Source of the DNA: Pseudomonadota bacterium
Lineage (GTDB): Bacteria; Desulfobacterota; Desulfobulbia; Desulfobulbales; Desulfurivibrionaceae
Direction of reading: 5' to 3'
NCBI GenBank assembly: GCA_018830485.1
Contig: JAHJRQ010000015.1
Coordinates: 124,001 to 188,000 of the forward strand
Length of the DNA: 64,000 bases
The translations under genes and the position numbers were made by a program. The notes below the pieces were generated by a model. The model searched no databases. It was not told the DNA's origin and saw nothing but the letters and a program-made list of their open reading frames with translations. Position 1 is the first letter of the stretch, and every line of letters starts with the position of its first letter. Positions 1-64,000 of this stretch are shown piece by piece.

Positions 1-2078
1 AGTTGCACACCATGACCAGCGAGATAACCCAGGCCAAATTCGATATCGGGGTCAGCCTGGACACGGCCATCGGCGACGTCAATTCCATCGTCAGCCAGAT
101 CGCCGCCCTCAACGTGGAGATTTCCGGAACGGAATCCGCTGCAGGCCAGGCCAACGACCTGCGCGACAAACGCGACTCCCTGGTCAATGACCTTTCCAAG
201 CTCCTGGACATCTCATTTTTCGAGGACAAAAACGGCGCCTACACCATACTCATGGCCGACGGCCACACCCTGGTGGAGAGCAACGAATCATGGCGTGTGG
301 ACTGGGAAAACAACGAACTCATCTGGGTAAACGCCGACAACAACGGAAAAGAAACACGCCGGCCCATCGGCGGAGGCGCTGAGCTGGGGGGCCAGATCGG
401 GGGCTGGCTCGAGGTGCGCGGCAATCTGGTCGAAGGCGACCCGGACAATTTCCTTGGCCGGTTGGACGCCTTTGCCAACTCCCTGATCCGGGAGATCAAC
501 CAGCAGCACACCCAGGGGGTCGGACTCACCCTGTTCGGCGACACCCTGACCGGCTCGGAAGTGGCAAAAGATGTCGCCCGCCTCACCTCCACCGTGGACG
601 CGGCCACCGACATCACCTCCATCCCGGCCGGAAGCATCACCATCAACAACCGGGAGATTGGCGACATTAGCGGCGGCGCGGACCAGAATGGCCTGGCCAT
701 GACCAAAGCCCACAATGCCGTGACCGCCATCAATACGGCCGAGGCCGGGGTCGAAGCGCGATTGACCACCCTGACGGCCGGCACGGCCGTGGACGCGACA
801 AATATTCTGGCGGGAGACATCATCAATCTTACGGTCAACGGCGTTGCCGTCGCGTACACGGTGCTCGCCGGCGATGTGGGCGACAACGCCGCTTTTGCCG
901 CAAGCCTGGCCGCCGAGGTGGTCATCGACCTTGCCGCATACAACGCTCTCGCCACCACCACCAATCCGGTAACCATCACGGCGATCGCCGGCAATGGCGC
1001 CAACGGCGGCGTTGCCAACTCCATCGTCTTCTCCAACCTGAACGAGGGCGATGGCTCCTCGATCACCGTGGCCGGTCTGGCCATAACCCGTGCGGGCGTC
1101 CCCATGGCCTTCACCTCCGATCTCGGGCTCGACGCGCTCAACGGCAACAGCTACACCGCCGACGCCACCCACAATAACGGCAAGATCACCCTTTTTTCCA
1201 CGGCAAGCTACACCATCACTGCCGGAGCAAACGACGTCATCCTGGCCCAGCTTGGCCTGACCAACCCGCCATTCACCTTTGACACGCAGCAAGGCGATGG
1301 CAGCCTTACCTATGGCCCGGACATCGCCAGCCAGGGCGCCCTGCTCCCCGGATACGACTATTTTGACGAAATTGACACCTCCGGCAGCTTCGATATCTGG
1401 ATTTACAACGATGACGGCTCGCTGGCCATGCCCCAGCCGGTCACCATCTCCCTGGAGCGCGCCTACACCCTGAACGACGTCGCCAACATCATCAACAAAA
1501 CCGTTGGGTCCGCCACCGGCGGCAGCAGTTGGCTCACCGCCTCAACCGTCGGCAACAGCCTGCGCCTCACCCCGGACGCCAGCCACCAGTTCGCCTTTGC
1601 CAACGACACCTCGAACTTTCTCCAGGTTGCCGGGCTCAACACCTTCTTCTCCGGCAACAGCGCGGCAAGCATCTCCTTGAACAGCATGATTGCACAAGAT
1701 CTCAACACCCTTGCCGCAGCCACCGTCGGCCCGCAGGGGCAAATATTTCGCGGGGACAACACCAATTCCCTCAAGATTACCGGCATCCAGCACGATGAGT
1801 ATATCACCTTTACCGGCGGCGGCCGGAATACCCTGGATGGTTTTTACAACACCCTGGTGGGCCAGGTTGCCAACACCACCCGCACCATAACCCACTCCTA
1901 CGACTCCACGGTGCTGGTCAACAAGCAGGTGAAGGAAATGCGCGATTCGGTCTCCGGCGTTTCCCTGGACGAAGAGATGGCAAGCCTGGTTAAATTCCAG
2001 CACGCCTACACCGCGGCCGCCCGCCTCATCACCATGTCGGACGAGATGCTGCAAACCCTGCTTGATTCGGTGCGATAG
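1..2078 (+). CDS. flgK: Flagellar hook-associated protein 1 (FlgK), 5'-truncated by the window edge
   Basis: Hook-filament junction protein, exported by the flagellar type III system. The reading frame is open to the left edge, so the start and the conserved N-terminal coiled coil lie partly outside. The visible part has the FlgK-type pattern NDLRDKRDSLVNDLSKLLD near the start, and the C-terminus ends in the helical region EEMASLVKFQHAYTAAARLI typical of rod/hook axial proteins. The centre (about 630-1320) carries a long surface-domain insert with the motifs NGGVANSI and ADATHN, also found twice in the next gene. A second shared block (about 1385-1640) includes DTSNFL. The stop lies 10 bases before the flgL start, so the two are probably one operon. 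Confidence 0.93.
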   Translation, partial: LHTMTSEITQAKFDIGVSLDTAIGDVNSIVSQIAALNVEISGTESAAGQANDLRDKRDSLVNDLSKLLDISFFEDKNGAYTILMADGHTLVESNESWRVDWENNELIWVNADNNGKETRRPIGGGAELGGQIGGWLEVRGNLVEGDPDNFLGRLDAFANSLIREINQQHTQGVGLTLFGDTLTGSEVAKDVARLTSTVDAATDITSIPAGSITINNREIGDISGGADQNGLAMTKAHNAVTAINTAEAGVEARLTTLTAGTAVDATNILAGDIINLTVNGVAVAYTVLAGDVGDNAAFAASLAAEVVIDLAAYNALATTTNPVTITAIAGNGANGGVANSIVFSNLNEGDGSSITVAGLAITRAGVPMAFTSDLGLDALNGNSYTADATHNNGKITLFSTASYTITAGANDVILAQLGLTNPPFTFDTQQGDGSLTYGPDIASQGALLPGYDYFDEIDTSGSFDIWIYNDDGSLAMPQPVTISLERAYTLNDVANIINKTVGSATGGSSWLTASTVGNSLRLTPDASHQFAFANDTSNFLQVAGLNTFFSGNSAASISLNSMIAQDLNTLAAATVGPQGQIFRGDNTNSLKITGIQHDEYITFTGGGRNTLDGFYNTLVGQVANTTRTITHSYDSTVLVNKQVKEMRDSVSGVSLDEEMASLVKFQHAYTAAARLITMSDEMLQTLLDSVR

Positions 2079-2088
2079 GAGAAAAGCC

Positions 2089-5000
2089 ATGCGGATCACC
2101 ATGCAGTCCATCCATTACAATATCCTGACGAATCTTAACAAGATCACCACGGATATGAACCGGATCAATACCCAGATATCCTCGGGCAAGCAGATGTCCA
2201 CGATCTCGGACAACCCGGTGAACCTGGTGACCGCCCTGGGGTTGAGGAGCAACCTTACCCAGATCTCTTCCTATCAGGACAATCTTTCCTTCGGCAACAA
2301 GAGCATCACCGCCGCGGAAAACGCCCTTACCCAGATGAAGGATCTGGCCCTGCGGGCAAAAACCCTGGCCATCCAACTGGCCAATGGCTCCATGACCCCG
2401 GAAAACCGATTGAGCGCCGCGGAAGAAGTACAACACCTTTTCGAATCGGCAATCACCTTGGGCAACAGCTCGGTGAACGGCAAATACATCTTTGGCGGCT
2501 ACCGCACCACCGGCTACACCGCGCTCGAGCCGACCCCCTTTATCCAAGATGCCCGGGACGGCTATTTCATCAATGGCGTCCCCCAGGCCAGGATGGAAGA
2601 ACAACTGACCGGAGTGGTGGACAACAGCGCCGATCTAGCTGACGGCGACCTGCTCCTGAATGGGGTCAATGTTGGCCCGGTAGTCCTTACTGCCGGCCTG
2701 AACAATGGCCTCAACATGGGCGGAGCCGACACCCTGAAAACCGCGATTACCGCCGCCAACAGCGGCGTCACCGCCAGCCTGACCACTCTGTACGCCGGAG
2801 CAGCGGCTACTGCCCCGGGAGCCGCCACCGTAACCTTTTACCTCAACGGCACGGCAATCAACGTCACCACCGGCGGAGTCAGCGCCACCCAAACCGCCAC
2901 CGACGTCGCCGCAGCCATCAATGCCAAAAGCGCTCTTACCGGCGTAAGCGCCGAGAGAGGATTGGGAAACAACGGTGGAGTCGCAGATTCCATTATTTTA
3001 AAAAATAGCCAAAAAGGCGATGAGTCCGCCATCACGCTTACCGGCCTCAGCGCTGCGGAAATGGCGATAACCGGTTTTGCCGACAACACGAACCAAGCCG
3101 CCGATGCCACCCATAATACCGGGGAAATCTCCCTCAGCTCCACTGCCGCCTTTTCCATCACCACCAGCGACACGGCCAGCGACTCGATTCTCGACCTCAT
3201 TGGCCTTGGCGGCGGCAGCATGGGCTTTGCCGACAATGCCGCCGATGGAGAACTGGTCTATGGCAGCCGAATAGGCGCCAACGACCTGCTGGTCAACGGC
3301 CTTGCCGTCACCACCCAATCGGATGGACTCTCCGATGTCTATGCGGACATCTCTGCCGCTGCCAAGGCGGAAGCGATCAACAGCCGGACCGCGGAACATG
3401 GCGTGACCGCCCAAATCACCCCAGCCACCCTGCGTGCCGCCGCCGCTGTGGAAGCAGGGACGGAGGCCGGCAAGCTGAGCGGAACGGTGAACAACGCTCT
3501 GAACATTGGCGCCGGGGATCTGGCAATCAACGGCTTCCCCACCATCACCGCCGTGAATACGCAAGCTGCGCCACCAGCCGGCCTCAATATGCAGCGGGCG
3601 AGCGACCTCAAGGAGGCAATCAATGCAATCAGCGGCAACACCGGGGTTACTGCCAACCTGACCACCCTGTACGCCGGCAATGCGGCGACCACCGGCGGTA
3701 CTGCCGCGACAAACTTTACCCTGAACGGCGTTTCCGTGGCGGTAAACGCCAATGGCGAAACCCCCACGGCCATTGCCCAACAGGTGGTTGCCGCCATCAA
3801 CGCGGTGAGCGCCCAGACCGGCGTTACCGCGGTGCGAGGCGATGGCAACAATGGCGGAGTGGTTGACTCCATCGTGCTCACCAACACCCTGGCCGGCGAT
3901 GAAACACCCATCGTGGTGGCGGGTCTGAACGCAGCGGAAACCTTGCGCACCGGCCTCGGCAATGCCAGCCAGGCCGCGGATGCTACTCACAACACCGGAA
4001 CCATCACCTTTTCCTCCGAGGCGCCCTTTACCCTGTCCAGCCCCAACAATCCTGCGGACGACACCATTCTCCAGGAATTTTCCCTTGGCGGCGGCCAAGG
4101 CAACACCGGAATCAGCGGCGATCTGGCGGGCGACGGCCAGATGGAATACGGCTCCACTCCTACCTATCTGGGCACCGGCGACCTGCGGATCAACGGGGTG
4201 GACATCTTTCCCGCAGCCACGGCCATCACCGGCAAGGATGACACCAACGCCCTGATCAATGCCATCAACGCCAAACAGGAGGAAACCAAGGTGACCGCCG
4301 GACGCGACAGCTCCGGCAACCTGATCCTCACCGCGATTGATGGTCGCAACCTGCATGTCGAGACCTCTGCCTTGGGCGAGAAAGTAACACGCCTCAACGG
4401 CGGCGCCCCGGCCCCCAACAGCAAGGTCTATTTCGGGGAGGTACGCCTTTCCGCAGGAAGGGAATTCTTTCTTGAAAGCGCCACCACCACTGTGGGAGCA
4501 CTCCCGGTGGAAACCGGCTTTGCCGCCCTGGGAATGAGTGGCGGCCAGACAGCCACCGGCATTACCGGAGATTCGGCCGATGACGGCACAATCTTCGTCA
4601 ACACGATCAACTACGAAGACGGCTATGTTCGCTACGCCGGAGACCGAGAACACGATTTCGCCGTCAATATCGGCCAAAGAAGCACGTTAGAGGTAGGGAA
4701 AAACGGCATGTCCGCAGTCATGGACACCGGAATCTTCACCGTCCTGAAAGGACTCGCCGATGCCTTCCGAGGAAATAATTACACAACACTGAACGGAGCA
4801 GCCAAGGCTCTCGACACCAGCGTCCTCATGAACAGCGGCACAACAGGTCTTGCCCTTGAGAACGAGTTGCGGAACGGCGCCTTCACCATTGTGGTGAGCA
4901 ATCACGACTCAAGCCCGCCAACAACGCTCAGTTCGGTAAGCATCAATATCGACACCGCCAAGGATTCCCTGGCAGACATCGCCAACCGCATCAATGGAGT

Positions 5001-5418
5001 TCCCGGCATCTCTTCTTCGTGGTCGGAAGACGGGCATCTTCAGATCAGCAGCGATGATCCGTCCCGCTACACCTTTGCCATCTCCGACGACACCAGTAAT
5101 TTCCTTAGGGCCACAGGCAGCGAAACGGACAACATCCAGGTCAGCAATATCAGCCGGTCCATTTCCGAACTGGATGACCTCATGCAGAATCTGGCCACCC
5201 AGATCTCCGACTTCGGCGCCCGGGCGAACCGGATCATCGTCCAGCAGCAGATTTACACAAACCTTGAATTGTCCACCAAGGAAAATCTCTCGGAAAAGCA
5301 AGACACCGATATAACCAAAGCCCTGCTGGAGCTTAAATCCAAGGAAACGGCCTACGAGGCCGCCTTGGCCGCCGCAGCCAGAACCATGCAGTTGAGCCTG
5401 GTGGATTTCCTCAAGTAG
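2089..5418 (+). CDS. flgL: Very large flagellar hook-associated protein 3 (FlgL)
   Basis: Second hook-filament junction protein. The start at 2089 is chosen because it follows AGGAGA and begins [19 protein letters not shown], the flagellin/FlgL N-terminal helix (with [13 protein letters not shown]). The C-terminus ([20 protein letters not shown] then [20 protein letters not shown]) is the flagellin C-terminal helix. At 1109 residues it is two to three times the usual FlgL length (about 300-500). The excess is an internal array of related beta-rich domains (about 2641-3250 and 3514-4140, with shorter NGV-type pieces near 3280 and 4177), each with an NG-V / A-INA / GV(T)A pattern like the flagellin IN motif. 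This is an inserted outer domain rather than a fusion to an enzyme. The next gene, csrA, starts 86 bases downstream. Confidence 0.92.
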
Positions 5419-5449
5419 TCATTGTTTTCTCTTTGCAAAAACAGGAGAA

Positions 5450-5469
5450 TACGTTCAGGGAAGAACGTA
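5450..5469 (+). promoter_or_regulatory. Hairpin presenting GGA in its loop in the csrA leader
   Basis: TACGTTC (5450-5456) and GAACGTA (5463-5469) are perfect arms around the loop AGGGAA. A GGA in a hairpin loop is the classic CsrA/RsmA recognition element. A second GGA-rich element, GGGAGGG at 5490-5496, is the csrA ribosome binding site. The pair looks like an autoregulatory leader. This is inferred from pattern only. Confidence 0.5.
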
Positions 5470-5504
5470 CTTCATCGGGGATCAAGCCAGGGAGGGCGAA
5501 AAGA

Positions 5505-5777
5505 ATGCTGATACTTGCAAGAAAACCAGGAGAGGCCATTGCCATTGGCGATGGCATTAAAATCCGGGTCCTGGAGATAAAAGGGGGACAGGTGAAAATC
5601 GGGGTCGAGGCCCCGGCCGAGGTCATGGTTCACCGGGAAGAAATCTACCTCCGCATCGTGGAGGAAAACACCCGGGCGGCGGAAGCTCCGGCGGATCTTT
5701 CGTCGCTTGCCTCTGTATTCAGCACCGACAAAGCACGAAGCAAGCCGTCGCACGGCGGAAACACACAAGAGAACTAG
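5505..5777 (+). CDS. csrA: Carbon storage regulator CsrA
   Basis: Small dimeric RNA-binding translational regulator. The start ATG at 5505 follows GGGAGGGCGAAAAGA and gives the invariant N-terminus [12 protein letters not shown]. The body VKIGVEAP and [10 protein letters not shown] matches the CsrA fold, including the R-E-E-I stretch used in RNA contact. The frame continues about 30 residues past the usual CsrA end into a low-complexity tail ([14 protein letters not shown] onward), so the protein is about 90 residues rather than about 60. It sits between flgL and fliW, the usual flagellar arrangement in which FliW sequesters CsrA. Confidence 0.95.
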
Positions 5778-5857
5778 CGCGAATTCAGGCGGTAAATCGG
5801 CATGCTGAAAACCACCGCCCACCGTTACGCTGCTTTTCAGCCCCAAGGGAGAAAAGG

Positions 5858-6349
5858 ATGATGCACGCCATGGCCACAACAACCAACACGGAAAAACATG
5901 GGGAAATCACGGTGTCCACCAGCCGTTTCGGGCAACTTTCGGTAAACCCGGATAAAATCATCACCATGACCTCCCCGTTCCTGGGCTTCCCGGACTCAAA
6001 GCGTTTCATTATCAAGCCGCACGGAGAAGAATCGCCGTTTCTCTGGCTCCAGTCCCTGGATGACCCGAAGCTCGCCTTTGTGGTCACGCAGGCCGCCATC
6101 CTGATCCCGCAGTACCAGCCGGAAATTTCCGCTCCCGTCCGGATGGAGCTGCAAACCGCCGCAGATCAGCCGATGGATATCCTGCTCATCCTGACCATCC
6201 CCCGGGAAAACCCCGAAGGAATGACAGCCAACCTGCTCGGCCCGGTGGTGATCAATCCCGGCAAGCGGCTGGCGAAACAGGTTTTACAGGACCCCGCGCT
6301 CTACGATGCCTGCTGGCCGGTGTTCACCATGGAACATGCGGGACAATGA
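5858..6349 (+). CDS. fliW: Flagellar assembly factor FliW
   Basis: FliW binds CsrA and flagellin and couples flagellin secretion to translation. The protein has the family hallmarks: ITMTSPFLGFPDSKRFII near residues 30-50, then SPFLWLQSLDDPKLAFVV, and NLLGPVVINPGKRLAKQV near the C-terminus. Length (163 or 162) is normal. Two adjacent ATG codons (5858 and 5861) follow the AAGGGAGAAAAGG ribosome binding site; either could be used. A possible hairpin (GCTGAAAA 5804-5811 with TTTTCAGC 5834-5841) lies in the csrA-fliW gap. Confidence 0.95.
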   Translation: MMHAMATTTNTEKHGEITVSTSRFGQLSVNPDKIITMTSPFLGFPDSKRFIIKPHGEESPFLWLQSLDDPKLAFVVTQAAILIPQYQPEISAPVRMELQTAADQPMDILLILTIPRENPEGMTANLLGPVVINPGKRLAKQVLQDPALYDACWPVFTMEHAGQ

Positions 6350-6441
6350 TGGCTCAACGCCACATGACACAATGGAAAACAAAGGAAGGAAGGGGGGCAT
6401 TTTTGAGGAACAACGAAGAAAAAATGGAGATTGAGCGGCTG

Positions 6442-6741
6442 CTAATCCACCAGGGTCTCGGAGAGCAGACTGCCCATCATCTTGTCGGCAAGCCGGTGAG
6501 GATCGACCTGATATTCGCCGCGGGCAATTTCTTCCTTGAGCGCCTGGACTCTATCCATACGAACGTCCGGAGTCTGTTCCAGAATATCCTTGGCCTTCTG
6601 CACCTCCAGGGAGGCTGCCGAAAGCACCACGCGATCCGTAGGCTGGCCGGTCTTTTCAGGCGTGGCCGCAGCAGAATCTTCAGATTTCCGAACCTGAACC
6701 TTTTCTGTTTTAACCGGAGGTAAAATGCCTGTTAGTTTCAT
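6442..6741 (-). CDS. flgM: Anti-sigma-28 factor FlgM
   Basis: Small inhibitor of the flagellar sigma factor FliA, exported when the hook is complete. The frame gives MKLTGILPPVKTEK at the start, VVLSAASLEVQKAKDIL in the middle and RVQALKEEIARGEYQVDP then LADKMMGSLL at the end, the standard FlgM C-terminal sigma-binding helices. I start at the ATG at 6741 (preceded by AAGGAT), because the longer upstream frame has no FlgM similarity. It is convergent with fliW and has its own promoter at 6842-6868. Confidence 0.88.
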   Translation of the reverse strand: MKLTGILPPVKTEKVQVRKSEDSAAATPEKTGQPTDRVVLSAASLEVQKAKDILEQTPDVRMDRVQALKEEIARGEYQVDPHRLADKMMGSLLSETLVD

Positions 6742-7052
6742 GACCAGATCCTTACTTCGCTGCAGGGTTTTTATAGCCGTGTGGTGATTGAGACCCCAAA
6801 AACGCCCTGGCGTTCTTCTCACCTACACCTTTGTATTTATCATATCGGCCTTTTAATATCAAACTTAAAATAAAAAACCAAATCACCAAAAAATCCATTA
6901 ATTCAGACAGAAACAAGGCATCCCCCTCCCTCCCCACTCTCATTTCCCACGATTCGCCACGTTCCCGGCTACGGATCCCGCACACCAGGAGACGCGGCCC
7001 AGTGTGTTGGCCCGGTGTTGCCAAACAGGTATGCTGCTGGTAGTATCTGCCC
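6742..7052. other. Intergenic region between flgM and polA
   Basis: Divergent intergenic stretch. It holds the flgM leader and sigma-28 promoter on the minus strand and the polA upstream region on the plus strand. It is AT-rich around 6830-6905. I see no credible gene. Confidence 0.6.
6842..6868 (-). promoter_or_regulatory. Sigma-28 (FliA) promoter of flgM
   Basis: On the minus strand TTAAGTTT (6868-6861), an 11-base spacer, then GCCGATAT (6849-6842). The FliA consensus is TAAAGTTT-N11-GCCGATAA, so the -10 element matches 7 of 8 bases and the spacing is exact. It lies about 100 bases upstream of the flgM start. Confidence 0.8.
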
Positions 7053-9731
7053 ATGAAAAATCTCGACCCTGTGTACCTCATCGACGGAAGCGCCTACATC
7101 TACAGGGCCTACCATGCCATTGCCCCGCTCACCAACAAGAGCGGCCTGCCCACCCATGCGGTGTACGGGTTCACCAACATCCTGCTCCGGGTTCTGCGGG
7201 AAAAGGCGCCCAGATTTCTCGGCATCGCCTTTGATGTGCGGGGGCCGAACTTCCGCCACGAGATGTACCCTGCCTACAAGGCAAACCGTCCGACCATGCC
7301 CGACGACCTTGCCTGCCAGATTCCCTACATCAAGGAGATCGTCGCCGCCCACAACATCGCCTGCCTGGAGCGCCAGGGATTCGAGGCCGACGACCTGATC
7401 GCCTCGGCGGCCAAAAAGCTGGCGGCCCAAGGGCATCCGGTGATCGTGGTCTCCGGGGACAAGGATCTCCTGCAGCTCGTTTCTGAGTCCATCACCGTCT
7501 GGGACCCCATGCGGGACGTATTCATGGACCCTGCCGCGGTGCAAAAAAAATACAATATCCCGGTGGACCGTCTCCTCGATTTTTTCGCCCTGATGGGCGA
7601 CAGCTCGGACAACGTGCCCGGGGTGGCGGGCATCGGCCCGAAAACCGCGGAAAAATTGATCAATCAATGCGGTTCGCTGGAAGGGATCTACCAGCATATC
7701 GAGACCATTTCCCAGGCAAAGCTGCGGGAAAAACTGCTGGCCGATCGGGAAAACGCCTTTCTCTCCCGCCAACTCATCGCCCTCAAGGACGATCTCGCCT
7801 CGCCGGAGCTCAAGGAGTACGAGATCCCCGAGCCCAACCAGGAAAAGCTGCAGGAGCTTTACTCTTTTCTCGATTTCAGCCGGTTGCTGAAAACCCCCGT
7901 CTCCACGGCCATCGCCCTGGAGACCACGGGATTCCACTTGATCACCTCCGAGCACCGCCTCCAGGAGGTTTGCCACCAACTGGCCAAGCTCCCCTTGCTG
8001 GTGCTGGACACGGAAACCACCTCCCTGGACCCGCTGGTGGCCGAGCTGGTGGGCATCTCCCTGTGCGGTTCCGCCGAGGAGGCCTATTATCTGCCCATCG
8101 GCCACCGGGACAGCAACGGAAACCCGGTGGCCGGCCAGTTGCCCCTGGCCCTGGTCCGGAAAATCCTGGCCCCGCTTCTTGCCGACCCGAACCTGCCCAA
8201 GCTCGGCCACAACCTCAAATTCGATCTGCCCATCCTGGAAAACCACGGCCTCCCTCTCAATGGCCCCCTGTGGGACACCATGATCGCCTCCTACCTCCTC
8301 GACCCTTCCCGCCGTTCCCAGAAGCTCGACGACCTGTGCCTGGAGATGCTCGGCAAGCGGCTGACCAGCTTCGGCGAGGTCACCGCAGGGGACAAGCGGC
8401 CGGACAGCTTTGCTTACGTGGTCCCGGAAGCGGCCAAGGACTATTCCTGCGAGGATGTGGCCGGCGCCTTTCTGCTCTGGCAGCGGTTCCGGCCGCAGCT
8501 CGAAGCGTTTGGCCTCTGGGAGCTTTTCTCCGACCTGGAGATGGCGCTGGTCCCCATTCTGGTCCGGATGGAACAAACCGGCATCACCGTGGACCAGAAC
8601 CAACTGCAGCGGTTGTCCGATGATTTCGGCCTCCAGCTCGCGGAGTTGGAAAAGACCATCTATGCCATGGCCGGGGAGGAGTTCAACATCAACTCCACCC
8701 GCCAGCTCGGCGAGATCCTCTTTGCCAAGCTGGGGCTGCCTCAAGGGCGGAAAACCAAGACCGGCTACTCCACCGATGTCAAGGTCCTGGAAAGCCTGGC
8801 CCGGCAGCACGACCTGCCCGCGGCGATCCTGGCCCACCGCAGCGTAAGCAAGCTCAAGAACACCTATGTGGACAGGCTGCCGGAGCTCATCCACCCCGTA
8901 ACCGGGCGGGTCCACACCTCCTTCAACCAGACGGTCACCGCCACCGGCCGCTTGAGCAGCAGCAACCCGAATCTGCAGAACATCCCGATCCGCACCCCCG
9001 AGGGACAGAAGATCCGGGCCGCTTTCGTCGCCGCGCCGGGCCAGCTCTTTTTGTCGGCGGATTATTCCCAGATCGATCTGCGGGTCATGGCCCATTATGC
9101 TAAAGACCCGGCCCTGCTGGCCGCCTTCCGCGCGGGCCAGGACGTGCACAGCCAGACCGCGGCCGAGATCTTCCGGGTCAATGCCGCCTTTATCTCGCCG
9201 GAGATGCGGCGGGTGGCAAAAACCATCAACTTCGGAATCATTTACGGGATCAGCGCCTTCGGCCTTGCGGCCCAGCTCGACTTGAGCCGCAAGGAGGCCG
9301 CCACCTTCATCGAGCGCTACTTCGCGCACTACGCCGGAGTGAAGCGCTTCATGGAAGAAATAGTCGAAAAGGCCCGGCAGGACGGCTTTGTCACCACCCT
9401 GCTCAACCGGCGCAGGTTGCTGCCCGACATCGACAGCTCCAACAAGGCCAGCCGCGAATTCGCCGAGCGCACCGCAATCAACACCCCCATCCAGGGCACG
9501 GCCGCGGACATCATCAAGCTGGCCACCATCGCCGCCACCCGCCGGATCAGCGAACAAGAGCTGAACGCCAAGCTCCTGCTCCAGATCCACGACGAGCTGG
9601 TCTTCGAGGTTCCGGCCGCGGAAATAGAAAAAACCGCAGCCGTGGTCAAGGAGGCCATGGAAGGGGTCATGCAGCTTGACGTCCCCCTGGTGGTGAACAC
9701 GGTGGTGGGGGAAAACCTGGCCAAGGTCTAA
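7053..9731 (+). CDS. polA: DNA polymerase I
   Basis: Repair and Okazaki-fragment polymerase. Three domains are visible: an N-terminal 5'-3' exonuclease (YLIDGSAYIYRAYHA, VSGDKDLLQLV, GDSSDNVPGVAGIGPKTA, residues 1-290), a 3'-5' exonuclease that looks active because it keeps the DTET motif (LLVLDTETTSLDP, about residue 317), and a family A polymerase domain with motif A (DYSQIDLRVMAHY), the O-helix region (RRVAKTINFGIIYG) and motif C (LLLQIHDELVFEVP). Length 892 is normal. The start follows the context CCCATG without a strong ribosome binding site. Confidence 0.97.
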   Translation: MKNLDPVYLIDGSAYIYRAYHAIAPLTNKSGLPTHAVYGFTNILLRVLREKAPRFLGIAFDVRGPNFRHEMYPAYKANRPTMPDDLACQIPYIKEIVAAHNIACLERQGFEADDLIASAAKKLAAQGHPVIVVSGDKDLLQLVSESITVWDPMRDVFMDPAAVQKKYNIPVDRLLDFFALMGDSSDNVPGVAGIGPKTAEKLINQCGSLEGIYQHIETISQAKLREKLLADRENAFLSRQLIALKDDLASPELKEYEIPEPNQEKLQELYSFLDFSRLLKTPVSTAIALETTGFHLITSEHRLQEVCHQLAKLPLLVLDTETTSLDPLVAELVGISLCGSAEEAYYLPIGHRDSNGNPVAGQLPLALVRKILAPLLADPNLPKLGHNLKFDLPILENHGLPLNGPLWDTMIASYLLDPSRRSQKLDDLCLEMLGKRLTSFGEVTAGDKRPDSFAYVVPEAAKDYSCEDVAGAFLLWQRFRPQLEAFGLWELFSDLEMALVPILVRMEQTGITVDQNQLQRLSDDFGLQLAELEKTIYAMAGEEFNINSTRQLGEILFAKLGLPQGRKTKTGYSTDVKVLESLARQHDLPAAILAHRSVSKLKNTYVDRLPELIHPVTGRVHTSFNQTVTATGRLSSSNPNLQNIPIRTPEGQKIRAAFVAAPGQLFLSADYSQIDLRVMAHYAKDPALLAAFRAGQDVHSQTAAEIFRVNAAFISPEMRRVAKTINFGIIYGISAFGLAAQLDLSRKEAATFIERYFAHYAGVKRFMEEIVEKARQDGFVTTLLNRRRLLPDIDSSNKASREFAERTAINTPIQGTAADIIKLATIAATRRISEQELNAKLLLQIHDELVFEVPAAEIEKTAAVVKEAMEGVMQLDVPLVVNTVVGENLAKV

Positions 9732-9761
9732 GGGGCATCCCCCCGAGGCTGCTTAAATACA

Positions 9762-9790
9762 TTGACTGTCTCCGGGAAAAAAATTAGGAT
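9762..9790 (+). promoter_or_regulatory. Candidate sigma-70 promoter upstream of the PpiD-like gene
   Basis: TTGACT (9762-9767), a 17-base spacer, TAGGAT (9785-9790). Spacing is ideal and the -35 is near consensus; the -10 matches 4 of 6. It lies just upstream of the gene at 9845. Confidence 0.45.
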
Positions 9791-9844
9791 AACGTCCTGT
9801 ATTTCAAACAAAACAGCCTTCTCATCATTACCCGTGGGTGACAC

Positions 9845-11737
9845 ATGCTCGACTTCATGCGCCGCAAGGCCAAATCGACCTATATTCAGGCGATCATCCT
9901 CATCATCATTCTGGTTTTTGTCTTCTGGGGGGTGAACTCTTCCCAGCAAGGCGGCCCCGACGCCATTGCCACGGTCAATGGCCAGAAAATCTCCTTGCGG
10001 CAATACCAGCAGGCCCACGAACAGACGGTCAACAGGTATCAGGAGCAGTTCGGCGGCACCCTGCCTCCGGAGCTGCTTGAGGTCTTGAACCTGAAGCAGC
10101 AGGTGCTGAATCAGATCATCCAGGAACTGCTCATGCAACAGGGCGCCAAGGAAGCGGGGTTGATAGTCGGCAATGAGGAGGTGCGCAAGGTTATCCATGG
10201 CATGGATGCCTTCCGGGAAGAAGGGATCTTCAAACTCGACCGCTACAAAACGCTCCTTGCCTCCTCAAAAATGACCACTGCTGATTTTGAAAACAACGTG
10301 CGCAACGATCTGCTCCACGCCAAGATTCTTGCCCACCTTTCCCGGTTCGGCCGAGTCTCCGACAGCGAGATCAAGGACCGTTTCGCCTTTGACAACGATC
10401 AACTCAAGCTCGAATATGTCGCCTTCAAGGCGGAGGACTTCCGGACTGCCGGCCCGGTGCCCGATCAGGAGCTGAACGCCTTTTTTGCGGAACGCAAGCA
10501 AGGCTACCTGACCGAACCGCAGGTCAAGCTCCGATACATCACCTTTCGCAATGAACAGGGGCTGGCCGGCATCCAGATAAGCGATCAGGAGATCGAACAG
10601 TACTACGCCTTGAACCCGGACAAATTTTCCGCCCCCGAGCAGCGCCAGGCCCGGCACATCCTGCTTCGCTCCGATGCCAAGGAGAGCCCGGAGCTGCGGG
10701 ACGTCAAGCGCAAAAAACTGGAGACCATCCTGGCGCTGGCCAAGGCGGGCAAGGATTTTGCTCAACTGGCCAGGGAACACTCCGAGGATTCATCCGGGGA
10801 AAAAGGGGGCGACCTCGGCTTTTTCAGCAAGGAGCAGATGGTCCAGCCCTTTGCCGAGGCGGCCTTTGCCCTCAAGGAAGGAGAGATCAGCGGAGTCGTG
10901 GAGACGCAATTCGGCCTCCACCTCATCAAGCTTGAACACATCAAGCCGGCGCAGGTGACCTCCCTTGCCGCGGCGCGGGAACAGATCGCCAATGAACTCA
11001 AGGCCCAGCGCGGCAAGGATCTTGCCTTCCAACTGGCAAACCAGGCCTACGAGGGAATCATCCAGGCCGGCAGCCTGGACAAGTATGCGGCCGAAGCGGC
11101 GGCGCCGGTGCAGACAACCGATTATTTTACCCAGAGCAACCTTCCCGCGGCGCTGGCAGGGCCGCCCGCGCTTGTCAAAACCATCTTCGCCCTGAAAAAG
11201 GGCGAGTTGAGTTCGCTGCTTGAGATCAACGGCGGCTACGCCATTCTCTATGCGGACGAAGTGAAGGAACCCCAGGTTCCGGCGCTGGCCGAGGTCCGCC
11301 CCAGGGTGGAAAAGGATTTTCTTGACGAGCAGGCCCAGGCCAAGGCCAAGGACGCAGCCGTGGCCTTGCTGGCCCAAGCCAAAAAGGAAGGCTCCCTTGT
11401 TGCCGGGGCGGAAAAGACCAAGAGCCGGATTCAGGAAACCTCTTTTTTCACAAGAAGCCAGCAGGCAGCCAGCGGCTTGCCCGCGCCCGTCGCCGCGCAG
11501 GGTTTGAAACTCAGTGGTGCTTCACCGTACCCTGACGAGATCGCGGAGAACGGCGCAACATTCTACGTGCTCCATTTCAAGGAAAGCAACCCGGCGGGCG
11601 AGGACGTATTTGCCGGGCGGAAAGAACCGCTGCGAAAAATGCTCACCCAGGAAAAACAGATGCAGGTCATGGGCGCCTGGCTCGCGTATCTCCAGAGCCG
11701 GGCCACAATCACCACCGATAAAAAATTCTTGGAGTAA
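9845..11737 (+). CDS. ppiD: Membrane-anchored parvulin foldase, PpiD/SurA family
   Basis: Periplasmic chaperone and peptidyl-prolyl isomerase tethered to the inner membrane. Layout: short cytoplasmic N-terminus (MLDFMRRKAKSTYIQA), one transmembrane helix (residues about 14-33, IILIIILVFVFWGV), a SurA-type N-terminal chaperone domain (IATVNGQKISLRQYQQ onward), then a parvulin domain about residues 258-368 with ARHILLRSD, SGEKGGDLGFFSKEQMV and EGEISGVVETQFGLHLIKLE. The C-terminal part resembles the PpiD tail. At 630 residues it matches E. coli PpiD in size and order. Confidence 0.9.
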   Translation: MLDFMRRKAKSTYIQAIILIIILVFVFWGVNSSQQGGPDAIATVNGQKISLRQYQQAHEQTVNRYQEQFGGTLPPELLEVLNLKQQVLNQIIQELLMQQGAKEAGLIVGNEEVRKVIHGMDAFREEGIFKLDRYKTLLASSKMTTADFENNVRNDLLHAKILAHLSRFGRVSDSEIKDRFAFDNDQLKLEYVAFKAEDFRTAGPVPDQELNAFFAERKQGYLTEPQVKLRYITFRNEQGLAGIQISDQEIEQYYALNPDKFSAPEQRQARHILLRSDAKESPELRDVKRKKLETILALAKAGKDFAQLAREHSEDSSGEKGGDLGFFSKEQMVQPFAEAAFALKEGEISGVVETQFGLHLIKLEHIKPAQVTSLAAAREQIANELKAQRGKDLAFQLANQAYEGIIQAGSLDKYAAEAAAPVQTTDYFTQSNLPAALAGPPALVKTIFALKKGELSSLLEINGGYAILYADEVKEPQVPALAEVRPRVEKDFLDEQAQAKAKDAAVALLAQAKKEGSLVAGAEKTKSRIQETSFFTRSQQAASGLPAPVAAQGLKLSGASPYPDEIAENGATFYVLHFKESNPAGEDVFAGRKEPLRKMLTQEKQMQVMGAWLAYLQSRATITTDKKFLE

Positions 11738-11812
11738 GAAACTGTCCAGCCTCGCCACGCGGCAAACCTGGCGAGGCTGCGAAGCAGATATCCCGCCTGC
11801 GGCCGTTGGCGG

Positions 11813-12139
11813 TTATTTGCCGCGGACCGGGCTCCAAAGGGGATCATCCCCAAAACGCTCCATCCACCAGTCTTCCCCGTCAAGGGGCTGATCCTCCCCC
11901 GGTACCAGGGGGATTTTGTACTTTTTCCCATATTCCAGGAGAATCTGGCACGCCTCGGTGAGCCGGTGCATCTCCAGCCTCTGCACTTCCGTCCCTGCCT
12001 CCTTGTGCCGGGCAAGATCGGGATGATGCTCCTTGGAGAGCCGGCGGTAGGCTTTTTTTATCTCGTCCAGGCTTGCCTGGTCCGGCAAACCCAAGAGAGT
12101 CTTGGCCTCCACGATCTTTTTCCATTCATCGTTGGTCAT
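11813..12139 (-). CDS. J-domain (DnaJ-like) protein
   Basis: Short DnaJ-type co-chaperone of 108 residues. Residues about 12-65 form a J domain: AKTLLGLPDQASLDEIKKAY then RRLSKEHHPDLA with the essential HPD tripeptide. The C-terminal tail (PLDGEDWWMERFGDDPLW) is acidic and aromatic with no zinc-finger or substrate-binding domain, so it is a J-only protein that would stimulate a DnaK ATPase. The start ATGA overlaps the stop of plsY by 4 bases, so the two are translationally coupled. Confidence 0.88.
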   Translation of the reverse strand: MTNDEWKKIVEAKTLLGLPDQASLDEIKKAYRRLSKEHHPDLARHKEAGTEVQRLEMHRLTEACQILLEYGKKYKIPLVPGEDQPLDGEDWWMERFGDDPLWSPVRGK

Positions 12140-12753
12140 ATGCTGTTTGAGCCGGAGTCTTTTTTTCTCCAGCTCTTCTCCTCATGCTTCATCAGACGCT
12201 CGATGTTGTCCCGATGCTTGAGCCAGATCAAGACCCCTATCCCGAACGCCAGGAGGGAATTGCTCACCGAACCGGAGAGCAGCCAGACCAAACCCGGCAT
12301 CAGCAGGGCTACGGTGAGCGAACCCAGGGAAACATAGCCCCAGTTGTAAACCACCCCGGCAAAGAGAAGCATGCCGACGAGCGCCGCGACCGGCTCAAGA
12401 TAGAGAAAGATGCCCAGCGCCGTGGCCACGCCCTTGCCGCCTTTAAACCGCAGATACAGCGGATAGAGATGCCCCAGAAAGGCCGCCCCGCCACAGAGCG
12501 CTACCCACAACTCCCGCTGGCCGCTATTCTCCAGCAACCAGGCAGCGGCAAGCATCGACAGAATGGCCTTGAGCGCATCGCAGGCCAGGGTGAGCACCCC
12601 AAGCTTTTTGCCGGCCAGCCGGGCGACATTGGTGGCGCCGATGTTGCCGCTGCCCGCACCGCGCACGTCAACGCCCGCAACTTTTCCCAGCACCAGACCA
12701 AAAGGGATTGAGCCGACAAGATACGCGCCGATCAACAAAAAATATTCCATCAT
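12136..12753 (-). CDS. plsY: Glycerol-3-phosphate acyltransferase PlsY
   Basis: Inner-membrane enzyme that acylates glycerol-3-phosphate from acyl-phosphate, the first step of phospholipid synthesis. Family motifs are clear: GSIPFGLVLGK, RGAGSGNIGATNVAR, GHLYPLYLRFKGGKGVATALG (phosphate-binding loop) and the late LIWLKHRDNIERL. 205 residues with about five membrane segments, as expected. It is followed by the overlapping J-domain gene. Confidence 0.96.
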   Translation of the reverse strand: MMEYFLLIGAYLVGSIPFGLVLGKVAGVDVRGAGSGNIGATNVARLAGKKLGVLTLACDALKAILSMLAAAWLLENSGQRELWVALCGGAAFLGHLYPLYLRFKGGKGVATALGIFLYLEPVAALVGMLLFAGVVYNWGYVSLGSLTVALLMPGLVWLLSGSVSNSLLAFGIGVLIWLKHRDNIERLMKHEEKSWRKKDSGSNSI

Positions 12754-12981
12754 CCTGCCGTCCTATCTTTATTGAGCCTCTGCCGCAGAGGATAAACAAC
12801 GTGATATAGTAGCATCTCGCCCTCTCTTTCGCGCTAATTTTTTTCCCAGGCTTGCCGGAAATGCTGCCGGGCCTTGATCTCCAGCGACTCCCTCCCTCCT
12901 TTTTACAACCCTGAAAAATACGGCGAAAAAAATCCTCAAGTCCCGCGGCCGACCTCCCGATACGAATGATACGGGAGGTTT

Positions 12982-13617
12982 ATGGTCATGCTCGATATGG
13001 ATTCAACCAAAAACAAAGGCGCAACTTTCTGCGGAAATCCGGGAATTTGCGCGAAATGCGCCAACCAGGGCCCCACCTGTTGCCGATGTGGCACCACCGA
13101 AGAAGAGCTGGTTGCCCCCCTCTCCGGCGAAGAATGGCAGCGCATGGTGCGCCTTGTTCCCTGGATCGAAAACGGCAGATTTGTGGTCCGGGAACATAAC
13201 TCCCACAATTTTATTCAGGGGATACAGGCTCTTTTCCCCGGCAGCGAACACGAAGCGCTAAGCTCTTTCCCCCTGGGCGGACACCATCTGCGCCTGGCCC
13301 AGAACAATCTGGGGCAATGCTCCCTGCTCGGCCCGGGCGGCTGCCTGCTTCCGGAAAAGGCCCGCCCCTACTTTTGCCTGATGTATCCTTTCTGGTTCAC
13401 AGGCGAAACCCTGAAGGTTTTTGGTGATCCTCATTGTCTGGCTGTCCGCACTCTCCATACGGGGGATAGCCTGTGCGCTGCCCTGGGCACCCATCCTGAA
13501 AAACTTTCCCGGCTCTATTCCCGCCTGTGTCTTGCCTGGGGAATTCCTCCCCCAAAACGATATCCTGTAACGGGTGACAGATCAATGGACTCATCGCCGT
13601 GCTCCTTGCAAGAATAA
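12982..13617 (+). CDS. Cysteine-cluster protein (YkgJ-like zinc/iron-chelating family)
   Basis: 211 residues with a dense cysteine pattern at the N-terminus (CGNPGICAKCANQGPTCCRC) and a second cluster (GQCSLLGPGGCLLPEKARPY then FCLMYPFW), the layout of the YkgJ or UPF0153-type metal-binding proteins, in which a C-x-L-L..G.C..Y..RP..C motif is typical. Role unknown; the cysteines could hold Zn or an Fe-S cluster. The start ATG at 12982 follows GGGAGGTTT, an excellent ribosome binding site. It stands alone between plsY and hcp. Confidence 0.7.
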   Translation: MVMLDMDSTKNKGATFCGNPGICAKCANQGPTCCRCGTTEEELVAPLSGEEWQRMVRLVPWIENGRFVVREHNSHNFIQGIQALFPGSEHEALSSFPLGGHHLRLAQNNLGQCSLLGPGGCLLPEKARPYFCLMYPFWFTGETLKVFGDPHCLAVRTLHTGDSLCAALGTHPEKLSRLYSRLCLAWGIPPPKRYPVTGDRSMDSSPCSLQE

Positions 13618-13939
13618 TTTTCCCCTTGCCTTCACATTAAGCAAAAATCGTTCCCATCCCGCCACAGACTTCATATTTTCTCTTTTTCGTTTACATTTCA
13701 GCGCCTTGCATCTTTATGCCCCGGAAACAGTCCCAATGTGTGCGCACAGGAAGAGAAACTTTTTCCCCCTTCTTCCTTGCAAGGCCCTCCCCTGCATTGG
13801 AAAAATCAAACCCGGACAAAAAAACTCCTTGTTCTTGATTTAAGTCAACGCCCAGGGGGACAATTGCCGCTATAGTCTTCTTAACAAGCGCACCAACACG
13901 GGTTACACCACCCTTACATCACACCAAAGGAGAATCGCC
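13618..13939. other. Intergenic region upstream of hcp
   Basis: No credible gene. Holds the FNR/HcpR-like palindrome at 13835-13848, a -10 element at 13871-13876 and the hcp leader with ribosome binding site AAAGGAGAA. Confidence 0.6.
13835..13876 (+). promoter_or_regulatory. FNR/HcpR-type operator and promoter of hcp
   Basis: TTGATTTAAGTCAA at 13835-13848 is a near-perfect palindrome of the FNR/HcpR class (HcpR sites in sulfate reducers are described as TTGAC-N4-GTCAA). A -10 element TATAGT lies at 13871-13876, which puts the palindrome centre near -41.5 from the predicted transcription start, the class II activator position. No good -35 is present, as expected for an activated promoter. 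Confidence 0.7.
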
Positions 13940-15571
13940 ATGTTTTGCAACCAATGTGAACAGACCGCCAAGGGAACCGGATGCACCGTCATGGGTGTCT
14001 GTGGAAAAAACGAAGCAGTGGCCGGACTGGAAGACCTGCTGACCCATGCTGTCCAAGGCTTGTGCCTCGTAGCCGCCGCCGGCCTCAAGGTCGGCGTAGT
14101 TGACCGCGGTGTTGACCGCTTCACCTGCGAGGCGATTTTTTCCTGCCTCACCAATGTGGATTTCGACCCCGGCCGCTTTGAAACCCTGATCCGCAAGACC
14201 GTCGAACTCCGCGAGGCCTTGAAGAAAAAGGTTCTGGCTGCAGGCGGCAAGATCGAGTCCACCGCCCCGGCCGCCACCTTCAGCCCGGCCGACACCCTGG
14301 CCGGCCTGGAAGCGCAGGGCGCGGCCCTGAACTTCATCAATACCCTGGACGCCAATCCGGACCTGCAATCCTTGAAGCAGATCACCATGTACGGTCTGCG
14401 CGGCTTGGCAGCCTACACCGACCACGCCGCCATCCTCGGCAAGGAAGACGAAACGGTCTATGCCTACATCCATGAGGCCATGGGCGAGCTGACCCGCAAG
14501 GATCTGGGGCTTGACCAACTGGTGGGCCTGGCTCTCAAATGCGGCGAGGTGAACCTCAAGGCCATGGAGCTGCTAGATGCCGGCAACACCGGCACTTACG
14601 GCCATCCGGTCCCGACCCCGGTGCCGCTGGGGCATATCCCCGGCAAGTGCATCCTGGTCACCGGCCATGACCTCAAGGACCTGGCCATGCTCCTTGAGCA
14701 GACCAAGGGCAAGGGGATCAACATCTACACCCATGGCGAGATGCTTCCCTGCCACGGCTATCCCGAGCTGAAAAAATACCCCCATTTTTACGGGCATTTC
14801 GGCACCGCCTGGCAGAACCAGCAGAAGGAGATGCCGCAATTTCCCGGGGCCATCCTCTTTACCACCAACTGCATCCAGAAGCCCAGCGATGCTTACAAGG
14901 ACAACGTCTTCACCACCGGCCTGGTCGGCTGGCCCGATGTGACGCACATCGGCGAAAACAAGGACTTCAGCCCGGTCATCAACCGCGCCCTGGCCCTGCC
15001 CGGCTTCACCGATACCGTGGACAACGGCTCGGTCCTGGTGGGCTTTGCCCGGAACACCGTTTTGGGAGTGGCGGACAAGGTCATCGCCGCGGTCAAGTCC
15101 AAGGCCATCCGCCACTTCTTTTTGGTGGGCGGCTGCGACGGCGCCAAGCCCGGCCGCAACTACTACACCGAACTTGTGGAGCAGATCCCGACGGACTGCA
15201 TGGTGCTGACCCTGGCCTGCGGCAAGTTCCGTTTCTTTGACAAGAAACTGGGCGATATCGTCGGCATCCCGCGCCTGCTTGATGTGGGGCAGTGCAACGA
15301 TGCCTACTCGGCCATCCAGATCGCCGTGGCCCTTGCCGGCGCCTTCGAGTGCGGGGTCAACGACCTGCCGCTCTCCCTGGTGCTTTCCTGGTACGAGCAG
15401 AAGGCGGTGGTCATCCTCCTGACCCTGCTGAGCTTGGGAATCAAGGACATCCGGCTCGGACCCTCCCTGCCCGCCTTCATCACCCCCAACGTGCTGGATG
15501 TGCTGGTAAAGAATTTCGCCATCAAGCCGGTCACCACCCCGGCCGAGGATCTCAAAGCCATTCTCGGATAA
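13940..15571 (+). CDS. hcp: Hybrid cluster protein (hydroxylamine reductase / NO-detoxifying)
   Basis: Fe-S protein with a cubane and a hybrid Fe-S-O cluster, linked to hydroxylamine reduction, NO reduction and protein S-nitrosylation. The N-terminal cluster motif is C3-x2-C6-x8-C15-x5-C21 (MFCNQCEQTAKGTGC onward), the form seen in anaerobe Hcp. Hybrid-cluster ligand regions are visible: ITHGEMLPCHGYPEL-like IYTHGEMLPCHGYP, FTTNCIQKP, VGGCDGAKPGRNYY, LACGKFRF and VGQCNDAYSA. 543 residues, normal. First gene of a three-gene set with an HD protein and a ferredoxin. Confidence 0.97.
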   Translation: MFCNQCEQTAKGTGCTVMGVCGKNEAVAGLEDLLTHAVQGLCLVAAAGLKVGVVDRGVDRFTCEAIFSCLTNVDFDPGRFETLIRKTVELREALKKKVLAAGGKIESTAPAATFSPADTLAGLEAQGAALNFINTLDANPDLQSLKQITMYGLRGLAAYTDHAAILGKEDETVYAYIHEAMGELTRKDLGLDQLVGLALKCGEVNLKAMELLDAGNTGTYGHPVPTPVPLGHIPGKCILVTGHDLKDLAMLLEQTKGKGINIYTHGEMLPCHGYPELKKYPHFYGHFGTAWQNQQKEMPQFPGAILFTTNCIQKPSDAYKDNVFTTGLVGWPDVTHIGENKDFSPVINRALALPGFTDTVDNGSVLVGFARNTVLGVADKVIAAVKSKAIRHFFLVGGCDGAKPGRNYYTELVEQIPTDCMVLTLACGKFRFFDKKLGDIVGIPRLLDVGQCNDAYSAIQIAVALAGAFECGVNDLPLSLVLSWYEQKAVVILLTLLSLGIKDIRLGPSLPAFITPNVLDVLVKNFAIKPVTTPAEDLKAILG

Positions 15572-15578
15572 AAGAAAG

Positions 15579-15619
15579 CTGTCAGCTACCAGCCTTCAGT
15601 CCGGGCCGGTGGCTGACAG
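15579..15619 (+). repeat. Hairpin between hcp and the HD-domain gene
   Basis: CTGTCAGCTACC (15579-15590) pairs with GGTGGCTGACAG (15608-15619), 11 of 12 Watson-Crick plus one G-T pair. There is no T-run, so it is more likely a processing or mRNA-stability element than a terminator. Confidence 0.55.
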
Positions 15620-15645
15620 TGCTAACAAAACAAGGAACAACGACC

Positions 15646-16377
15646 ATGCAATGCCCCGGCCAGGACAGCCGCTACTGGGATGCCAATGCCGTATTCGAAG
15701 CCACCTGCCCGAAATGCGGCAACAGCGTCGAGTTCTTCAAGGACGATTCCAGCCGCAAGTGCAGCAAATGCGGGACCAAAATGCTCAACCCCCACAACGA
15801 CTTCGGTTGCGCCTCCTACTGCCCTTATGCCGCGCAATGCCTGGGCTCCCTGCCCCCGGAACTGCTGGCCAAGAAGCAGGAAGTGCTCAAGGAGCGGGTG
15901 GCGGTGGAGATGAAACGCTACTTTGGCGACGATTTTCGCCGCATCGGCCACGCCGGTCGGGTGGCCCGCCATGCCATGGATATCGCGGCAAAAGAGGAGT
16001 GCAACCCGGCGGTGGTGGAAATCACCGCCTATCTCCACGACATCGGCATCAGGGAATCGGAACGCAAGTACAACAGCTCGTCGCCCAAATACCAGCATAT
16101 GGAGGGGCCGCCGGTGGCCAGGGAGATTCTCACCGGACTGGGCGCGCCGCAGCCGCTCATCGACGAGGTCTGCGACATCATCGGCCACCATCATGTGCCG
16201 AGGCCCGAGGAGACCATGAACTTCAAGGTGCTCTACGATGCGGACCTGATCACCAACCTGGAAGAGAAACAGAAGGATGTCCCGTCCCCCCAGGACCATC
16301 TCCACAAGATCATCGACCACTCCTTCCTCACCAAGGCAGGAGCCGACCTGGCAGCCAAGGTGCTGCTCAAGGGATAA
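15646..16377 (+). CDS. HD-domain phosphohydrolase with N-terminal zinc ribbon
   Basis: 243 residues. Residues about 20-50 carry two CxxC pairs (CPKCGNSVEFF and CSKCGTKM), a zinc ribbon. Residues about 100-200 form an HD domain: IGHAGRVARHAMDIA, then YLHDIGI (the HD doublet), GHHHVP and LYDADLITNLEE. The domain hydrolyses phosphoester or cyclic-nucleotide substrates in its family; the substrate here is unknown. The start ATG at 15646 follows AAGGAACAACGACC. Placed directly after hcp and before a ferredoxin, so probably part of the same nitrosative-stress or anaerobic-redox unit. Confidence 0.85.
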   Translation: MQCPGQDSRYWDANAVFEATCPKCGNSVEFFKDDSSRKCSKCGTKMLNPHNDFGCASYCPYAAQCLGSLPPELLAKKQEVLKERVAVEMKRYFGDDFRRIGHAGRVARHAMDIAAKEECNPAVVEITAYLHDIGIRESERKYNSSSPKYQHMEGPPVAREILTGLGAPQPLIDEVCDIIGHHHVPRPEETMNFKVLYDADLITNLEEKQKDVPSPQDHLHKIIDHSFLTKAGADLAAKVLLKG

Positions 16378-16389
16378 CGGAGAACCACC

Positions 16390-17145
16390 ATGAAGATACT
16401 GCGAAAGATAATCGAGATAGACGAAAACCTCTGCAACGGCTGCGGCGAGTGCATTATCAACTGCGCCGAAGGCGCCCTGCAGATCGTGGACGGCAAGGCC
16501 AGAATGCTTGCGGAAAAATATTGCGACGGCCTGGGCGCCTGCCTGGGCCATTGCCCCACCGGAGCCCTGCGCATCATCGAGCGGGAAGCGGAGGATTTTG
16601 ACGAAGAGGCGGTGGAAGATCTGCTCAAAAACCGGGAGGCGCCGCACGCCCAACCCGCCCCGCCGGTGGGCGGCTGCCCCTCGGCGAGATTGCAGACCTT
16701 TGCCCCGGCCACCCCCTGCCAGGCGGCCAACGCCCCGGTTCAACTCGGGGCGGCCAGCGGCTCAACCTTAAGCCACTGGCCGGTGCAGATCCGGCTTGTG
16801 CCGCCCAGCGCCCCATTTCTCAAGGGCGCGGACCTCCTGATCGCGGCCGACTGCGTGCCCGTGGCCTATCCGGATTTTCACCGCAATCTGCTCAGCGGCA
16901 AGGCGGTCATGGTGGGCTGCCCGAAATTCGACGAGTCGGAAAGCGCCGTCGCTAAATTCGCGGAAATCTTTGCCTCCTCCGGAATCAAAAGCATCACCAT
17001 GGCCATCATGGAGGTGCCCTGTTGCGCCAACATGCGCCACATTGTCACCCAGGCCCTTTCCCGTTCCGGCACGGCCATCCCGGTGCGGGAGGTGGTGATC
17101 TCCGCCCGCGGGGAGCTTCTCCGGCAAGGGGATCTGCCCTCTTGA
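16390..17145 (+). CDS. Two-[4Fe-4S] ferredoxin-domain protein of the hcp operon
   Basis: 251 residues. The N-terminus carries two ferredoxin motifs: CNGCGECIINCAEGAL (residues about 15-30) and a second YCDGLGACLGHCPTGAL. The rest has further cysteines (VGGCPSARLQ, ATPCQAANAP, ADCVPVAYP, VGCPKFDESE, MEVPCCANMRH), reminiscent of proteins that pass electrons through Fe-S centres. It is a plausible electron donor for Hcp, in the role Hcr plays in enteric bacteria; that is inference. The start lies 12 bases after the HD gene. Confidence 0.88.
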   Translation: MKILRKIIEIDENLCNGCGECIINCAEGALQIVDGKARMLAEKYCDGLGACLGHCPTGALRIIEREAEDFDEEAVEDLLKNREAPHAQPAPPVGGCPSARLQTFAPATPCQAANAPVQLGAASGSTLSHWPVQIRLVPPSAPFLKGADLLIAADCVPVAYPDFHRNLLSGKAVMVGCPKFDESESAVAKFAEIFASSGIKSITMAIMEVPCCANMRHIVTQALSRSGTAIPVREVVISARGELLRQGDLPS

Positions 17146-17154
17146 ACCCTGCGA

Positions 17155-17245
17155 GCCGCCGGCCCGATAATTCTCCTTTTGTTTCCCTGAAAAAGAGGGT
17201 AGATTGACCCTATTTCGGTAAACGATTACAGACCGTGCCGGCGGC
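17155..17245 (+). repeat. Long-range GC inverted repeat before the TlpA-like gene
   Basis: GCCGCCGGC (17155-17163) and GCCGGCGGC (17237-17245) are perfect 9-base complements 73 bases apart. Possible structure at the end of the hcp transcript or the start of the next. Confidence 0.35.
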
Positions 17246-17268
17246 GGACCTTAACCCAGGAGAAGCAC

Positions 17269-17775
17269 ATGCAAAGCAGAAAATCCATGGCGGCGACAAC
17301 CCGCCTTCTCACCCTCGCCCTTGTCCTTTTCACCCTGATGGCGGGCGGGGCCCAAGCCGCCACCAAGATGCCCTCCTTTGCCCTGCCTTCCGTGAAGGAT
17401 GGCTCCGTAGTCAAGGCCAGCGGCTATCAGGGCAAGGTCATGCTGATCAATTTCTTCGCCACCTGGTGCCCGCCCTGCCGCAAGGAAATCCCTTCGCTCA
17501 TCCAGCTCCAGAAGGAATACGGGCCAAAGGGTTTTACCGTGATCGGCATCTCCACCGATCAGGGCGGCTCCGCGCTGGTTGATAAATTCGCCCAGAAGAT
17601 GGAGATCAACTATCCCGTACTGCTGAGCGACTCGCAAACCCCGGCGGCCTTTGGCGGTATTCTCGGCATTCCCACATCGTTTTTGGTCAACCGGGAGGGC
17701 AATGTGGTCAAGCGCTACGACGGCTACGTCGGCCACCAGATCCTGGTAAACGACCTCAATGCCGTCCTGAAATAA
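17269..17775 (+). CDS. Secreted TlpA/ResA-like thioredoxin
   Basis: 168 residues with a signal peptide (positively charged start, TRLLTLALVLFTLMAGGAQA). The thioredoxin fold has the redox motif WCPPC in FFATWCPPCRKEIPSL, followed by YGPKGFTVIGISTD and cis-proline region GIPTSFLVNREG. This is the periplasmic AhpC-TSA/redoxin type that reduces disulfides, often during cytochrome c maturation. That fits the many c-type cytochromes nearby. Ribosome binding site CCAGGAGAAGCAC. Confidence 0.92.
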   Translation: MQSRKSMAATTRLLTLALVLFTLMAGGAQAATKMPSFALPSVKDGSVVKASGYQGKVMLINFFATWCPPCRKEIPSLIQLQKEYGPKGFTVIGISTDQGGSALVDKFAQKMEINYPVLLSDSQTPAAFGGILGIPTSFLVNREGNVVKRYDGYVGHQILVNDLNAVLK

Positions 17776-17792
17776 AAAGAAAGACTTTCCGG

Positions 17793-17820
17793 TTGACATC
17801 CTGCGCTCCTAGCGTATACT
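17793..17820 (+). promoter_or_regulatory. Near-consensus sigma-70 promoter of the small secreted protein
   Basis: TTGACA (17793-17798), a 16-base spacer, TATACT (17815-17820). The -35 is perfect and the -10 matches 5 of 6. It is the strongest promoter I see in the window. Confidence 0.8.
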
Positions 17821-17823
17821 TAT

Positions 17824-17864
17824 ATGAATGCTAATTCATTATTTCCTGTTTTTCATAAACAGGA
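17824..17864 (+). promoter_or_regulatory. Operator-like palindrome and 5' UTR hairpin
   Basis: ATGAAT-GCTA-ATTCAT (17824-17839) is a perfect inverted repeat on the predicted transcription start. It is followed by TCCTGTTT (17844-17851), loop TTCAT, AAACAGGA (17857-17864), a perfect 8-base stem. The first could be a repressor site, the second an mRNA-stabilising hairpin. Confidence 0.5.
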
Positions 17865-17896
17865 TATTCCAAAATAACACCTAGGAGGAGATGAAC

Positions 17897-18133
17897 ATGA
17901 GCAAGAAGATGATTTCCCTGGCAATGGCTTTGGCTTTCGTAGTAAGCACCGCAGCGGTTTCTTTCGCTGCTGACTGCACCGTAACCGCGGTTGACGGCAA
18001 CAAGGTAACCGTGGATTGCGGCGGCACTGTATCCACCGTGGAAGGCACCGCCAAGGTTGGCGACAAGGTAACCGTAGTGGACGGCAAAATTCAGGCCGCA
18101 AAGAAAAAGAAAAAAGCCATCGAGGGTTGCTAA
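17897..18133 (+). CDS. Small secreted protein of unknown function
   Basis: 78 residues from the ATG at 17897, which is 8 bases after AGGAGG; an ATG at 17891 is too close to the ribosome binding site. The N-terminus is a signal peptide (MSKKMISLAMALAFVVSTAA then VSFAAD). The mature part is about 55 residues: a repeated CTVTAVDGNKVTVDCGG / GDKVTVVDGKIQ beta-strand pattern, two cysteines close together, a lysine-rich stretch (AAKKKKKA) and a terminal cysteine. I do not recognise a named family; KVTV-type repeats suggest a small beta-barrel or OB-like fold. Strong promoter and terminator imply abundant, monocistronic expression. Confidence 0.8.
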   Translation: MSKKMISLAMALAFVVSTAAVSFAADCTVTAVDGNKVTVDCGGTVSTVEGTAKVGDKVTVVDGKIQAAKKKKKAIEGC

Positions 18134-18172
18134 TCCCCCTTGGTGAACCGTTGACCCGGATTACCGGTCAGC

Positions 18173-18202
18173 AAAAGCCCGGCCTCAGGCCGGGCTTTTT
18201 TT
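18173..18202 (+). terminator. Rho-independent terminator
   Basis: GCCCGGCC, loop TCA, GGCCGGGC, then seven T (18177-18202), with flanking A/T pairing. Perfect 8-base GC stem. Ends the small secreted protein transcript. Confidence 0.93.
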
Positions 18203-18231
18203 ATGCAGACGCACAACGCCCCCCATCGGTA

Positions 18232-18260
18232 TTTACTTTTCCCCGTCCCTTGCGTATAGT
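18232..18260 (+). promoter_or_regulatory. Promoter giving a nearly leaderless uppP mRNA
   Basis: TTTACT (18232-18237), a 17-base spacer, TATAGT (18255-18260). The predicted start is within a few bases of the uppP ATG at 18269, and no ribosome binding site is visible. Confidence 0.45.
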
Positions 18261-18268
18261 GCCAGACC

Positions 18269-19081
18269 ATGAATATTTTCACCGCAGCCATACTCGGCAT
18301 CATCCAGGGCGCCACGGAATTTCTGCCCATCTCCAGTTCCGGCCACCTGGCCCTGGCCCATTATTTTTTCGGGGCAGAAGAAGCCAGCCTGACCTTTGAC
18401 GTGGCCCTGCATCTCGGCACGCTCCTGGCCATTCTCATTTATTTCCGCGATGATTTCCTGCAGATGGGCAAGGCAGTCTTCGGCCTCAATCATAACGGGG
18501 AGGAAGCAAAAAAACTGCGCGGCATGGCTTTTTTTATCTGCCTTGCCACCATTCCCGGTGTCCTGGCCGGGCTGTTTCTGGGAGACACCGCGGAACAATA
18601 CTTCCGCCATCCCGCCATGGTGGCAGCAGCCCTGGCCGGAGCCGGGCTGCTCCTCCTCCTTGCCGACCAGGCAGGCAGGCGCGCCCGTGATTTTGGAAAA
18701 ATATCCCTGCCCGACGCGCTGCTCATCGGCCTTGCCCAAGCCTGCGCCATCATCCCCGGGGTATCGCGGAGCGGCAGCACCATCACCTGCGGCCTTGCCC
18801 TGGGGCTTACCCGGCAGGCGGCGGTCCGCTTCTCTTTCCTGCTTTCCGCCCCCATCATCTTCGGAGCCGGAGTCTACAAGCTCCCGGAGATCATTGCCCA
18901 GGGCCTGCTGGGCGACCAAAGCTCCCTGTACCTTACCGGCTTTCTCGCCTCCGCCATCTCCGGCTACCTGTTCATCTCCTTTATCATGCAATACATCCGG
19001 GCCAGAAGTTTCGCCATTTTCGCTTACTACCGCTTCCTGCTGGCGGCCTTGGTCGTAGTCGCCCTTTTCCTCCAACGATAA
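18269..19081 (+). CDS. uppP: Undecaprenyl-diphosphatase UppP (BacA)
   Basis: Membrane phosphatase that recycles the undecaprenyl carrier for peptidoglycan synthesis; also gives bacitracin resistance. Family motifs: GIIQGATEFLPISSSGHLAL near the start (E and SSSGH catalytic region), LHLGTLLAILIYF and GVSRSGSTITCGLALGLTR (PGVSRSGST motif). 270 residues with about eight membrane helices, as expected. There is no Shine-Dalgarno sequence upstream. Confidence 0.96.
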   Translation: MNIFTAAILGIIQGATEFLPISSSGHLALAHYFFGAEEASLTFDVALHLGTLLAILIYFRDDFLQMGKAVFGLNHNGEEAKKLRGMAFFICLATIPGVLAGLFLGDTAEQYFRHPAMVAAALAGAGLLLLLADQAGRRARDFGKISLPDALLIGLAQACAIIPGVSRSGSTITCGLALGLTRQAAVRFSFLLSAPIIFGAGVYKLPEIIAQGLLGDQSSLYLTGFLASAISGYLFISFIMQYIRARSFAIFAYYRFLLAALVVVALFLQR

Positions 19082-19111
19082 TATGACAGATACGCGGCAT
19101 CCTCCGCCGCC

Positions 19112-19816
19112 ATGGAGACCCCCATGGATCCTGCCCAGCTTCCTGAAAAACAGTACGCCCGTCTCCGGGAAATCCGCAAGACATACAAGGTGGACTTCAA
19201 GCCGCTGCGGTTGCGCGGCAAGGAGATCCAACTGCTGCATGCCACCGACCTCGAACCGCTTTTGGCCGGGAAAGATCCCTTCAGGGATGTGCAGGACTTT
19301 CCCTTCTGGGTAAAGCTCTGGGAGGCGGCCATGGTTCTGGCGGACCTCATGCTCACCACCCCGCCGGCAAAAGAAGACCATACCCTGCTCGAACTCGGCG
19401 CCGGTCTTGGCGCGCCGGGCCTTGCCGCCGCTCTGGCCGGTCATCGGGTGACCCTGACCGATTACGAGCCGCATATCCTCGATTTTCAAAGGGTCAGCGC
19501 CGCGGCCACCGGCCTGAAAGGGGTGGACTGCCGTTTGCTCGACTGGCTGAAACCGACCGACCTGCCGCGCTTCGACACCATCATCGGCGCGGAGATCCTC
19601 TTTCGGGAAGAGTTTTTCGTTCCGCTTTTAAACATCTTCCGCTCCCTGCTGGCGGACCAGGGCGTCATCTACCTGGCCCACGATGTCCGCCGCAAAAGCC
19701 TGCCTAAATTCCTCCTGCTGGCGGAAAAGGAATACGAGATCGCGGTGTCCACCCGCAAGATGCGCAGCGATGACAAAGAGCTGACCGTCATCGTCAACCG
19801 GCTCACCCGCCGGTAA
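19112..19816 (+). CDS. Class I SAM methyltransferase (METTL21/Methyltransf_16-like)
   Basis: 234 residues. The SAM-binding core is visible: LLELGAGLGAPGLAAALAGH (motif I) and VTLTDYEPHILDFQR (motif II), then CRLLDWLKPTDLPRFDTIIG and AEILFREE. The pre-core FPFWVKLWEAAMVLADLM is typical of the protein-lysine methyltransferase group that includes METTL21 relatives. The substrate is unknown. Start ATG at 19112; an in-frame ATG at 19124 is possible. It follows uppP by 30 bases. Confidence 0.8.
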   Translation: METPMDPAQLPEKQYARLREIRKTYKVDFKPLRLRGKEIQLLHATDLEPLLAGKDPFRDVQDFPFWVKLWEAAMVLADLMLTTPPAKEDHTLLELGAGLGAPGLAAALAGHRVTLTDYEPHILDFQRVSAAATGLKGVDCRLLDWLKPTDLPRFDTIIGAEILFREEFFVPLLNIFRSLLADQGVIYLAHDVRRKSLPKFLLLAEKEYEIAVSTRKMRSDDKELTVIVNRLTRR

Positions 19817-19819
19817 ATT

Positions 19820-19960
19820 TTTGCCGCGAAACCCACGAAAGAACAGGAAAATAAAAAGATAGCCCCCGGCGCGCGGCAACGGGGAAGCATTTTCAGCCGC
19901 TTCCCCGCAAACCGACCCGTTTTTAAAACTTTCGAGTCATTTCGTGGAGTTCGTGGCAAA
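19820..19960. repeat. Inverted pair of a 21-base dispersed repeat
   Basis: Two copies of a 21-base element with core TTCGTGG...TTCG.GGCAA lie in opposite orientation: 19820-19840 (minus) and 19940-19960 (plus). A third copy is at 55738-55758. The three differ at only a few positions. They sit between genes and may form a long hairpin here. Confidence 0.7.
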
Positions 19961-19987
19961 AAATCTCTCCCGAGGAAAAACACCGCG

Positions 19988-20803
19988 ATGCGCTATCAGG
20001 ATATCGACTGGGACACCATGTGGCGGGAATCCAGAGCCCGCAAGTCCTGGAAAAAGAAAAAGAGCAGCGACTGGGATCAGCGGGCCGCCGGATTTGCCGA
20101 GCGCAACCTCGACTCGCCCTTTGTGGTCCAATTCCTTTCCCGCCTCCAGGTCGAGCCGGAGTGGAGCGTACTGGATGTGGGCTGCGGCCCCGGCACCCTG
20201 GCCATCCCCTTGGCCCGCAAGGTGCGCCGGATCACGGCCCTCGACTATTCCGCCGCCATGCTGGACGAACTCGGCAAACGGGCCAGACGGGAGTCCCTTG
20301 CCAATATCCGGACCATTCAGGGTTCTTGGGACGATGACTGGCAAAAATTCGGCATTGACCGGCACGACATTGCCATTGCCTCCCGCTCGCTCTCCGTGGA
20401 CAACCTCGCCGATGCGCTGCGCAAACTCAACGACTGGGCAAACAAAGGGGTCTACCTGGCTGACCGGGTCGGGGCCGGCCCCTTTGATCCGAGCCTCTTC
20501 GCCGCCATTGGCCGGAATTTTCAGCCCGGCCCGGATTATATCTTCACGGTCAACATCCTCTACACCCTCGGCATCCATGCCCATGTCGACTTCATCACCC
20601 TTGATCAGCAGCGCACCTACGGCTCACGGGAAGAGGCCTTGCAATCATACCGGTGGATGGTGGATGATTTGACCGGCGCGGAAGAAGATCGGCTTACCGC
20701 CTATGTGGATGCGCGCCTCAGCCAACTCGATGAAAACACCTGGCAATTCGCCCGGCAGACCGCTCCGCAATGGGCCTTGATCTGGTGGCGGAAAGAGCGC
20801 TGA
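19988..20803 (+). CDS. Class I SAM-dependent methyltransferase
   Basis: 271 residues. SAM-binding motif I is VLDVGCGPGTLAIPLA, followed by ITALDYSAAMLDELGKRARR. The N-terminus (DWDTMWRESRARKSWKKKKS) is charged, and the C-terminus ends in QWALIWWRKER. This is the small-molecule or Methyltransf_25 type; the substrate cannot be told from sequence. It stands alone between the uppP group and trkA. Confidence 0.82.
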   Translation: MRYQDIDWDTMWRESRARKSWKKKKSSDWDQRAAGFAERNLDSPFVVQFLSRLQVEPEWSVLDVGCGPGTLAIPLARKVRRITALDYSAAMLDELGKRARRESLANIRTIQGSWDDDWQKFGIDRHDIAIASRSLSVDNLADALRKLNDWANKGVYLADRVGAGPFDPSLFAAIGRNFQPGPDYIFTVNILYTLGIHAHVDFITLDQQRTYGSREEALQSYRWMVDDLTGAEEDRLTAYVDARLSQLDENTWQFARQTAPQWALIWWRKER

Positions 20804-20968
20804 TTTGCATATTCCCGGCAGAGCGGCTATAATGCCGTTTTTTATGGAAGATCGGCCAATCCTGTTTTTTTTACATTTCTTTTCTTCTTTTTGCGCACGG
20901 AACACCGGGGGAAGACGTCTCTTTCCTTTGGCAAAAAAGCACCGGATTTTCTTTACAATGAGGGCTCC

Positions 20969-22321
20969 ATGCGTATCATGATCGTCGGCGCAGGCATGGT
21001 CGGTTACCACCTGAGCGAAAAACTCTCGGTGGAAGGGCAGGAGGTTGTCCTCATCGATCAGGATGAATCCAAACTCCGCCGCATCGAACGGGACCTCAAC
21101 ATACTCACCGTGCGGGGCAGCGGCGCTTCGGCCCGCATCCTGGAGGAGGCGGGCATCGCCAAAACAGACCTCTTTATCGCCGTCACCGACAGCGACGAGG
21201 TCAACCTCATTGCCTGCATCATCTCAAAAAACTACACTGTCAAAACCCGCATAGCCCGGGTGCGCAACGACGATTTTTACATCCAGGGCACCTCCCAGGC
21301 CGAAAAATCCCTGGGCATCGACCTGCTGATCAGCCCCGACCTGGCCATGGCCGAAGAGATCATGCACCTCATCAATGTTTCCGCCGCCTTTGAGGTGGCG
21401 GAATTTGCCCGGGGCCAGGTGGAGTTGCTCGGCTACCTCGTCCAGGCGGGCTATCCCTGCGTCAACTCCACCCTGCTGCAACTTCGGGACCTGCAAGGAA
21501 TCTATGATTTTGTCATCGTCGCCATCACCCGGGACGGGCAGACCATCATTCCCCACGGGCGAGACAAGATCGAGGCCGGCGACAAGGTCTATCTGGTGAT
21601 GCGCAAAAGCGATGTGCCGGCGGTGGAGCGGTTGCTCTTCAATACCGAAAGCCAGGTGCCGAAGAATGTTTTCATCGTGGGCGGCAGCACCATCGGCTAT
21701 ATGGTTGCCCGGCAACTGGAGCAGAAAAAGATCAATGTCCGGCTGGTGGAGCAGGACAAGAACCGCTGCGAATTTCTTTCCGAACAGCTGGAGCAGACCG
21801 TGGTACTCAACTGCGACGGCCTGGAGCCCCAGGACTTGCTCGACGAAGGCATCGACCAGGCGGACCTGGTCATCTCCGTCACCAACAGCGACACCACCAA
21901 TATTCTTTCCAGTCTGCTGGCCAAACACCATGGCGCGAAAAAATGCATCACCCATATCAACAGCCCGGGGTTCATCCCCATGCTCGGCAAGCTGGGGATC
22001 GATGTCCCCTTAAGCCCCCGGCAGGTTGCGGCCAACATGATCCTCCGCTTTGTCCGCGGCGGCGGCAAGATCGTCAACGTCGCCACCCTGATGGGCAGCA
22101 ATGCCGAGGTCATCGAGATCAAGGTTCCCGCACAGGAACATTTTAGCGACCTTCCCCTCAAGCTCCTTGATTTTCCGCAAGGCTCCATTGTCGGCGCCAT
22201 CATCCGCCACAATCAGGTGATCATCCCCTCCGGCGACACCAGGCTGCAGCAGGGGGACAACCTGGTGGTCTTCTTTACCCAACAGGCGCTTTCCGGTCTG
22301 GAAAGCCTTTTTGACGCTTAG
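20969..22321 (+). CDS. trkA: Trk potassium uptake regulatory subunit TrkA
   Basis: 450 residues, cytoplasmic ring subunit of the Trk K+ channel. Two RCK units, each with an NAD-binding Rossmann core and a TrkA-C domain: MRIMIVGAGMVGYHLSEKL (residues 1-20) and again NVFIVGGSTIGYMVARQLEQ (about 230-250). The start ATG at 20969 follows GAGGG and gives the canonical N-terminus. It is 14 bases before trkH and forms an operon with it. Confidence 0.95.
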   Translation: MRIMIVGAGMVGYHLSEKLSVEGQEVVLIDQDESKLRRIERDLNILTVRGSGASARILEEAGIAKTDLFIAVTDSDEVNLIACIISKNYTVKTRIARVRNDDFYIQGTSQAEKSLGIDLLISPDLAMAEEIMHLINVSAAFEVAEFARGQVELLGYLVQAGYPCVNSTLLQLRDLQGIYDFVIVAITRDGQTIIPHGRDKIEAGDKVYLVMRKSDVPAVERLLFNTESQVPKNVFIVGGSTIGYMVARQLEQKKINVRLVEQDKNRCEFLSEQLEQTVVLNCDGLEPQDLLDEGIDQADLVISVTNSDTTNILSSLLAKHHGAKKCITHINSPGFIPMLGKLGIDVPLSPRQVAANMILRFVRGGGKIVNVATLMGSNAEVIEIKVPAQEHFSDLPLKLLDFPQGSIVGAIIRHNQVIIPSGDTRLQQGDNLVVFFTQQALSGLESLFDA

Positions 22322-22335
22322 GGCAGGGGCGAGCC

Positions 22336-23853
22336 ATGCGCACCGGCGGCGTTCTCAATATCCTCGGCAAACTGCTGATCCTGATTTCCCTCTGCCTTTT
22401 GACGCCGATCCCCTTCAGCCTCTATTTTGAAGACGGCATGACCGCAACCTTTCTCCTTTCCGCCGGCTTGGGGGCGATCCTCGGGCTGCTGCTCCTCGCC
22501 CTTTTTGCGCCGGAAAAGGATCTCGGATACCGGGACGGCTTTGCGGTGGTGGTTTTAAGCTGGCTGGGGTTGGCCTTTCTCGGCGCCCTGCCCTTTTATT
22601 TCTCCGGCAAGATGCCCCTGTTCGTCGATTGTTTTTTCGAGTCCATGTCCGGCTTTACCACCACCGGCTCCACGATCCTCAGCCAGGTTGAGATTCTCCC
22701 GCACAGCCTCCTCTTCTGGCGGGCCATGACCCACTGGCTGGGCGGCATGGGCATCATCGTCCTCTCCCTGGCCATTCTCCCGCTCCTGGGCGTGGGCGGG
22801 ATGCAGCTCTTTCAGGCCGAGATGCCCGGCCCCACCAAGGATCGGCTCGCTCCGCGCATCCAGGACACGGCCCGCATCCTCTGGGGCGTGTATTTTCTCT
22901 TCACCGTTGTCCTGACCGCGCTACTCCTTTGGGGCGGCATGAGCTTTTTCGACGCCATCTGCCACTCCTTCGCCACCCTGGCCACCGGCGGATTTTCCAC
23001 CCACACCGCCAGCGTTGGCCACTTTGACTCGGTTTACATCGAAACCGTCATCATTATTTTCATGTTTCTGGCCGGCGCCAACTTTTCCCTGCACCACCTC
23101 GGCATTAAAGGCAAGCTTTCCGTTTACTGGCGCAACGAAGAGTTCCGCTTTTATCTCACCCTCTGCACCCTGGCCACCCTGTTCATCGTGGCGGTGAACT
23201 CCTATCATCAGGTGTATGCCACCTTTGGCCAAACCCTGCGCACCGCGGCCTTCCAGGTGGTCTCCATCATCACCACCACAGGCTTCGGCACCGCGGATTT
23301 CGACCAATGGCCCCCGGCGGTGAAAATCCTCCTGGTCTCCCTGATGTTTGTCGGAGGCTGCGCCGGTTCCACCGGGGGCGGGATCAAGATGGTGCGGATC
23401 CTGCTCTTCTTTAAATTCGCCCGTCTGCAGCTCCGAAATCTGGTGCATCCCCGCACCATCGGCACCCTGAAGTTCGGCAAGGTCAAGGTGCCGCAGGAAG
23501 TCATGGTCGCTATCCTGGGATTCCTCGCCCTGCATATCGGGGTTTTTCTTTTTGCCAGCCTGGCGGTTACCGCCCTGGGTGTAGACATCGTCACCGGCAC
23601 CACTGCGGTGATAACCACATTGAACAACATCGGCCCGGGACTCAACCTGGTCGGTCCGGCCCAGAACTTCGGGCATCTGCCGCCCTTGGCCAAGGGGGTC
23701 TTAAGCTTCTGCATGCTGGCCGGCCGCCTTGAACTCTATACCGTGGCGGTGCTGCTCACTCCGGATTTCTGGCAGATGGCGCGGAAACCAGTCTGGCGCT
23801 GGCAGATGGTCAAGGCTCCCTCCGCAAGCAGTTCCACCCCTTACAGACTATAG
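22336..23853 (+). CDS. trkH: Trk potassium transporter membrane subunit TrkH
   Basis: 505 residues, K+ permease. The four pore-loop repeats with selectivity residues are visible: [39 protein letters not shown] and [14 protein letters not shown]. Ten or so membrane helices. Its partner TrkA is directly upstream and mnmG starts 3 bases downstream. Confidence 0.96.
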
Positions 23854-23855
23854 CC

Positions 23856-25736
23856 ATGCCACACTCCACGCAATACGACGTCATCGTCATCGGCGCGGGC
23901 CATGCCGGCTGCGAAGCCGCTCTGGCCTGTGCCCGCATGGGCTGCCGCACCGCAGTGCTGGTGGTCAACGTTGACACCATCGGGGCCATGAGCTGCAACC
24001 CGGCCATCGGCGGCTTGGCCAAGGGGCATCTGGTCAAGGAGATCGACGCCCTCGGCGGCGAGATGGCGAAAAACATCGACGCCACCGGCATCCAATTCCG
24101 CCGCCTCAACACGCGCAAAGGCCCGGCGGTCTGGTCCTCCAGGGCCCAGGCCGACCGCCTCCTCTACCGGCTGCGGATGAAATCGGTGCTGGAGCAGCAG
24201 GAAAACCTCCACATCAAACAAACCACCGCCGACCGGCTGCTCATCAAAAACGGAGCACTCGGTGGGGTGGTTACTTCCCTGGATGAAGAAATCACCGCCC
24301 GCGCAGTGGTCATCGCCACCGGCACCTTCCTCAATGGCCTGATCCACATCGGCCTGAAGAATTTCCCGGCCGGCCGCATGGGCGACGTGCCCTCGCTGAA
24401 GCTGCCCCTGCACCTCAAGGAGCTGGGCTTTGCCATGGGCAGGATGAAGACCGGCACCACCCCGCGCCTGGACGGAACCACCATCGATTACTCCGAACTC
24501 GAAGCCCAGCACAGCGACGAGCCGCCCAATCTTTTTTCCTTTTCCAACCGGGGCAAGCAGTCGGTGCTGCCCCAGCGCCCCTGCCACATCACCTACACCA
24601 ACCCCACCACCCACGCGATCATCCGGGCGGGCACCGACCGCTCTCCCATGTACACCGGGATAATCGAAGGGGTGGGCGCCCGCTATTGCCCGTCGGTGGA
24701 AGACAAGGTCATGCGCTTTCCGGAAAAGGAACGCCACCAGATCTTTCTTGAACCCGAAGGGCTGGAGACGGTGGAGATCTACCCCAACGGCTTGCCCACC
24801 AGCCTGCCCATGGATGTGCAGACCGCCATGCTCCGCAGCATCAAGGGGTTGGAGAATGTCGCCATCATCCGGCCCGGCTATGCCATTGAATACGATTATG
24901 TCGATCCGCTGGAGCTGCACCCCTCCTTGGAGACAAAACGGCTGAATGGCCTCTTTCTGGCCGGGCAGATCAACGGCACCTCCGGCTACGAGGAGGCTGC
25001 GGCCCAAGGGCTGATCGCCGGAATCAACGCGGTGAAATACGTGCGGGAAGAGGAACCGTTGATCCTGGACCGCTCCCAGGCCTACACCGGGGTGCTCATC
25101 GACGATCTGGTCACCCGGGGCACCAAGGAGCCGTACCGGCTCTTCACCTCCAGGGCCGAATACCGGCTGCTGCTGCGGGAAGACAACGCGGACCTGCGAT
25201 TGGGCGAGATCGGCCGGGATCTGGGTTTGGTGCAAGACGACACCTACCGCTTGTTTCAGGCCAAGAAACAGGCCATCGAGGAATCCCTGGCCCTGTTCAA
25301 CACCACCCAGATCCGGCCCAAGCAGGAAATCAACAACCGCTTGCTGGCCATGGGCAGCGCCACCCTCAAAACCGCGGTGAGCGCGGCCGACCTTTTGCGT
25401 CGGCCGGAGATGGATCTTGCCTCCGTGGCCCGGCTCACCGGCCTCACCCTGCCGCGCCCCGAGGAAGAGGTGACCCGGGAGGTCGAGCTGGCCATCAAAT
25501 ACCACGGCTACATCGAGCGGCAGAGCGAGCAGGTGGACCGTTTCCGCCGCATGGAATCGGTGCTCCTGCCCGAGGATCTTCCCTACCGGACCATGGCCGG
25601 CCTTTCCCGGGAGGTGGTGGAGAAACTTTCCAAGATCCAGCCCCGGACCCTGGGCCAGGCGGCGCGGATCTCCGGGATCACCCCGGCCGCCATCTCCATC
25701 CTCCAGGTGCATCTTAAAAAGGAGAATCTCATTTGA
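23856..25736 (+). CDS. mnmG: tRNA uridine-5-carboxymethylaminomethyl modification enzyme MnmG (GidA)
   Basis: FAD and NADH-dependent enzyme that, with MnmE, adds a carboxymethylaminomethyl group to wobble uridine 34. Motifs: FAD site [64 protein letters not shown] and the C-terminal [31 protein letters not shown] (written here in parts). 626 residues, normal. Its stop overlaps the TTG start of the next gene. Confidence 0.97.
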
Positions 25737-27415
25737 AGAGGATTGACGCATGGCTCAGGCAGCTCGGCGAGGCCATGAAATTCAGTCTCAGCTTCAAATT
25801 CATCACCGGCTGCAGCATTACCCTGCTGGTCACCCTCGGCGCCACCTTCTATGTGTTCAACGAGCGCCAGGAGCAACTCATCGTCCGCCAGGCGGAGAAT
25901 GAAGCCCGCGCGGTTTTCCGGCAGATCGTCCTGATGCGCCGTTGGATAGCCGACCACGGCGGGATCTTTGTGGAAAGGCTGCCGCGCTCCCAGCCCTCCC
26001 CCTATCTTTCCGAGCCCGAGATTCGCGATCGCGAGGGGCGGCATTACACCAAAGAAACCCCGGCCATGGTCACCAAGGAGCTGGCCAAGTACTCCCGGGA
26101 AGAGGGGTTGTTCTGGTTCCACATCACCAGCCTCAAACTGACCAATCCGGAAAATGTGCCAGACCCCTTCGAGCGGAAGGCCCTGCTGGCCTTCGAGCAG
26201 AAAAATCTCCGGGAATTCACCGCCATCGAAGACATCGACCGCCAGCCTTACCTCCGCTACATCTCCCCCCTCTATGTCGAGGAAGCCTGCCTGAAATGCC
26301 ACCGGGAACAGGGGTACAAGGTGGGCGATGTCCGCGGCGCCATCAGCGTTGCCCTGCCCATGGACAAGACCTTTACCGAAGCGAGGCAGAACCGGCGGCG
26401 GATGTTCGCCTCCATGCTCCTGGTGGTGGGGGCCCTGAGCGGAGCGATGATCTTCATGATGCGGCATCTGGTGCTGCATCCTATGAAGCGGCTCTCCACC
26501 TCCATCCGGGAATTTTCCCGGGGCAATTACGAGGCGGGAGATATCCTGCGAACCGGGGATGAATTCGAGGATCTCTCCCGCGCCTTTGCCGACATGACCG
26601 CCCAGCTCACCGGATACCACGGCGATCTCCAGGATCGCATCCGGGAGGCGACCAAGGATCTTGCCGAATCCAACCGGAAGCTTCTGGAGACCAACCGGCT
26701 GCTCAACGCGGCCAGCGAACGCAAGTCGGACTTCATCGCCCGCGCCTCCCACGAACTGCGCACCCCCTTGACCTCCATCAAGGGCTCCATGGAATACGTC
26801 ACCGCCAAGCTGGCCTGCCTTCCTCCCCAGGAGGCGGGCAACTGCCCGCAAAATGAACTCTGCGATTTTTTCCAGCTCATCAACAAAAACACCAATCGCC
26901 TCATCCGGTTGGTCAACACCATGCTCGATATCGAGCGGATCGAGATGGGCGACACCACGGCCCTGCATAGCGGTGCATTTGATCTGACGCAGGTGATCCG
27001 CGAAACAATCACCGGCCTTGCCTGCCTTGCCGACGAAAAGGGAATCCGGCTCGCCGCCCTGCTGCCGGAGACCATGCCCCTGCGGGCAGACGAGGACAAG
27101 ATCAGGCAGGTGCTCACCAATCTGCTGGCCAATGCGATCAAGTTCACCCCCGAACAGTCAACCGTCACCATCCGCGGGTTCCAGGAAGAGGGCTTCGCCG
27201 TGGTCGAGGTCCAGGACCAGGGGCCTGGCATTGCCAAAGCAGAGCGGGAAAAGGTTTTTGACAAGTTCTACAAATTGGGCAATAAAGAGGGAAGCGGCCT
27301 GGGGCTCACCATCTGCCGGAGTATCATCACGGCCCACGGCGGGGTCATCGGCGTGGCGGACAGCCAAGGGCCGGGAGCCCGCCTCTATTTCTGGCTGCCC
27401 GCCGGGGAGGAATGA
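25733..27415 (+). CDS. Membrane histidine kinase with Tll0287-like c-haem sensor domain
   Basis: 560 residues. Layout: transmembrane helix about 20-42, an extracytoplasmic Tll0287-like (DUF3365) sensor domain about 45-215 carrying the haem motif C186-LKC-H190, a second helix about 225-245, HAMP, a HisKA domain with [20 protein letters not shown] (phosphorylated His near 340) and an HATPase with [11 protein letters not shown] and [12 protein letters not shown]. The haem suggests a redox or NO sensor. The start is TTG at 25733, chosen because AAGGAG lies 9 bases upstream and it overlaps the mnmG stop; an internal ATG at 25775 is an alternative. It is coupled by ATGA to its response regulator. 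Confidence 0.85.
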
Positions 27416-28116
27416 TGGAGACCAGAGCAGTTACTGCAACATTGCTGGCCATCGACGATGACCAGGACATCCTCAAGGTCCTCAAGGCGAACCTTGAGCT
27501 GCACGGCTTCAGCCTGCTCACCGCCGATTCCCTGGCCGCGGCCCGGGCCATCCTCGCCGAACGCCAACCCGATCTGGTGCTCCTCGACCTGATGCTGCCC
27601 GACGGCGACGGGCTGGAATTCTGCTGCGCCCTGAAATCGCTGCATCCCTCCCTGCCGGTCATCATGCTGACCGCCAAGGACAAGGTTTCGGACAAGGTCA
27701 TCGGCCTGGAACTGGGGGCGGACGACTACATGGTCAAGCCCTTTGAAACCGGCGAACTTCTCGCGCGCATCCGGGCCAGATTGCGGCCGACAGCACCCCA
27801 GCCCCCTCAACCCACCACCATTACCGCCGGGGATCTTGCCATCGACCTGCGCAATCAGGCGGTAACGGTGCGGGGCACGGTCGTAGCCCTCACCCCCAAG
27901 GAGTTCCAGGTTCTCGCCTGTCTGGTGGAGAATCGCAACAATCTGGTGACCAGGGAGGAGATCCGCCAATGCCTCTGGAGCGACGCCAAACTCTATTCCT
28001 GGAGCCGGGTCATCGACGTGCACATCCAGCACCTTCGCCAGAAGATCGAGGTCAACCCGGCGGAACCGCGCTATATCGTTACGGTGCCGGGGCGGGGGTA
28101 TCGGTTTGAGGAGTAG
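27412..28116 (+). CDS. OmpR/PhoB-family response regulator
   Basis: 234 residues. Receiver domain 1-125 with LLAIDDDQD acidic pocket, phosphoacceptor in LVLLDLMLPDGDGLEF, and KP in DDYMVKPFETGELL. Winged-helix DNA-binding domain 135-234 with LTPKEFQVLACLVENRNNLV, VIDVHIQHLRQKI and YIVTVPGRGYRF. Start ATGATG overlaps the kinase stop, so it is the cognate partner. Targets unknown; the haem-sensor kinase and the convergent nitrite-reductase gene make nitrogen-oxide or redox control a reasonable guess. Confidence 0.93.
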   Translation: MMETRAVTATLLAIDDDQDILKVLKANLELHGFSLLTADSLAAARAILAERQPDLVLLDLMLPDGDGLEFCCALKSLHPSLPVIMLTAKDKVSDKVIGLELGADDYMVKPFETGELLARIRARLRPTAPQPPQPTTITAGDLAIDLRNQAVTVRGTVVALTPKEFQVLACLVENRNNLVTREEIRQCLWSDAKLYSWSRVIDVHIQHLRQKIEVNPAEPRYIVTVPGRGYRFEE

Positions 28117-28295
28117 GGGGATGGAGAGGGTTTAGGCCACGATTGCATCGACAGGAAGTAGTTGCCTGATTTCCTTTCGATTTACTTCCTTCGGCAGGTC
28201 GGGTAGAGCAAAGCGAATCCCGACAGTTCCTTGCCAGCGCCCCAATCACCAGGAGAAATCTCCTGCTTCTCACAACGGTGGCCAATGTGAGGCGG
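28117..28295. other. Gene-free convergent gap with an inverted repeat
   Basis: Between the response regulator and the monohaem cytochrome. It contains AGGAAGTA (28153-28160) and TACTTCCT (28183-28190), a perfect 8-base inverted repeat. A short minus-strand open frame here shows no family features and I do not call it. Confidence 0.5.
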
Positions 28296-28475
28296 TCAAG
28301 CTGTTGGCGAAGCTGCCAACCCGTGTTTTCCGTCAAACCAGGCCTTTTCCTGGTCTCCGTGGCATTCGCCGCATTCCTGGCTCCCCGGAATGGCCGGATG
28401 TTTCCCTGCCTCCGCCAGCACCGCCTGCGGCTGCATCAGCAGGCACAAGCCCATCAAGACGATCAATCGCTTCAT
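28296..28475 (-). CDS. 59-residue secreted monohaem c-type cytochrome
   Basis: Small protein below usual length cutoffs. The translated frame reads MKRLIVLMGLCLLMQPQAVL as signal peptide (cleavage near VLAEA), then PAIPGSQECGECHGDQEKAW containing one haem motif CGECH, a further GKHG, and stop. The mature protein is about 37 residues. A good ribosome binding site (GGAGGG) sits 4 bases before the ATG at 28475. It lies downstream of the octaheme nitrite reductase on the same strand, beyond a terminator. It could be a tiny electron carrier, or the surviving N-terminal piece of a longer multihaem protein, since CxxCH followed by W..GKH is seen at the start of such proteins. Confidence 0.7.
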   Translation of the reverse strand: MKRLIVLMGLCLLMQPQAVLAEAGKHPAIPGSQECGECHGDQEKAWFDGKHGLAASPTA

Positions 28476-28542
28476 GATCCCTCCTCGTCGCCGGGCTCGA
28501 AAACCCAGGCGGTTACAGTTCCTCGGGGGAATAGCCCCGAAA

Positions 28543-28574
28543 GAAAAACGGCCGAGGCGTTTCCGCCCCGGCCG
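28543..28574 (-). terminator. Terminator of the nitrite reductase gene
   Basis: On the minus strand CGGCCGGGGCG, loop GAAA, CGCCTCGGCCG, then TTTTT. Strong GC stem directly after the gene at 28605. It may allow partial readthrough into the small cytochrome gene. Confidence 0.88.
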
Positions 28575-28604
28575 CTCCTGCTACGCATGGGTCTTGCGCA
28601 TCCC

Positions 28605-30275
28605 TTACTTTGCCGCAGCGCTCTTCGGCGCCATGGCCTCGGTGAGAATCCTGATCCCTTCCTGGGACTCATTCATGGACTTGTTCAGCGACTCTTTGGC
28701 CATCTCCGGATTGTGGAAGCCGTCGGAGTTCTCGGCGGTCCAGTACTCCCAGAGGATGTGCGCCTTGAGGTGCTGATCCTGGGCCTTCTTGATGGTCTCT
28801 TCAGCCACCCCGGCGTTTTTCGCCGCCACGATCTTGTCGATCAGGGCGCCCAGCCAGTATTCGGCCTTGCGCATCTTGCCCTTGATATGGGCCTTAATTG
28901 ATTCGATGGCGTATTTGGCCTCCTCCTCGGTCCACTTCGGATGGCACTTCAGACAGGTTTCCTTCAACATCACCTTCGGGGTGACGGCAAAGTGGGAGGT
29001 ATAGACCTTGCCGGACTTGTTCTTCATCTTCGGGGTATGGCAGGAATCACAGCCCACCCCGGCCTTGGCGTGCTTGGAATTATAGTAGGATTCGGTCTCG
29101 GGATGCTGCCCCTTCCAGAGCAGCCCGCCGGTGAGGGCATGCTTGAAGTCGAGGAAGTTGATCTTGTTCACATAATGATCGTAGAGGCCGAACACATCCT
29201 TGTACGGGAAGTGGTTGGTCCGCCGGTCGTCCATCTTGACCGGCTTGCCGGTTTTCGGCTCGGTGCCGGGGTTGCAGTTGTACTCCACATGGCACTGGCC
29301 GCACTGCAGTCGTGAGTCGTATTTGTCGAGCAGGGCGATCTTGCGGGTGAAGCCGCGAACGCCCATGTCGATGACCTTGAAGCCGGTCCGTTTCGGATCC
29401 TTGTGCCAGAGGGTGTCGCCGTTGGGCTGGGTCAGGGCGTCGATCAGGCCGTCCCGCACGATGCGCGGTTTGGCCGCATGGGGATCATGGCAGGTAAAAC
29501 AGTTGAGCCCGTGCTCGACGTCCTTTGCCACCTCCACCACATTGGATTCCCTGGACCACTGGGCATCCGGAACCTTGTCGCCCATGTAGGCCCACTTGAG
29601 GATATGGTCCTGGGTTTTGCACTGGAGACAGACCGGATTGGCCGCGGGCGCGGTCTGAGGATTGAAGACCTTCTGTTCCTTGGTCTCGGGATGGGTATCC
29701 ACCAGGACGTCCCAGACCTTGCCCTTTTCAAAGATATAATTCCAGCCGTTCTTGGGTTGGAAGCGGCCGCCGAAGGCGCGATCCACCACGAACTGGTCGG
29801 TGAGCATATGCACATGGCTGCGGGTCAGGTTGTGCTCCTTGGTGAAGCCATGCCCGGCCATCAATTTGTCCCAGAGGGGATTGGGGGAGCGGTTGGTGAG
29901 CTGGGACTTCTCGTCCCGGGCCGGACGGTGCATGGCCTCTTTCATGAAGCTCTCGTACTGGTCCTTGTGGCACTTGCCGCAGGTCTCCCAGGCAGTACTC
30001 GTCACCGGCCTGGTCGCGGGGCCGGGATCGGCAAGATGCCGGGCAAGGCCGCTGTGGCAATTGATGCAGTTCACCTTGCCGTGCTTGCCCATGGTGTGGA
30101 GCTGCTTGACCGGCTCGTGACACTCATAGCAGGTTTCGACCTTGACAGCTTTTTCCGCCGGAGCCTTTGGCGCTGCCCCGCCCGTGCTGGCGGCGTGAGA
30201 CTCGGTGGCGAACATCCCGGCCATGGGCGCCAGGGCAAAAAGGGCCATGACCGTCACAACAGTTTTTTTGGACAT
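28605..30275 (-). CDS. Octaheme cytochrome c nitrite reductase (ammonia-forming, ONR type)
   Basis: Secreted 556-residue protein with a signal peptide (about residues 1-29, ends ESHAA). Eight haem motifs in order: CYECH 49, CINCH 70, CGKCH 99, CLQCK 216, CFTCH 259, CGQCH 325, CDSCH 409, CLKCH 441. The fourth has lysine in place of histidine, the signature of the catalytic haem in NrfA and in the octaheme enzyme of Thioalkalivibrio, where it is also the fourth. CGQCHVEYNC supplies the active-site tyrosine (332) and a cysteine two residues on (334), the pair that forms a thioether bond in that enzyme. QHPETE supplies the catalytic histidine (391). It would reduce nitrite (and possibly sulfite or hydroxylamine) to ammonia in the periplasm. 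A hydroxylamine-oxidase-family label is less fitting because that group lacks CxxCK. Confidence 0.88.
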   Translation of the reverse strand: MSKKTVVTVMALFALAPMAGMFATESHAASTGGAAPKAPAEKAVKVETCYECHEPVKQLHTMGKHGKVNCINCHSGLARHLADPGPATRPVTSTAWETCGKCHKDQYESFMKEAMHRPARDEKSQLTNRSPNPLWDKLMAGHGFTKEHNLTRSHVHMLTDQFVVDRAFGGRFQPKNGWNYIFEKGKVWDVLVDTHPETKEQKVFNPQTAPAANPVCLQCKTQDHILKWAYMGDKVPDAQWSRESNVVEVAKDVEHGLNCFTCHDPHAAKPRIVRDGLIDALTQPNGDTLWHKDPKRTGFKVIDMGVRGFTRKIALLDKYDSRLQCGQCHVEYNCNPGTEPKTGKPVKMDDRRTNHFPYKDVFGLYDHYVNKINFLDFKHALTGGLLWKGQHPETESYYNSKHAKAGVGCDSCHTPKMKNKSGKVYTSHFAVTPKVMLKETCLKCHPKWTEEEAKYAIESIKAHIKGKMRKAEYWLGALIDKIVAAKNAGVAEETIKKAQDQHLKAHILWEYWTAENSDGFHNPEMAKESLNKSMNESQEGIRILTEAMAPKSAAAK

Positions 30276-30516
30276 CTGTTTCCTCCTCCGTTTCTTTGTA
30301 TTTCAGCGAAAAGCCACGGTGCCGGTCTTCCGGCCAGCATGTTCCGTCCCTTGTTTTCCTCTCACATTCAGCATACAGAAAACATCCGTAAATGTGCTGT
30401 TAATGGAAGTAAAGATTCGGTAAATTTTTTGCGGTTCGCGCAGAAATACAAGGCGGTCTCTGCCCGGAAAATGGGGCTGAGAAGAAGAAAATCAGCAACA
30501 AGTGGCGCGGCAGGGA

Positions 30517-31299
30517 TCAGCCGTGGAGGACAAACCGGACAAACAGCAGAAGAATCTCCTGCCGGAAAAAAAGATAGAGCAGGGCAGCGATGGCCAGGAA
30601 CGGCCCGTAGGGGATGACTGTCTTGCCGCCCTTGCGCTGTTTGATCATGGCTCCGACGCCCGCCACCGTGCCCAGCAGCGAGCTGCCGAACACCACAAAG
30701 GGCAGCGCTTGCCAGCCCAGAAAAGCGCCGATCATGGCCAGCAGCTTGATATCGCCCCCGCCCATGCCTTCCCGTTTGGTGAGCAGGTAATAGACCAGGG
30801 CGACCAGATAAAAACTCCCGCCACCGAAGAGAATCCCCAATCCGGCGTCCTGCCAGGCGACGAACGGATTGACAAAGGAGAGGCCAAACCCGAGAACGAT
30901 GCCGGGTAGGCTGATCACATCGGGAATGATCTGATGCTGAAAATCGATGAAAATGACCGCGATCAGGGCGGCGCAAAAAAGAAAATAGATGGGGAAAAGA
31001 ATGGTGGGGCCGAAATGGAGATACAGCGCCAGGGCCATGAGCGCCGTGGCCCCCTCCACCAGGGGGTAGCGCCAGGAGATCCGCACCCCGCACTGCCGGC
31101 ATCTGCCGCGCAGCAGCAGAAAACTCAGCAAAGGGATGTTGTCGTACCAGGCGATGGACTTTTTGCAGACCGGGCAATGGGAGGGGGGGAAAACCACGGA
31201 CCCCCCTTCCTCGGGCAGCCGCACAATGACCACGTTGAGAAAGCTGCCGACCAACGCCCCGAACAGGGCGGCAAAAAAAGAAAGCGTATGCTCAACCAT
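30517..31299 (-). CDS. pilD: Type IV prepilin peptidase PilD
   Basis: Inner-membrane aspartic protease that cleaves prepilin leaders and N-methylates the new N-terminus. Residues 40-75 hold the zinc-binding pair CPVC and CRQC around SIAWYDNIPLLSFLLLRGR, and the two catalytic aspartates lie in FIDFQHQIIPD and GGGDIK. 260 residues with about seven membrane helices. It stands alone, divergent from the gene at 31556; no pilin genes are in view. Confidence 0.96.
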   Translation of the reverse strand: MVEHTLSFFAALFGALVGSFLNVVIVRLPEEGGSVVFPPSHCPVCKKSIAWYDNIPLLSFLLLRGRCRQCGVRISWRYPLVEGATALMALALYLHFGPTILFPIYFLFCAALIAVIFIDFQHQIIPDVISLPGIVLGFGLSFVNPFVAWQDAGLGILFGGGSFYLVALVYYLLTKREGMGGGDIKLLAMIGAFLGWQALPFVVFGSSLLGTVAGVGAMIKQRKGGKTVIPYGPFLAIAALLYLFFRQEILLLFVRFVLHG

Positions 31300-31354
31300 G
31301 CGTCGTGTTTCCTTGCGTCAACGGCTTGGGAGGAAGCCGCCGCGTAACTGCCTG

Positions 31355-31384
31355 TTGCCAAACCACGAAAATTTCTGCTATAGT
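31355..31384 (+). promoter_or_regulatory. Candidate promoter upstream of the 31556 gene
   Basis: TTGCCA (31355-31360), an 18-base spacer, TATAGT (31379-31384). Good elements with slightly long spacing. Confidence 0.35.
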
Positions 31385-31555
31385 ACCCTAGAAAATTTCC
31401 AGTCACAATAGGGCATTACCCCAGCTTGACCTGAAAAGATCATCCCGCCCCTGACAGGAATGGATGCAATAGCACGAGAAAAGACCGGCGCGCACAAATC
31501 CGCGCAGGCCCTTCTCCCTCCCTAGTATAAAGCCCATGGCCGTGGAGTATTACCG

Positions 31556-32593
31556 GTGATTCTTTCCCTCGACGATTCCATTCAGAAACTGAAAACAGAG
31601 ATCCTTTCCCAGGACTGGAGCCTGTCGCCAAAAAAAATAGAGCCCCTGCAGGCGGCCTTTACCTGCCTGAAAAACCGCTTCAATACACGGAAAAACGCCT
31701 TGGCCATCCTGACCATGGCGGACAGCATTCTCCTCTATGCCCAGAAGCGGCAAGGCCGGATCCCCCCTGAGTTTATCGACTTCCTCAAGGAAACCATGGC
31801 CCATGTGGTCAACATGTATGAGGACGCCAAATTCGATCCGGACAGGGATGCCGAGGTGTTCAAGCGTGTGTATGGCAAGTTTGCCAAGCTCAAGGAGAAG
31901 GTGGCCGCAGAAAAGAGCGGGGAGCCCGCACCGGCTGGCTCCCCGGCAGAACCGCCCGCCGACTTGGAGCCTTGGGAAGAGCCGATCTCCCTGGAGGACG
32001 CGGCGCCGCATCCTGCCCGGCGGAAAACCGGGCACAACCCAGCAGGCAGGGTTCCCGGCAAGTCCGCGCCCAAGGTCGCGGAGCCGAAACCCCTGCCGAT
32101 CCAGCCCGGAGACATGATCCGCCCCATCACCGTCGGCAGGATGTCCCTGGCCATTGCCGAGGAACACATCGCCCTCATCAAGCCCCTCTCCTCAAAGAAG
32201 AGGAAAAAATACATCCACAGCAGCCAGATTCCCCTGAAAGACCTGGGAGGCTGGTTTGGCCGCCTCTCGGGCCGGATGCAAGGCTCCCTCGCCCTGCTCA
32301 AAAACAGCAAGCTGAAAAAGCTTATCCTTCCCCTCGTGGTCCCAAGGGGCATGACCCTTGCGGATATCCCCGACGAAGAAGCCGCCATGCTGGTGGTGGT
32401 GAGCAACGGCAACTGGCACGGGGTTATCCTCTGCCGCGCCATTGAAACGCAAGCAATCCCGCTGCTCTCCCTGACGCGGGCAAAAAACGGCGACATTGTC
32501 GGACCGGCCCGACTTGGCGAAGACCGGGAATTGCAACTGCTGAACATCAGCCAGTTGCTCGAACGGGAGGGTTTTCTCTTCATGCCGGAGTAA
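31556..32593 (+). CDS. Unknown two-part protein, C-terminal half CheW-like at best
   Basis: 345 residues, no named family recognised. Residues 1-120 are helical and charged (LKTEILSQDWSLSPKKIEPL, FLKETMAHVVNMYEDAKF). About 125-185 is a proline- and alanine-rich linker. About 185-345 is a beta-rich domain (PITVGRMSLAIAEEHIALIK, KKLILPLVVPRGM, AAMLVVVSNGNWHGVILCRA) whose order loosely recalls CheW adaptor domains; I cannot confirm this. The start is GTG at 31556 with GGAG 9 bases upstream. The PilZ gene follows 35 bases later, hinting at a role in motility or c-di-GMP signalling. Confidence 0.6.
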   Translation: MILSLDDSIQKLKTEILSQDWSLSPKKIEPLQAAFTCLKNRFNTRKNALAILTMADSILLYAQKRQGRIPPEFIDFLKETMAHVVNMYEDAKFDPDRDAEVFKRVYGKFAKLKEKVAAEKSGEPAPAGSPAEPPADLEPWEEPISLEDAAPHPARRKTGHNPAGRVPGKSAPKVAEPKPLPIQPGDMIRPITVGRMSLAIAEEHIALIKPLSSKKRKKYIHSSQIPLKDLGGWFGRLSGRMQGSLALLKNSKLKKLILPLVVPRGMTLADIPDEEAAMLVVVSNGNWHGVILCRAIETQAIPLLSLTRAKNGDIVGPARLGEDRELQLLNISQLLEREGFLFMPE

Positions 32594-32628
32594 CAGGCGG
32601 CCAGACCGCAGGACAAGAGGATGCAACC

Positions 32629-33006
32629 ATGAAAAACAAACGCAAAAACACTCGGGTGCCGTTTCAGGTCGTCATCGGTCTGGACTTTCCGGATCAAAGC
32701 CACGCGGAGTGCGAAACCGCAGACCTGAGCCTCAAAGGAGTATTCGTGCTCGGCGTTACCGGGCACAAGCTCGGCGAAAACTGCCTGGTTTCCTTGCGGC
32801 TGCTGGGCTCAACCAGCCACCTGACCCTGAAAATGAAGGGCACGGTTGTGCGGGTGGAAGAAGATGGGCTGGCCCTGCACTTTTACGAGATGGATCTGGA
32901 CAGCTTTTTTCATCTCAAGAACATCCTCTACTACAACAGCGAAGATCCGGACGTGCTGGACGAAGAGCTTTCCACGCAAATCGAGAATTTCCAAGACCCG
33001 CAATGA
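32629..33006 (+). CDS. PilZ-domain (c-di-GMP binding) protein
   Basis: 125 residues. The N-terminal KRKNTRVPFQVVI supplies a basic R-x3-R-like patch and CETADLSLKGVFVLG the D-x-S-x-x-G motif that bind c-di-GMP in PilZ domains. The rest (SLRLLGSTSHLTLKMKGTVV and LALHFYEMD) is the PilZ beta-barrel, with an acidic helical tail. Paired with the unknown gene upstream. Confidence 0.78.
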   Translation: MKNKRKNTRVPFQVVIGLDFPDQSHAECETADLSLKGVFVLGVTGHKLGENCLVSLRLLGSTSHLTLKMKGTVVRVEEDGLALHFYEMDLDSFFHLKNILYYNSEDPDVLDEELSTQIENFQDPQ

Positions 33007-33124
33007 CGGTCATTCATCATTTTTTTGCTCTATCCCGGCGCTGAATTCCTTTTTACTTTGCACCGGTTGTTGCTCTGCGTTATTTTTCATTTTTACGAAC
33101 ACCACCTTTGCTGCGGAATGAACC

Positions 33125-33424
33125 ATGGCGATCATGCAGTTGAACATCATCCCCCTGGGCACCCAAACCCCAAGCGTGGGGAAATACGTGGCCGATGTCC
33201 AGGAGGTATTGCGCAGGGAAGGCGTCCCCCATGAACTGACCGACATGGGGACGATCATCGAGGGCGAGCCCCAGGCGCTTTTTGCCCTGGCCGCCCGCCT
33301 GCATGCGCTGCCCTTCGCCGGCGGGGTGCAACGGGTCGTAACCCAACTGGTCCTCGACGAACGGCGCGACAAGGATGTGACGCTGGGCGATAAGACCGCT
33401 GCGGTCCAGGCCCGCCTCGCCTGA
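33125..33424 (+). CDS. MTH1187/UPF0045-type thiamine-binding protein
   Basis: 99 residues. Features of the family: MQLNIIPLGTQTPSVGKYVA, LTDMGTIIEGE and the late VQRVVTQLVLDERRDKD. The family has a ferredoxin-like fold and binds thiamine or its precursors as tetramers. Here it is followed at 24 bases by a CXXC mini-protein and a NapH-like protein. Confidence 0.82.
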   Translation: MAIMQLNIIPLGTQTPSVGKYVADVQEVLRREGVPHELTDMGTIIEGEPQALFALAARLHALPFAGGVQRVVTQLVLDERRDKDVTLGDKTAAVQARLA

Positions 33425-33448
33425 AAATAATCCTTGGATGAAACTTCC

Positions 33449-33619
33449 ATGAAACAGACCACCCGCGAAGCCCGCACAAAAAGAACCCTCCGCAAAACGC
33501 CCTTTGTGGTGATCACCGCCTTTCTCCTCCTCTGGCTGATCGGCGTCGCCACCGGGGAACCGGCCCGGGTTCTGGAGCAGGCCCTCCAGGTCTGCCTGAG
33601 CTGCATAGGGATAGGCTGA
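33449..33619 (+). CDS. CXXC-motif mini membrane protein (CD1871A-like)
   Basis: 56 residues from the ATG at 33449. One membrane helix (PFVVITAFLLLWLIGVATG) and a C-terminal LEQALQVCLSCIGIG, the CxxC-IGIG ending of the CD1871A-type small proteins that occur next to NapH-like ferredoxins. A TTG at 33434 would add five residues but lacks a ribosome binding site. The stop is one base before the next start, so it is co-translated with the ferredoxin and probably works with it. Confidence 0.75.
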   Translation: MKQTTREARTKRTLRKTPFVVITAFLLLWLIGVATGEPARVLEQALQVCLSCIGIG

Positions 33620-33620
33620 G

Positions 33621-34514
33621 ATGGAAGCCGCCCGCAAATGGATTCAGGTGATCGTCGCACTTCTCACCAACGGCTCCTGGTCCTTCCCCTTCACCAAAAC
33701 CCTCTACCAGGGTCCGCTCAAGGTCATCTGCGCGCCCGGCTTGAACTGCTACTCCTGCCCGGCGGCCACCACCTACTGCCCCATGGGCTCGATCCAGCAA
33801 CTGCTGGGCGGGTTGCGCTTCGCCCTGGAAAACGGTCAGTACTATTTCGGCTTTTCAGTGCTCGGCTCCATCGGCGTGCTCGGCGGCTTGCTCGGCAGGA
33901 TGATCTGCGGCTGGGCCTGTCCCTTCGGCTTTATCCAGGAACTGCTGCACAAGATCCCCTCGCGGAAATTCGGGATCCCTCGCTTGCTTTCCCACGGCAA
34001 ATACATATTCCTGCTCCTCTTTGTCGTGGTGCTGCCGCTGGTGCTTGTTGACGAATTCGGCTCCGGCAGCCCCTGGTTCTGCAAGTTCGTCTGCCCGGCC
34101 GGCACCCTGGAAGCCGGCATTCCCATGCTCCTGCTCCAGCCCAATCTGCGCAGCACCCTCGGCCTGCTTTTTCTCAACAAGTTCGTGATCATGCTCCTTT
34201 TTCTTACCTGGGCCGTCTTTTCCAGCCGTCCCTTTTGCCGAACCGCCTGCCCCCTGGGCGCTTTTTACGCGCTCTTCAGCAAGGTCCGCCTGATCAAGCT
34301 GCACCTCGATGAAACCAAATGCACCAATTGCAAAGCCTGCCACCATGTCTGCCCCATGGGGGTCAAATTCAATGAATCCCCCAATGACCCCGAGTGCATC
34401 ACCTGCCTGGCCTGCATGAACAAAGCCTGCCAGTTTGACGCCATCTCCCTGGAAATAGGCGGTATTCCCCTGGCCGTGCCGGACAGGGGACTGTCCCCTG
34501 CCAGTAAACCGTAA
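33621..34514 (+). CDS. NapH-like membrane 4Fe-4S protein
   Basis: 297 residues. About five membrane segments with conserved cysteine pairs at the membrane face (CGWACPFGFIQELLHKIP and CKFVCPAGTLEAGIP, also CRTACPLGAFYALFSK), then two ferredoxin motifs at the C-terminus (CTNCKACHHVCPMGV and CITCLACMNKAC). This is the NapH/RnfB-like quinol-linked electron transfer type. No Nap reductase is in view, so the partner is unknown; the CXXC protein just upstream is the best candidate. Confidence 0.9.
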   Translation: MEAARKWIQVIVALLTNGSWSFPFTKTLYQGPLKVICAPGLNCYSCPAATTYCPMGSIQQLLGGLRFALENGQYYFGFSVLGSIGVLGGLLGRMICGWACPFGFIQELLHKIPSRKFGIPRLLSHGKYIFLLLFVVVLPLVLVDEFGSGSPWFCKFVCPAGTLEAGIPMLLLQPNLRSTLGLLFLNKFVIMLLFLTWAVFSSRPFCRTACPLGAFYALFSKVRLIKLHLDETKCTNCKACHHVCPMGVKFNESPNDPECITCLACMNKACQFDAISLEIGGIPLAVPDRGLSPASKP

Positions 34515-34539
34515 CACCCCATAGCGCAAGGAGGTTTGT

Positions 34540-34977
34540 ATGATCCGGCGACTCTGTTTCGGAATCGTTTTTCTATTGTTTTTCACCTCAATGGCCCAGG
34601 CGGAAATGGTGAGCATCAGTACGACCAAGGCACGGATACGTTCCGGGCCGGGGGTGAACCATCCGATCAAGTTTGAACTGGGAACGGGGTATCCCCTGAA
34701 GGTGGTAGACCGCAAGGGCACATGGCTCAAGGTGACCGACTATGAATCGGACACGGGCTGGGTCAAGAAAACGCTGGTAAACAAAAGCCCCCATTTGATT
34801 GTCAAAACGGAAAAGACCGTCATCCGGACCGCCCCCGGAACACACCAGCGGGTTGTGGGCAATGCCATGCGCGGCGTGGTGTTGCGGACTCTCAAACATC
34901 AAAAGGGCTGGGTCAAGATCAAGCACGAATCCGGCCTCATCGGCTGGATTCAACGCGATACGCTCTGGGGGTGGTAA
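34540..34977 (+). CDS. Secreted protein with two SH3 domains
   Basis: 145 residues: signal peptide (LCFGIVFLLFFTSMAQA) then two bacterial SH3 repeats, STTKARIRSGPGVNHP to TGWVKKTLV, and TEKTVIRTAPGTHQR to IGWIQRDTL. Such domains bind peptidoglycan or proteins in the periplasm. Ribosome binding site AAGGAGGTTTGT. It follows the NapH-like gene. Confidence 0.88.
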   Translation: MIRRLCFGIVFLLFFTSMAQAEMVSISTTKARIRSGPGVNHPIKFELGTGYPLKVVDRKGTWLKVTDYESDTGWVKKTLVNKSPHLIVKTEKTVIRTAPGTHQRVVGNAMRGVVLRTLKHQKGWVKIKHESGLIGWIQRDTLWGW

Positions 34978-35044
34978 GCCCTCTGCCGCGTAAACCCTGC
35001 GACTCGAGTCCCATCTTTATCACTCCGCGCATCCAGGCAGATCC

Positions 35045-36451
35045 ATGAAAATTTTCCGCACCAAGACCACCACCCCGGACGATTTCGACCATACCGGCCT
35101 CCACAAATGCCTCACCGCCTTTGATCTCACCCTGCTGGGGATCGGAGCTATCATCGGCACCGGCATTTTCGTGCTCACCGGCATTGCCGCCGCCACCCAG
35201 GCAGGGCCCGCAGTGATCCTTTCCTTTGTCATCGCCGGCATCGCCTGCGCCTTCGCGGCCCTGGCCTATGCCGAACTCGCCTCCGCCGTGGGCGGTTGCG
35301 GCAGCGCCTACGGGTACAGTTACGCGGCCTTCGGCGAGTTGATCGCCTGGATCATCGGCTGGGATCTGATCCTTGAATACGGGGTGGCCACCGCCGCCGT
35401 GGCAAACGGCTGGGCCGGATACTTCAACAACGCCCTCATTGCCGTGGGCCTCTCCCTGCCGGACGCCCTGACCAAGGCCCCCTCCCTGGGCGGCATCATC
35501 AACCTGCCGGCCGCGGGCATCGTCCTGATCCTCATGGTCCTGCTCATGCTGGGCATGCGGGAGAGCGCCCGCACCAACATGGTCATGGTCTTTGTCAAGC
35601 TGCTGACCATTTCGGTGTTCATCGGGGTGGCCGTGTTCCACGTCAACCCGGAAAACTGGAGCCCGTTCATGCCCTTCGGCTGGAGCGGCGAGAGCCCGGA
35701 GGGCAAGCCCGTCGGGGTGCTGGCCGGAGCGGCCATGGTCTTCTTCGCCTATGTGGGCTTCGACGCGGTTTCCACCGCCGCCGAGGAGGCAAAAAACCCG
35801 CAGCGCGACGTGCCCTTCGGCATCATCTTTTCCCTGGTTTTTTGCACCGCCATCTACATCGTGGTCGCAGGATTGCTCACCGGGGTGGTGCCGTACACCG
35901 AGCTCAACGTGCCCTCGCCCGTGGCCCACTCCCTCCATCTGCTCGGGATCAACTGGGCCTCGGCCCTGGTGGCCACCGGGGTCATCGCCGGATTGACCAC
36001 GGTGATGCTCGTCCTCTATTACGGGTTGACCAGGGTCCTCTTCGCCATGTCCCGCGACGGCCTGATACCGCCGTTTTTCGCCCTGGTCCACCCAAAAACC
36101 AAGACGCCGGTGCGGGTCATCGGACTCTGCGGCCTGATCATCTCCCTGATCGCAGGCTTCATCCCCCTGGGCGAGCTGGCAGAGCTGGTGAATATCGGCA
36201 CCCTGGCCGCTTTTGTCCTGGTATGCCTGGGGGTGGTCGTCCTGCGCATCAGGCAGCCGCACCTGCACCGGCCCTTCAAGAACCCGCTCAACCCGGTGTT
36301 CCCGCTGCTCGGCGCTTTCTCCTGCGCCGGGCTCATGGCTTTTTTGCCCTGGGTTACCTGGGTGCGTTTCGCAATCTGGCTGGCAATCGGGGTAGTGGTC
36401 TATTTCGCCTACTCGATCCGCCACAGCAAGCTGAGAGATCAAGACAATTGA
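35045..36451 (+). CDS. APC-family amino acid permease (cationic-type)
   Basis: 468 residues, about twelve membrane helices. Family motifs: LLGIGAIIGTGIFVLTGIAA near residue 30 (unwound helix 1), AYAELASAVGGCGSAYGYSY and FFAYVGFDAVSTAAEEAKNP (helix 6 region). Closest in layout to the CAT/YfnA group of amino acid/proton symporters. Substrate not determinable from sequence. Confidence 0.92.
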   Translation: MKIFRTKTTTPDDFDHTGLHKCLTAFDLTLLGIGAIIGTGIFVLTGIAAATQAGPAVILSFVIAGIACAFAALAYAELASAVGGCGSAYGYSYAAFGELIAWIIGWDLILEYGVATAAVANGWAGYFNNALIAVGLSLPDALTKAPSLGGIINLPAAGIVLILMVLLMLGMRESARTNMVMVFVKLLTISVFIGVAVFHVNPENWSPFMPFGWSGESPEGKPVGVLAGAAMVFFAYVGFDAVSTAAEEAKNPQRDVPFGIIFSLVFCTAIYIVVAGLLTGVVPYTELNVPSPVAHSLHLLGINWASALVATGVIAGLTTVMLVLYYGLTRVLFAMSRDGLIPPFFALVHPKTKTPVRVIGLCGLIISLIAGFIPLGELAELVNIGTLAAFVLVCLGVVVLRIRQPHLHRPFKNPLNPVFPLLGAFSCAGLMAFLPWVTWVRFAIWLAIGVVVYFAYSIRHSKLRDQDN

Positions 36452-36477
36452 TTGCATCCGGATGCCAGGAACGCCCC

Positions 36478-37320
36478 ATGTTCTTTCGCGCCTGCCTCCT
36501 TGTTTTCTGCCTGCTGACACTGTCCGGCTGCGAAAACACCGACCTGCAACTGGCCACGGAGGCAGGCCTTGACGCAATCCAGGCCGTCACCCTCACCGAC
36601 CGGGACGTGCAGCATCTTGCCCAGCAGGCATCCCTCCAGAGCGACGGCAAAAATCATCTGGCGCCTCCCGACTCCAAATATGCCCGGAGGCTCGCACGTC
36701 TTACCGGTCCGCACCTTGATGCGGACGGCTTTCGCTTCACCTGCAAGGTCTATCTTTCCCCGGAGATCAACGCCTTTGCCATGGCGGACGGAACCATCCG
36801 CATTTACAGCGGCCTTATGGACATGCTGGACGACGGGGAGCTGCGCTTTGTCATCGGCCATGAGATGGGCCATGTGGTGCGGTACCATATCCGCAAAAAG
36901 CTGCAGCTTGCCTATGCGGCCAGCGCCCTGCGCAAAGGCATCGCCTCCCAGGCCGGCACAGCCGGCGCCATCGCCGCCTCCCAGCTCGGAGGATTTACGG
37001 AGCTCCTGGTGAACGCCCAGTTCTCCCAACAGGAAGAGCGGGAGGCGGATGACTACGGCGCCGATTTCCTGGAGCGCCGGGGATACGACCGGAAACCAGC
37101 GATCTCGGCCCTGCGGAAACTGGCCACCCTGGGCAATGACCACTCCTTTCTGGCCAGCCATCCTGCTCCGGGCGTCCGGGCCGACCGCCTGGAAAAAGGA
37201 CCGGCAGCCCCGGCGGAAACCGGCCAGACCATCGCCACTCTCCTGACGCGCCTCCGGCTGCTGGTTCTGTCGCTGTATGCACACCTGAAGACGCTGCTCC
37301 CCATCCCGCATTCCCTCTAA
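36478..37320 (+). CDS. M48-family lipoprotein metalloprotease (LoiP/YggG-like)
   Basis: 280 residues from the ATG at 36478, which gives a lipoprotein signal with lipobox LLTLSGC (Cys 18). The zinc protease motif is HEMGH in FVIGHEMGHVVRYH, with the third ligand in QQEEREADDYGADFLE. Domain order and size match the LoiP/YggG periplasmic proteases that degrade misfolded outer-membrane proteins. It is 27 bases after the permease gene. Confidence 0.9.
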   Translation: MFFRACLLVFCLLTLSGCENTDLQLATEAGLDAIQAVTLTDRDVQHLAQQASLQSDGKNHLAPPDSKYARRLARLTGPHLDADGFRFTCKVYLSPEINAFAMADGTIRIYSGLMDMLDDGELRFVIGHEMGHVVRYHIRKKLQLAYAASALRKGIASQAGTAGAIAASQLGGFTELLVNAQFSQQEEREADDYGADFLERRGYDRKPAISALRKLATLGNDHSFLASHPAPGVRADRLEKGPAAPAETGQTIATLLTRLRLLVLSLYAHLKTLLPIPHSL

Positions 37321-37387
37321 AATTCCAGTGCCGCCATATTTTTCCCTGCGACTTTTTGTCACATTCCCAAACCGTTTCCCCGATGGT

Positions 37388-37415
37388 ACCACAATGTAAC
37401 ATGTCACATTGTGGT
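37388..37415 (+). promoter_or_regulatory. 28-base palindrome upstream of the split-Soret gene
   Basis: ACCACAATGT (37388-37397) and ACATTGTGGT (37406-37415) are perfect 10-base arms around AACATGTC. Within it, TGTAAC-AT-GTCACA is itself near-palindromic, reminiscent of CRP/FNR-family sites. The half TGTCACATT is repeated near 37356-37364. Likely operator about 100 bases before the gene. Confidence 0.6.
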
Positions 37416-37451
37416 TGTCGGCGGGTGCGCATGGACCGCGCCCGCACAACG

Positions 37452-37480
37452 CATGCACGAGCGGACATGGCCCGTGCATG
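37452..37480 (+). repeat. Leader hairpin
   Basis: CATGCACG (37452-37459) pairs perfectly with CGTGCATG (37473-37480). It sits between the palindrome and the split-Soret start. Confidence 0.45.
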
Positions 37481-37511
37481 TTGAATGAAATCGCCATGGG
37501 AGGCAAAAAGC

Positions 37512-38306
37512 ATGACAGAGAGGAAGAAAAGCCAATGTAACCAGGAACGCCGTTCGCTTTTGATCGGGGCCGGCAAAATCGCCGCCGGCGCCGCGCTTGT
37601 TTCGGCTGGGAGCTTCACCCTGCCCAAGCTGGCCAAGGCCAAGGCGGCCGCGACACAGTGGCCGTGGCCCTATGTCAAACTCGATCCGGCAAAAACCGCC
37701 GATCTGGCCTACGAGGAGTGGTATCGGGTCTTCTGCGGAGCGGCTGTGGTCAGCAGCGTCTTCAGTCAGTTGCGCGAAAAGGTCGGCGAGCCGTACAACT
37801 CGTTCCCGGTAGATGCCTTTGTCTTTCTCGAGGGCGGTCAAGTGGGGTGGGGCACAATCTGCGGCTCGAACGCAGGCGCCAATATGGTGGCGAATCTCAT
37901 CGTCGGCCCCCGTGTTGCCGGGGCTACGGAGGGGCACCTGATAAGCGAGGACATCATGCAGTGGTATTCGGACACCGCCTTGCCGGTTTACGTCCCCAAA
38001 ACCCCCAAGCAGACCGGCGAGATCGTCAAGACCACCAGCGAATCACCCCTCTGTCATGTTTCGGTGGGCAAGTGGATGAAAGCGGCAGGCAAGCCGATCG
38101 GCAGCCCTGAGCGCAAGGATCGCTGCGCACGGGTGGCGGCCAGCACCGCCTTCCATTTGGTGACGATGCTGAACGATTGGAAGGACGGCAAGTATGCGGC
38201 CAAGAGCACCCATGCCCCGGTCAAGGACTTTGGCATCACCGGGCAGTTCAACTGCTTGGAATGCCATGGCAACAACGTGCCCACGCCGCCGATGGCCAAA
38301 AAATAA
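37512..38306 (+). CDS. Split-Soret cytochrome c family protein with Tat-like leader
   Basis: 264 residues from the ATG at 37512 (GGGAGG about 9 bases upstream). The N-terminus has ERRSLLIGAGKIAAGAALVS, a twin-arginine signal. The body shows the C-GCAxxG-C-C family layout: RVFCGAAVVSSVF, VGWGTICGSNAGANMVANLI, SPLCHVSVGKWM and KDRCARVAA, and the C-terminus has the haem motif CLECH in FNCLECHGNNVP. Split-Soret cytochrome c of Desulfovibrio is a small dimer with two stacked haems per dimer pair; this is the same family by layout. It converges with the YeeE genes. An upstream in-frame ATG at 37485 is less likely. Confidence 0.8.
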   Translation: MTERKKSQCNQERRSLLIGAGKIAAGAALVSAGSFTLPKLAKAKAAATQWPWPYVKLDPAKTADLAYEEWYRVFCGAAVVSSVFSQLREKVGEPYNSFPVDAFVFLEGGQVGWGTICGSNAGANMVANLIVGPRVAGATEGHLISEDIMQWYSDTALPVYVPKTPKQTGEIVKTTSESPLCHVSVGKWMKAAGKPIGSPERKDRCARVAASTAFHLVTMLNDWKDGKYAAKSTHAPVKDFGITGQFNCLECHGNNVPTPPMAKK

Positions 38307-38504
38307 CGCATCGTTTCTGCTCGCTGTTGCCCCGTTTGTTTTTTTGCCGGAAGGGAAACGCGAGCGCAGGTTTCGGATAATTGCTTGTTTCGACAAGGGA
38401 TCCGGGGGACACCCTGCTTAATGACGCATTGGGCGGGTGTCCCTCGGACCCAGACGGATTATGGAGAAGAGGGGCTGCGCGAGGCGCGGCCGATGCCGCA
38501 CGGC

Positions 38505-39032
38505 TTACAGCCCCTTCTTTTCGAGCCAGCGCAGGAACAGGACGCCCCCCGCGACAAAAACGACGATCACCGGCCAATGATTGATGCCGAGGAGTTGGGG
38601 AATGGTGATCTTGCCAAAGTCCCCCCAGGTGAGCACCGTTTCCTTGATGAACGGAAAAGACTCGGCATAGAGCGCCGCCCCAAGCACCATCCCGGCGATA
38701 CCCCAGACCGCGTCCCAACGGCCTTCGCCCAAAGCCCCCACCGAGGTGCCGGGGCAGTAGCCGATCAGCCCCCAGCCCAGCCCGAAGATCAAGCCGCCGA
38801 GAATGGTGCCGCCAAGGATCGTCGCTTTGATGGAAAGTTTGGCGAGCCCCAGATCATGGAGCAGGTAGACCCCGATCATTCCCACCAGCACACTGGAAAG
38901 CATGAACTTGATGATGGTCATGTCCTGAAGACGCAGGGCTGCCAGTTGCTTGTCGTAGCGCAGCACCCTGCCTTTCTGCAGTAAAAATCCGAAGAGCACG
39001 CCGGTAATAAGACCTGCCAGAAGTTGATTCAT
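38505..39032 (-). CDS. YeeE/YedE transporter half, second subunit
   Basis: 175 residues, four or five membrane helices. Contains LIGYCPGTSVGALGEGRWDA with the CPGT motif typical of the second half of the YeeE/YedE (PmpA/PmpB) sulfur-compound transporters, and begins MNQLLAGLITGVLFGFLLQK. Its ATG (39032) overlaps the stop of the upstream gene as ATGA, so the two halves are translationally coupled and should form one transporter for thiosulfate or a related sulfur species. Confidence 0.88.
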   Translation of the reverse strand: MNQLLAGLITGVLFGFLLQKGRVLRYDKQLAALRLQDMTIIKFMLSSVLVGMIGVYLLHDLGLAKLSIKATILGGTILGGLIFGLGWGLIGYCPGTSVGALGEGRWDAVWGIAGMVLGAALYAESFPFIKETVLTWGDFGKITIPQLLGINHWPVIVVFVAGGVLFLRWLEKKGL

Positions 39033-39556
39033 GGTTGCCCTCCCTTACCGTACACAAGGCGCGCCATGATGATACCGCCGGCAAAAAAACAGACCAGCGC
39101 AATGTAGCCGCTTACCGCTAGCTGGAGCGAACCGCTCAGCCCGTGACCGCTGGGTCAGCCGTCGGCCAGGCGGGCGCCGTACATGGCGATAGTGCCGCCG
39201 GCAAAGGCGGCCATGCCCCGCTTGATGGTCGAGGGGCCGAATTTGGCCCGCCACATGTCCGGCACCCCCTGGAATTTGAAGCTGCCCGAGCGCAACGCCG
39301 CGAGGAATGAACCGATCAGAATGCCGATCAGGAACATCCACTGCCAGTCAATAATGGGCTTCTCTTTCAAGAAATACTCCATCTGACTGACCCGTTCCGG
39401 GCTGAAGAGCTGCTCGATCATCCCGGCGCCCCGCACAAAGGTGGTGGAGGCCCCGGCGTATTTGCCGGTGAGCCAGACCGAACCGACGATCACCAGCCCG
39501 CTCAAGGCCCCGGCCACATAGGGGTTCCATTGTCCCTTTTCCATTTGTCCTGCCAT
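39029..39556 (-). CDS. YeeE/YedE transporter half, first subunit, probable selenoprotein (UGA at residue 134)
   Basis: The frame from the ATG at 39556 (GAGGAGGGCG just upstream) runs to an in-frame TGA at 39157-39155, then continues open in the same frame to a TGA at 39031-39029. Read through, it gives 175 residues with the UGA as residue 134 in ARLADG-U-PSGHGLSGSLQL. The family motif here is G-G-C-x-S-G-H-G-x-S-G, so the UGA takes the place of the conserved transport cysteine. The extension adds a last membrane helix (SGYIALVCFFAGGIIMARLV) and ends in a 4-base ATGA overlap with the partner gene. A SECIS-like hairpin follows the UGA. Without readthrough the protein would lose its key motif and helix. 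A C-to-UGA sequencing error or a pseudogene is the alternative. Confidence 0.82.
39121..39140 (-). promoter_or_regulatory. Bacterial SECIS-like hairpin after the UGA
   Basis: On the minus strand GCTGAGCG, loop GTT, CGCT-C-CAGC: an 8-pair stem with one bulged C and a three-base loop starting with G. The loop G is 23 bases from the UGA, inside the 16-37 base range reported for bacterial SECIS elements, in which a G at the start of a small apical loop is typical. Confidence 0.6.
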
Positions 39557-39752
39557 GAACGCCCTCCTCATTGATGATGCTGTTATTGTTGGCGAAGATT
39601 TTCCGCTCCTGCCTGCAGGATACAAAAGCGCGGGAAAATTCGCCATGAAAAATGGCACGTACCGGTAAGACACAATGACGCAGAAGCCACAGGGGAGTGT
39701 CGAAAAAACCTGCTTCCTTTTCCGCAACCAAAACGGCACACGAACACTCTGC

Positions 39753-41168
39753 TCACATCGCCCTGGGCCGGAGTTGCGTGGGCGGCGGCCATGGTTCCTT
39801 GGCGCGCAAACTCTCCAACCGCAGGGCAGAACGAAGGGCCTTGAGACTGCATGTCCCGGAGTCGTCCTTTTCCTCTTCCGCCGACTCTTCCCTGGGCGGC
39901 TTCCAGTAACAGACATGGGCATAGAGGGTTTTCTCCAGAAAACCACCATGGCCCGACCGAACGGGAATATCCAGGATGCCGTTCCCAAAGCGTCCGGCAA
40001 GCGGCCCGCCGATCATATCCCCGAGAACGCCTTTCCGGTGGGGAAAGAAGAGATTGGTCCAGCGAGTGGAGGCAAAGGGCGCCCCATGGTGCGGAATGCG
40101 CACACTTACTGGGTGCGCGTACACGGGAGACTCATAGTTTTTCTGGTAATGCGTCTCCTCTGCCGGCACCGGCGGACAGCAGGGAAATTCAAATTCAACC
40201 TTGCGCTGCTCGAAACTCCACGGGTCTTCCTCCATGAGCAGGGTGGCGTGGGTCAAAGGGGAACCCAGCGTGATGAAATCGGTGACAAGCCAAGGGATGC
40301 CCGCGGCACGATGTTCCCGCCAGAGTTCGTGCTGCCTGTGCTGGAACTCCTCCACTTCGCCGGCGCCGATCGTTGCCGGGTCGCGTTGCAGCTCTGCGGC
40401 CACGGCATCAAAGTCCACGGCTTTCGGCTGCTTTTGCGGGGAGGGATCATGGGCTTCCCGCAATTCCACCCAGAGGTGCCGGATCATGTCGTAGCCGATA
40501 ACCGAACCCAGGCTGTGCCCGACCACGACAATCCGAAAGTATTTTTTGGATTCGTGTAAGGCGCGGAGGAGCTTGATCCCTTCCGCCCGGATCTTGTTCC
40601 GTTTGTCGATGTTGCCGGGGGAAGGAGTCAAATAGCGGGCGGCGTCTGCCACGTAGCCGAGGATGAAACGGCTGCCGATGGCCTGCAGGCCAAGAACAGC
40701 CAAGGCGAAGTACAACTGCTGCTTCTCGTACAACGCCGCGAACCGCACCCCCAACGATTGACTCGTTTGGTCGAACAGCCCCCAGAGCACCAGCACCCCG
40801 GCCAGCAACAGCCCGCTGCACGTTGCATAGTAAATCGGACGCAGTTTCCGGGGAATATTCCGGGGGTGCCGCGCCAGCAACCCACCCAGCCAGGACAGCA
40901 CCGAACTGTATTTGGAATCGCACAGGTGATGCGACCAATAATACTCATAGAATTCGGTAATGGGCCGGTGCGCTTCCCTGTCTTTTGGCGCCTGGAGACA
41001 TCTGAGCTCAAAAGACTCGCTCATCCGATCCGGTTTACTGCGGTACTTTTTCCGCGCGCTTTTCGAGGTGGCCGGAAGAACGGCATCCACGAAACTCCGG
41101 AGTGTTTCCATGGGACGTTGCTCGCCGATGCCATGGATGACCACGACCGCCTGCTTGGGACGATTCAT
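39753..41168 (-). CDS. Lipase-like alpha/beta hydrolase with internal membrane helices
   Basis: 471 residues. N-terminal QAVVVIHGIGEQRPMETLRS (oxyanion-type HG motif), then two hydrophobic segments (about residues 115-175, GLLLAGVLVLWGLF and FALAVLGLQAIGSRF), then the nucleophile elbow GHSLGSVIGYDMI (Ser about 224) and a candidate late Asp/His region (DFITLGSPLTHATLLM). The insertion of two membrane helices between the first strand and the nucleophile is odd. Substrate unknown. The C-terminal 50 residues are charged and low in complexity. Confidence 0.7.
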   Translation of the reverse strand: MNRPKQAVVVIHGIGEQRPMETLRSFVDAVLPATSKSARKKYRSKPDRMSESFELRCLQAPKDREAHRPITEFYEYYWSHHLCDSKYSSVLSWLGGLLARHPRNIPRKLRPIYYATCSGLLLAGVLVLWGLFDQTSQSLGVRFAALYEKQQLYFALAVLGLQAIGSRFILGYVADAARYLTPSPGNIDKRNKIRAEGIKLLRALHESKKYFRIVVVGHSLGSVIGYDMIRHLWVELREAHDPSPQKQPKAVDFDAVAAELQRDPATIGAGEVEEFQHRQHELWREHRAAGIPWLVTDFITLGSPLTHATLLMEEDPWSFEQRKVEFEFPCCPPVPAEETHYQKNYESPVYAHPVSVRIPHHGAPFASTRWTNLFFPHRKGVLGDMIGGPLAGRFGNGILDIPVRSGHGGFLEKTLYAHVCYWKPPREESAEEEKDDSGTCSLKALRSALRLESLRAKEPWPPPTQLRPRAM

Positions 41169-41776
41169 GCTTCAGCCTCTCCTTGCCTGGAATAATTCGC
41201 CGCAGCCGCCATAACTTCCCGCGCCTTTCCGGGGCGGCTGGCGCATGACCCCGAGAGCACAGGCATTGACCATGCAGTCTCCTACGGTTCCGGCCCACAC
41301 TCCCCCTGGTGTGCGCATTGCGAGGCTGTTTTGCCCGCCCGGCTGGGGGTTTCTCGCGGAAAGCGCTCGGGGTGAGGCACAGCTTTTTTTGCCGGCAGCT
41401 CCTGCTCAGCGCATCACAGCGCGACTCACCCTTTTTCCTCTACAAACCGCGGCCGACCTCACGCATCGGCCCGGAGCCGACAGAGGAAACACCCATTCCC
41501 TCCAGCATCTTTCTGGTCCGGCCTCTTTCCCGCAGGCCCGCATCCGCAGGAGATGCCGCGGATGCGCATGTGCTCCCTGACCAATTTATCACACTTCACC
41601 CAGAGTCTTCCATGGGAAACGCTTTCCCCCTGCCCCGGGTCTCCCTGGCTGGGAACGCGGGACCTGTTGCCAAAAAAAACCTTCGGCCTCAGGAAAAAAT
41701 GGGACTCGATTTTCCAGCGCCACCTGGGGTAGAGTGAACGAAACTTTGCTAAAAAACTCTCCGGGAGTATGCCGAT
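41169..41776. other. Gene-free stretch upstream of the KefB-like gene
   Basis: About 600 bases between divergent genes. Open frames exist on both strands but have no start signals, family motifs or sensible composition. I see no RNA gene or clear repeat. Promoters for both flanking genes should lie here. Confidence 0.5.
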
Positions 41777-43438
41777 ATGGAATTTCTTCAAACAGCGACC
41801 TGTGTCAACAGCGTCTGGGTGGGCAGCGCCTTTCTCTTCGGCTTTGGCTGCAAGCGGCTCAATCTTCCGCCCATGCTGGGCTTTCTCCTGGCAGGCTTTG
41901 CCATGAACTTTCTCGGTCTGACCGGGGGCTCCCTGGCCCTGGACAAGATCGCGGACATGGGTATCATGGTCCTGCTCTTCACCATCGGCCTCAAGCTTGA
42001 CCTCAAGGGGCTGAGCAAGCCGGAGATCTGGGGCGGCGCCACGCTGCATGCCCTGCTCACCATTTTCCTGCTGACGGCGATGATTCTGGCGGCCTCCACC
42101 CTCGGGATTGCGCACCTTGCCGGACTCAGCCTGGAACAGGCAGCCCTGATCGGTTTCGCCTTGAGTTTTTCCAGCACGGTCTTTGCGGTGAAGGTTCTCG
42201 AGGAAAAGGGCGAGATGAACGCCCTGCACGGCCATGCCGCCATCGGCATCCTCATCATGCAGGATCTGATGGCCGTGTTGTTCCTCACCGTCTCCAAAGG
42301 CGAGTTCCCATCTGCCTGGGCTTTAGGCCTGCCGCTCCTGCTTCTCTCCCTCCGGCCGTTGCTCATGCACATCATCGATCATCTCGGCCATGGCGAGCTC
42401 CTGCCCCTGAGCGGCCTCTTCATCGCCCTGGCCGTGGGCGCCACCAGCTTCTCCCTGGTGGGCTTGAAACCGGACCTCGGCGCGCTGGTCATCGGCATGC
42501 TGATCGGCTCCCATGGCCGGGCCCATGAGCTTTCCCGTTCGCTTTACAGCTTCAAGGATATCTTCCTGGTCGGTTTCTTTTTCCAGATCGGATTCACCGC
42601 CATCCCCCATTTCGGGCATGTCCTTGTCGCCCTGGGGCTTGCCGCCGTGCTTCCGGCAAAAACCTTCCTCTATTTCCTGGTCCTGACCCGCTTTCGGCTC
42701 CGTGCCAGAACCAGCCTGCTGGCCAGCTTGAACCTGGCCAATTATTCCGAGTTCGGCCTGCTCGTCACCGCCATCGCCATGAAACAGGGCTGGCTCGATC
42801 CGGACTGGCTGATCATCGTTGCCCTGGCGCTCACCTTTTCCTTTTTGCTGGCCGCGCCGCTTAACAGCACGGCCAACCGCCTCTATGACCGTTTTGCCCT
42901 ACAGCTCCAGCGGTTTGAAACCAAAACCCGCCATCCCGGAGACGTCCGGCTCGATCTGGGTCAGGCCGACACCCTCATCTTCGGCATGGGGCCCTTCGGG
43001 GCCATGGCCTACGACACTATCCGGGAGCGGATGGGAAACGGGGTGCTGGCCGTGGATTACAACCGGGACACGGTCAGGCAGCACTTTGCGGCGGGCCGCA
43101 GGGTGATCTGGGGCGATGCCACTGATTATGATTTCTGGCACACGATCGATCTTTCCAGGCTGAAAATCATCCTGCTCACCATGAGCAACCACCAGGCAAA
43201 CCTGCTGGCCCTGCGGGAAATCCACTCCGCCGGCTTCCAGGGCCCGGTGACCGCCATAGCCCGTTTCGAGGACCAACGCCTGGAACTGGAAGAAGCCGGC
43301 GCCACAGCGGCCTACAATATCTTTTCCGAGGCAGGGGCGGGCTATGCCGACCATGTCTGCCGCGCCACCGGCCTGGTCTGCAAGACACGTTTTTTTGTGC
43401 CGGGCAACGATATCCAGAGCCTGTCCGTCAAGGGCTGA
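41777..43438 (+). CDS. KefB-type monovalent cation/proton antiporter (CPA2) with TrkA-N domain
   Basis: 553 residues. Residues 1-375 form a CPA2 membrane domain with about twelve helices (VNSVWVGSAFLFGFGCKRLN, FALSFSSTVFAVKVLEEKGE, HAAIGILIMQDLMAVLFLTV). Residues about 395-510 form a TrkA-N/RCK domain (DTLIFGMGPFGAMAYDTIRE, AVDYNRD). It exports K+ or Na+ against H+ under nucleotide or redox control. Ribosome binding site GGGAG about 10 bases upstream. No Kef ancillary subunit is next to it. Confidence 0.92.
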   Translation: MEFLQTATCVNSVWVGSAFLFGFGCKRLNLPPMLGFLLAGFAMNFLGLTGGSLALDKIADMGIMVLLFTIGLKLDLKGLSKPEIWGGATLHALLTIFLLTAMILAASTLGIAHLAGLSLEQAALIGFALSFSSTVFAVKVLEEKGEMNALHGHAAIGILIMQDLMAVLFLTVSKGEFPSAWALGLPLLLLSLRPLLMHIIDHLGHGELLPLSGLFIALAVGATSFSLVGLKPDLGALVIGMLIGSHGRAHELSRSLYSFKDIFLVGFFFQIGFTAIPHFGHVLVALGLAAVLPAKTFLYFLVLTRFRLRARTSLLASLNLANYSEFGLLVTAIAMKQGWLDPDWLIIVALALTFSFLLAAPLNSTANRLYDRFALQLQRFETKTRHPGDVRLDLGQADTLIFGMGPFGAMAYDTIRERMGNGVLAVDYNRDTVRQHFAAGRRVIWGDATDYDFWHTIDLSRLKIILLTMSNHQANLLALREIHSAGFQGPVTAIARFEDQRLELEEAGATAAYNIFSEAGAGYADHVCRATGLVCKTRFFVPGNDIQSLSVKG

Positions 43439-44019
43439 AAGCGGGCAGCCCCCCTTGATACCCCATGACCCAGCACCCAGAGGAGTATTTCCATGGCCGC
43501 GGTTGAAAAAAAGGCCATGCTGTTGGGGATTGTCGGTTTCACCAGCCGGATCCCGACCCTCTCTCCCCTGCCCCGATCGCACCTCTTCCGTTTTGCATGG
43601 ATTGTAAGTTGGATTGACAAACCATGTAAATTTCGGTGATCGCCTCTATGCCATTGAGGCCAAATCCGCCGTCACAGCAACACCGGATTTTTTTAAAGGC
43701 TTCGCGCCCTTTGCCGAGGGGGAGGGCTATACCGCCCTGCCGGCGCATATTGAAAATGCCGTGGTCTATGGCGGCGAGGCGTCGCAGCAACGGCGCGGCT
43801 CATTGCGTGGCGGGATGTGGTGAGATTCTGCCTGTCGAGAAAGTGAAAGGATCTACTCACGCACAGACACCGGCATGTTTCAAAAAACATTGACGAGGAA
43901 TTAAGAAGGTGGGCATGGAATACCTTTCGGCTTGACAGGAAATCCATATTATGTCCCCGGAATTCCCCTGCAATGGTCGTGCTTGCTCTCCTCTTTACCT
44001 GCCATGGGTCGGCCCTCTG
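43439..44019. other. Decayed stretch between the antiporter and the sterol-desaturase-like gene
   Basis: Holds the ATPase remnant described separately and two copies of a short ATTATG/CCCGGA-type motif (43946-43964 and 44021-44044). No intact gene seen. Confidence 0.5.
43632..43823 (+). pseudogene. C-terminal remnant of a DUF4143-type AAA ATPase
   Basis: The frame FGDRLYAIEAKSAVTATPDF then FKGFAPFAEGEG and ENAVVYGGEASQQRRG matches the end of the archaeal-type ATPases with DUF4143, in which GxxLxAIEIKSG..T..DFFKGL..F and VVYGGD.SQ.R.. close the protein. Nothing of the ATPase core (Walker motifs) is present upstream, so this is a broken gene. It marks the start of the accessory region. Confidence 0.65.
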
Positions 44020-44910
44020 TTAGGTATTATGCCCAGGATGCCCCACGTCCCTATTGGCTTCCTGTCGCCTTACAATTGTTTCAGGATCGGCACCATGACG
44101 ATCTATTGAGTAAGACCCGGTTTTCTCGATAAAAGGCATGAGCAGCATATAGAGCAGGTTATTCTTATTTGGTTCACGAAACTGTGCGAGTCCTATAGTC
44201 ATTTTTTCATGCCCCATCACAGGTTGTGCCCGATATGTGCCGAAGATGCGGTCCCACCAAGGGAAGTTGAATCCGAAATTGCTGTTTGTTTCGCGGATGG
44301 TGACGGAGTGGTGCACTCGATGCTGGTCCGGCGTGACAACCAGCAACCGGAGGTACTTGTCAAGCTTTAGGGGCAGCTTGAGATTGCCGTGGTTGAACAT
44401 GGCGGTGCCGTTGAGAATGATCTCAAAAAGAATAACCGCGAACACCGTGGGCCCAAGGGCGGCGATGGTTGTCATTTTGATGACCATGCTGATGAGTATT
44501 TCAATGGGATGAAACCGCAACCCCGTGGTGACATCAATGTCCATGTCGGCATGATGCATCATGTGCAGCCGCCAGATCAGGGGTACGGTGTGGAACATCA
44601 CATGCTGGAGATACACTACTAGATCGAGCACCAGGACGCTGATGAGTACTTCAAGCCATTCCGGCAAATCTACCATGTTGAGCAGCCCCCATCCTTGCTC
44701 CTGGGCTGCGAAGGCCACATGCACACCGATGAAGGGGAAAAGGAGCCGGACTGCAAGTGTACCCACCGCCACCACTCCCAGGTTGCTGAGCCACCTTGTC
44801 AGCTTGGACATAGTCAGCATCCGCCGAGGAGCTAGAATTTCACCCAAGGCGACAAGTACCAGAATACCGAAAAAAAAGGCCATCCGAGTTGTAGCTTCAT
44901 GTTCCATCAT
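44020..44910 (-). CDS. Sterol desaturase / fatty acid hydroxylase family membrane protein
   Basis: 296 residues, membrane di-iron enzyme family. The histidine clusters are present: QHVMFH, RLHMMHHAD and DQHRVHH, with an intervening FNHGN. About four to five membrane helices. Substrate unknown; bacterial members hydroxylate or desaturate lipids and sterol-like or hopanoid compounds. In an anaerobe an O2-dependent enzyme is unexpected and suggests acquisition. The last 15 residues run through the short repeat at 44021-44044. Confidence 0.85.
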   Translation of the reverse strand: MMEHEATTRMAFFFGILVLVALGEILAPRRMLTMSKLTRWLSNLGVVAVGTLAVRLLFPFIGVHVAFAAQEQGWGLLNMVDLPEWLEVLISVLVLDLVVYLQHVMFHTVPLIWRLHMMHHADMDIDVTTGLRFHPIEILISMVIKMTTIAALGPTVFAVILFEIILNGTAMFNHGNLKLPLKLDKYLRLLVVTPDQHRVHHSVTIRETNSNFGFNFPWWDRIFGTYRAQPVMGHEKMTIGLAQFREPNKNNLLYMLLMPFIEKTGSYSIDRHGADPETIVRRQEANRDVGHPGHNT

Positions 44911-45237
44911 CTTTTCCTTTTCACTAATTGAAACAAAAAAACATTTTTAAAGTATTTTTTTGCAATTTTGCGTGTTCGTTGATGTGAAAACCCTTTACGG
45001 ATGCAAAATGGGGATGGAGGCCGATATTTTGACCTCTTACTTCAACTCATTCCCATAAAACCAAACTCCAGGCCATTGTCCTTACTATCCTGACACACGC
45101 ACTCCTTTGCTGCCAATCGAAATATGATCAAAGCATAAAAAAAACCCGCAACCATTTCTGGCGCGGGTTTTTTTGGTTGAACTTTTGCCAATCGGCGAGG
45201 CGCTGCACAAGGCAAATACCCTCTCGCCCATGCCTCC
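44911..45237. other. Intergenic region with AT-rich tract
   Basis: Upstream of the desaturase-like gene and downstream of ampG. A poly-A/T tract lies at about 44930-44970 and the ampG-side terminator at 45137-45174. No gene seen. Confidence 0.5.
45137..45174 (-). terminator. Terminator downstream of ampG, near-duplicate of the tRNA-Ser terminator
   Basis: CCCGC (45145-45149) and GCGGG (45163-45167) around an 13-base loop, flanked by A8 and T7, so it could work in both directions. It is nearly identical to the element at 48599-48635. Confidence 0.8.
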
Positions 45238-46527
45238 TTACCGTATAGTGCCAGACTTATCCTGCCACGGCGCAACCTTCAGCAACAGCACCATCCCCGG
45301 CAGCGCCAGCAGCGCGCAGAGCAGAAAGAACCCCATCCAGCCCATCATCTCAACGAGCCAGCCGGTGGCGGCGTTGGCAAAGGTGCGCGGCATGGCGGCA
45401 AGGCTGGTGAACAGGGCGAACTGGGTCGCGGTGTAGGCCGGGTGGGTGGTGCGGGCGATGTAGGCGACAAAGGCGGCAGTGCCCAAGCCCACGCCCAATG
45501 CTTCAAGACCGATGACGATGGCCAGTTGCGCCAGCTCCACACTGGTGATCTCGGCATGGTGCCCCACCGAAGCCAGCCAGACAAAGCCGAAAATGGAGAC
45601 CACCTGCACCACCCCGAACAGCCACAGCGCCCGGTTGATGCCGATCCTCACCATCCACAAGCCGCCGAGCAGACCGCCGATGACCGCGGGCCACAGCCCG
45701 GCATTTTTGGCGATCAATCCTATCTGGGTCTTGCTGAAGCCCATGTCCATATAAAACGGGGTGGCCAGCGCGGTGCACATACTGTCGCCGAGTTTATAGA
45801 AAAACAGAAAGGCAAGAATCAGCAGGGCGCTGTTCCAGCCGCTGCGGGTGATGAATTCGTGAAACGGTTCGACCACCGCTTCCCGCAAGCTCTTGGGATG
45901 GGTTGCGCGATGCGGCTCCTGCACCGCAAGGGTCATCGCCACCCCGGGCAGCATGAACAGGGCGGTGGCGATGAACACCATGTTCCAGGGCAAAAAGTCG
46001 GCCAGGATCAGCGACAGCGAACCCGGCACCAGACCGGCGATGCGGTAGGCGTTGACATGCACCGCATTGCCGAGCCCCATCTCGCTGTCCGACAGCAGCT
46101 CGCGGCGGTAGGCATCCAGGACGACATCCTGGGTGGCGCCGAGAAAGGCGAGCAGGGTGGCAATCCAGGCGATGGCACGCAAATCGCTTTGCGGCGAAAA
46201 CGCGCCCATCATCGCGATCACCAGCAACAAGCCGATCTGGGTCACCAGCATCCAGCCGCGCCTGCGGCCAAGTACAGGCACAACATAACGGTCGAGCAGC
46301 GGCGACCACAGGAACTTCCAGGTGTAGGGAAACTGGATCAGCGCGAACAGGCCGATGGTTTTCAGGTCAACCTGTTCGCTGCGCAGCCAGGCGGGCAGGA
46401 GGTTGAACAGCAGGTACAGCGGCAGGCCGGAAGAAAACCCGGTGAACACGCAGATCATCATGCGGCGGGTGAAGAGCTGCTTCCAGACGGTCAATTGCTT
46501 GTGCGCTGTGCGCTCGTCCTCTTCCAC
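45238..46527 (-). CDS. ampG: AmpG-like muropeptide permease (MFS)
   Basis: 429 residues, twelve membrane helices. Matches AmpG layout: FTGFSSGLPLYLLFNLLPAW near the start, KFLWSPLLDRYVVP and GRRRGWMLVTQ, FLGATQDVVLDAYRRELL. It imports anhydro-muropeptides from peptidoglycan turnover. It sits in the accessory region between two similar terminators. Confidence 0.9.
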   Translation of the reverse strand: MEEDERTAHKQLTVWKQLFTRRMMICVFTGFSSGLPLYLLFNLLPAWLRSEQVDLKTIGLFALIQFPYTWKFLWSPLLDRYVVPVLGRRRGWMLVTQIGLLLVIAMMGAFSPQSDLRAIAWIATLLAFLGATQDVVLDAYRRELLSDSEMGLGNAVHVNAYRIAGLVPGSLSLILADFLPWNMVFIATALFMLPGVAMTLAVQEPHRATHPKSLREAVVEPFHEFITRSGWNSALLILAFLFFYKLGDSMCTALATPFYMDMGFSKTQIGLIAKNAGLWPAVIGGLLGGLWMVRIGINRALWLFGVVQVVSIFGFVWLASVGHHAEITSVELAQLAIVIGLEALGVGLGTAAFVAYIARTTHPAYTATQFALFTSLAAMPRTFANAATGWLVEMMGWMGFFLLCALLALPGMVLLLKVAPWQDKSGTIR

Positions 46528-46752
46528 TTGCAGCCCCCACTGTCGGATAATTGAACCTCTTTTGGGGAGGCTTTTACGTTAGGAATCTGAAGATCCGTGA
46601 ATGGCGACTATATCAGGACGGACTACCCTGGACAACAAGAAACCCGCATCCCGAAAGGAAAGCGGATTTCAGGCACGCCACTCCCTGGTGTTACCCCCAG
46701 GCCACTTAGGCCTGTCTGGCCCAAAACACATCCAAGGTTTCGCACTTATTAG

Positions 46753-46770
46753 TATAATGTCACCGGATAT
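46753..46770 (+). repeat. 18-base repeat, left of the toxin-antitoxin module
   Basis: TATAATGTCACCGGATAT. It matches 17 of 18 bases of 47505-47522, on the same strand, so the two flank the module as direct repeats. The copy is followed by a second GTCCGGATAT (46771-46780). Confidence 0.7.
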
Positions 46771-46824
46771 GTCCGGATATCATTCTTGTTTTTTCATGTT
46801 GCCCTCCCTGAGCGCCGGCAGTAC

Positions 46825-46839
46825 TATTACTAATACAAT
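46825..46839 (+). promoter_or_regulatory. Operator-like palindrome and -10 of the toxin-antitoxin module
   Basis: TATTA-C-TAATA (46825-46835) is a perfect palindrome just before the gene and overlaps a possible -10, TACAAT (46834-46839). This is where a Phd-type antitoxin would bind for autorepression. Confidence 0.5.
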
Positions 46840-46853
46840 AGGAGGCACAACCA

Positions 46854-47132
46854 ATGGTACGGTCACCGCACATCATTCCCATCTCGGACCTTCGCCAGGA
46901 TGCGAGCGGCATCCTCAAGCGCATGGCGGCTTCACGCGAACCTCTGTTCATCACCCAACGTGGCCGGGCGACTGCCGTAATGGTCAGCATGCAGGAGTAC
47001 GAACACACGCAGCACGAGCTTGAAATTTTACGGCTGCTTGCCCGTGGCGAAAAAGAAATCGAGGCAGGAGGCGGTTTCGACCTGAAAACCGTATTGGCGG
47101 AAGCGGATGCCCTGCTGGCGGAACAACCGTGA
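46854..47132 (+). CDS. Phd/YefM-family antitoxin
   Basis: 92 residues. N-terminal IIPISDLRQDASGILKRMA then REPLFITQRGRATAVMVSM then QEYEH is the Phd/YefM DNA-binding fold. The tail (KEIEAGGGFDLKTVLAEADA) is the region that would neutralise the toxin. Ribosome binding site AGGAGG. Its TGA overlaps the GTG start of the toxin gene. Confidence 0.92.
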   Translation: MVRSPHIIPISDLRQDASGILKRMAASREPLFITQRGRATAVMVSMQEYEHTQHELEILRLLARGEKEIEAGGGFDLKTVLAEADALLAEQP

Positions 47133-47431
47133 AGATCGTTTTTACCCCATCGGCGCGCGACCAGTTTTTACGCGCCCTTGCCTATATCCGCCGCGACAAG
47201 CCGTCAGCGGCGGTTTCGTTTCGGCACCAGGCGGAGAAAACGCTCGCGCGGCTCCAGGATTACCCGGAATCCGGGCGAACCCTCCCGGAATTTCCCGACA
47301 CCCACTACCGCGAGGTGATCGTTCCTCCGTATCGGTTCTTCTACAGGGTCAAAGAGAATGTGGTGTGGATTGTGGCGGTGTGGCATGGCGCACAGTTGCC
47401 GGACAGTCCGGCAGAAGATGCGGAAAACTGA
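47129..47431 (+). CDS. RelE/ParE-family toxin
   Basis: 100 residues starting at GTG 47129. Pattern VFTPSARDQFLRALAYIRRD, ESGRTLPEFPDTHYREVIVP, YRFFYRVKENVVWIVAVWHG fits the RelE/ParE superfamily. ParE-type members act on gyrase and RelE-type cleave mRNA; I cannot say which. Overlaps its antitoxin by GTGA, so the ratio is set by coupling. Confidence 0.9.
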   Translation: MKIVFTPSARDQFLRALAYIRRDKPSAAVSFRHQAEKTLARLQDYPESGRTLPEFPDTHYREVIVPPYRFFYRVKENVVWIVAVWHGAQLPDSPAEDAEN

Positions 47432-47504
47432 CTTTTCAAGACCTGGCCATCAGGGTCCATTTGCATTAATACCTGAGTCCCCGGAATATCTGAAGAGAAA
47501 TAGG

Positions 47505-47522
47505 TATTATGTCACCGGATAT
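47505..47522 (+). repeat. 18-base repeat, right of the toxin-antitoxin module
   Basis: TATTATGTCACCGGATAT. Direct repeat of 46753-46770. Related fragments lie at 47475-47490 and 47535-47550 (GTCCCCGGAA type), forming a cluster. Confidence 0.7.
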
Positions 47523-47563
47523 CATGCTTATCATGGATGTCCCCGGAACTCCTCCAATGAATG

Positions 47564-48421
47564 TCAAATACTTTGAGTGAACGCAACACTGAACCCATTT
47601 AGAAAGATTGGGTCTACAAATGAAATAACCTTGCCCCGCTTGCCAATTTCAAAAGAATATCTAATTTTTGGCCTACTAACTATTAAATTGACAGAAATAG
47701 TAAATTCGATTCTGTCAATTTCGTCTCCATTCATCATGAGTAAGCCTTCGGGATAGATTATTTTGTCCGTGAATCTGAAACTGTAAGTCCCATTTGCATA
47801 ATTATGCGTTTTTTCATTGCCTAAATGAGAATTAACAATTTTTAATACCTCTTCATTCTCAAATTTTTTTGCATCAATTTTTTTTCCATTTAGAACAATA
47901 TTAATTTCTTCCATATTTATTTTTTTTATATTTCTCTCATCATTGATTGATCCTCTTCTTACAAATAACAAATACTTAGATACAATATCTTGAGTAACAC
48001 AATGCATATCCGGAAGTGCGTATAGAACAGATTCTTCTTCCGTGGCATAAAGCAATTCAATTCTTGAAAATTTCTTTGATTGACTAATAGCGTCTTTCGA
48101 GAAACTCTTAGATACAAAATATCCTTTTTGAGCATTTATCATTTTTATTTTTTCATTAAATATTATAATGTCATTTTTACTTGCAGGCTTACTTAAATTT
48201 TTACATTCAAATATGAAAATTGATCTATATCCATGACATATGTCAATTTCTACATATACATCAATTTCGTGATGTACTCCATCTGCATCGATTATTTTAT
48301 TATTTTCAATAAAAAAAGAAGATTTTTTCAATGATGGATTTGAATTAAGAATATGTTTTTCAATGAGATGGACAGCTTCTTCCAAATATTTTCCCTTTTG
48401 GTTACGAGTTAATGTATTCAT
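47564..48421 (-). CDS. AT-rich PD-(D/E)xK nuclease-like protein, possible defence gene
   Basis: 285 residues, strikingly AT-rich and lysine/isoleucine-rich unlike every neighbour. Residues about 45-100 have HHEIDVYVEI then SIFIFECKNLSKPASKNDII, the D-x(n)-E-x-K arrangement of restriction-endonuclease-like folds, followed by MINAQKGYFVSKSFSKDAIS, which resembles the helix after the catalytic strand in Mrr-type nucleases. The C-terminal half is beta-rich and unrecognised. No methyltransferase is beside it. No clear ribosome binding site precedes the ATG. Foreign origin is likely. Confidence 0.6.
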   Translation of the reverse strand: MNTLTRNQKGKYLEEAVHLIEKHILNSNPSLKKSSFFIENNKIIDADGVHHEIDVYVEIDICHGYRSIFIFECKNLSKPASKNDIIIFNEKIKMINAQKGYFVSKSFSKDAISQSKKFSRIELLYATEEESVLYALPDMHCVTQDIVSKYLLFVRRGSINDERNIKKINMEEINIVLNGKKIDAKKFENEEVLKIVNSHLGNEKTHNYANGTYSFRFTDKIIYPEGLLMMNGDEIDRIEFTISVNLIVSRPKIRYSFEIGKRGKVISFVDPIFLNGFSVAFTQSI

Positions 48422-48598
48422 ATTGTTATTATTGTATATAACCTTGTTGACTTGTTTACTAACCTATCGCCGCGCCTTGGGTTCCTGTTATGACTGCAAC
48501 CCTCTCCTTTCTGCGGCACTTAGCCAAGAACGGTTCAGATCACCCTATCAAACCCGAGCCCCAACCACAACACCGAAAAAATACGAGAAAAAAGGCAC

Positions 48599-48635
48599 AA
48601 AAAAACCCGCGACCATCTCTGGCGCGGGTTTTTTT
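48599..48635 (-). terminator. Terminator of the tRNA-Ser genes
   Basis: CCCGCG (48606-48611) with CGCGGG (48623-48628) and inner CC/GG pairing, flanked by A7 and T7. It follows the minus-strand tRNA pair. Nearly identical to 45137-45174. Confidence 0.85.
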
Positions 48636-48669
48636 GTTGTAACGCAAACGGATTGCTCCGCAAAATAAA

Positions 48670-48763
48670 TGGCGGAGAGCGAGGGATTCGAACCCTCGGT
48701 AGAACTTTTGATCCTACACTCGCTTAGCAGGCGAGCACCTTCGGCCTACTCGGTCAGCTCTCC
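48670..48763 (-). tRNA. tRNA-Ser(GCU)
   Basis: 94 bases with encoded CCA. Acceptor arm GGAGAGC/GCTCTCC, anticodon stem CTCGC/GCGAG with anticodon GCT, a long variable arm and T-loop GGTTCGAATCC. A class II tRNA, as expected for serine. Confidence 0.96.
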
Positions 48764-48785
48764 ACGATTCGTATTCGCTTGTTGT

Positions 48786-48871
48786 TGGCGGAGGAAGTAG
48801 GATTCGAACCCACGGTACTTTCGCACAACGGTTTTCAAGACCGCCGCCTTAAACCACTCGGCCATTCCTCC
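48786..48871 (-). tRNA. tRNA-Ser(UGA)
   Basis: 86 bases with encoded CCA. Acceptor GGAGGAA/TTCCTCC, anticodon TGA in GGTCTTGAAAACC, variable arm present, T-loop GGTTCGAATCC. The two serine tRNAs are tandem and probably co-transcribed. Confidence 0.96.
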
Positions 48872-48965
48872 CTCAAGTCCGTCAGTTATGTACCATTTCA
48901 AAAATGGGCTGTCAATGCTTGAAGGGGTTCCGGCTCGGAAGAAAAGTCGGCAAGGCTCTGTCCAT

Positions 48966-49034
48966 GTCCGTTCACCCTGAGCTTGTCGAAGGGTCTTGTG
49001 CAGGGCTAGGCTTCGACAGGCTCAGCCCGAACGG
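48966..49034. repeat. Palindromic intergenic element
   Basis: CGTTCACCCTGAGCTTGTCG with AAG pairs imperfectly with CTTCGACAGGCTCAGCCCGA and ACGG: two arms of about 24 bases around a 20-base centre. This TTCACCCTGAGC...GCTCAGCCCGAACG form is a known widespread bacterial intergenic palindrome. Here it lies between the tRNAs and radA. Confidence 0.75.
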
Positions 49035-49084
49035 AATGGGTACGTTAGTTACATAAAGCGTCTAGGCAATTACACCACGATTCC

Positions 49085-50440
49085 CTACCTGACCGCCTCG
49101 ATAGCCTCGGCCAGCTTCTTGACCCCGACAATCTCCATACCCTTGACCCCGCCCTTGGGCACGTTGGCCAGGGGGACAATCGCTTTTTTAAAGCCATGCT
49201 TGGCCGCCTCCCGCAGCCGCTCCTGGCCGCTGGGCACGGGCCGGATCTCGCCGGAGAGTCCCACCTCGCCGAAGACCACCAGATCCACGGGCAGGGGCTT
49301 GTTTTTCAGGCTGGAGAAAACCGCCAGCAGCAGGGCCAAATCGGCGCTGGTTTCGCTGACCCGCACCCCGCCGGCCACGTTGATGAACACATCCTGGCCA
49401 TAGGTGGCGATGGAGCCGTGCCGATGCAGCACGGCCAGGAGCATGGCCAGCCGGTTCTGCTCCAGCCCCACCGTGACCCGCCTGGGATTCTCGCTGTGGC
49501 TGTCGTCCACCAGGGCCTGCATCTCAACAAGCAGCGGACGGCTGCCCTCCCAGATCGCCATGACCACGCTGCCGGGCATGGCTTCGGCATTGCGGGACAA
49601 AAATATGGCCGAGGGATTGGAGATCTCGCGCAGACCCTTGTCGGTCATGGCGAAGACCCCCAGCTCGTTCACCGCGCCGTAGCGGTTCTTCACCGCCCGC
49701 ATCACCCGGAAGCGGGAATCGCCGCTGCCTTCGATGTAGCAGACCACGTCGATGATGTGCTCCAGCACCCTGGGTCCGGCCAGGTCGCCGCTCTTGGTGA
49801 CATGGCCCACCAGGAAGATGGCCACCCCGGTCTGCTTGGCGAACTGGGTAAGGAGAGCGGCGGACTCCCGCACCTGACTGACGCTGCCCGGCGCGGACTG
49901 GCTGTCCGCCACCTGCATGGTCTGGATGGAATCGATCACCATGACCTCGGGACGTTCCTTGAGCGCGGTGGCGCAGATATCCTCCACCCTGGTCTCGGCC
50001 AGCAGGAGCAAAGCCTGATCCGGCAACCCAAGCCGCCTGGCCCGCATGGCGATCTGTTGGAGCGACTCTTCGCCGGTCACATAGAGGCATTTGCGAGTGA
50101 GGCTCAGGCTGCAGCAAACCTGGAGCAAGCCGGTGGATTTGCCCACCCCCGGATCGCCGCCGATGAGCACCACCGAGCCGGGCACCAACCCGCCGCCCAA
50201 AACCCGGTCCAGCTCGCCCATGGTGGTGGAAAAACGGACCAGTTCGTCTTTGCCCACCTCGGCCATGGTCTGCACCTGGGCCAGGGAACCGGAATAGCCC
50301 TGGAAACGGCCTGCGGCAGCGGAGGCTGGCTGCTGCTCGGCCAGGGTGTCCCAGGCGCCGCAGCCTTCGCATTGACCACCCCATTTACTGAACACCCCGT
50401 TGCAGGCGCGGCAGACATACGAGATCTTCTCTTTAGCCAT
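49085..50440 (-). CDS. radA: DNA repair protein RadA
   Basis: 451 residues. N-terminal zinc finger (CRACNGVFSKWGGQCEGC), RecA-like ATPase with Walker A GGDPGVGKST, the RadA-specific KNRYG motif (VKNRYGAVNE), and a C-terminal Lon-protease-like domain (DVFINVAGGVRVSE, VVFGEVGLSGEIRPV). It promotes branch migration in recombination repair. Followed in the opposite-going direction by tRNAs; preceded by the hybrid kinase. Confidence 0.97.
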   Translation of the reverse strand: MAKEKISYVCRACNGVFSKWGGQCEGCGAWDTLAEQQPASAAAGRFQGYSGSLAQVQTMAEVGKDELVRFSTTMGELDRVLGGGLVPGSVVLIGGDPGVGKSTGLLQVCCSLSLTRKCLYVTGEESLQQIAMRARRLGLPDQALLLLAETRVEDICATALKERPEVMVIDSIQTMQVADSQSAPGSVSQVRESAALLTQFAKQTGVAIFLVGHVTKSGDLAGPRVLEHIIDVVCYIEGSGDSRFRVMRAVKNRYGAVNELGVFAMTDKGLREISNPSAIFLSRNAEAMPGSVVMAIWEGSRPLLVEMQALVDDSHSENPRRVTVGLEQNRLAMLLAVLHRHGSIATYGQDVFINVAGGVRVSETSADLALLLAVFSSLKNKPLPVDLVVFGEVGLSGEIRPVPSGQERLREAAKHGFKKAIVPLANVPKGGVKGMEIVGVKKLAEAIEAVR

Positions 50441-50470
50441 TTTTTCCCTGCCCCTTACGCCTTTTACCTT

Positions 50471-53263
50471 TCACCTTGCAGCTTTTCCTTCCAAAGCCTT
50501 GCGCACCGTTTCGGTCAGCACCCGCATGGTCAGGGGCTTCATGAGAAAATGACTGATGCCCTGGGCCACGGCGGATTCTTCTCCGATTGTCGCGCTATAC
50601 CCGGTGCAGAGGATCACCGGCAGGCTGGGCCGGATCTTGCGAATCTCCTGCGCCAACTGCACCCCGGACATCTTGGGCATGGTTTGGTCGGTGATCAGCA
50701 GATCAAAATCGTCGGGGCGGCTGCGAAACTCTTCCAACGCCTCAAGCGGCTTGGTTCTGGCCGTCACCCGGTAGCCGAGCCCGGAGAGCATGGCCTTGCC
50801 CAGCTCGGCGATGCTGGTCTCGTCATCCACATAGAGAACCCGCTCCTGGCCGGAAGGAAGCGCCCACTCCTGGGGACTTTCCAGCACAACCATGCCCTGG
50901 CCGACCCTCGGCAGATAAACGCGAAAAACCGTGCCCGAGCCCAAAATGCTTTCCACCTGCACCATGCCCCCATAGCTTTTGACGATGCCATGCACCACCG
51001 CCAACCCCATGCCCGACCCCTTGCCCACCATCTTGGTGGTGAAATACGGGTCAAAGATCCGGGCAAGGATCTGCGGCGCGATCCCAGGGCCGGTATCGCG
51101 CACGCTGAGCAAGACATACTGCCCGGGCGACAGCTCGTCTTGCCCGGCGAGATCGCTTTCGCCAAGCTCCACGTTTTTCAAAACCACGGTCAGGGCGCCC
51201 CCTGCCGCCTCCATGGCATGGAAAGCGTTGGTGCAGAGATTCACCACAATCTGGTGGATATTCGTGGGGTCGGCCAGGATGAAACCGCAATCCGGGTCGA
51301 TATCCTCGCGGATTTCGATGTTCGCCGGAATCGAGGCGCGCAGAAACTTGAGCGCCTCCTTGACAATGGGTTTTGGCGAGAGCGGAGCCCGCTCCTCCCC
51401 GCCCTTCCTGCTGAAGGTGAGAATCTGCTTCACCAGATCCCGGGCCCGCAGACCGGCCCGGAGCACCTCCTGGATATCGTCCCTGGCACTGCCTGCCGCT
51501 TCCGGCAGGCTGCGTTTGGCCATCTCGGCATAGCCAAGGATGGCGGCAAGGATATTGTTGAAATCATGAGCGATTCCCCCGGCCAGGGTGCCGATGGCCT
51601 CCATCTTCTGGGCCTGGCGCAACCGTTCTTCCAGCCCCTTCCGGATACTGATGTCATGGCAGATGCAGAGAATTTCCGGCTGCCCCTCGCCTTGCACCAC
51701 CGTGGCATTGATCTCCACCGGGGTGATGCCGCCCCGGCCATCGACATAATCGACCTGCAGATGGCGGATAAAACCCTGCTTGACGCATTCCCGCAACGCC
51801 TGGCGGTTCCTGGCCAGACCATGTGCCGCCGTCCATTCGGTCACCCAGCGCCCCATAATCTCGGCCAAATCGGCGCGCCCGCTCAAGCGAACATACTCCT
51901 GATTAGCGTCCAGCACCCGTCCCTCGCCATCGATCCGTACAAAACCGATGCCGGTGGTTTCGATCAAAACCCGGTATTTCTCCTCACTTTTGCGCAGCCC
52001 CTCTTCCATGGCCCGTTTTTCGGCCAGCATCCGGTTTAGCGCCCCGGCAAGGGACCGAAACTCCGCAAAATGGAGGCCCGAAAGCTGCATTTCCTCCTTT
52101 TCCCGGGCCGCTGTGTCAAAAAAATCCTCAAAGGAGGCAAAGGCCTCCTGGATGCGCCCCGCTGTCTTTCGGACAAAGAGCAACCCGCCCAAAAGCGCGG
52201 CAAGCAGCAGCAATAGCGCCAGCCCGACGATCTTGACAATCTCGCGCCGCAACTGCTGCCGGGCCTCCGCAATGGCCGCCCGGATGTCGTCCAGGTATAT
52301 GCCCGCGCCGATATACCACTGCCACTCCTTGACGCCCCGCACATAGCTGAGTTTCAGGGAGTTGCGCTCTTCGCCCAGCTTCGGCATCACATACCGAAGA
52401 AAACCGCCGTCTTTCCGGGCCAGGGCGATCAGTTCCCGTACGATTTTCAGACCGTTGGCATCGACCTGTTCCAGCGCGTTTTCTCCCTTGGCCGGATAGG
52501 TCAAGGACACCCCGTCCCACTGTCCGGCAAAGACATAGCCATCCTGCTCGAACCGCATCTTTTCAATCCGCGCCAGCACCTCGGCCTGGATCTCCGCTTC
52601 CATGTCGTCCGGATATTCGCCCGCGCCGATCAGCCAATCAAGCTCGGGCAGGTATTTGATAAAGGAGACTTTCTCAAACTCCTGACCGGCCGGAAAACCA
52701 GGCTTGGGCCAGCGGTAGGAGACAAACCCCTCGCCCTTGCTCCGGGCAAGCTCGACCATCTCCCGGATGACAAAAGCGCCCTCGTTGTCCTGCATGGCCA
52801 AAAGATTTTTCTGCTCAAGCTCCGGCTGGTCGGCATGGAGCTGCACCGTACCGTCCATGGCAAAGATGAAGAAATACCCCCTGCCGCTGTTAAAACGCTG
52901 CGTCCGCAGACTCTCGCGCACCAGGGACTCCAGCTCCTTCCTGCTGTGCGATCCCTTGCTGAGTTGGTAGAGATGGGAGGCGGCGACCTGGGCATCCCGG
53001 ACCCTGCCCGCAACAACGCCCTTTGCCCGGTCGGTGATCTGCGACCGCTTGAAATGGATGTACCCGACCACCTCCTCGACCTGCCGCACAAGCTGCTGCT
53101 TGCGCGCTTCGACCTGTTTCGCCCAGAGCGCATCAACCTCGCTCCGGTAGCGGAAATATTCCTGGAAAATATGGAGAGTGCCAAGCCCCAGGATCAGGCA
53201 GGCAACCATGAGCGACATGGTGACCAGCAATCTCCTTGCTATGCTGTGAGCGGGTATGATCAT
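50471..53263 (-). CDS. Large hybrid sensor kinase: double Cache, PAS, HATPase and receiver
   Basis: 930 residues from the ATG at 53263 (GGAGGG upstream; a GTG at 53296 that overlaps the hemW stop is the alternative). Layout: membrane helix about 10-32, two Cache domains about 90-215 and 225-340 (RGYFFIFAMDGTVQLHADQP; DGYVFAGQWDGVSLTYPAKG), membrane helix about 345-370, HAMP-like linker, PAS about 430-545, HisKA with GGIAHDFNNILAAI (His near 566), HATPase (GSGMGLAVVHGIVKSYGG), and a C-terminal receiver about 811-925 (VLYVDDETS, ITDQTMPKMSG). It senses an extracellular small molecule, unknown. The receiver means the kinase can phosphorylate itself; no dedicated output gene is beside it. Confidence 0.9.
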   Translation of the reverse strand: MIIPAHSIARRLLVTMSLMVACLILGLGTLHIFQEYFRYRSEVDALWAKQVEARKQQLVRQVEEVVGYIHFKRSQITDRAKGVVAGRVRDAQVAASHLYQLSKGSHSRKELESLVRESLRTQRFNSGRGYFFIFAMDGTVQLHADQPELEQKNLLAMQDNEGAFVIREMVELARSKGEGFVSYRWPKPGFPAGQEFEKVSFIKYLPELDWLIGAGEYPDDMEAEIQAEVLARIEKMRFEQDGYVFAGQWDGVSLTYPAKGENALEQVDANGLKIVRELIALARKDGGFLRYVMPKLGEERNSLKLSYVRGVKEWQWYIGAGIYLDDIRAAIAEARQQLRREIVKIVGLALLLLLAALLGGLLFVRKTAGRIQEAFASFEDFFDTAAREKEEMQLSGLHFAEFRSLAGALNRMLAEKRAMEEGLRKSEEKYRVLIETTGIGFVRIDGEGRVLDANQEYVRLSGRADLAEIMGRWVTEWTAAHGLARNRQALRECVKQGFIRHLQVDYVDGRGGITPVEINATVVQGEGQPEILCICHDISIRKGLEERLRQAQKMEAIGTLAGGIAHDFNNILAAILGYAEMAKRSLPEAAGSARDDIQEVLRAGLRARDLVKQILTFSRKGGEERAPLSPKPIVKEALKFLRASIPANIEIREDIDPDCGFILADPTNIHQIVVNLCTNAFHAMEAAGGALTVVLKNVELGESDLAGQDELSPGQYVLLSVRDTGPGIAPQILARIFDPYFTTKMVGKGSGMGLAVVHGIVKSYGGMVQVESILGSGTVFRVYLPRVGQGMVVLESPQEWALPSGQERVLYVDDETSIAELGKAMLSGLGYRVTARTKPLEALEEFRSRPDDFDLLITDQTMPKMSGVQLAQEIRKIRPSLPVILCTGYSATIGEESAVAQGISHFLMKPLTMRVLTETVRKALEGKAAR

Positions 53264-53292
53264 TGACTGTGACGCCCTCCCTGGAAATCCGT

Positions 53293-54468
53293 TCACACAA
53301 GCCTGGACAAGACCTGATTGGCCACGGGCAGACCGGCCTCGCTAAGACGCAGGCGGTCATGGCAGACTTCGACCAACCCCTGCTGCTGCAATTCCTCAAG
53401 CATCTTCCCATAATAGCCCGCAGGCGTCAAACCAAACCGGCGCTGCAGCCGAGCAAGCGAAACCCCTTCGGTCATCCTCAGCCCCATGACCACGCTTTCC
53501 CGGAAGCGGGCCGCCAGCGGTAAGCATTCCCCCTCGTCCAGCGGGAGTTCCCCTTTGTGGACCAGCGCGGCAAACAATTCGGGCTCCTCCACCGTGCTGA
53601 ACCGAAAGCCGGAAAGAGAGGAGACCGCTCCGGCACCCAACCCCAGATACGAGCCGTTTCGCCAGTAATTGCGGTTGTGGCGGCATTGGTTGCCCGGTGC
53701 TGCGTAATTGGAAATCTCGTAGCGCGGCAGACCGGCCTGGGCCAAAAGATCGTGGGTGAGCGCGGCCATGGCCAGAACCTCCTCCTCTCCGGGCAGGATC
53801 AACGCGCCCTTTTCCACCATCTGGGCAAAGGGGGTTTCTTCCTCAATGGTCAGCTCGTAGCAGGCAAGATGCTCCGGCCCGAAGGCAAGTGCCTGGTCCA
53901 GGCTCTCCCGCCAATCCGTTGCGCGCTGGCCGGGCAGGCCGTACATCAGATCCAGGTTGATATTGGCAAACCCGGCCTCTCGCGCCGCCTTGATGGCAGC
54001 GCAGGCCTCACCCTTCGTATGGCTCCGGCCAAGGGCACCCAGCAGCCGGTCGGAAAAGGCCTGCACCCCGAGGCTCAACCGATTGACCCCGGCCCGGCGC
54101 AGGCTGGTAAGCATCGGCACCGTGACGGTATTGGGATTCGCCTCCACCGTGACCTCGGGCTCTTCCGCAAAGGTGAAGGATTTGAGGCACAGGTTGACCA
54201 GAGCGGCGAGCTCCTCCCCATAGATGGTCGGAGTGCCGCCACCGACAAAGAGGGTGGAGAAAATCCGCTCCCGGCACCACTGCTGGGCACCCCAGTAACG
54301 GATCTGATCGACAAGGGCCGTCAGGTATGCACCCGGTGGGGACTTGCAGGCATAGGAGTTGAAGGAGCAATAGGCGCAGCGGCTTTTGCAGAACGGGATG
54401 TGCAGATAGAGACCGGGCGGTTCTTCGCCACTGACAGGAGTAAAAACAGTGGACATGGGTTCGGGCAT
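53293..54468 (-). CDS. hemW: Radical SAM haem chaperone HemW
   Basis: 391 residues. The radical SAM cluster motif is C27-x3-C31-x2-C34 in YLHIPFCKSRCAYCSFNSYA, and the HemN/HemW features VGGGTPTIY, GVNRLSLGVQAFSD and NINLDLMYGLPGQ follow. The protein is the oxygen-independent coproporphyrinogen oxidase-like group, which mainly inserts haem rather than oxidising coproporphyrinogen; the distinguishing feature is absence of the extra N-terminal HemN cysteine. The start overlaps closely the radC stop. Confidence 0.93.
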   Translation of the reverse strand: MPEPMSTVFTPVSGEEPPGLYLHIPFCKSRCAYCSFNSYACKSPPGAYLTALVDQIRYWGAQQWCRERIFSTLFVGGGTPTIYGEELAALVNLCLKSFTFAEEPEVTVEANPNTVTVPMLTSLRRAGVNRLSLGVQAFSDRLLGALGRSHTKGEACAAIKAAREAGFANINLDLMYGLPGQRATDWRESLDQALAFGPEHLACYELTIEEETPFAQMVEKGALILPGEEEVLAMAALTHDLLAQAGLPRYEISNYAAPGNQCRHNRNYWRNGSYLGLGAGAVSSLSGFRFSTVEEPELFAALVHKGELPLDEGECLPLAARFRESVVMGLRMTEGVSLARLQRRFGLTPAGYYGKMLEELQQQGLVEVCHDRLRLSEAGLPVANQVLSRLV

Positions 54469-54469
54469 G

Positions 54470-55216
54470 TCACTCTCCGGCGATCAACGAACGGGACTGG
54501 CGACGGATCTCCTCCAACAGCCCGTGGTCGGCAAAGCTAAAGGGATGCTCGCCCTGCCCGACAATGAGATGGTCGAGAAGCTGAATCCCGGCAAAACCCA
54601 GGGCGATGAAGAGATGGCGGGTAAGTTTTTTATCCTCCATCGAAGGGGTCAGGCTGCCGGAGGGATGGTTGTGGGCGATGACCACCGAGGCGGCGTGGTG
54701 CGAAAGAGCCAGCTTGATCAACTCCCGAGGATGCACGGTGTTGCTGGCCAGGGTGCCTTCCGCCACCAGTTGGGTATCGATGATCCCCAAGGAGGCGTCG
54801 AGGAACACCGCCATCAGCACCTCGCGCTTGAGGCCGCGCATGGAGTGGACCAGATACTCCCCCACCTCGCGGGAGGAGCGGAGGTACTCCTTGCCCACCA
54901 GCCGCTGCTTGAGATACCGCCGGGCCACCCCCTGGACAAAGTGCAGGGCGAATGCGTTTTTGGGCCCGATGCCTTCGATCAGTTCAAGCTCCGCCTGGCT
55001 TGCATCCAGGGCCTGGGCCAGGGTACCGAATTGCTTGAGCAGCAACCGGGCCGTCTCCTTGCAATCCTTGCGCGGGGTGCCCAGGGAGAGGAGCAGCTCC
55101 AGCACCTCGGCATCGGTAAAGCCGTCCAGGCCGTGGTCCAAAAACCTATCCCGCAGCCGCTGCCGATGGCCCTCGCCTTTTTTCTGCCAGTCGGTTTTAT
55201 CCATTGGTTGGCTCAT
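54470..55216 (-). CDS. radC: DNA repair protein RadC-type (JAB domain)
   Basis: 248 residues. N-terminal helix-hairpin-helix (ELIEGIGPKNAFALHFV) and a C-terminal JAB/MPN domain with the HxH..D motif SVVIAHNHPSGSLTPSMED. Its name comes from a repair phenotype that has been questioned; the biochemical role is uncertain. Encoded one base before hemW. Confidence 0.94.
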   Translation of the reverse strand: MSQPMDKTDWQKKGEGHRQRLRDRFLDHGLDGFTDAEVLELLLSLGTPRKDCKETARLLLKQFGTLAQALDASQAELELIEGIGPKNAFALHFVQGVARRYLKQRLVGKEYLRSSREVGEYLVHSMRGLKREVLMAVFLDASLGIIDTQLVAEGTLASNTVHPRELIKLALSHHAASVVIAHNHPSGSLTPSMEDKKLTRHLFIALGFAGIQLLDHLIVGQGEHPFSFADHGLLEEIRRQSRSLIAGE

Positions 55217-55540
55217 CTAAAGGACGCCAATAACCCAGCCAAGAAAAAGCAACAAGGGGGGAACCCAAAGGCCACGATTTGACGGTTGCCAGGATGGTTT
55301 TGCTTCAGGTTTTTTCTGTGCCAGGACGTAAAAATAGAGCAAGATCGCAACGCCACTCAACCAAGCCGCGACGAATAGGTAAAAGGACACCCCGGCGATC
55401 TGGTTCCAGAAGGTGAATTTTTCCGGATCACCAATCCCACTTTTGTCCAATGCCCGATCCCCTTGCCAAACAGAGATCACAAACGAAGCACCCGCCAGCA
55501 GTTGCAGGAACAAAATGCCCATATAGGCTTTTATTGCCAT
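55217..55540 (-). CDS. Small membrane protein of unknown function
   Basis: 107 residues from the ATG at 55540 (GGGGG about 8 bases upstream; a longer frame to 55585 lacks a ribosome binding site). Three hydrophobic segments (YMGILFLQLLAGASFVISVW, AGVSFYLFVAAWLSGVAILL, LWVPPLLLFLGWVIGVL). No family recognised. It abuts radC. Confidence 0.6.
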   Translation of the reverse strand: MAIKAYMGILFLQLLAGASFVISVWQGDRALDKSGIGDPEKFTFWNQIAGVSFYLFVAAWLSGVAILLYFYVLAQKKPEAKPSWQPSNRGLWVPPLLLFLGWVIGVL

Positions 55541-55592
55541 AATAGCATTCCCCCTAGTCCCTTGTAACTTTTTAATCGACATCAAATTGATT

Positions 55593-55695
55593 CCCTCCCC
55601 CCTTGCGGGGGAGGGTTAGGGAGAGGGGGAAATTGCCATAGTATCCGCTGGTTGTAGCTACCCCCACCCCCAACCCCTCCCGCAAGGGGAGGGGA
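55593..55695. repeat. C-rich palindromic intergenic element
   Basis: CCCTCCCCCCTTGCGGGGGA (55593-55612) and its continuation pair with CCCCAACCCCTCCCGCAAGG (from about 55665) and on. The element is about 100 bases, rich in runs of C and G. This form of palindrome is common between genes of many bacteria. It lies in the gap before gatB, next to the 21-base repeat at 55738-55758. Confidence 0.7.
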
Positions 55696-55737
55696 GTTTT
55701 TCAGAAATATTAAGAGCTACAAGGTACTAGCTTTATC

Positions 55738-55758
55738 TTTCGTGGATTTCGTGGCAAA
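55738..55758 (+). repeat. Third copy of the 21-base TTCGTGG-type repeat
   Basis: Core TTCGTGGATTTCGTGGCAA (55739-55757). Matches the two copies at 19820-19840 and 19940-19960 with a few mismatches. Confidence 0.7.
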
Positions 55759-55763
55759 AACCC

Positions 55764-57197
55764 CTACTCCCCCAGCGCCTTCACAAATAGCTCGTTGGCC
55801 AGCCCCGGATTGGCCTTGCCCCCGGTCTGCTTCATGAGCTGGCCCACGAAAAATCCCATAACCTTGGTCTTGCCCTCGCGGAACTGCTGGGCCTGCTCGG
55901 GATTGGCGGCGATGATCTCTTTGACGATGGCCATAATCTCGCCCTGGTCGCTCATCTGCACCAGACCCTTCTCCTTGACCACGGTTTCCGGGTCCTTGCC
56001 GGAGACCATCATCTCTTCGAACACGGTCTTGGCGATCTTGCCGCTGATGGTGCCTGCGTCGATCATGGCCAGGAGCGCGGCCAGATTCTCCGGCGAGACC
56101 GGACACTGCGTGATATCCATGGCCTCCTCGCCCTTCATCAGCCGCATCAATTCGGTCATCAGCCAGTTGCCGAGTTTTTTGGCATTGGCATACCCTGCAT
56201 AGGCCGCCTCAAAATAATCCGCCAGCTCGCGGGAGGAGGTGAGCACCGCGGCGTCGTCTTCCGGCAGCCCCAGTTGCTCGACAAACCGGCGTCTCCGGTC
56301 ATCGGGCAACTCGGGCAGGGTGGCGCGGATCGCCTCGATCCACGCCTTATCGATCACCACCGGCACCAGGTCCGGGTCCGGAAAGTAGCGGTAATCATGG
56401 GCCTCCTCCTTGGAGCGCATGGCATTGGTCACGTTGCGGTCCGCATCCCAGAGCAGGGTCTCCTGGGTGATCTTTTCGCCGTCCAGCAAACGGTCGCGCT
56501 GTCGGCGCACCTCGAATTCCAGGGCTTTTTGCACGTTCTTGAAGGAGTTCATGTTCTTGAGCTCGGTGCGGGTGCCGAACTCCTTCTGGCCCACGGGCCT
56601 GAGCGAGATATTGGCGTCGCAGCGGAAACTGCCCTCCTGCATGTTGCCGTCGCAGATGTCGAGATAGCGCAGGATGGCGTGCAGTTTCCTGAGATAGGCC
56701 GCGGCCTCCTCCGGCGAACGGATGTCCGGCTCGCTGACGATCTCGATGAGCGGCACCCCGGTGCGGTTGAGGTCCACGTAGCTCTTGGGCTCGCGCTCGT
56801 CGTGGATGAGCTTGCCTGCATCTTCTTCCATGTGGATGCGGGTGAGGCCGATACGCCGGGTCTTTCCGCCCACCTCGATCTCCACCCAGCCATGCTCGGC
56901 AATGGGCAGGTCGAACTGGGAGATTTGGTAGCCCTTGGGCAGATCAGGGTAAAAGTAATTCTTGCGGGCGAACTGATTCATGGGGCCGATGGCGCAGTTG
57001 GTGGCCAGGGCCATCTTCATGGCGTACTCCACCACCGTTTTGTTCAGCACCGGCAGCACGCCTGGCATGCCGAGGCACACCGGGCAGGTATTGGTGTTGG
57101 GCGGGTTGCCGAAGGCGGTGGTGCAGCCGCAGAAAATCTTGCTCTTGGTTTTGAGCTGGGCATGGACCTCAAGGCCGATGACGGTTTCAAATTCCAT
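55764..57197 (-). CDS. gatB: Aspartyl/glutamyl-tRNA amidotransferase subunit B
   Basis: 477 residues. N-terminal catalytic domain ([59 protein letters not shown]) and a C-terminal YqeY-like tRNA-binding tail ([20 protein letters not shown]). With GatA and GatC it converts Glu-tRNA(Gln) or Asp-tRNA(Asn) to the amide forms. Those partners are not in the window. Confidence 0.97.
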
Positions 57198-57308
57198 GGT
57201 GTTCTCTCCCTTAATACGTGCCCGGCGACGGACAACAGCGCCGAGCAGGGCTTCTCTTTTGCGTAATCAATCACCAAAGTTGCCAAAACGTCTGGACCCC
57301 CCGGAACA

Positions 57309-57415
57309 GTAACCGCGCAGCAGTGCCGTAGATGCGCGGAAGAGGCCTGGCCGCCATACACACGGTATGCGGACAGGTCGATGACAAAGCAGATGCGGTG
57401 CTGCTGTGCGGTTAC
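57309..57415. repeat. Long-arm inverted repeat downstream of the RdgC-like pair
   Basis: GTAACCGCGCAGCAGTGCCG (57309-57328) pairs with CGGTGCTGCTGTGCGGTTAC (57396-57415) at about 17 of 20 positions. Inside, CGCCATACACACGGTATGCG folds as a smaller stem. The right arm overlaps the 57412 gene end. Possible transcription terminator structure or mobile short element. Confidence 0.55.
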
Positions 57416-57954
57416 GCTTTTGCTTTGTGCACCCAGGCTTGAATCCGGGTCAGTTCCTGGCCCCAACCGGAGCCGATGCGCAGATCGAGGAACATCCGAA
57501 ACAACTGGTCCACGGTGCGCACCACCATCTCGTGCAGGCTGACATGCTCAAGCAGCCTGCCTTCCACCGCCTCGGGGTCGTTGCCCTCTTCGGCGGAGCC
57601 CATGGTCTTGGGCGGCTTCACGTTGCGGAACTCCATGAGGGTGGCCTTAAAAGAGAGGTTCCACTCATACTCCCCCCGGGTCAGCAGCATCCGGGCCTGC
57701 TCCAGCTTCTTGCCCATGGCCAACCCGGTGCGCGCCTCCTGCAACTCGGTCATCAGCCCCCGGCAGATCAGCTTCTCGCGGTTCTCGCCCTCGCCGTACT
57801 CAAGCATCATGTGCTTTTCAAAAACGAGCTGGATATCCTCCCCAGCCTCGGGGAGAAAGATGGTGCCCCCCCGCTCCTCGCTCTTGAACCAGAGCCAGGT
57901 GAGAAATTCCTGGCCCACAAATCGTTTTTCATCAATAAGATCAACTAAATCCAT
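57412..57954 (-). CDS. RdgC-associated protein, C-terminal half of an RdgC-like unit
   Basis: 180 residues from the ATG at 57954 (AGAGG about 12 bases upstream). Begins MDLVDLIDEKRFVGQEFLTW and continues LWFKSEERGGTIFL, ending MFLDLRIGSGWGQEL. The FLTWLWF stretch resembles the C-terminal half of RdgC. It starts 19 bases after the preceding gene ends, in a separate frame relation, so the unit looks split into two real genes rather than frameshifted. Confidence 0.65.
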   Translation of the reverse strand: MDLVDLIDEKRFVGQEFLTWLWFKSEERGGTIFLPEAGEDIQLVFEKHMMLEYGEGENREKLICRGLMTELQEARTGLAMGKKLEQARMLLTRGEYEWNLSFKATLMEFRNVKPPKTMGSAEEGNDPEAVEGRLLEHVSLHEMVVRTVDQLFRMFLDLRIGSGWGQELTRIQAWVHKAKA

Positions 57955-57973
57955 GCGCTTAGGCCTCTGGGTG

Positions 57974-58579
57974 TCAAATAAAGATTGCGGGGGAGATGTC
58001 GGCCAGGGCCTCGCGGCCCGAGGCGTCAAGCAGGTGCTCGGCGGTGAGATACGGCACCTGGAGCATCAGGCTGAGGTCAAAGGTCTCCTTAAAGAATTCC
58101 TCCAGCAGCTCCTGGGCCTTCTGGCTGGTGGAAAAAAACAGCACCGTCCCCTCGGCCAGGTTCCAGCAGAGGTCATACACCGCCGGGGTCGGCGCCGCCT
58201 TTTTCATCAGCATCAGCTTGACGCTCTCCTTGATCTCCACCCGATGGGCCCTTGCCAGCTTGGGAATCTGCCGCGCTTTCTTGAGCCGCTCTTCTTCCTT
58301 GAGGCAGAACTTGTTGAGCACCTTGGGCGAGACCCGCCGCTCGTCGATGCGCAGGGAAAGCACGACATGGTCCGCCGCCGCGTACGAGGCATAGGCAAAT
58401 TCGCTGTCGAACATATTGAGCACGGAAACCCAGCCCACGGAGCGCTCTTCGTAGCTCTCGTCGATATCCCGGAAGGAATGCCTGGCGATCCGCTCGGCGG
58501 CGAACTCCCAGAAATTCGCGGGCAGCTCACCTTCCACCGCATAACGGACAAAACTTGCCGATCTGGCCAACAATCCCAT
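57974..58579 (-). CDS. rdgC: RdgC-like recombination-associated protein, N-terminal half
   Basis: 201 residues. MGLLARSASFVRYAVEGELP, ERSVGWVSVLNMFDS, VVLSLRIDERRVSPKVLNKF then LARAHRVEIKESVKLMLMKK match the N-terminal half of RdgC, a DNA-binding protein that limits RecA activity. E. coli RdgC is about 300 residues in one chain; here the rest is encoded by the next gene. Confidence 0.75.
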   Translation of the reverse strand: MGLLARSASFVRYAVEGELPANFWEFAAERIARHSFRDIDESYEERSVGWVSVLNMFDSEFAYASYAAADHVVLSLRIDERRVSPKVLNKFCLKEEERLKKARQIPKLARAHRVEIKESVKLMLMKKAAPTPAVYDLCWNLAEGTVLFFSTSQKAQELLEEFFKETFDLSLMLQVPYLTAEHLLDASGREALADISPAIFI

Positions 58580-58800
58580 ACCGCACCCAAAAGTAGATAG
58601 TCAGAAAAAAAGCCCCTGCCTGGCGCCGGAACTCCGTAACAAATCAGAAGATATAGCAGACCGGGCCGACGGTCACAAGCTATTTAAGCAGAGCCTCTCC
58701 CTCCGGAAAACCCTAATAATTACACAAGCTCAGTCCGTTATCCCCCAGGCCGGCACGGATGAATCCCGAACAAAAAAAGGGGAAAGAAGAAAGCAAATAC

Positions 58801-58829
58801 TTGACACGGAAAACCGACTGTTGTAAAAG
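58801..58829 (+). promoter_or_regulatory. Promoter of the tRNA-Lys/tRNA-Glu unit
   Basis: TTGACA (58801-58806), a 17-base spacer, TAAAAG (58824-58829). Perfect -35; -10 matches 4 of 6. The tRNA-Lys gene begins 19 bases later. Confidence 0.7.
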
Positions 58830-58847
58830 TGCCTTTTCCTACAGGGT

Positions 58848-58923
58848 GGGTCGTTAACTCAGCCGGTAGAGTATCTGCCTTTTAAGCAGAGAGTCGCGCG
58901 TTCGAATCGCGCACGACCCACCA
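58848..58923 (+). tRNA. tRNA-Lys(UUU)
   Basis: 76 bases with encoded CCA. Acceptor GGGTCGT/GCGACCC-type pairing, anticodon TTT in CTGCCTTTTAAGCAG, T-loop GTTCGAATC. Confidence 0.97.
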
Positions 58924-58941
58924 ATTACTGTACGGATATTA

Positions 58942-59019
58942 GTCCCCATCGTCTAGCCCGGTCCAGGACACCGGCCTTTCACGCCGGCGACACGAGTTCA
59001 AATCTCGTTGGGGACGCCA
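58942..59019 (+). tRNA. tRNA-Glu(UUC)
   Basis: 78 bases with encoded CCA. Acceptor GTCCCCA/TGGGGAC, anticodon TTC in CCGGCCTTTCACGCCGG, T-loop GTTCAAATC. 18 bases after tRNA-Lys and before a strong terminator. Confidence 0.97.
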
Positions 59020-59028
59020 GAAATTCTA

Positions 59029-59067
59029 AAGGGAATCAACCGCACGCGGTTGATTCCCTTTTTTTTT
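59029..59067 (+). terminator. Terminator of the tRNA-Lys/Glu unit
   Basis: GGGAATCAACCG (59031-59042), loop CACG, CGGTTGATTCCC (59047-59058), then a run of nine T. Perfect 12-base stem. Confidence 0.95.
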
Positions 59068-59286
59068 CATTGTGCGGGGGGCATCACCTCGCGCACTCCG
59101 CTTCGCTCGCTTGCTGGTCCTCATTCAGATGAGAGCTTTGCTCTCCCCCTCCGTGCGGTTAGCATATCGTCAAATTCAATTTTCACATGGAGTTCAGATG
59201 CAAGAACGTGATATGGTGACTGGAATTTTGCAAGCCACATTTGGATAATCCACATAGAAAAACCGGGCGGAGCTGCGCAACATACC

Positions 59287-60162
59287 ATGGACCTCCTTAA
59301 ATTAATCCTGGCCGTTATTGTTTGCATAGGGCTTTCGCTTTTCGTCGCGTATAAGATGGTCCTGTTTTTTTCCGACGAAAACGAAAGGCAAAACACCAGA
59401 AGAGAAAGGGCAAAGAAATTTTTCAAAAACAATATGCGGAGAAACGAGACCGAGAGACAATTATACAATGACCAGTTCAATTGGGAGGTCTTCAAGACAA
59501 AAATACAAGCTCACTTGTTGCCCGCAGCAATTGCCGTCCTGCTGATCGTCTTGGTCCTTAACACAATGTTACTCCCACCAGAAGCGAAAGAAATAGCACA
59601 AAACGATATTCCTCCCCCCATAGAAACGCACCCCCCCACCATTCTGCCGGAAACACAACCCGAAGAAGAAACCCTGAGTCAACCCGCCCTTAAAAACGAT
59701 GAAATCCATTCATGGCCTGATGCAAAAGGAACAATGCATTACGCAAACACCAAGTTAGAGCAGGAAGGGACAAGTAGGGAAACACCTGTCATCATCACCA
59801 GGAACAATTCCATCCTTATTCCGGTTATTATAGGACACAGGGGGAAAACCATGCAAACAACCATGATCCTGGATACCGGATGCGGATTGACGTTGCTTCA
59901 TCACCCCATAGCCCAACAGCTCCAGCCAGATTTTGTCAGACAAGGAACAACGACGGTAGCCGACGGCAGAAAAATCAACGCAACACACGTCAGGCTTGAT
60001 TTCGTGCAAGTTGGACCATTCATGGAGCAAAATTTTGTTGCCTCAACGTCATATGTGCAGAATGCTGAACAGCTTGAATTCCAAGGCCTGCTCGGGATGG
60101 AGTTTCTGAAAAAGCACCCCTTTCAGATCGACACCAGACGCAGCGTAATTCGATGGATGTAA
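59287..60162 (+). CDS. Membrane-tethered retropepsin-like aspartic protease
   Basis: 291 residues. Two hydrophobic segments (residues about 5-28 and 78-96), a charged stretch between them, a proline/glutamate-rich spacer, then a DUF4124-like piece (IHSWPDAKGTMHYANT) and a single retropepsin domain with the catalytic motif MILDTGCGLTLLH (Asp about 194) and GLLGMEFLKKHPFQIDT near the end. Bacterial proteins of this group are dimeric, single-domain aspartyl proteases of unknown target. It is somewhat AT-richer than its neighbours. Confidence 0.75.
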   Translation: MDLLKLILAVIVCIGLSLFVAYKMVLFFSDENERQNTRRERAKKFFKNNMRRNETERQLYNDQFNWEVFKTKIQAHLLPAAIAVLLIVLVLNTMLLPPEAKEIAQNDIPPPIETHPPTILPETQPEEETLSQPALKNDEIHSWPDAKGTMHYANTKLEQEGTSRETPVIITRNNSILIPVIIGHRGKTMQTTMILDTGCGLTLLHHPIAQQLQPDFVRQGTTTVADGRKINATHVRLDFVQVGPFMEQNFVASTSYVQNAEQLEFQGLLGMEFLKKHPFQIDTRRSVIRWM

Positions 60163-60725
60163 CGCCAAAACTGACAAGAGCACGGCATACCTTCCCCATG
60201 ACCTGCATCCAAGAATACCACCAGCTTATTGCCGCCCTTGACGCAGAGATCGCCCGCGTCGCACAGCTGCATGCCAATGCCCTTTCCTGCGGGCCGGGCT
60301 GCGCCTCCTGCTGCCGTCCCTTCAGCGTGCTGGCCGTTGAGGCGGCCTGCGTGCGGGAAGCCATTGGTGCCCTGGACACAGCCAGCCGGGAACGGCTTGA
60401 CCGCACCCTTGCGGAAGGCGATGCGTGCTGTCCCCTGCTTATTGATGATCTCTGCGCTATCTATGCGGCCCGGCCCGTCATCTGCCGGACCCAGGGGCTG
60501 CCCCTGGCCTATGTGGACGAAGAGAACCAGGCCATCGAAGTCTCGGCCTGCGGGTTGAATTTTCCGGACGACCATGTCTTTGCCCCGGAAAACCTCCTGT
60601 TCTTGGACCCGTTCAACTTCCGCCTTGCCGAACTGAATAATGCCTGGTGTAGCACGCGGAATCTGGACCCGACCACCCGCATCCCCCTGCGGGAGCTTGC
60701 CTGCTCCAGCCAACCGGGGGTCTGA
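60153..60725 (+). CDS. YkgJ-family cysteine-cluster protein
   Basis: 190 residues, or 175 from the alternative ATG at 60198. Neither start has a clear ribosome binding site; the earlier one overlaps the stop of the protease gene by 10 bases. The cysteine cluster SCGPGCASCCRPFSVL and later CCPLLIDDLCAIYAARPVIC then RTQGLPL matches the YkgJ zinc/iron-chelating family. Together with 12982-13617 it gives two such proteins in the window. Function unknown. Confidence 0.78.
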   Translation: MDVTPKLTRARHTFPMTCIQEYHQLIAALDAEIARVAQLHANALSCGPGCASCCRPFSVLAVEAACVREAIGALDTASRERLDRTLAEGDACCPLLIDDLCAIYAARPVICRTQGLPLAYVDEENQAIEVSACGLNFPDDHVFAPENLLFLDPFNFRLAELNNAWCSTRNLDPTTRIPLRELACSSQPGV

Positions 60726-60728
60726 ATC

Positions 60729-61109
60729 TTACTGCTCCGGCAGGTCCGCCCCATCCAGTAACGCCTCGGCCACCCGCTCTTCCAGCCGATCCTTGTCGAT
60801 GGGCTTGGCGCAATAGGCCACCGCTCCAAGGGCAAACGCCTGTCGGGCGATATCGACATCGGGCAGCCCGGTCAGCATGATGGCAGGCAAATGCGGCAGC
60901 GACTTCTGCATCTCGGAGAGTACGGCAAGGCCGTCCATCTTGCGCAGGTTCATGTCGAGGATTGCCAGGTCCACCTGATTTCTTTCCGTAAACCGGAGGG
61001 CCTCGTCCTCATCGTGGAACACATGCACCACATGCCCCTTCCTCTGCAGAATCCTCCGGATCAGAATCCCCGCGTCCAACACATCGTCCAAAACCAGAAT
61101 CTGCGCCAT
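60729..61109 (-). CDS. Single-domain response regulator
   Basis: 126 residues from the ATG at 61109. Receiver domain only: [18 protein letters not shown], phosphoacceptor in [17 protein letters not shown], and K in [15 protein letters not shown]. No output domain. It is 4 bases downstream of the kinase gene below and should be its partner. Confidence 0.88.
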
Positions 61110-61113
61110 CCCC

Positions 61114-62688
61114 CTATTGCTCCTCTTCCTGACCTGCGGCAATAACCGGCAGGAAAAGATGAAAGGTCGTATGCATGTCCAGGGCGACAAGTTCCGGCTC
61201 CACCGGCGGGGATTTGACCTCGATCCTGCCGTTGTGGTCCTGGATGATGCCGAAGGAAACGGACAATCCGAGTCCGGTGCCCTTGCCCACCCCCTTGGTG
61301 GTGTAAAAGGGGTCGAAGATGCGGCCCATCTGCTCCGGGGGGATGCCGGAGCCGGAATCGCCGATGATGATTTCGATCTGCCCGCTCTCCTCATGCCAGC
61401 GGCTCCACACCCCGATAATCCCTTCGCTGCCGATGGCATGGTGGGCGTTGGTCAATAGGTTGACAAAAACCTGGCGCATGCGCTCGTTGTCAAAGCAGGT
61501 GCTGGGCAGGTTCTCGGCCAGGCAGCGATGGATGAAGATATGGTCCATATTCAGGGTGTGGTTGACAATGGCCAGCACCTCTTCCAGGCACTGGTTGAGA
61601 TCGCCGCACACTGTATTATGCTCCCGGGTCTGCCGCGAGAAATTGAGCAGGTCGGCAACGATGCGCCGGCAGATCTTCGCCTGTTTCTCGATGATCCCCA
61701 GGGTCTCATGCACCTCGCTCTGTTTCGGAAAATCCTCCTCCAGCAACTGGGCATATCCGAGGATGATGCCCAGCGGGGTATTTATTTCGTGGGCAACGCC
61801 GGCGGCGAGCTGCCCCACCGAGGTCATTTTTTCAGAATGCACCAACTGCTCCATCATCTTCTTGAAATGGGTGAGATCCTTGGCAATCCCCTGATACCCC
61901 TGGGGCGCGCCATCCCGGTCCGTAATGGCCGAGGCGGTGATCATCAGATACAACGGACCGTCCTCCCTGCCGACAAACTCCGCCTCGAAATCCTTGACCT
62001 GGCCGTCCGAACCAAGCTGCGCGCGGTATTGTGCGCATCGCTGGGGGTCGGAAAAAAACTCGGCCAGGGGCTGGCCGAGAACATCCTGCCGTTGGCCGAC
62101 CCCGAGCAACTGCAGGCCGCTCTCGTTGATGTCGCAGATTTTGCCTTCCGCGTCGCAAAAATAGATCATATCCTTGGAGCCTTCGAAGAAACCGCGGAAT
62201 TTCTCCTCGGACAACCGCAGGTCGCGGGTCTGCTCCTCCACCTGCTGCTCCAGGGTCTGATTCAACCGGGACAGATCCGCATGCGCCACTTTAAGCCGTT
62301 CGTTGGCCAATTCCAGCGAGAGCGCATCGCCCTTGGCTCGTTCGATAAGCACCGCTGTGTTGTGGTAGTGGAGGGTGAGGATGGCCACCCCGCAGAGCGC
62401 GATGGTGTTGAGCCCCCCGCTGTACGGATCGAGTTCGTCCCAGAGCTGCGGCATCCCGGCAAGCCTGAGAACATAGGGCAAAAGATGCCCCACGCCCCGG
62501 GAAAGGGAAAACACCACCATGACCAGGGAAAACCAGAAAAAATACGCCCAGAGGATATTCTTGGGTTCAAGCTTTGTGAGCCGCCGGGCATGGGAAAACG
62601 CAAAGAAGGCAAGAATGACCATCACGGCGGCGCCGAGATAATCCACCAGATAAACAGGAAACAGGGGCAGGACTATACTTTCTTCCAT
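61114..62688 (-). CDS. PAS-containing membrane histidine kinase
   Basis: 524 residues. Three hydrophobic segments in residues 1-115 ([60 protein letters not shown]), a coiled coil, PAS about 165-280, HisKA with [20 protein letters not shown] (His near 299), HATPase with [20 protein letters not shown]. No extracytoplasmic domain, so it senses in the membrane or cytoplasm. Its start overlaps the stop of the membrane gene upstream. Confidence 0.9.
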
Positions 62689-63164
62689 CAGCCCCCCTGC
62701 CCGTTTTCGCCCTGTCGCCGAGCTTCCACCTCCTCGCGGAAATCCCGCAGGGAGATAGTGAAAAACCAGAGGGCCGGAACGCAGAGCAGATGATCAAAAC
62801 GGCCCATATAATAGAAGTAACTGAGCAGGGTGCGCGGCCCGGCAAAATAATCCTCCACCAGCCTTGCGCCGGAATCCCTGATATCGGGGTACATCTGGCC
62901 GGCAAACCAGTGCACGAACAGATGGTCCAGATCCCAGAGGAGAAAAAACAGCAGGGAGAGCTTGAGTGATCGCCAGGAATACCCGGTATCCGGCGGTTTG
63001 GTGTGCAAAACATAGAGGAAGAGCAGCAAGGCCACCCCAAGCAGGAGATGGGCCATCAAATGGACCACCGGGCCTTCCGCCACCCCGTGCCCCTGCACCG
63101 CCCAAGCCGGGCAGCCCCACACAAACGGGAGAACACAACCGAGCAGAACACCGTATTTCTTCAT
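62688..63164 (-). CDS. Membrane protein upstream of the kinase
   Basis: 158 residues from the ATG at 63164 (GGGGGGAACGG upstream). Signal peptide (YGVLLGCVLPFVWGCPAWA) then three or four hydrophobic segments (VVHLMAHLLLGVALLLFLYV, LKLSLLFFLLWDLDHLFVHW, LLSYFYYMGRFDHLLCVPAL). Several histidines in the membrane (HLMAHLLL, HLFVHW, DHLLC) could bind metal or haem. No family recognised. Its overlap with the kinase suggests a sensor subunit. Confidence 0.65.
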   Translation of the reverse strand: MKKYGVLLGCVLPFVWGCPAWAVQGHGVAEGPVVHLMAHLLLGVALLLFLYVLHTKPPDTGYSWRSLKLSLLFFLLWDLDHLFVHWFAGQMYPDIRDSGARLVEDYFAGPRTLLSYFYYMGRFDHLLCVPALWFFTISLRDFREEVEARRQGENGQGG

Positions 63165-63350
63165 CCGTTCCCCCCGCAATCCGCGCCGCAAAAATTGCGC
63201 CTTTTTCAGAAATAGCAGGTTGCCAGCAGGGACGCAAGCCATATCCGTGTTCGGATTCCTGCCAAGAAGATGTTGCTTGTTTTTCGGAAATGGTGCATCA
63301 ATGGGGAGTTATTGGAAAAAATCCGCCAACCGCCCGCGCTTTCCGGAGAC

Positions 63351-64000
63351 ATGTCCGTGACCTCTGATCAGCCTCTTTCTCCCTGCCCCGATGCGGATTT
63401 TTCCGCCTCGGTTCTCCTGGTCGACGATGACCGCGACATGCTTTCCATGCTGGAACGCCTCCTCCGCAAGAAATTCCGCTGCGAGGTGAAAACCGCGCCT
63501 TCCGCGGAGGCTGCCTGGCAGATCATCGCGGACTGGCGGCCGGACATGGTGCTGACCGATGTCAAGATGCCGGGGATGGACGGGCTGTCGTTCCTTGCCA
63601 AGATCAAGGACGCGTATCCGGCCATTGCCGTAATTATAATGACCGGCCACGGCACGGTGGAGTCGGCCATCGCCGCCCTGAAAAACGGGGCCTACGACTT
63701 TATCCAGAAACCCTTTGACAACGAGCACCTGCTCCACACCCTGCACCGCTGCCTGGAACGCCTCTGCCTGCTTGAAAAAAACCGGCGGCTTCAGAGCCGG
63801 CTCGCCGAGCAGGAAGCCTGCCCCGGCTTCATCGGCACCTCTCCGGCGATCAAGGAGGTCTCCGCACTGATCAGCAGGCTGGCCGATACCGATGTCACCG
63901 TGCTGATCCGGGGAGAATCCGGCACGGGCAAGGAGCTGGCCGCCCGCGCCCTGCATGGGTTGAGCGGCCGGCATTCGCGCCCGATGGTCACGGTGAACTG
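63351..64000 (+). CDS. Sigma-54-dependent response regulator, truncated by the window edge
   Basis: The frame from ATG 63351 (GGAG upstream) is open to the last base: [20 protein letters not shown], then a receiver ([50 protein letters not shown], about residues 20-135), then the start of an AAA+ domain ([16 protein letters not shown] and Walker A GESGTGKE). The rest, with the DNA-binding domain, lies outside. Divergent from the kinase cluster, of which it may be the target regulator. Confidence 0.9.

Follow-up and report, generated by a model that had tools for sequence, protein, structure and literature searches.

The onr locus and its enzyme

The window analyzed here is a stretch of 64,000 nucleotides lying on a 783-kb contig of a draft genome of 2.9 Mb (26 contigs, 97.9% complete). 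Its onr gene (28605 to 30275, minus strand) encodes a protein of 556 amino acids that we assign to the octahaem nitrite reductases (ONRs); the coordinates of the original prediction hold (556 codons), and we add the strand, which it had not given. On the 3' side, onr is followed by a truncated remnant of a tetrahaem cytochrome gene (28296 to 28475, minus strand; 59 amino acids, one haem motif). Convergent with both are genes for a sensor histidine kinase (25733 to 27415, plus strand), which combines a periplasmic Tll0287-like (c-haem Cache) domain carrying CLKCH with HAMP, HisKA, and HATPase domains, and for its partner, an OmpR/PhoB-type response regulator (27412 to 28116, plus strand). About 110 bp upstream of onr lies a putative operator/promoter element (30388 to 30424, minus strand) of four direct repeats, and on the same flank a gene for a prepilin peptidase (PilD/type IV leader peptidase; 30517 to 31299, minus strand), whose position is conserved in the genus and which is probably functionally unrelated to onr. 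A hydroxylamine reductase/hybrid-cluster protein gene (13940 to 15571; 803 bits) is found about 13 kb from onr.

ONRs are described as having three CXXCH, one CXXCK, and four CXXCH haem sites with a histidine between sites six and seven (PMC10716430), and an active-site tyrosine, arginine, and cysteine (PMC5433712). We observe this layout, as originally predicted, with CxxCH motifs starting at residues 49, 70, and 99, CxxCK at 216, and CxxCH at 259, 325, 409, and 441; H391 lies between sites six and seven, and Y332, R166, and C334 occupy the active-site positions. The sixth motif region reads CGQCHVEYNC, so that Tyr332 and Cys334 directly follow the motif, again as predicted. Judged by eye, a signal peptide appears to occupy the first approximately 25 residues.

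In an alignment of 88 sequences (the window protein, 86 locus open reading frames, and TvNiR of Thioalkalivibrio nitratireducens), all haem cysteines and proximal ligand columns are invariant. The window residues Y332, C334, and K220 correspond to TvNiR residues 303, 305, and 188, which bears out the predicted likeness to the Thioalkalivibrio enzyme, and R166 (TvNiR R131), Q390 (360), and H391 (361) are nearly invariant. The Tyr-x-Cys pair is present as predicted but does not serve as a distinguishing mark: it is found in 88 of 88 aligned ONRs, TvNiR included, and thus is a constant of the family and no peculiarity of this gene. The eighth haem motif takes the form CX4CH (e.g., CLTSRCH) in about 25 of the 88 sequences (L035, L047, L049, L050, L054, L063, L064, L076 to L079, L082, L084, L086 to L088, L092 to L096, L105, L106, and L108), in which a count of CxxCH motifs would therefore miss one haem; the published definition gives only CXXCH for this site (PMC10716430).

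The known ONR structures match the window protein far better than does any pentahaem NrfA, with 547 bits for TvNiR (2ZO5; E value of about 1e-163, residues 42 to 550), 528 bits for TaNiR of Trichlorobacter ammonificans (8RV0), and about 95 bits for the best NrfA structure. Profile HMMs built here, the ONR set leaving out the window protein and its nearest copy, give 1,037 bits for ONR, 96 bits for NrfA, and no match for the PF13447 set. The structural and phylogenetic checks proposed with the original prediction were also run. An AlphaFold2 model (mean pLDDT of 86) superposes on TvNiR at 2.0 Å over 521 columns (Foldseek; TM score of 0.93, 48% identity), sharing its fold and exceeding the 40% identity to TvNiR used to delimit ONRs, and superposes on NrfA only at 4 to 6 Å. 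In a maximum-likelihood tree, the window protein pairs with a 96% identical relative (support, 100/100), adjoining Nitrospirota sequences, within a 34-row ONR clade (95/100); NrfA (100/98) and the phylum's PF13447 proteins each fall into a separate clade. TaNiR and a divergent ONR (L016) fall outside the ONR clade of the window protein, their placement at the base being not resolved.

Motif layout, catalytic residues, scores, predicted fold, and tree together support the window protein as an octahaem nitrite reductase, a further member of a known family. That it is instead a mislabelled pentahaem NrfA-type or HAO-type enzyme, as its Pfam placement in PF02335 (Cytochrom_C552, the NrfA family; 187 bits) and its NCBIfam matches (NrfA models only, all sub-threshold) could be taken to suggest, is extremely improbable in view of the eight haem motifs, the sixfold higher score of ONR structures over any NrfA, and the separate, supported clades of NrfA and PF13447 proteins. 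The NCBIfam NrfA scores are 114 bits against a cut-off of 595 and 101 against 692.5. PF13447 is without a match in the protein or its genome, the same profile matching 138 of 247 genomes of the phylum as a positive control, and the HAO assignment, which the original prediction had named as a refuting outcome, was rejected.

The window protein shares with TvNiR (PDB 2OT4, 2ZO5, and 3F29) the haem layout, the CxxCK haem 4, the Tyr-x-Cys pair, the distal arginine and histidine, and the fold; however, about half of its residues differ, and TvNiR comes from a soda-lake haloalkaliphile and another genomic setting. TaNiR belongs to the same family (CHVEYNC; Foldseek, 1.8 Å and 48% identity), differing in sequence divergence and tree position. 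Pentahaem NrfA has the catalytic core, the CxxCK haem, and CHV-x-Y in common with the window protein but has five haems, no cysteine after the tyrosine in those examined, and a score under 95 bits.

The onr product would carry out the six-electron reduction of nitrite to ammonium at haem 4, in the periplasm, and probably reduce hydroxylamine and NO as well. Lys220 would be the ligand of haem 4; on its distal side, Arg166, His391, and Tyr332, the last probably cross-linked to Cys334, would line the pocket, and electrons would arrive through the seven remaining haems. We infer the catalytic activity, the Tyr-Cys bond, and the electron donor considered below.

A truncated nitrate-ammonification operon

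Close relatives (L029 to L033, L081, and the Nitrospirota loci L035, L042, and L047) carry the gene order onr, tetrahaem cytochrome, napA, napD, napG, and napH; on their incomplete contigs only the first part of this order is visible. Their onr genes are 74 to 96% identical to that of the window, and these loci resemble it in gene order and in the kinase/regulator pair, whereas the window has lost napADGH and the greater part of the cytochrome gene. Here the cytochrome gene is normal as far as the first haem motif, beyond which unrelated sequence follows. Reading this small open reading frame as a tiny monohaem cytochrome was rejected, since the relatives show it to be a truncated tetrahaem gene; the genome has no other close copy of the tetrahaem cytochrome.

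The joint can be placed by comparison with a congener (G194, locus L183), in which gidA, the kinase, the regulator, a REP-like intergenic region, napH, napG, napD, napA, the tetrahaem cytochrome, a nitrite reductase, and pilD follow one another. L183 is collinear with the window on both sides, with flanks 93 to 96% identical. At the deletion junction (28191 to 28328), the REP-like intergenic region (L183 5225 to 5363) is joined to the cytochrome gene (L183 from 10743 on), so that positions of about 5352 and about 10743 of L183 meet and about 5.4 kb is missing. The microhomology at the joint is the 8-bp sequence CCGTGTTT (28321 to 28328).

NapA orthologs of at least 79% identity were found in 10 of 17 genomes of the genus by searches with the relatives' NapA, and none was found in the window's genome, whose best proteins reach at most 37%. 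These 37% identical NapA-like proteins contain an in-frame TGA and are probably selenocysteine formate dehydrogenases. Canonical NapA and NarG models likewise match this genome only far below their cut-offs. A NapH-like ferredoxin (33621 to 34514) was considered as the lost NapH and rejected, since its 63 bits fall short of the 213-bit cut-off. An NrfH/NapC-type quinol dehydrogenase was not found in the genome either.

We read onr, with a probability of about 0.9, as encoding a periplasmic ONR left over from an operon that once comprised onr, the tetrahaem cytochrome gene, and napADGH. In this reading, about 5.4 kb was deleted, taking napH, napG, napD, and napA as well as the 3' portion of the cytochrome gene, and a nitrite-only module remains from a nitrate-ammonification operon. 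With the tetrahaem cytochrome cut after a single haem, electrons would have to come from another periplasmic cytochrome. The genome is a draft and REP-like repeats lie close to the junction, so an assembly artefact hiding a full onr-nap operon deserves consideration; yet the joint sits within the 783-kb contig, the identity there spans 8 bp, far below the length needed to mislead an assembler, the flanks match L183 in sequence and order, and the other contigs yielded no napA. We regard such an artefact as very unlikely, and grant a slight chance overall to either a NapA in the missing part of the draft or an error at the junction.

Since a nitrate reductase was not found, only the nitrite-to-ammonium step is supported for this genome. 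The nitrite ammonification originally predicted fits the ONR identity and has to be confined to nitrite, not nitrate; nitrite reduction is supported, and nitrate ammonification is not. This serves as a warning against equating onr with nitrate ammonification. The predicted lifestyle of a sulfur-cycle anaerobe is plausible given the presence of dsrA above its curated cut-off. In Desulfurivibrio, an octahaem ammonifying nitrite reductase is upregulated during nitrate ammonification (PMC12142623); it is likewise a CxxCK octahaem enzyme of a sulfur-cycle Desulfobacterota, but one that possesses a periplasmic nitrate reductase. Its ONR apparently represents a different branch from that of the window, if two genomes with 47% identical ONRs (G187 and G189) are Desulfurivibrio, as they seem to be.

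Selection on onr has been purifying, as indicated by a dN/dS of 0.067 against L029, the 96% relative, and by 33 synonymous and 8 nonsynonymous codon changes on the window's own branch. The loss of the nap and cytochrome genes may perhaps be too recent for relaxed selection on onr to show.

Between pilD and the tetrahaem cytochrome, G194, G205, and G201 have a pentahaem NrfA, G203 (L029) has NrfA and ONR in tandem, and the window's genome, G204, and G197 have ONR alone. The occurrence of these two distantly related enzymes in one operon slot supports a nitrite-reducing role of ONR equivalent to that of NrfA. Why bacteria choose an octahaem over a pentahaem nitrite reductase is called unclear by a recent review (PMC12285233), and a syntenic series with NrfA, ONR, both, or a deleted nap makes this choice testable. 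In our opinion, the context of the locus deserves the attention of specialists more than the enzyme itself.

A candidate sensor, regulator, and operator

The kinase/regulator pair stands beside gidA throughout the genus, and in Nitrospirota it is located near onr/nap operons. A 2026 preprint attributes properties of NO sensors to such c-haem Cache domains when they are joined to signalling modules (PMC12889525), and the kinase near onr is a probable NO sensor.

The 37-bp element upstream of onr, TTTACNNNNNNTTTACNNNCATTAACANCANNTTTAC, contains four similar TTTAC/TTAAC boxes about 11 bp apart. This spacing is usual for OmpR/PhoB-type regulators. The window site has 0 mismatches to the pattern TTTAC-N6-TTTAC-N3-CATTAACA-N-CA-NN-TTTAC (37 bp), and no further site with up to 5 mismatches turned up in the window or in 400 kb sampled from its genome. 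Across 1.22 Mb of related loci we recovered 40 sites, including a few duplicates from loci fetched twice (L030/L191, L033/L192, and L081/L190), and 0 in shuffled copies. These sites, from two phyla, mostly lie just upstream of onr, nrfA, cytochrome, or nap genes. The operator is common to the window and the onr-napADGH operons; L042, which yielded none, is the exception. Of 75 ONR loci, 10 have a close regulator homolog in the fetched stretch, and 9 of these contain the element; of the 65 others, 16 do (Fisher P = 1.3e-4, an optimistic value as the loci are related).

From this co-occurrence and placement we infer that the adjacent c-haem-Cache kinase and response regulator control onr via the TTTAC operator. 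In the fuller model, which we hold at roughly even odds, an NO-sensing c-haem Cache kinase and an OmpR-type regulator binding the four-repeat TTTAC operator would control nitrite ammonification in Desulfobacterota and Nitrospirota, with an interchangeable ONR/NrfA slot and, in the window, a module cut to nitrite only. The literature searched held no description of such an operator/kinase model for ONR, which, with a probable NO-sensing kinase, is concrete and falsifiable.

The same neighborhood leaves room for an ONR that here serves mainly to detoxify nitrite, NO, or hydroxylamine (or to reduce sulfite) and not to respire. The loss of nap and the cytochrome partner from the locus, the probable NO sensor next door with its reported sensing properties, and the hydroxylamine reductase/hybrid-cluster gene would fit, as would the additional reduction of hydroxylamine and sulfite by TvNiR (PMC8840924); the region upstream of the hybrid-cluster gene yielded no operator copy. 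However, the same kinase/regulator and operator are also retained in congeners whose nap is intact, which places the sensor before the loss of nap, and respiration on external nitrite would still be possible. We see a main role in detoxification as a tentative alternative, somewhat less probable than its opposite.

ONR distribution and side observations

ONR matches are present in only 20 of 258 genomes of the same order, and the nearest named ONR loci come from metagenome bins labelled Deltaproteobacteria, Desulfocapsa, and Desulfobulbaceae. A second ONR lineage, 54 to 55% identical to that of the window, occurs within the same genus (G194, G198, G200, G201, and G202; L015 to L017), which suggests separate acquisitions. 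Finally, one operator site (L047 4622, 2 mismatches) does not stand before onr or nap; the open reading frames that follow it contain six to seven CxxCH motifs each.
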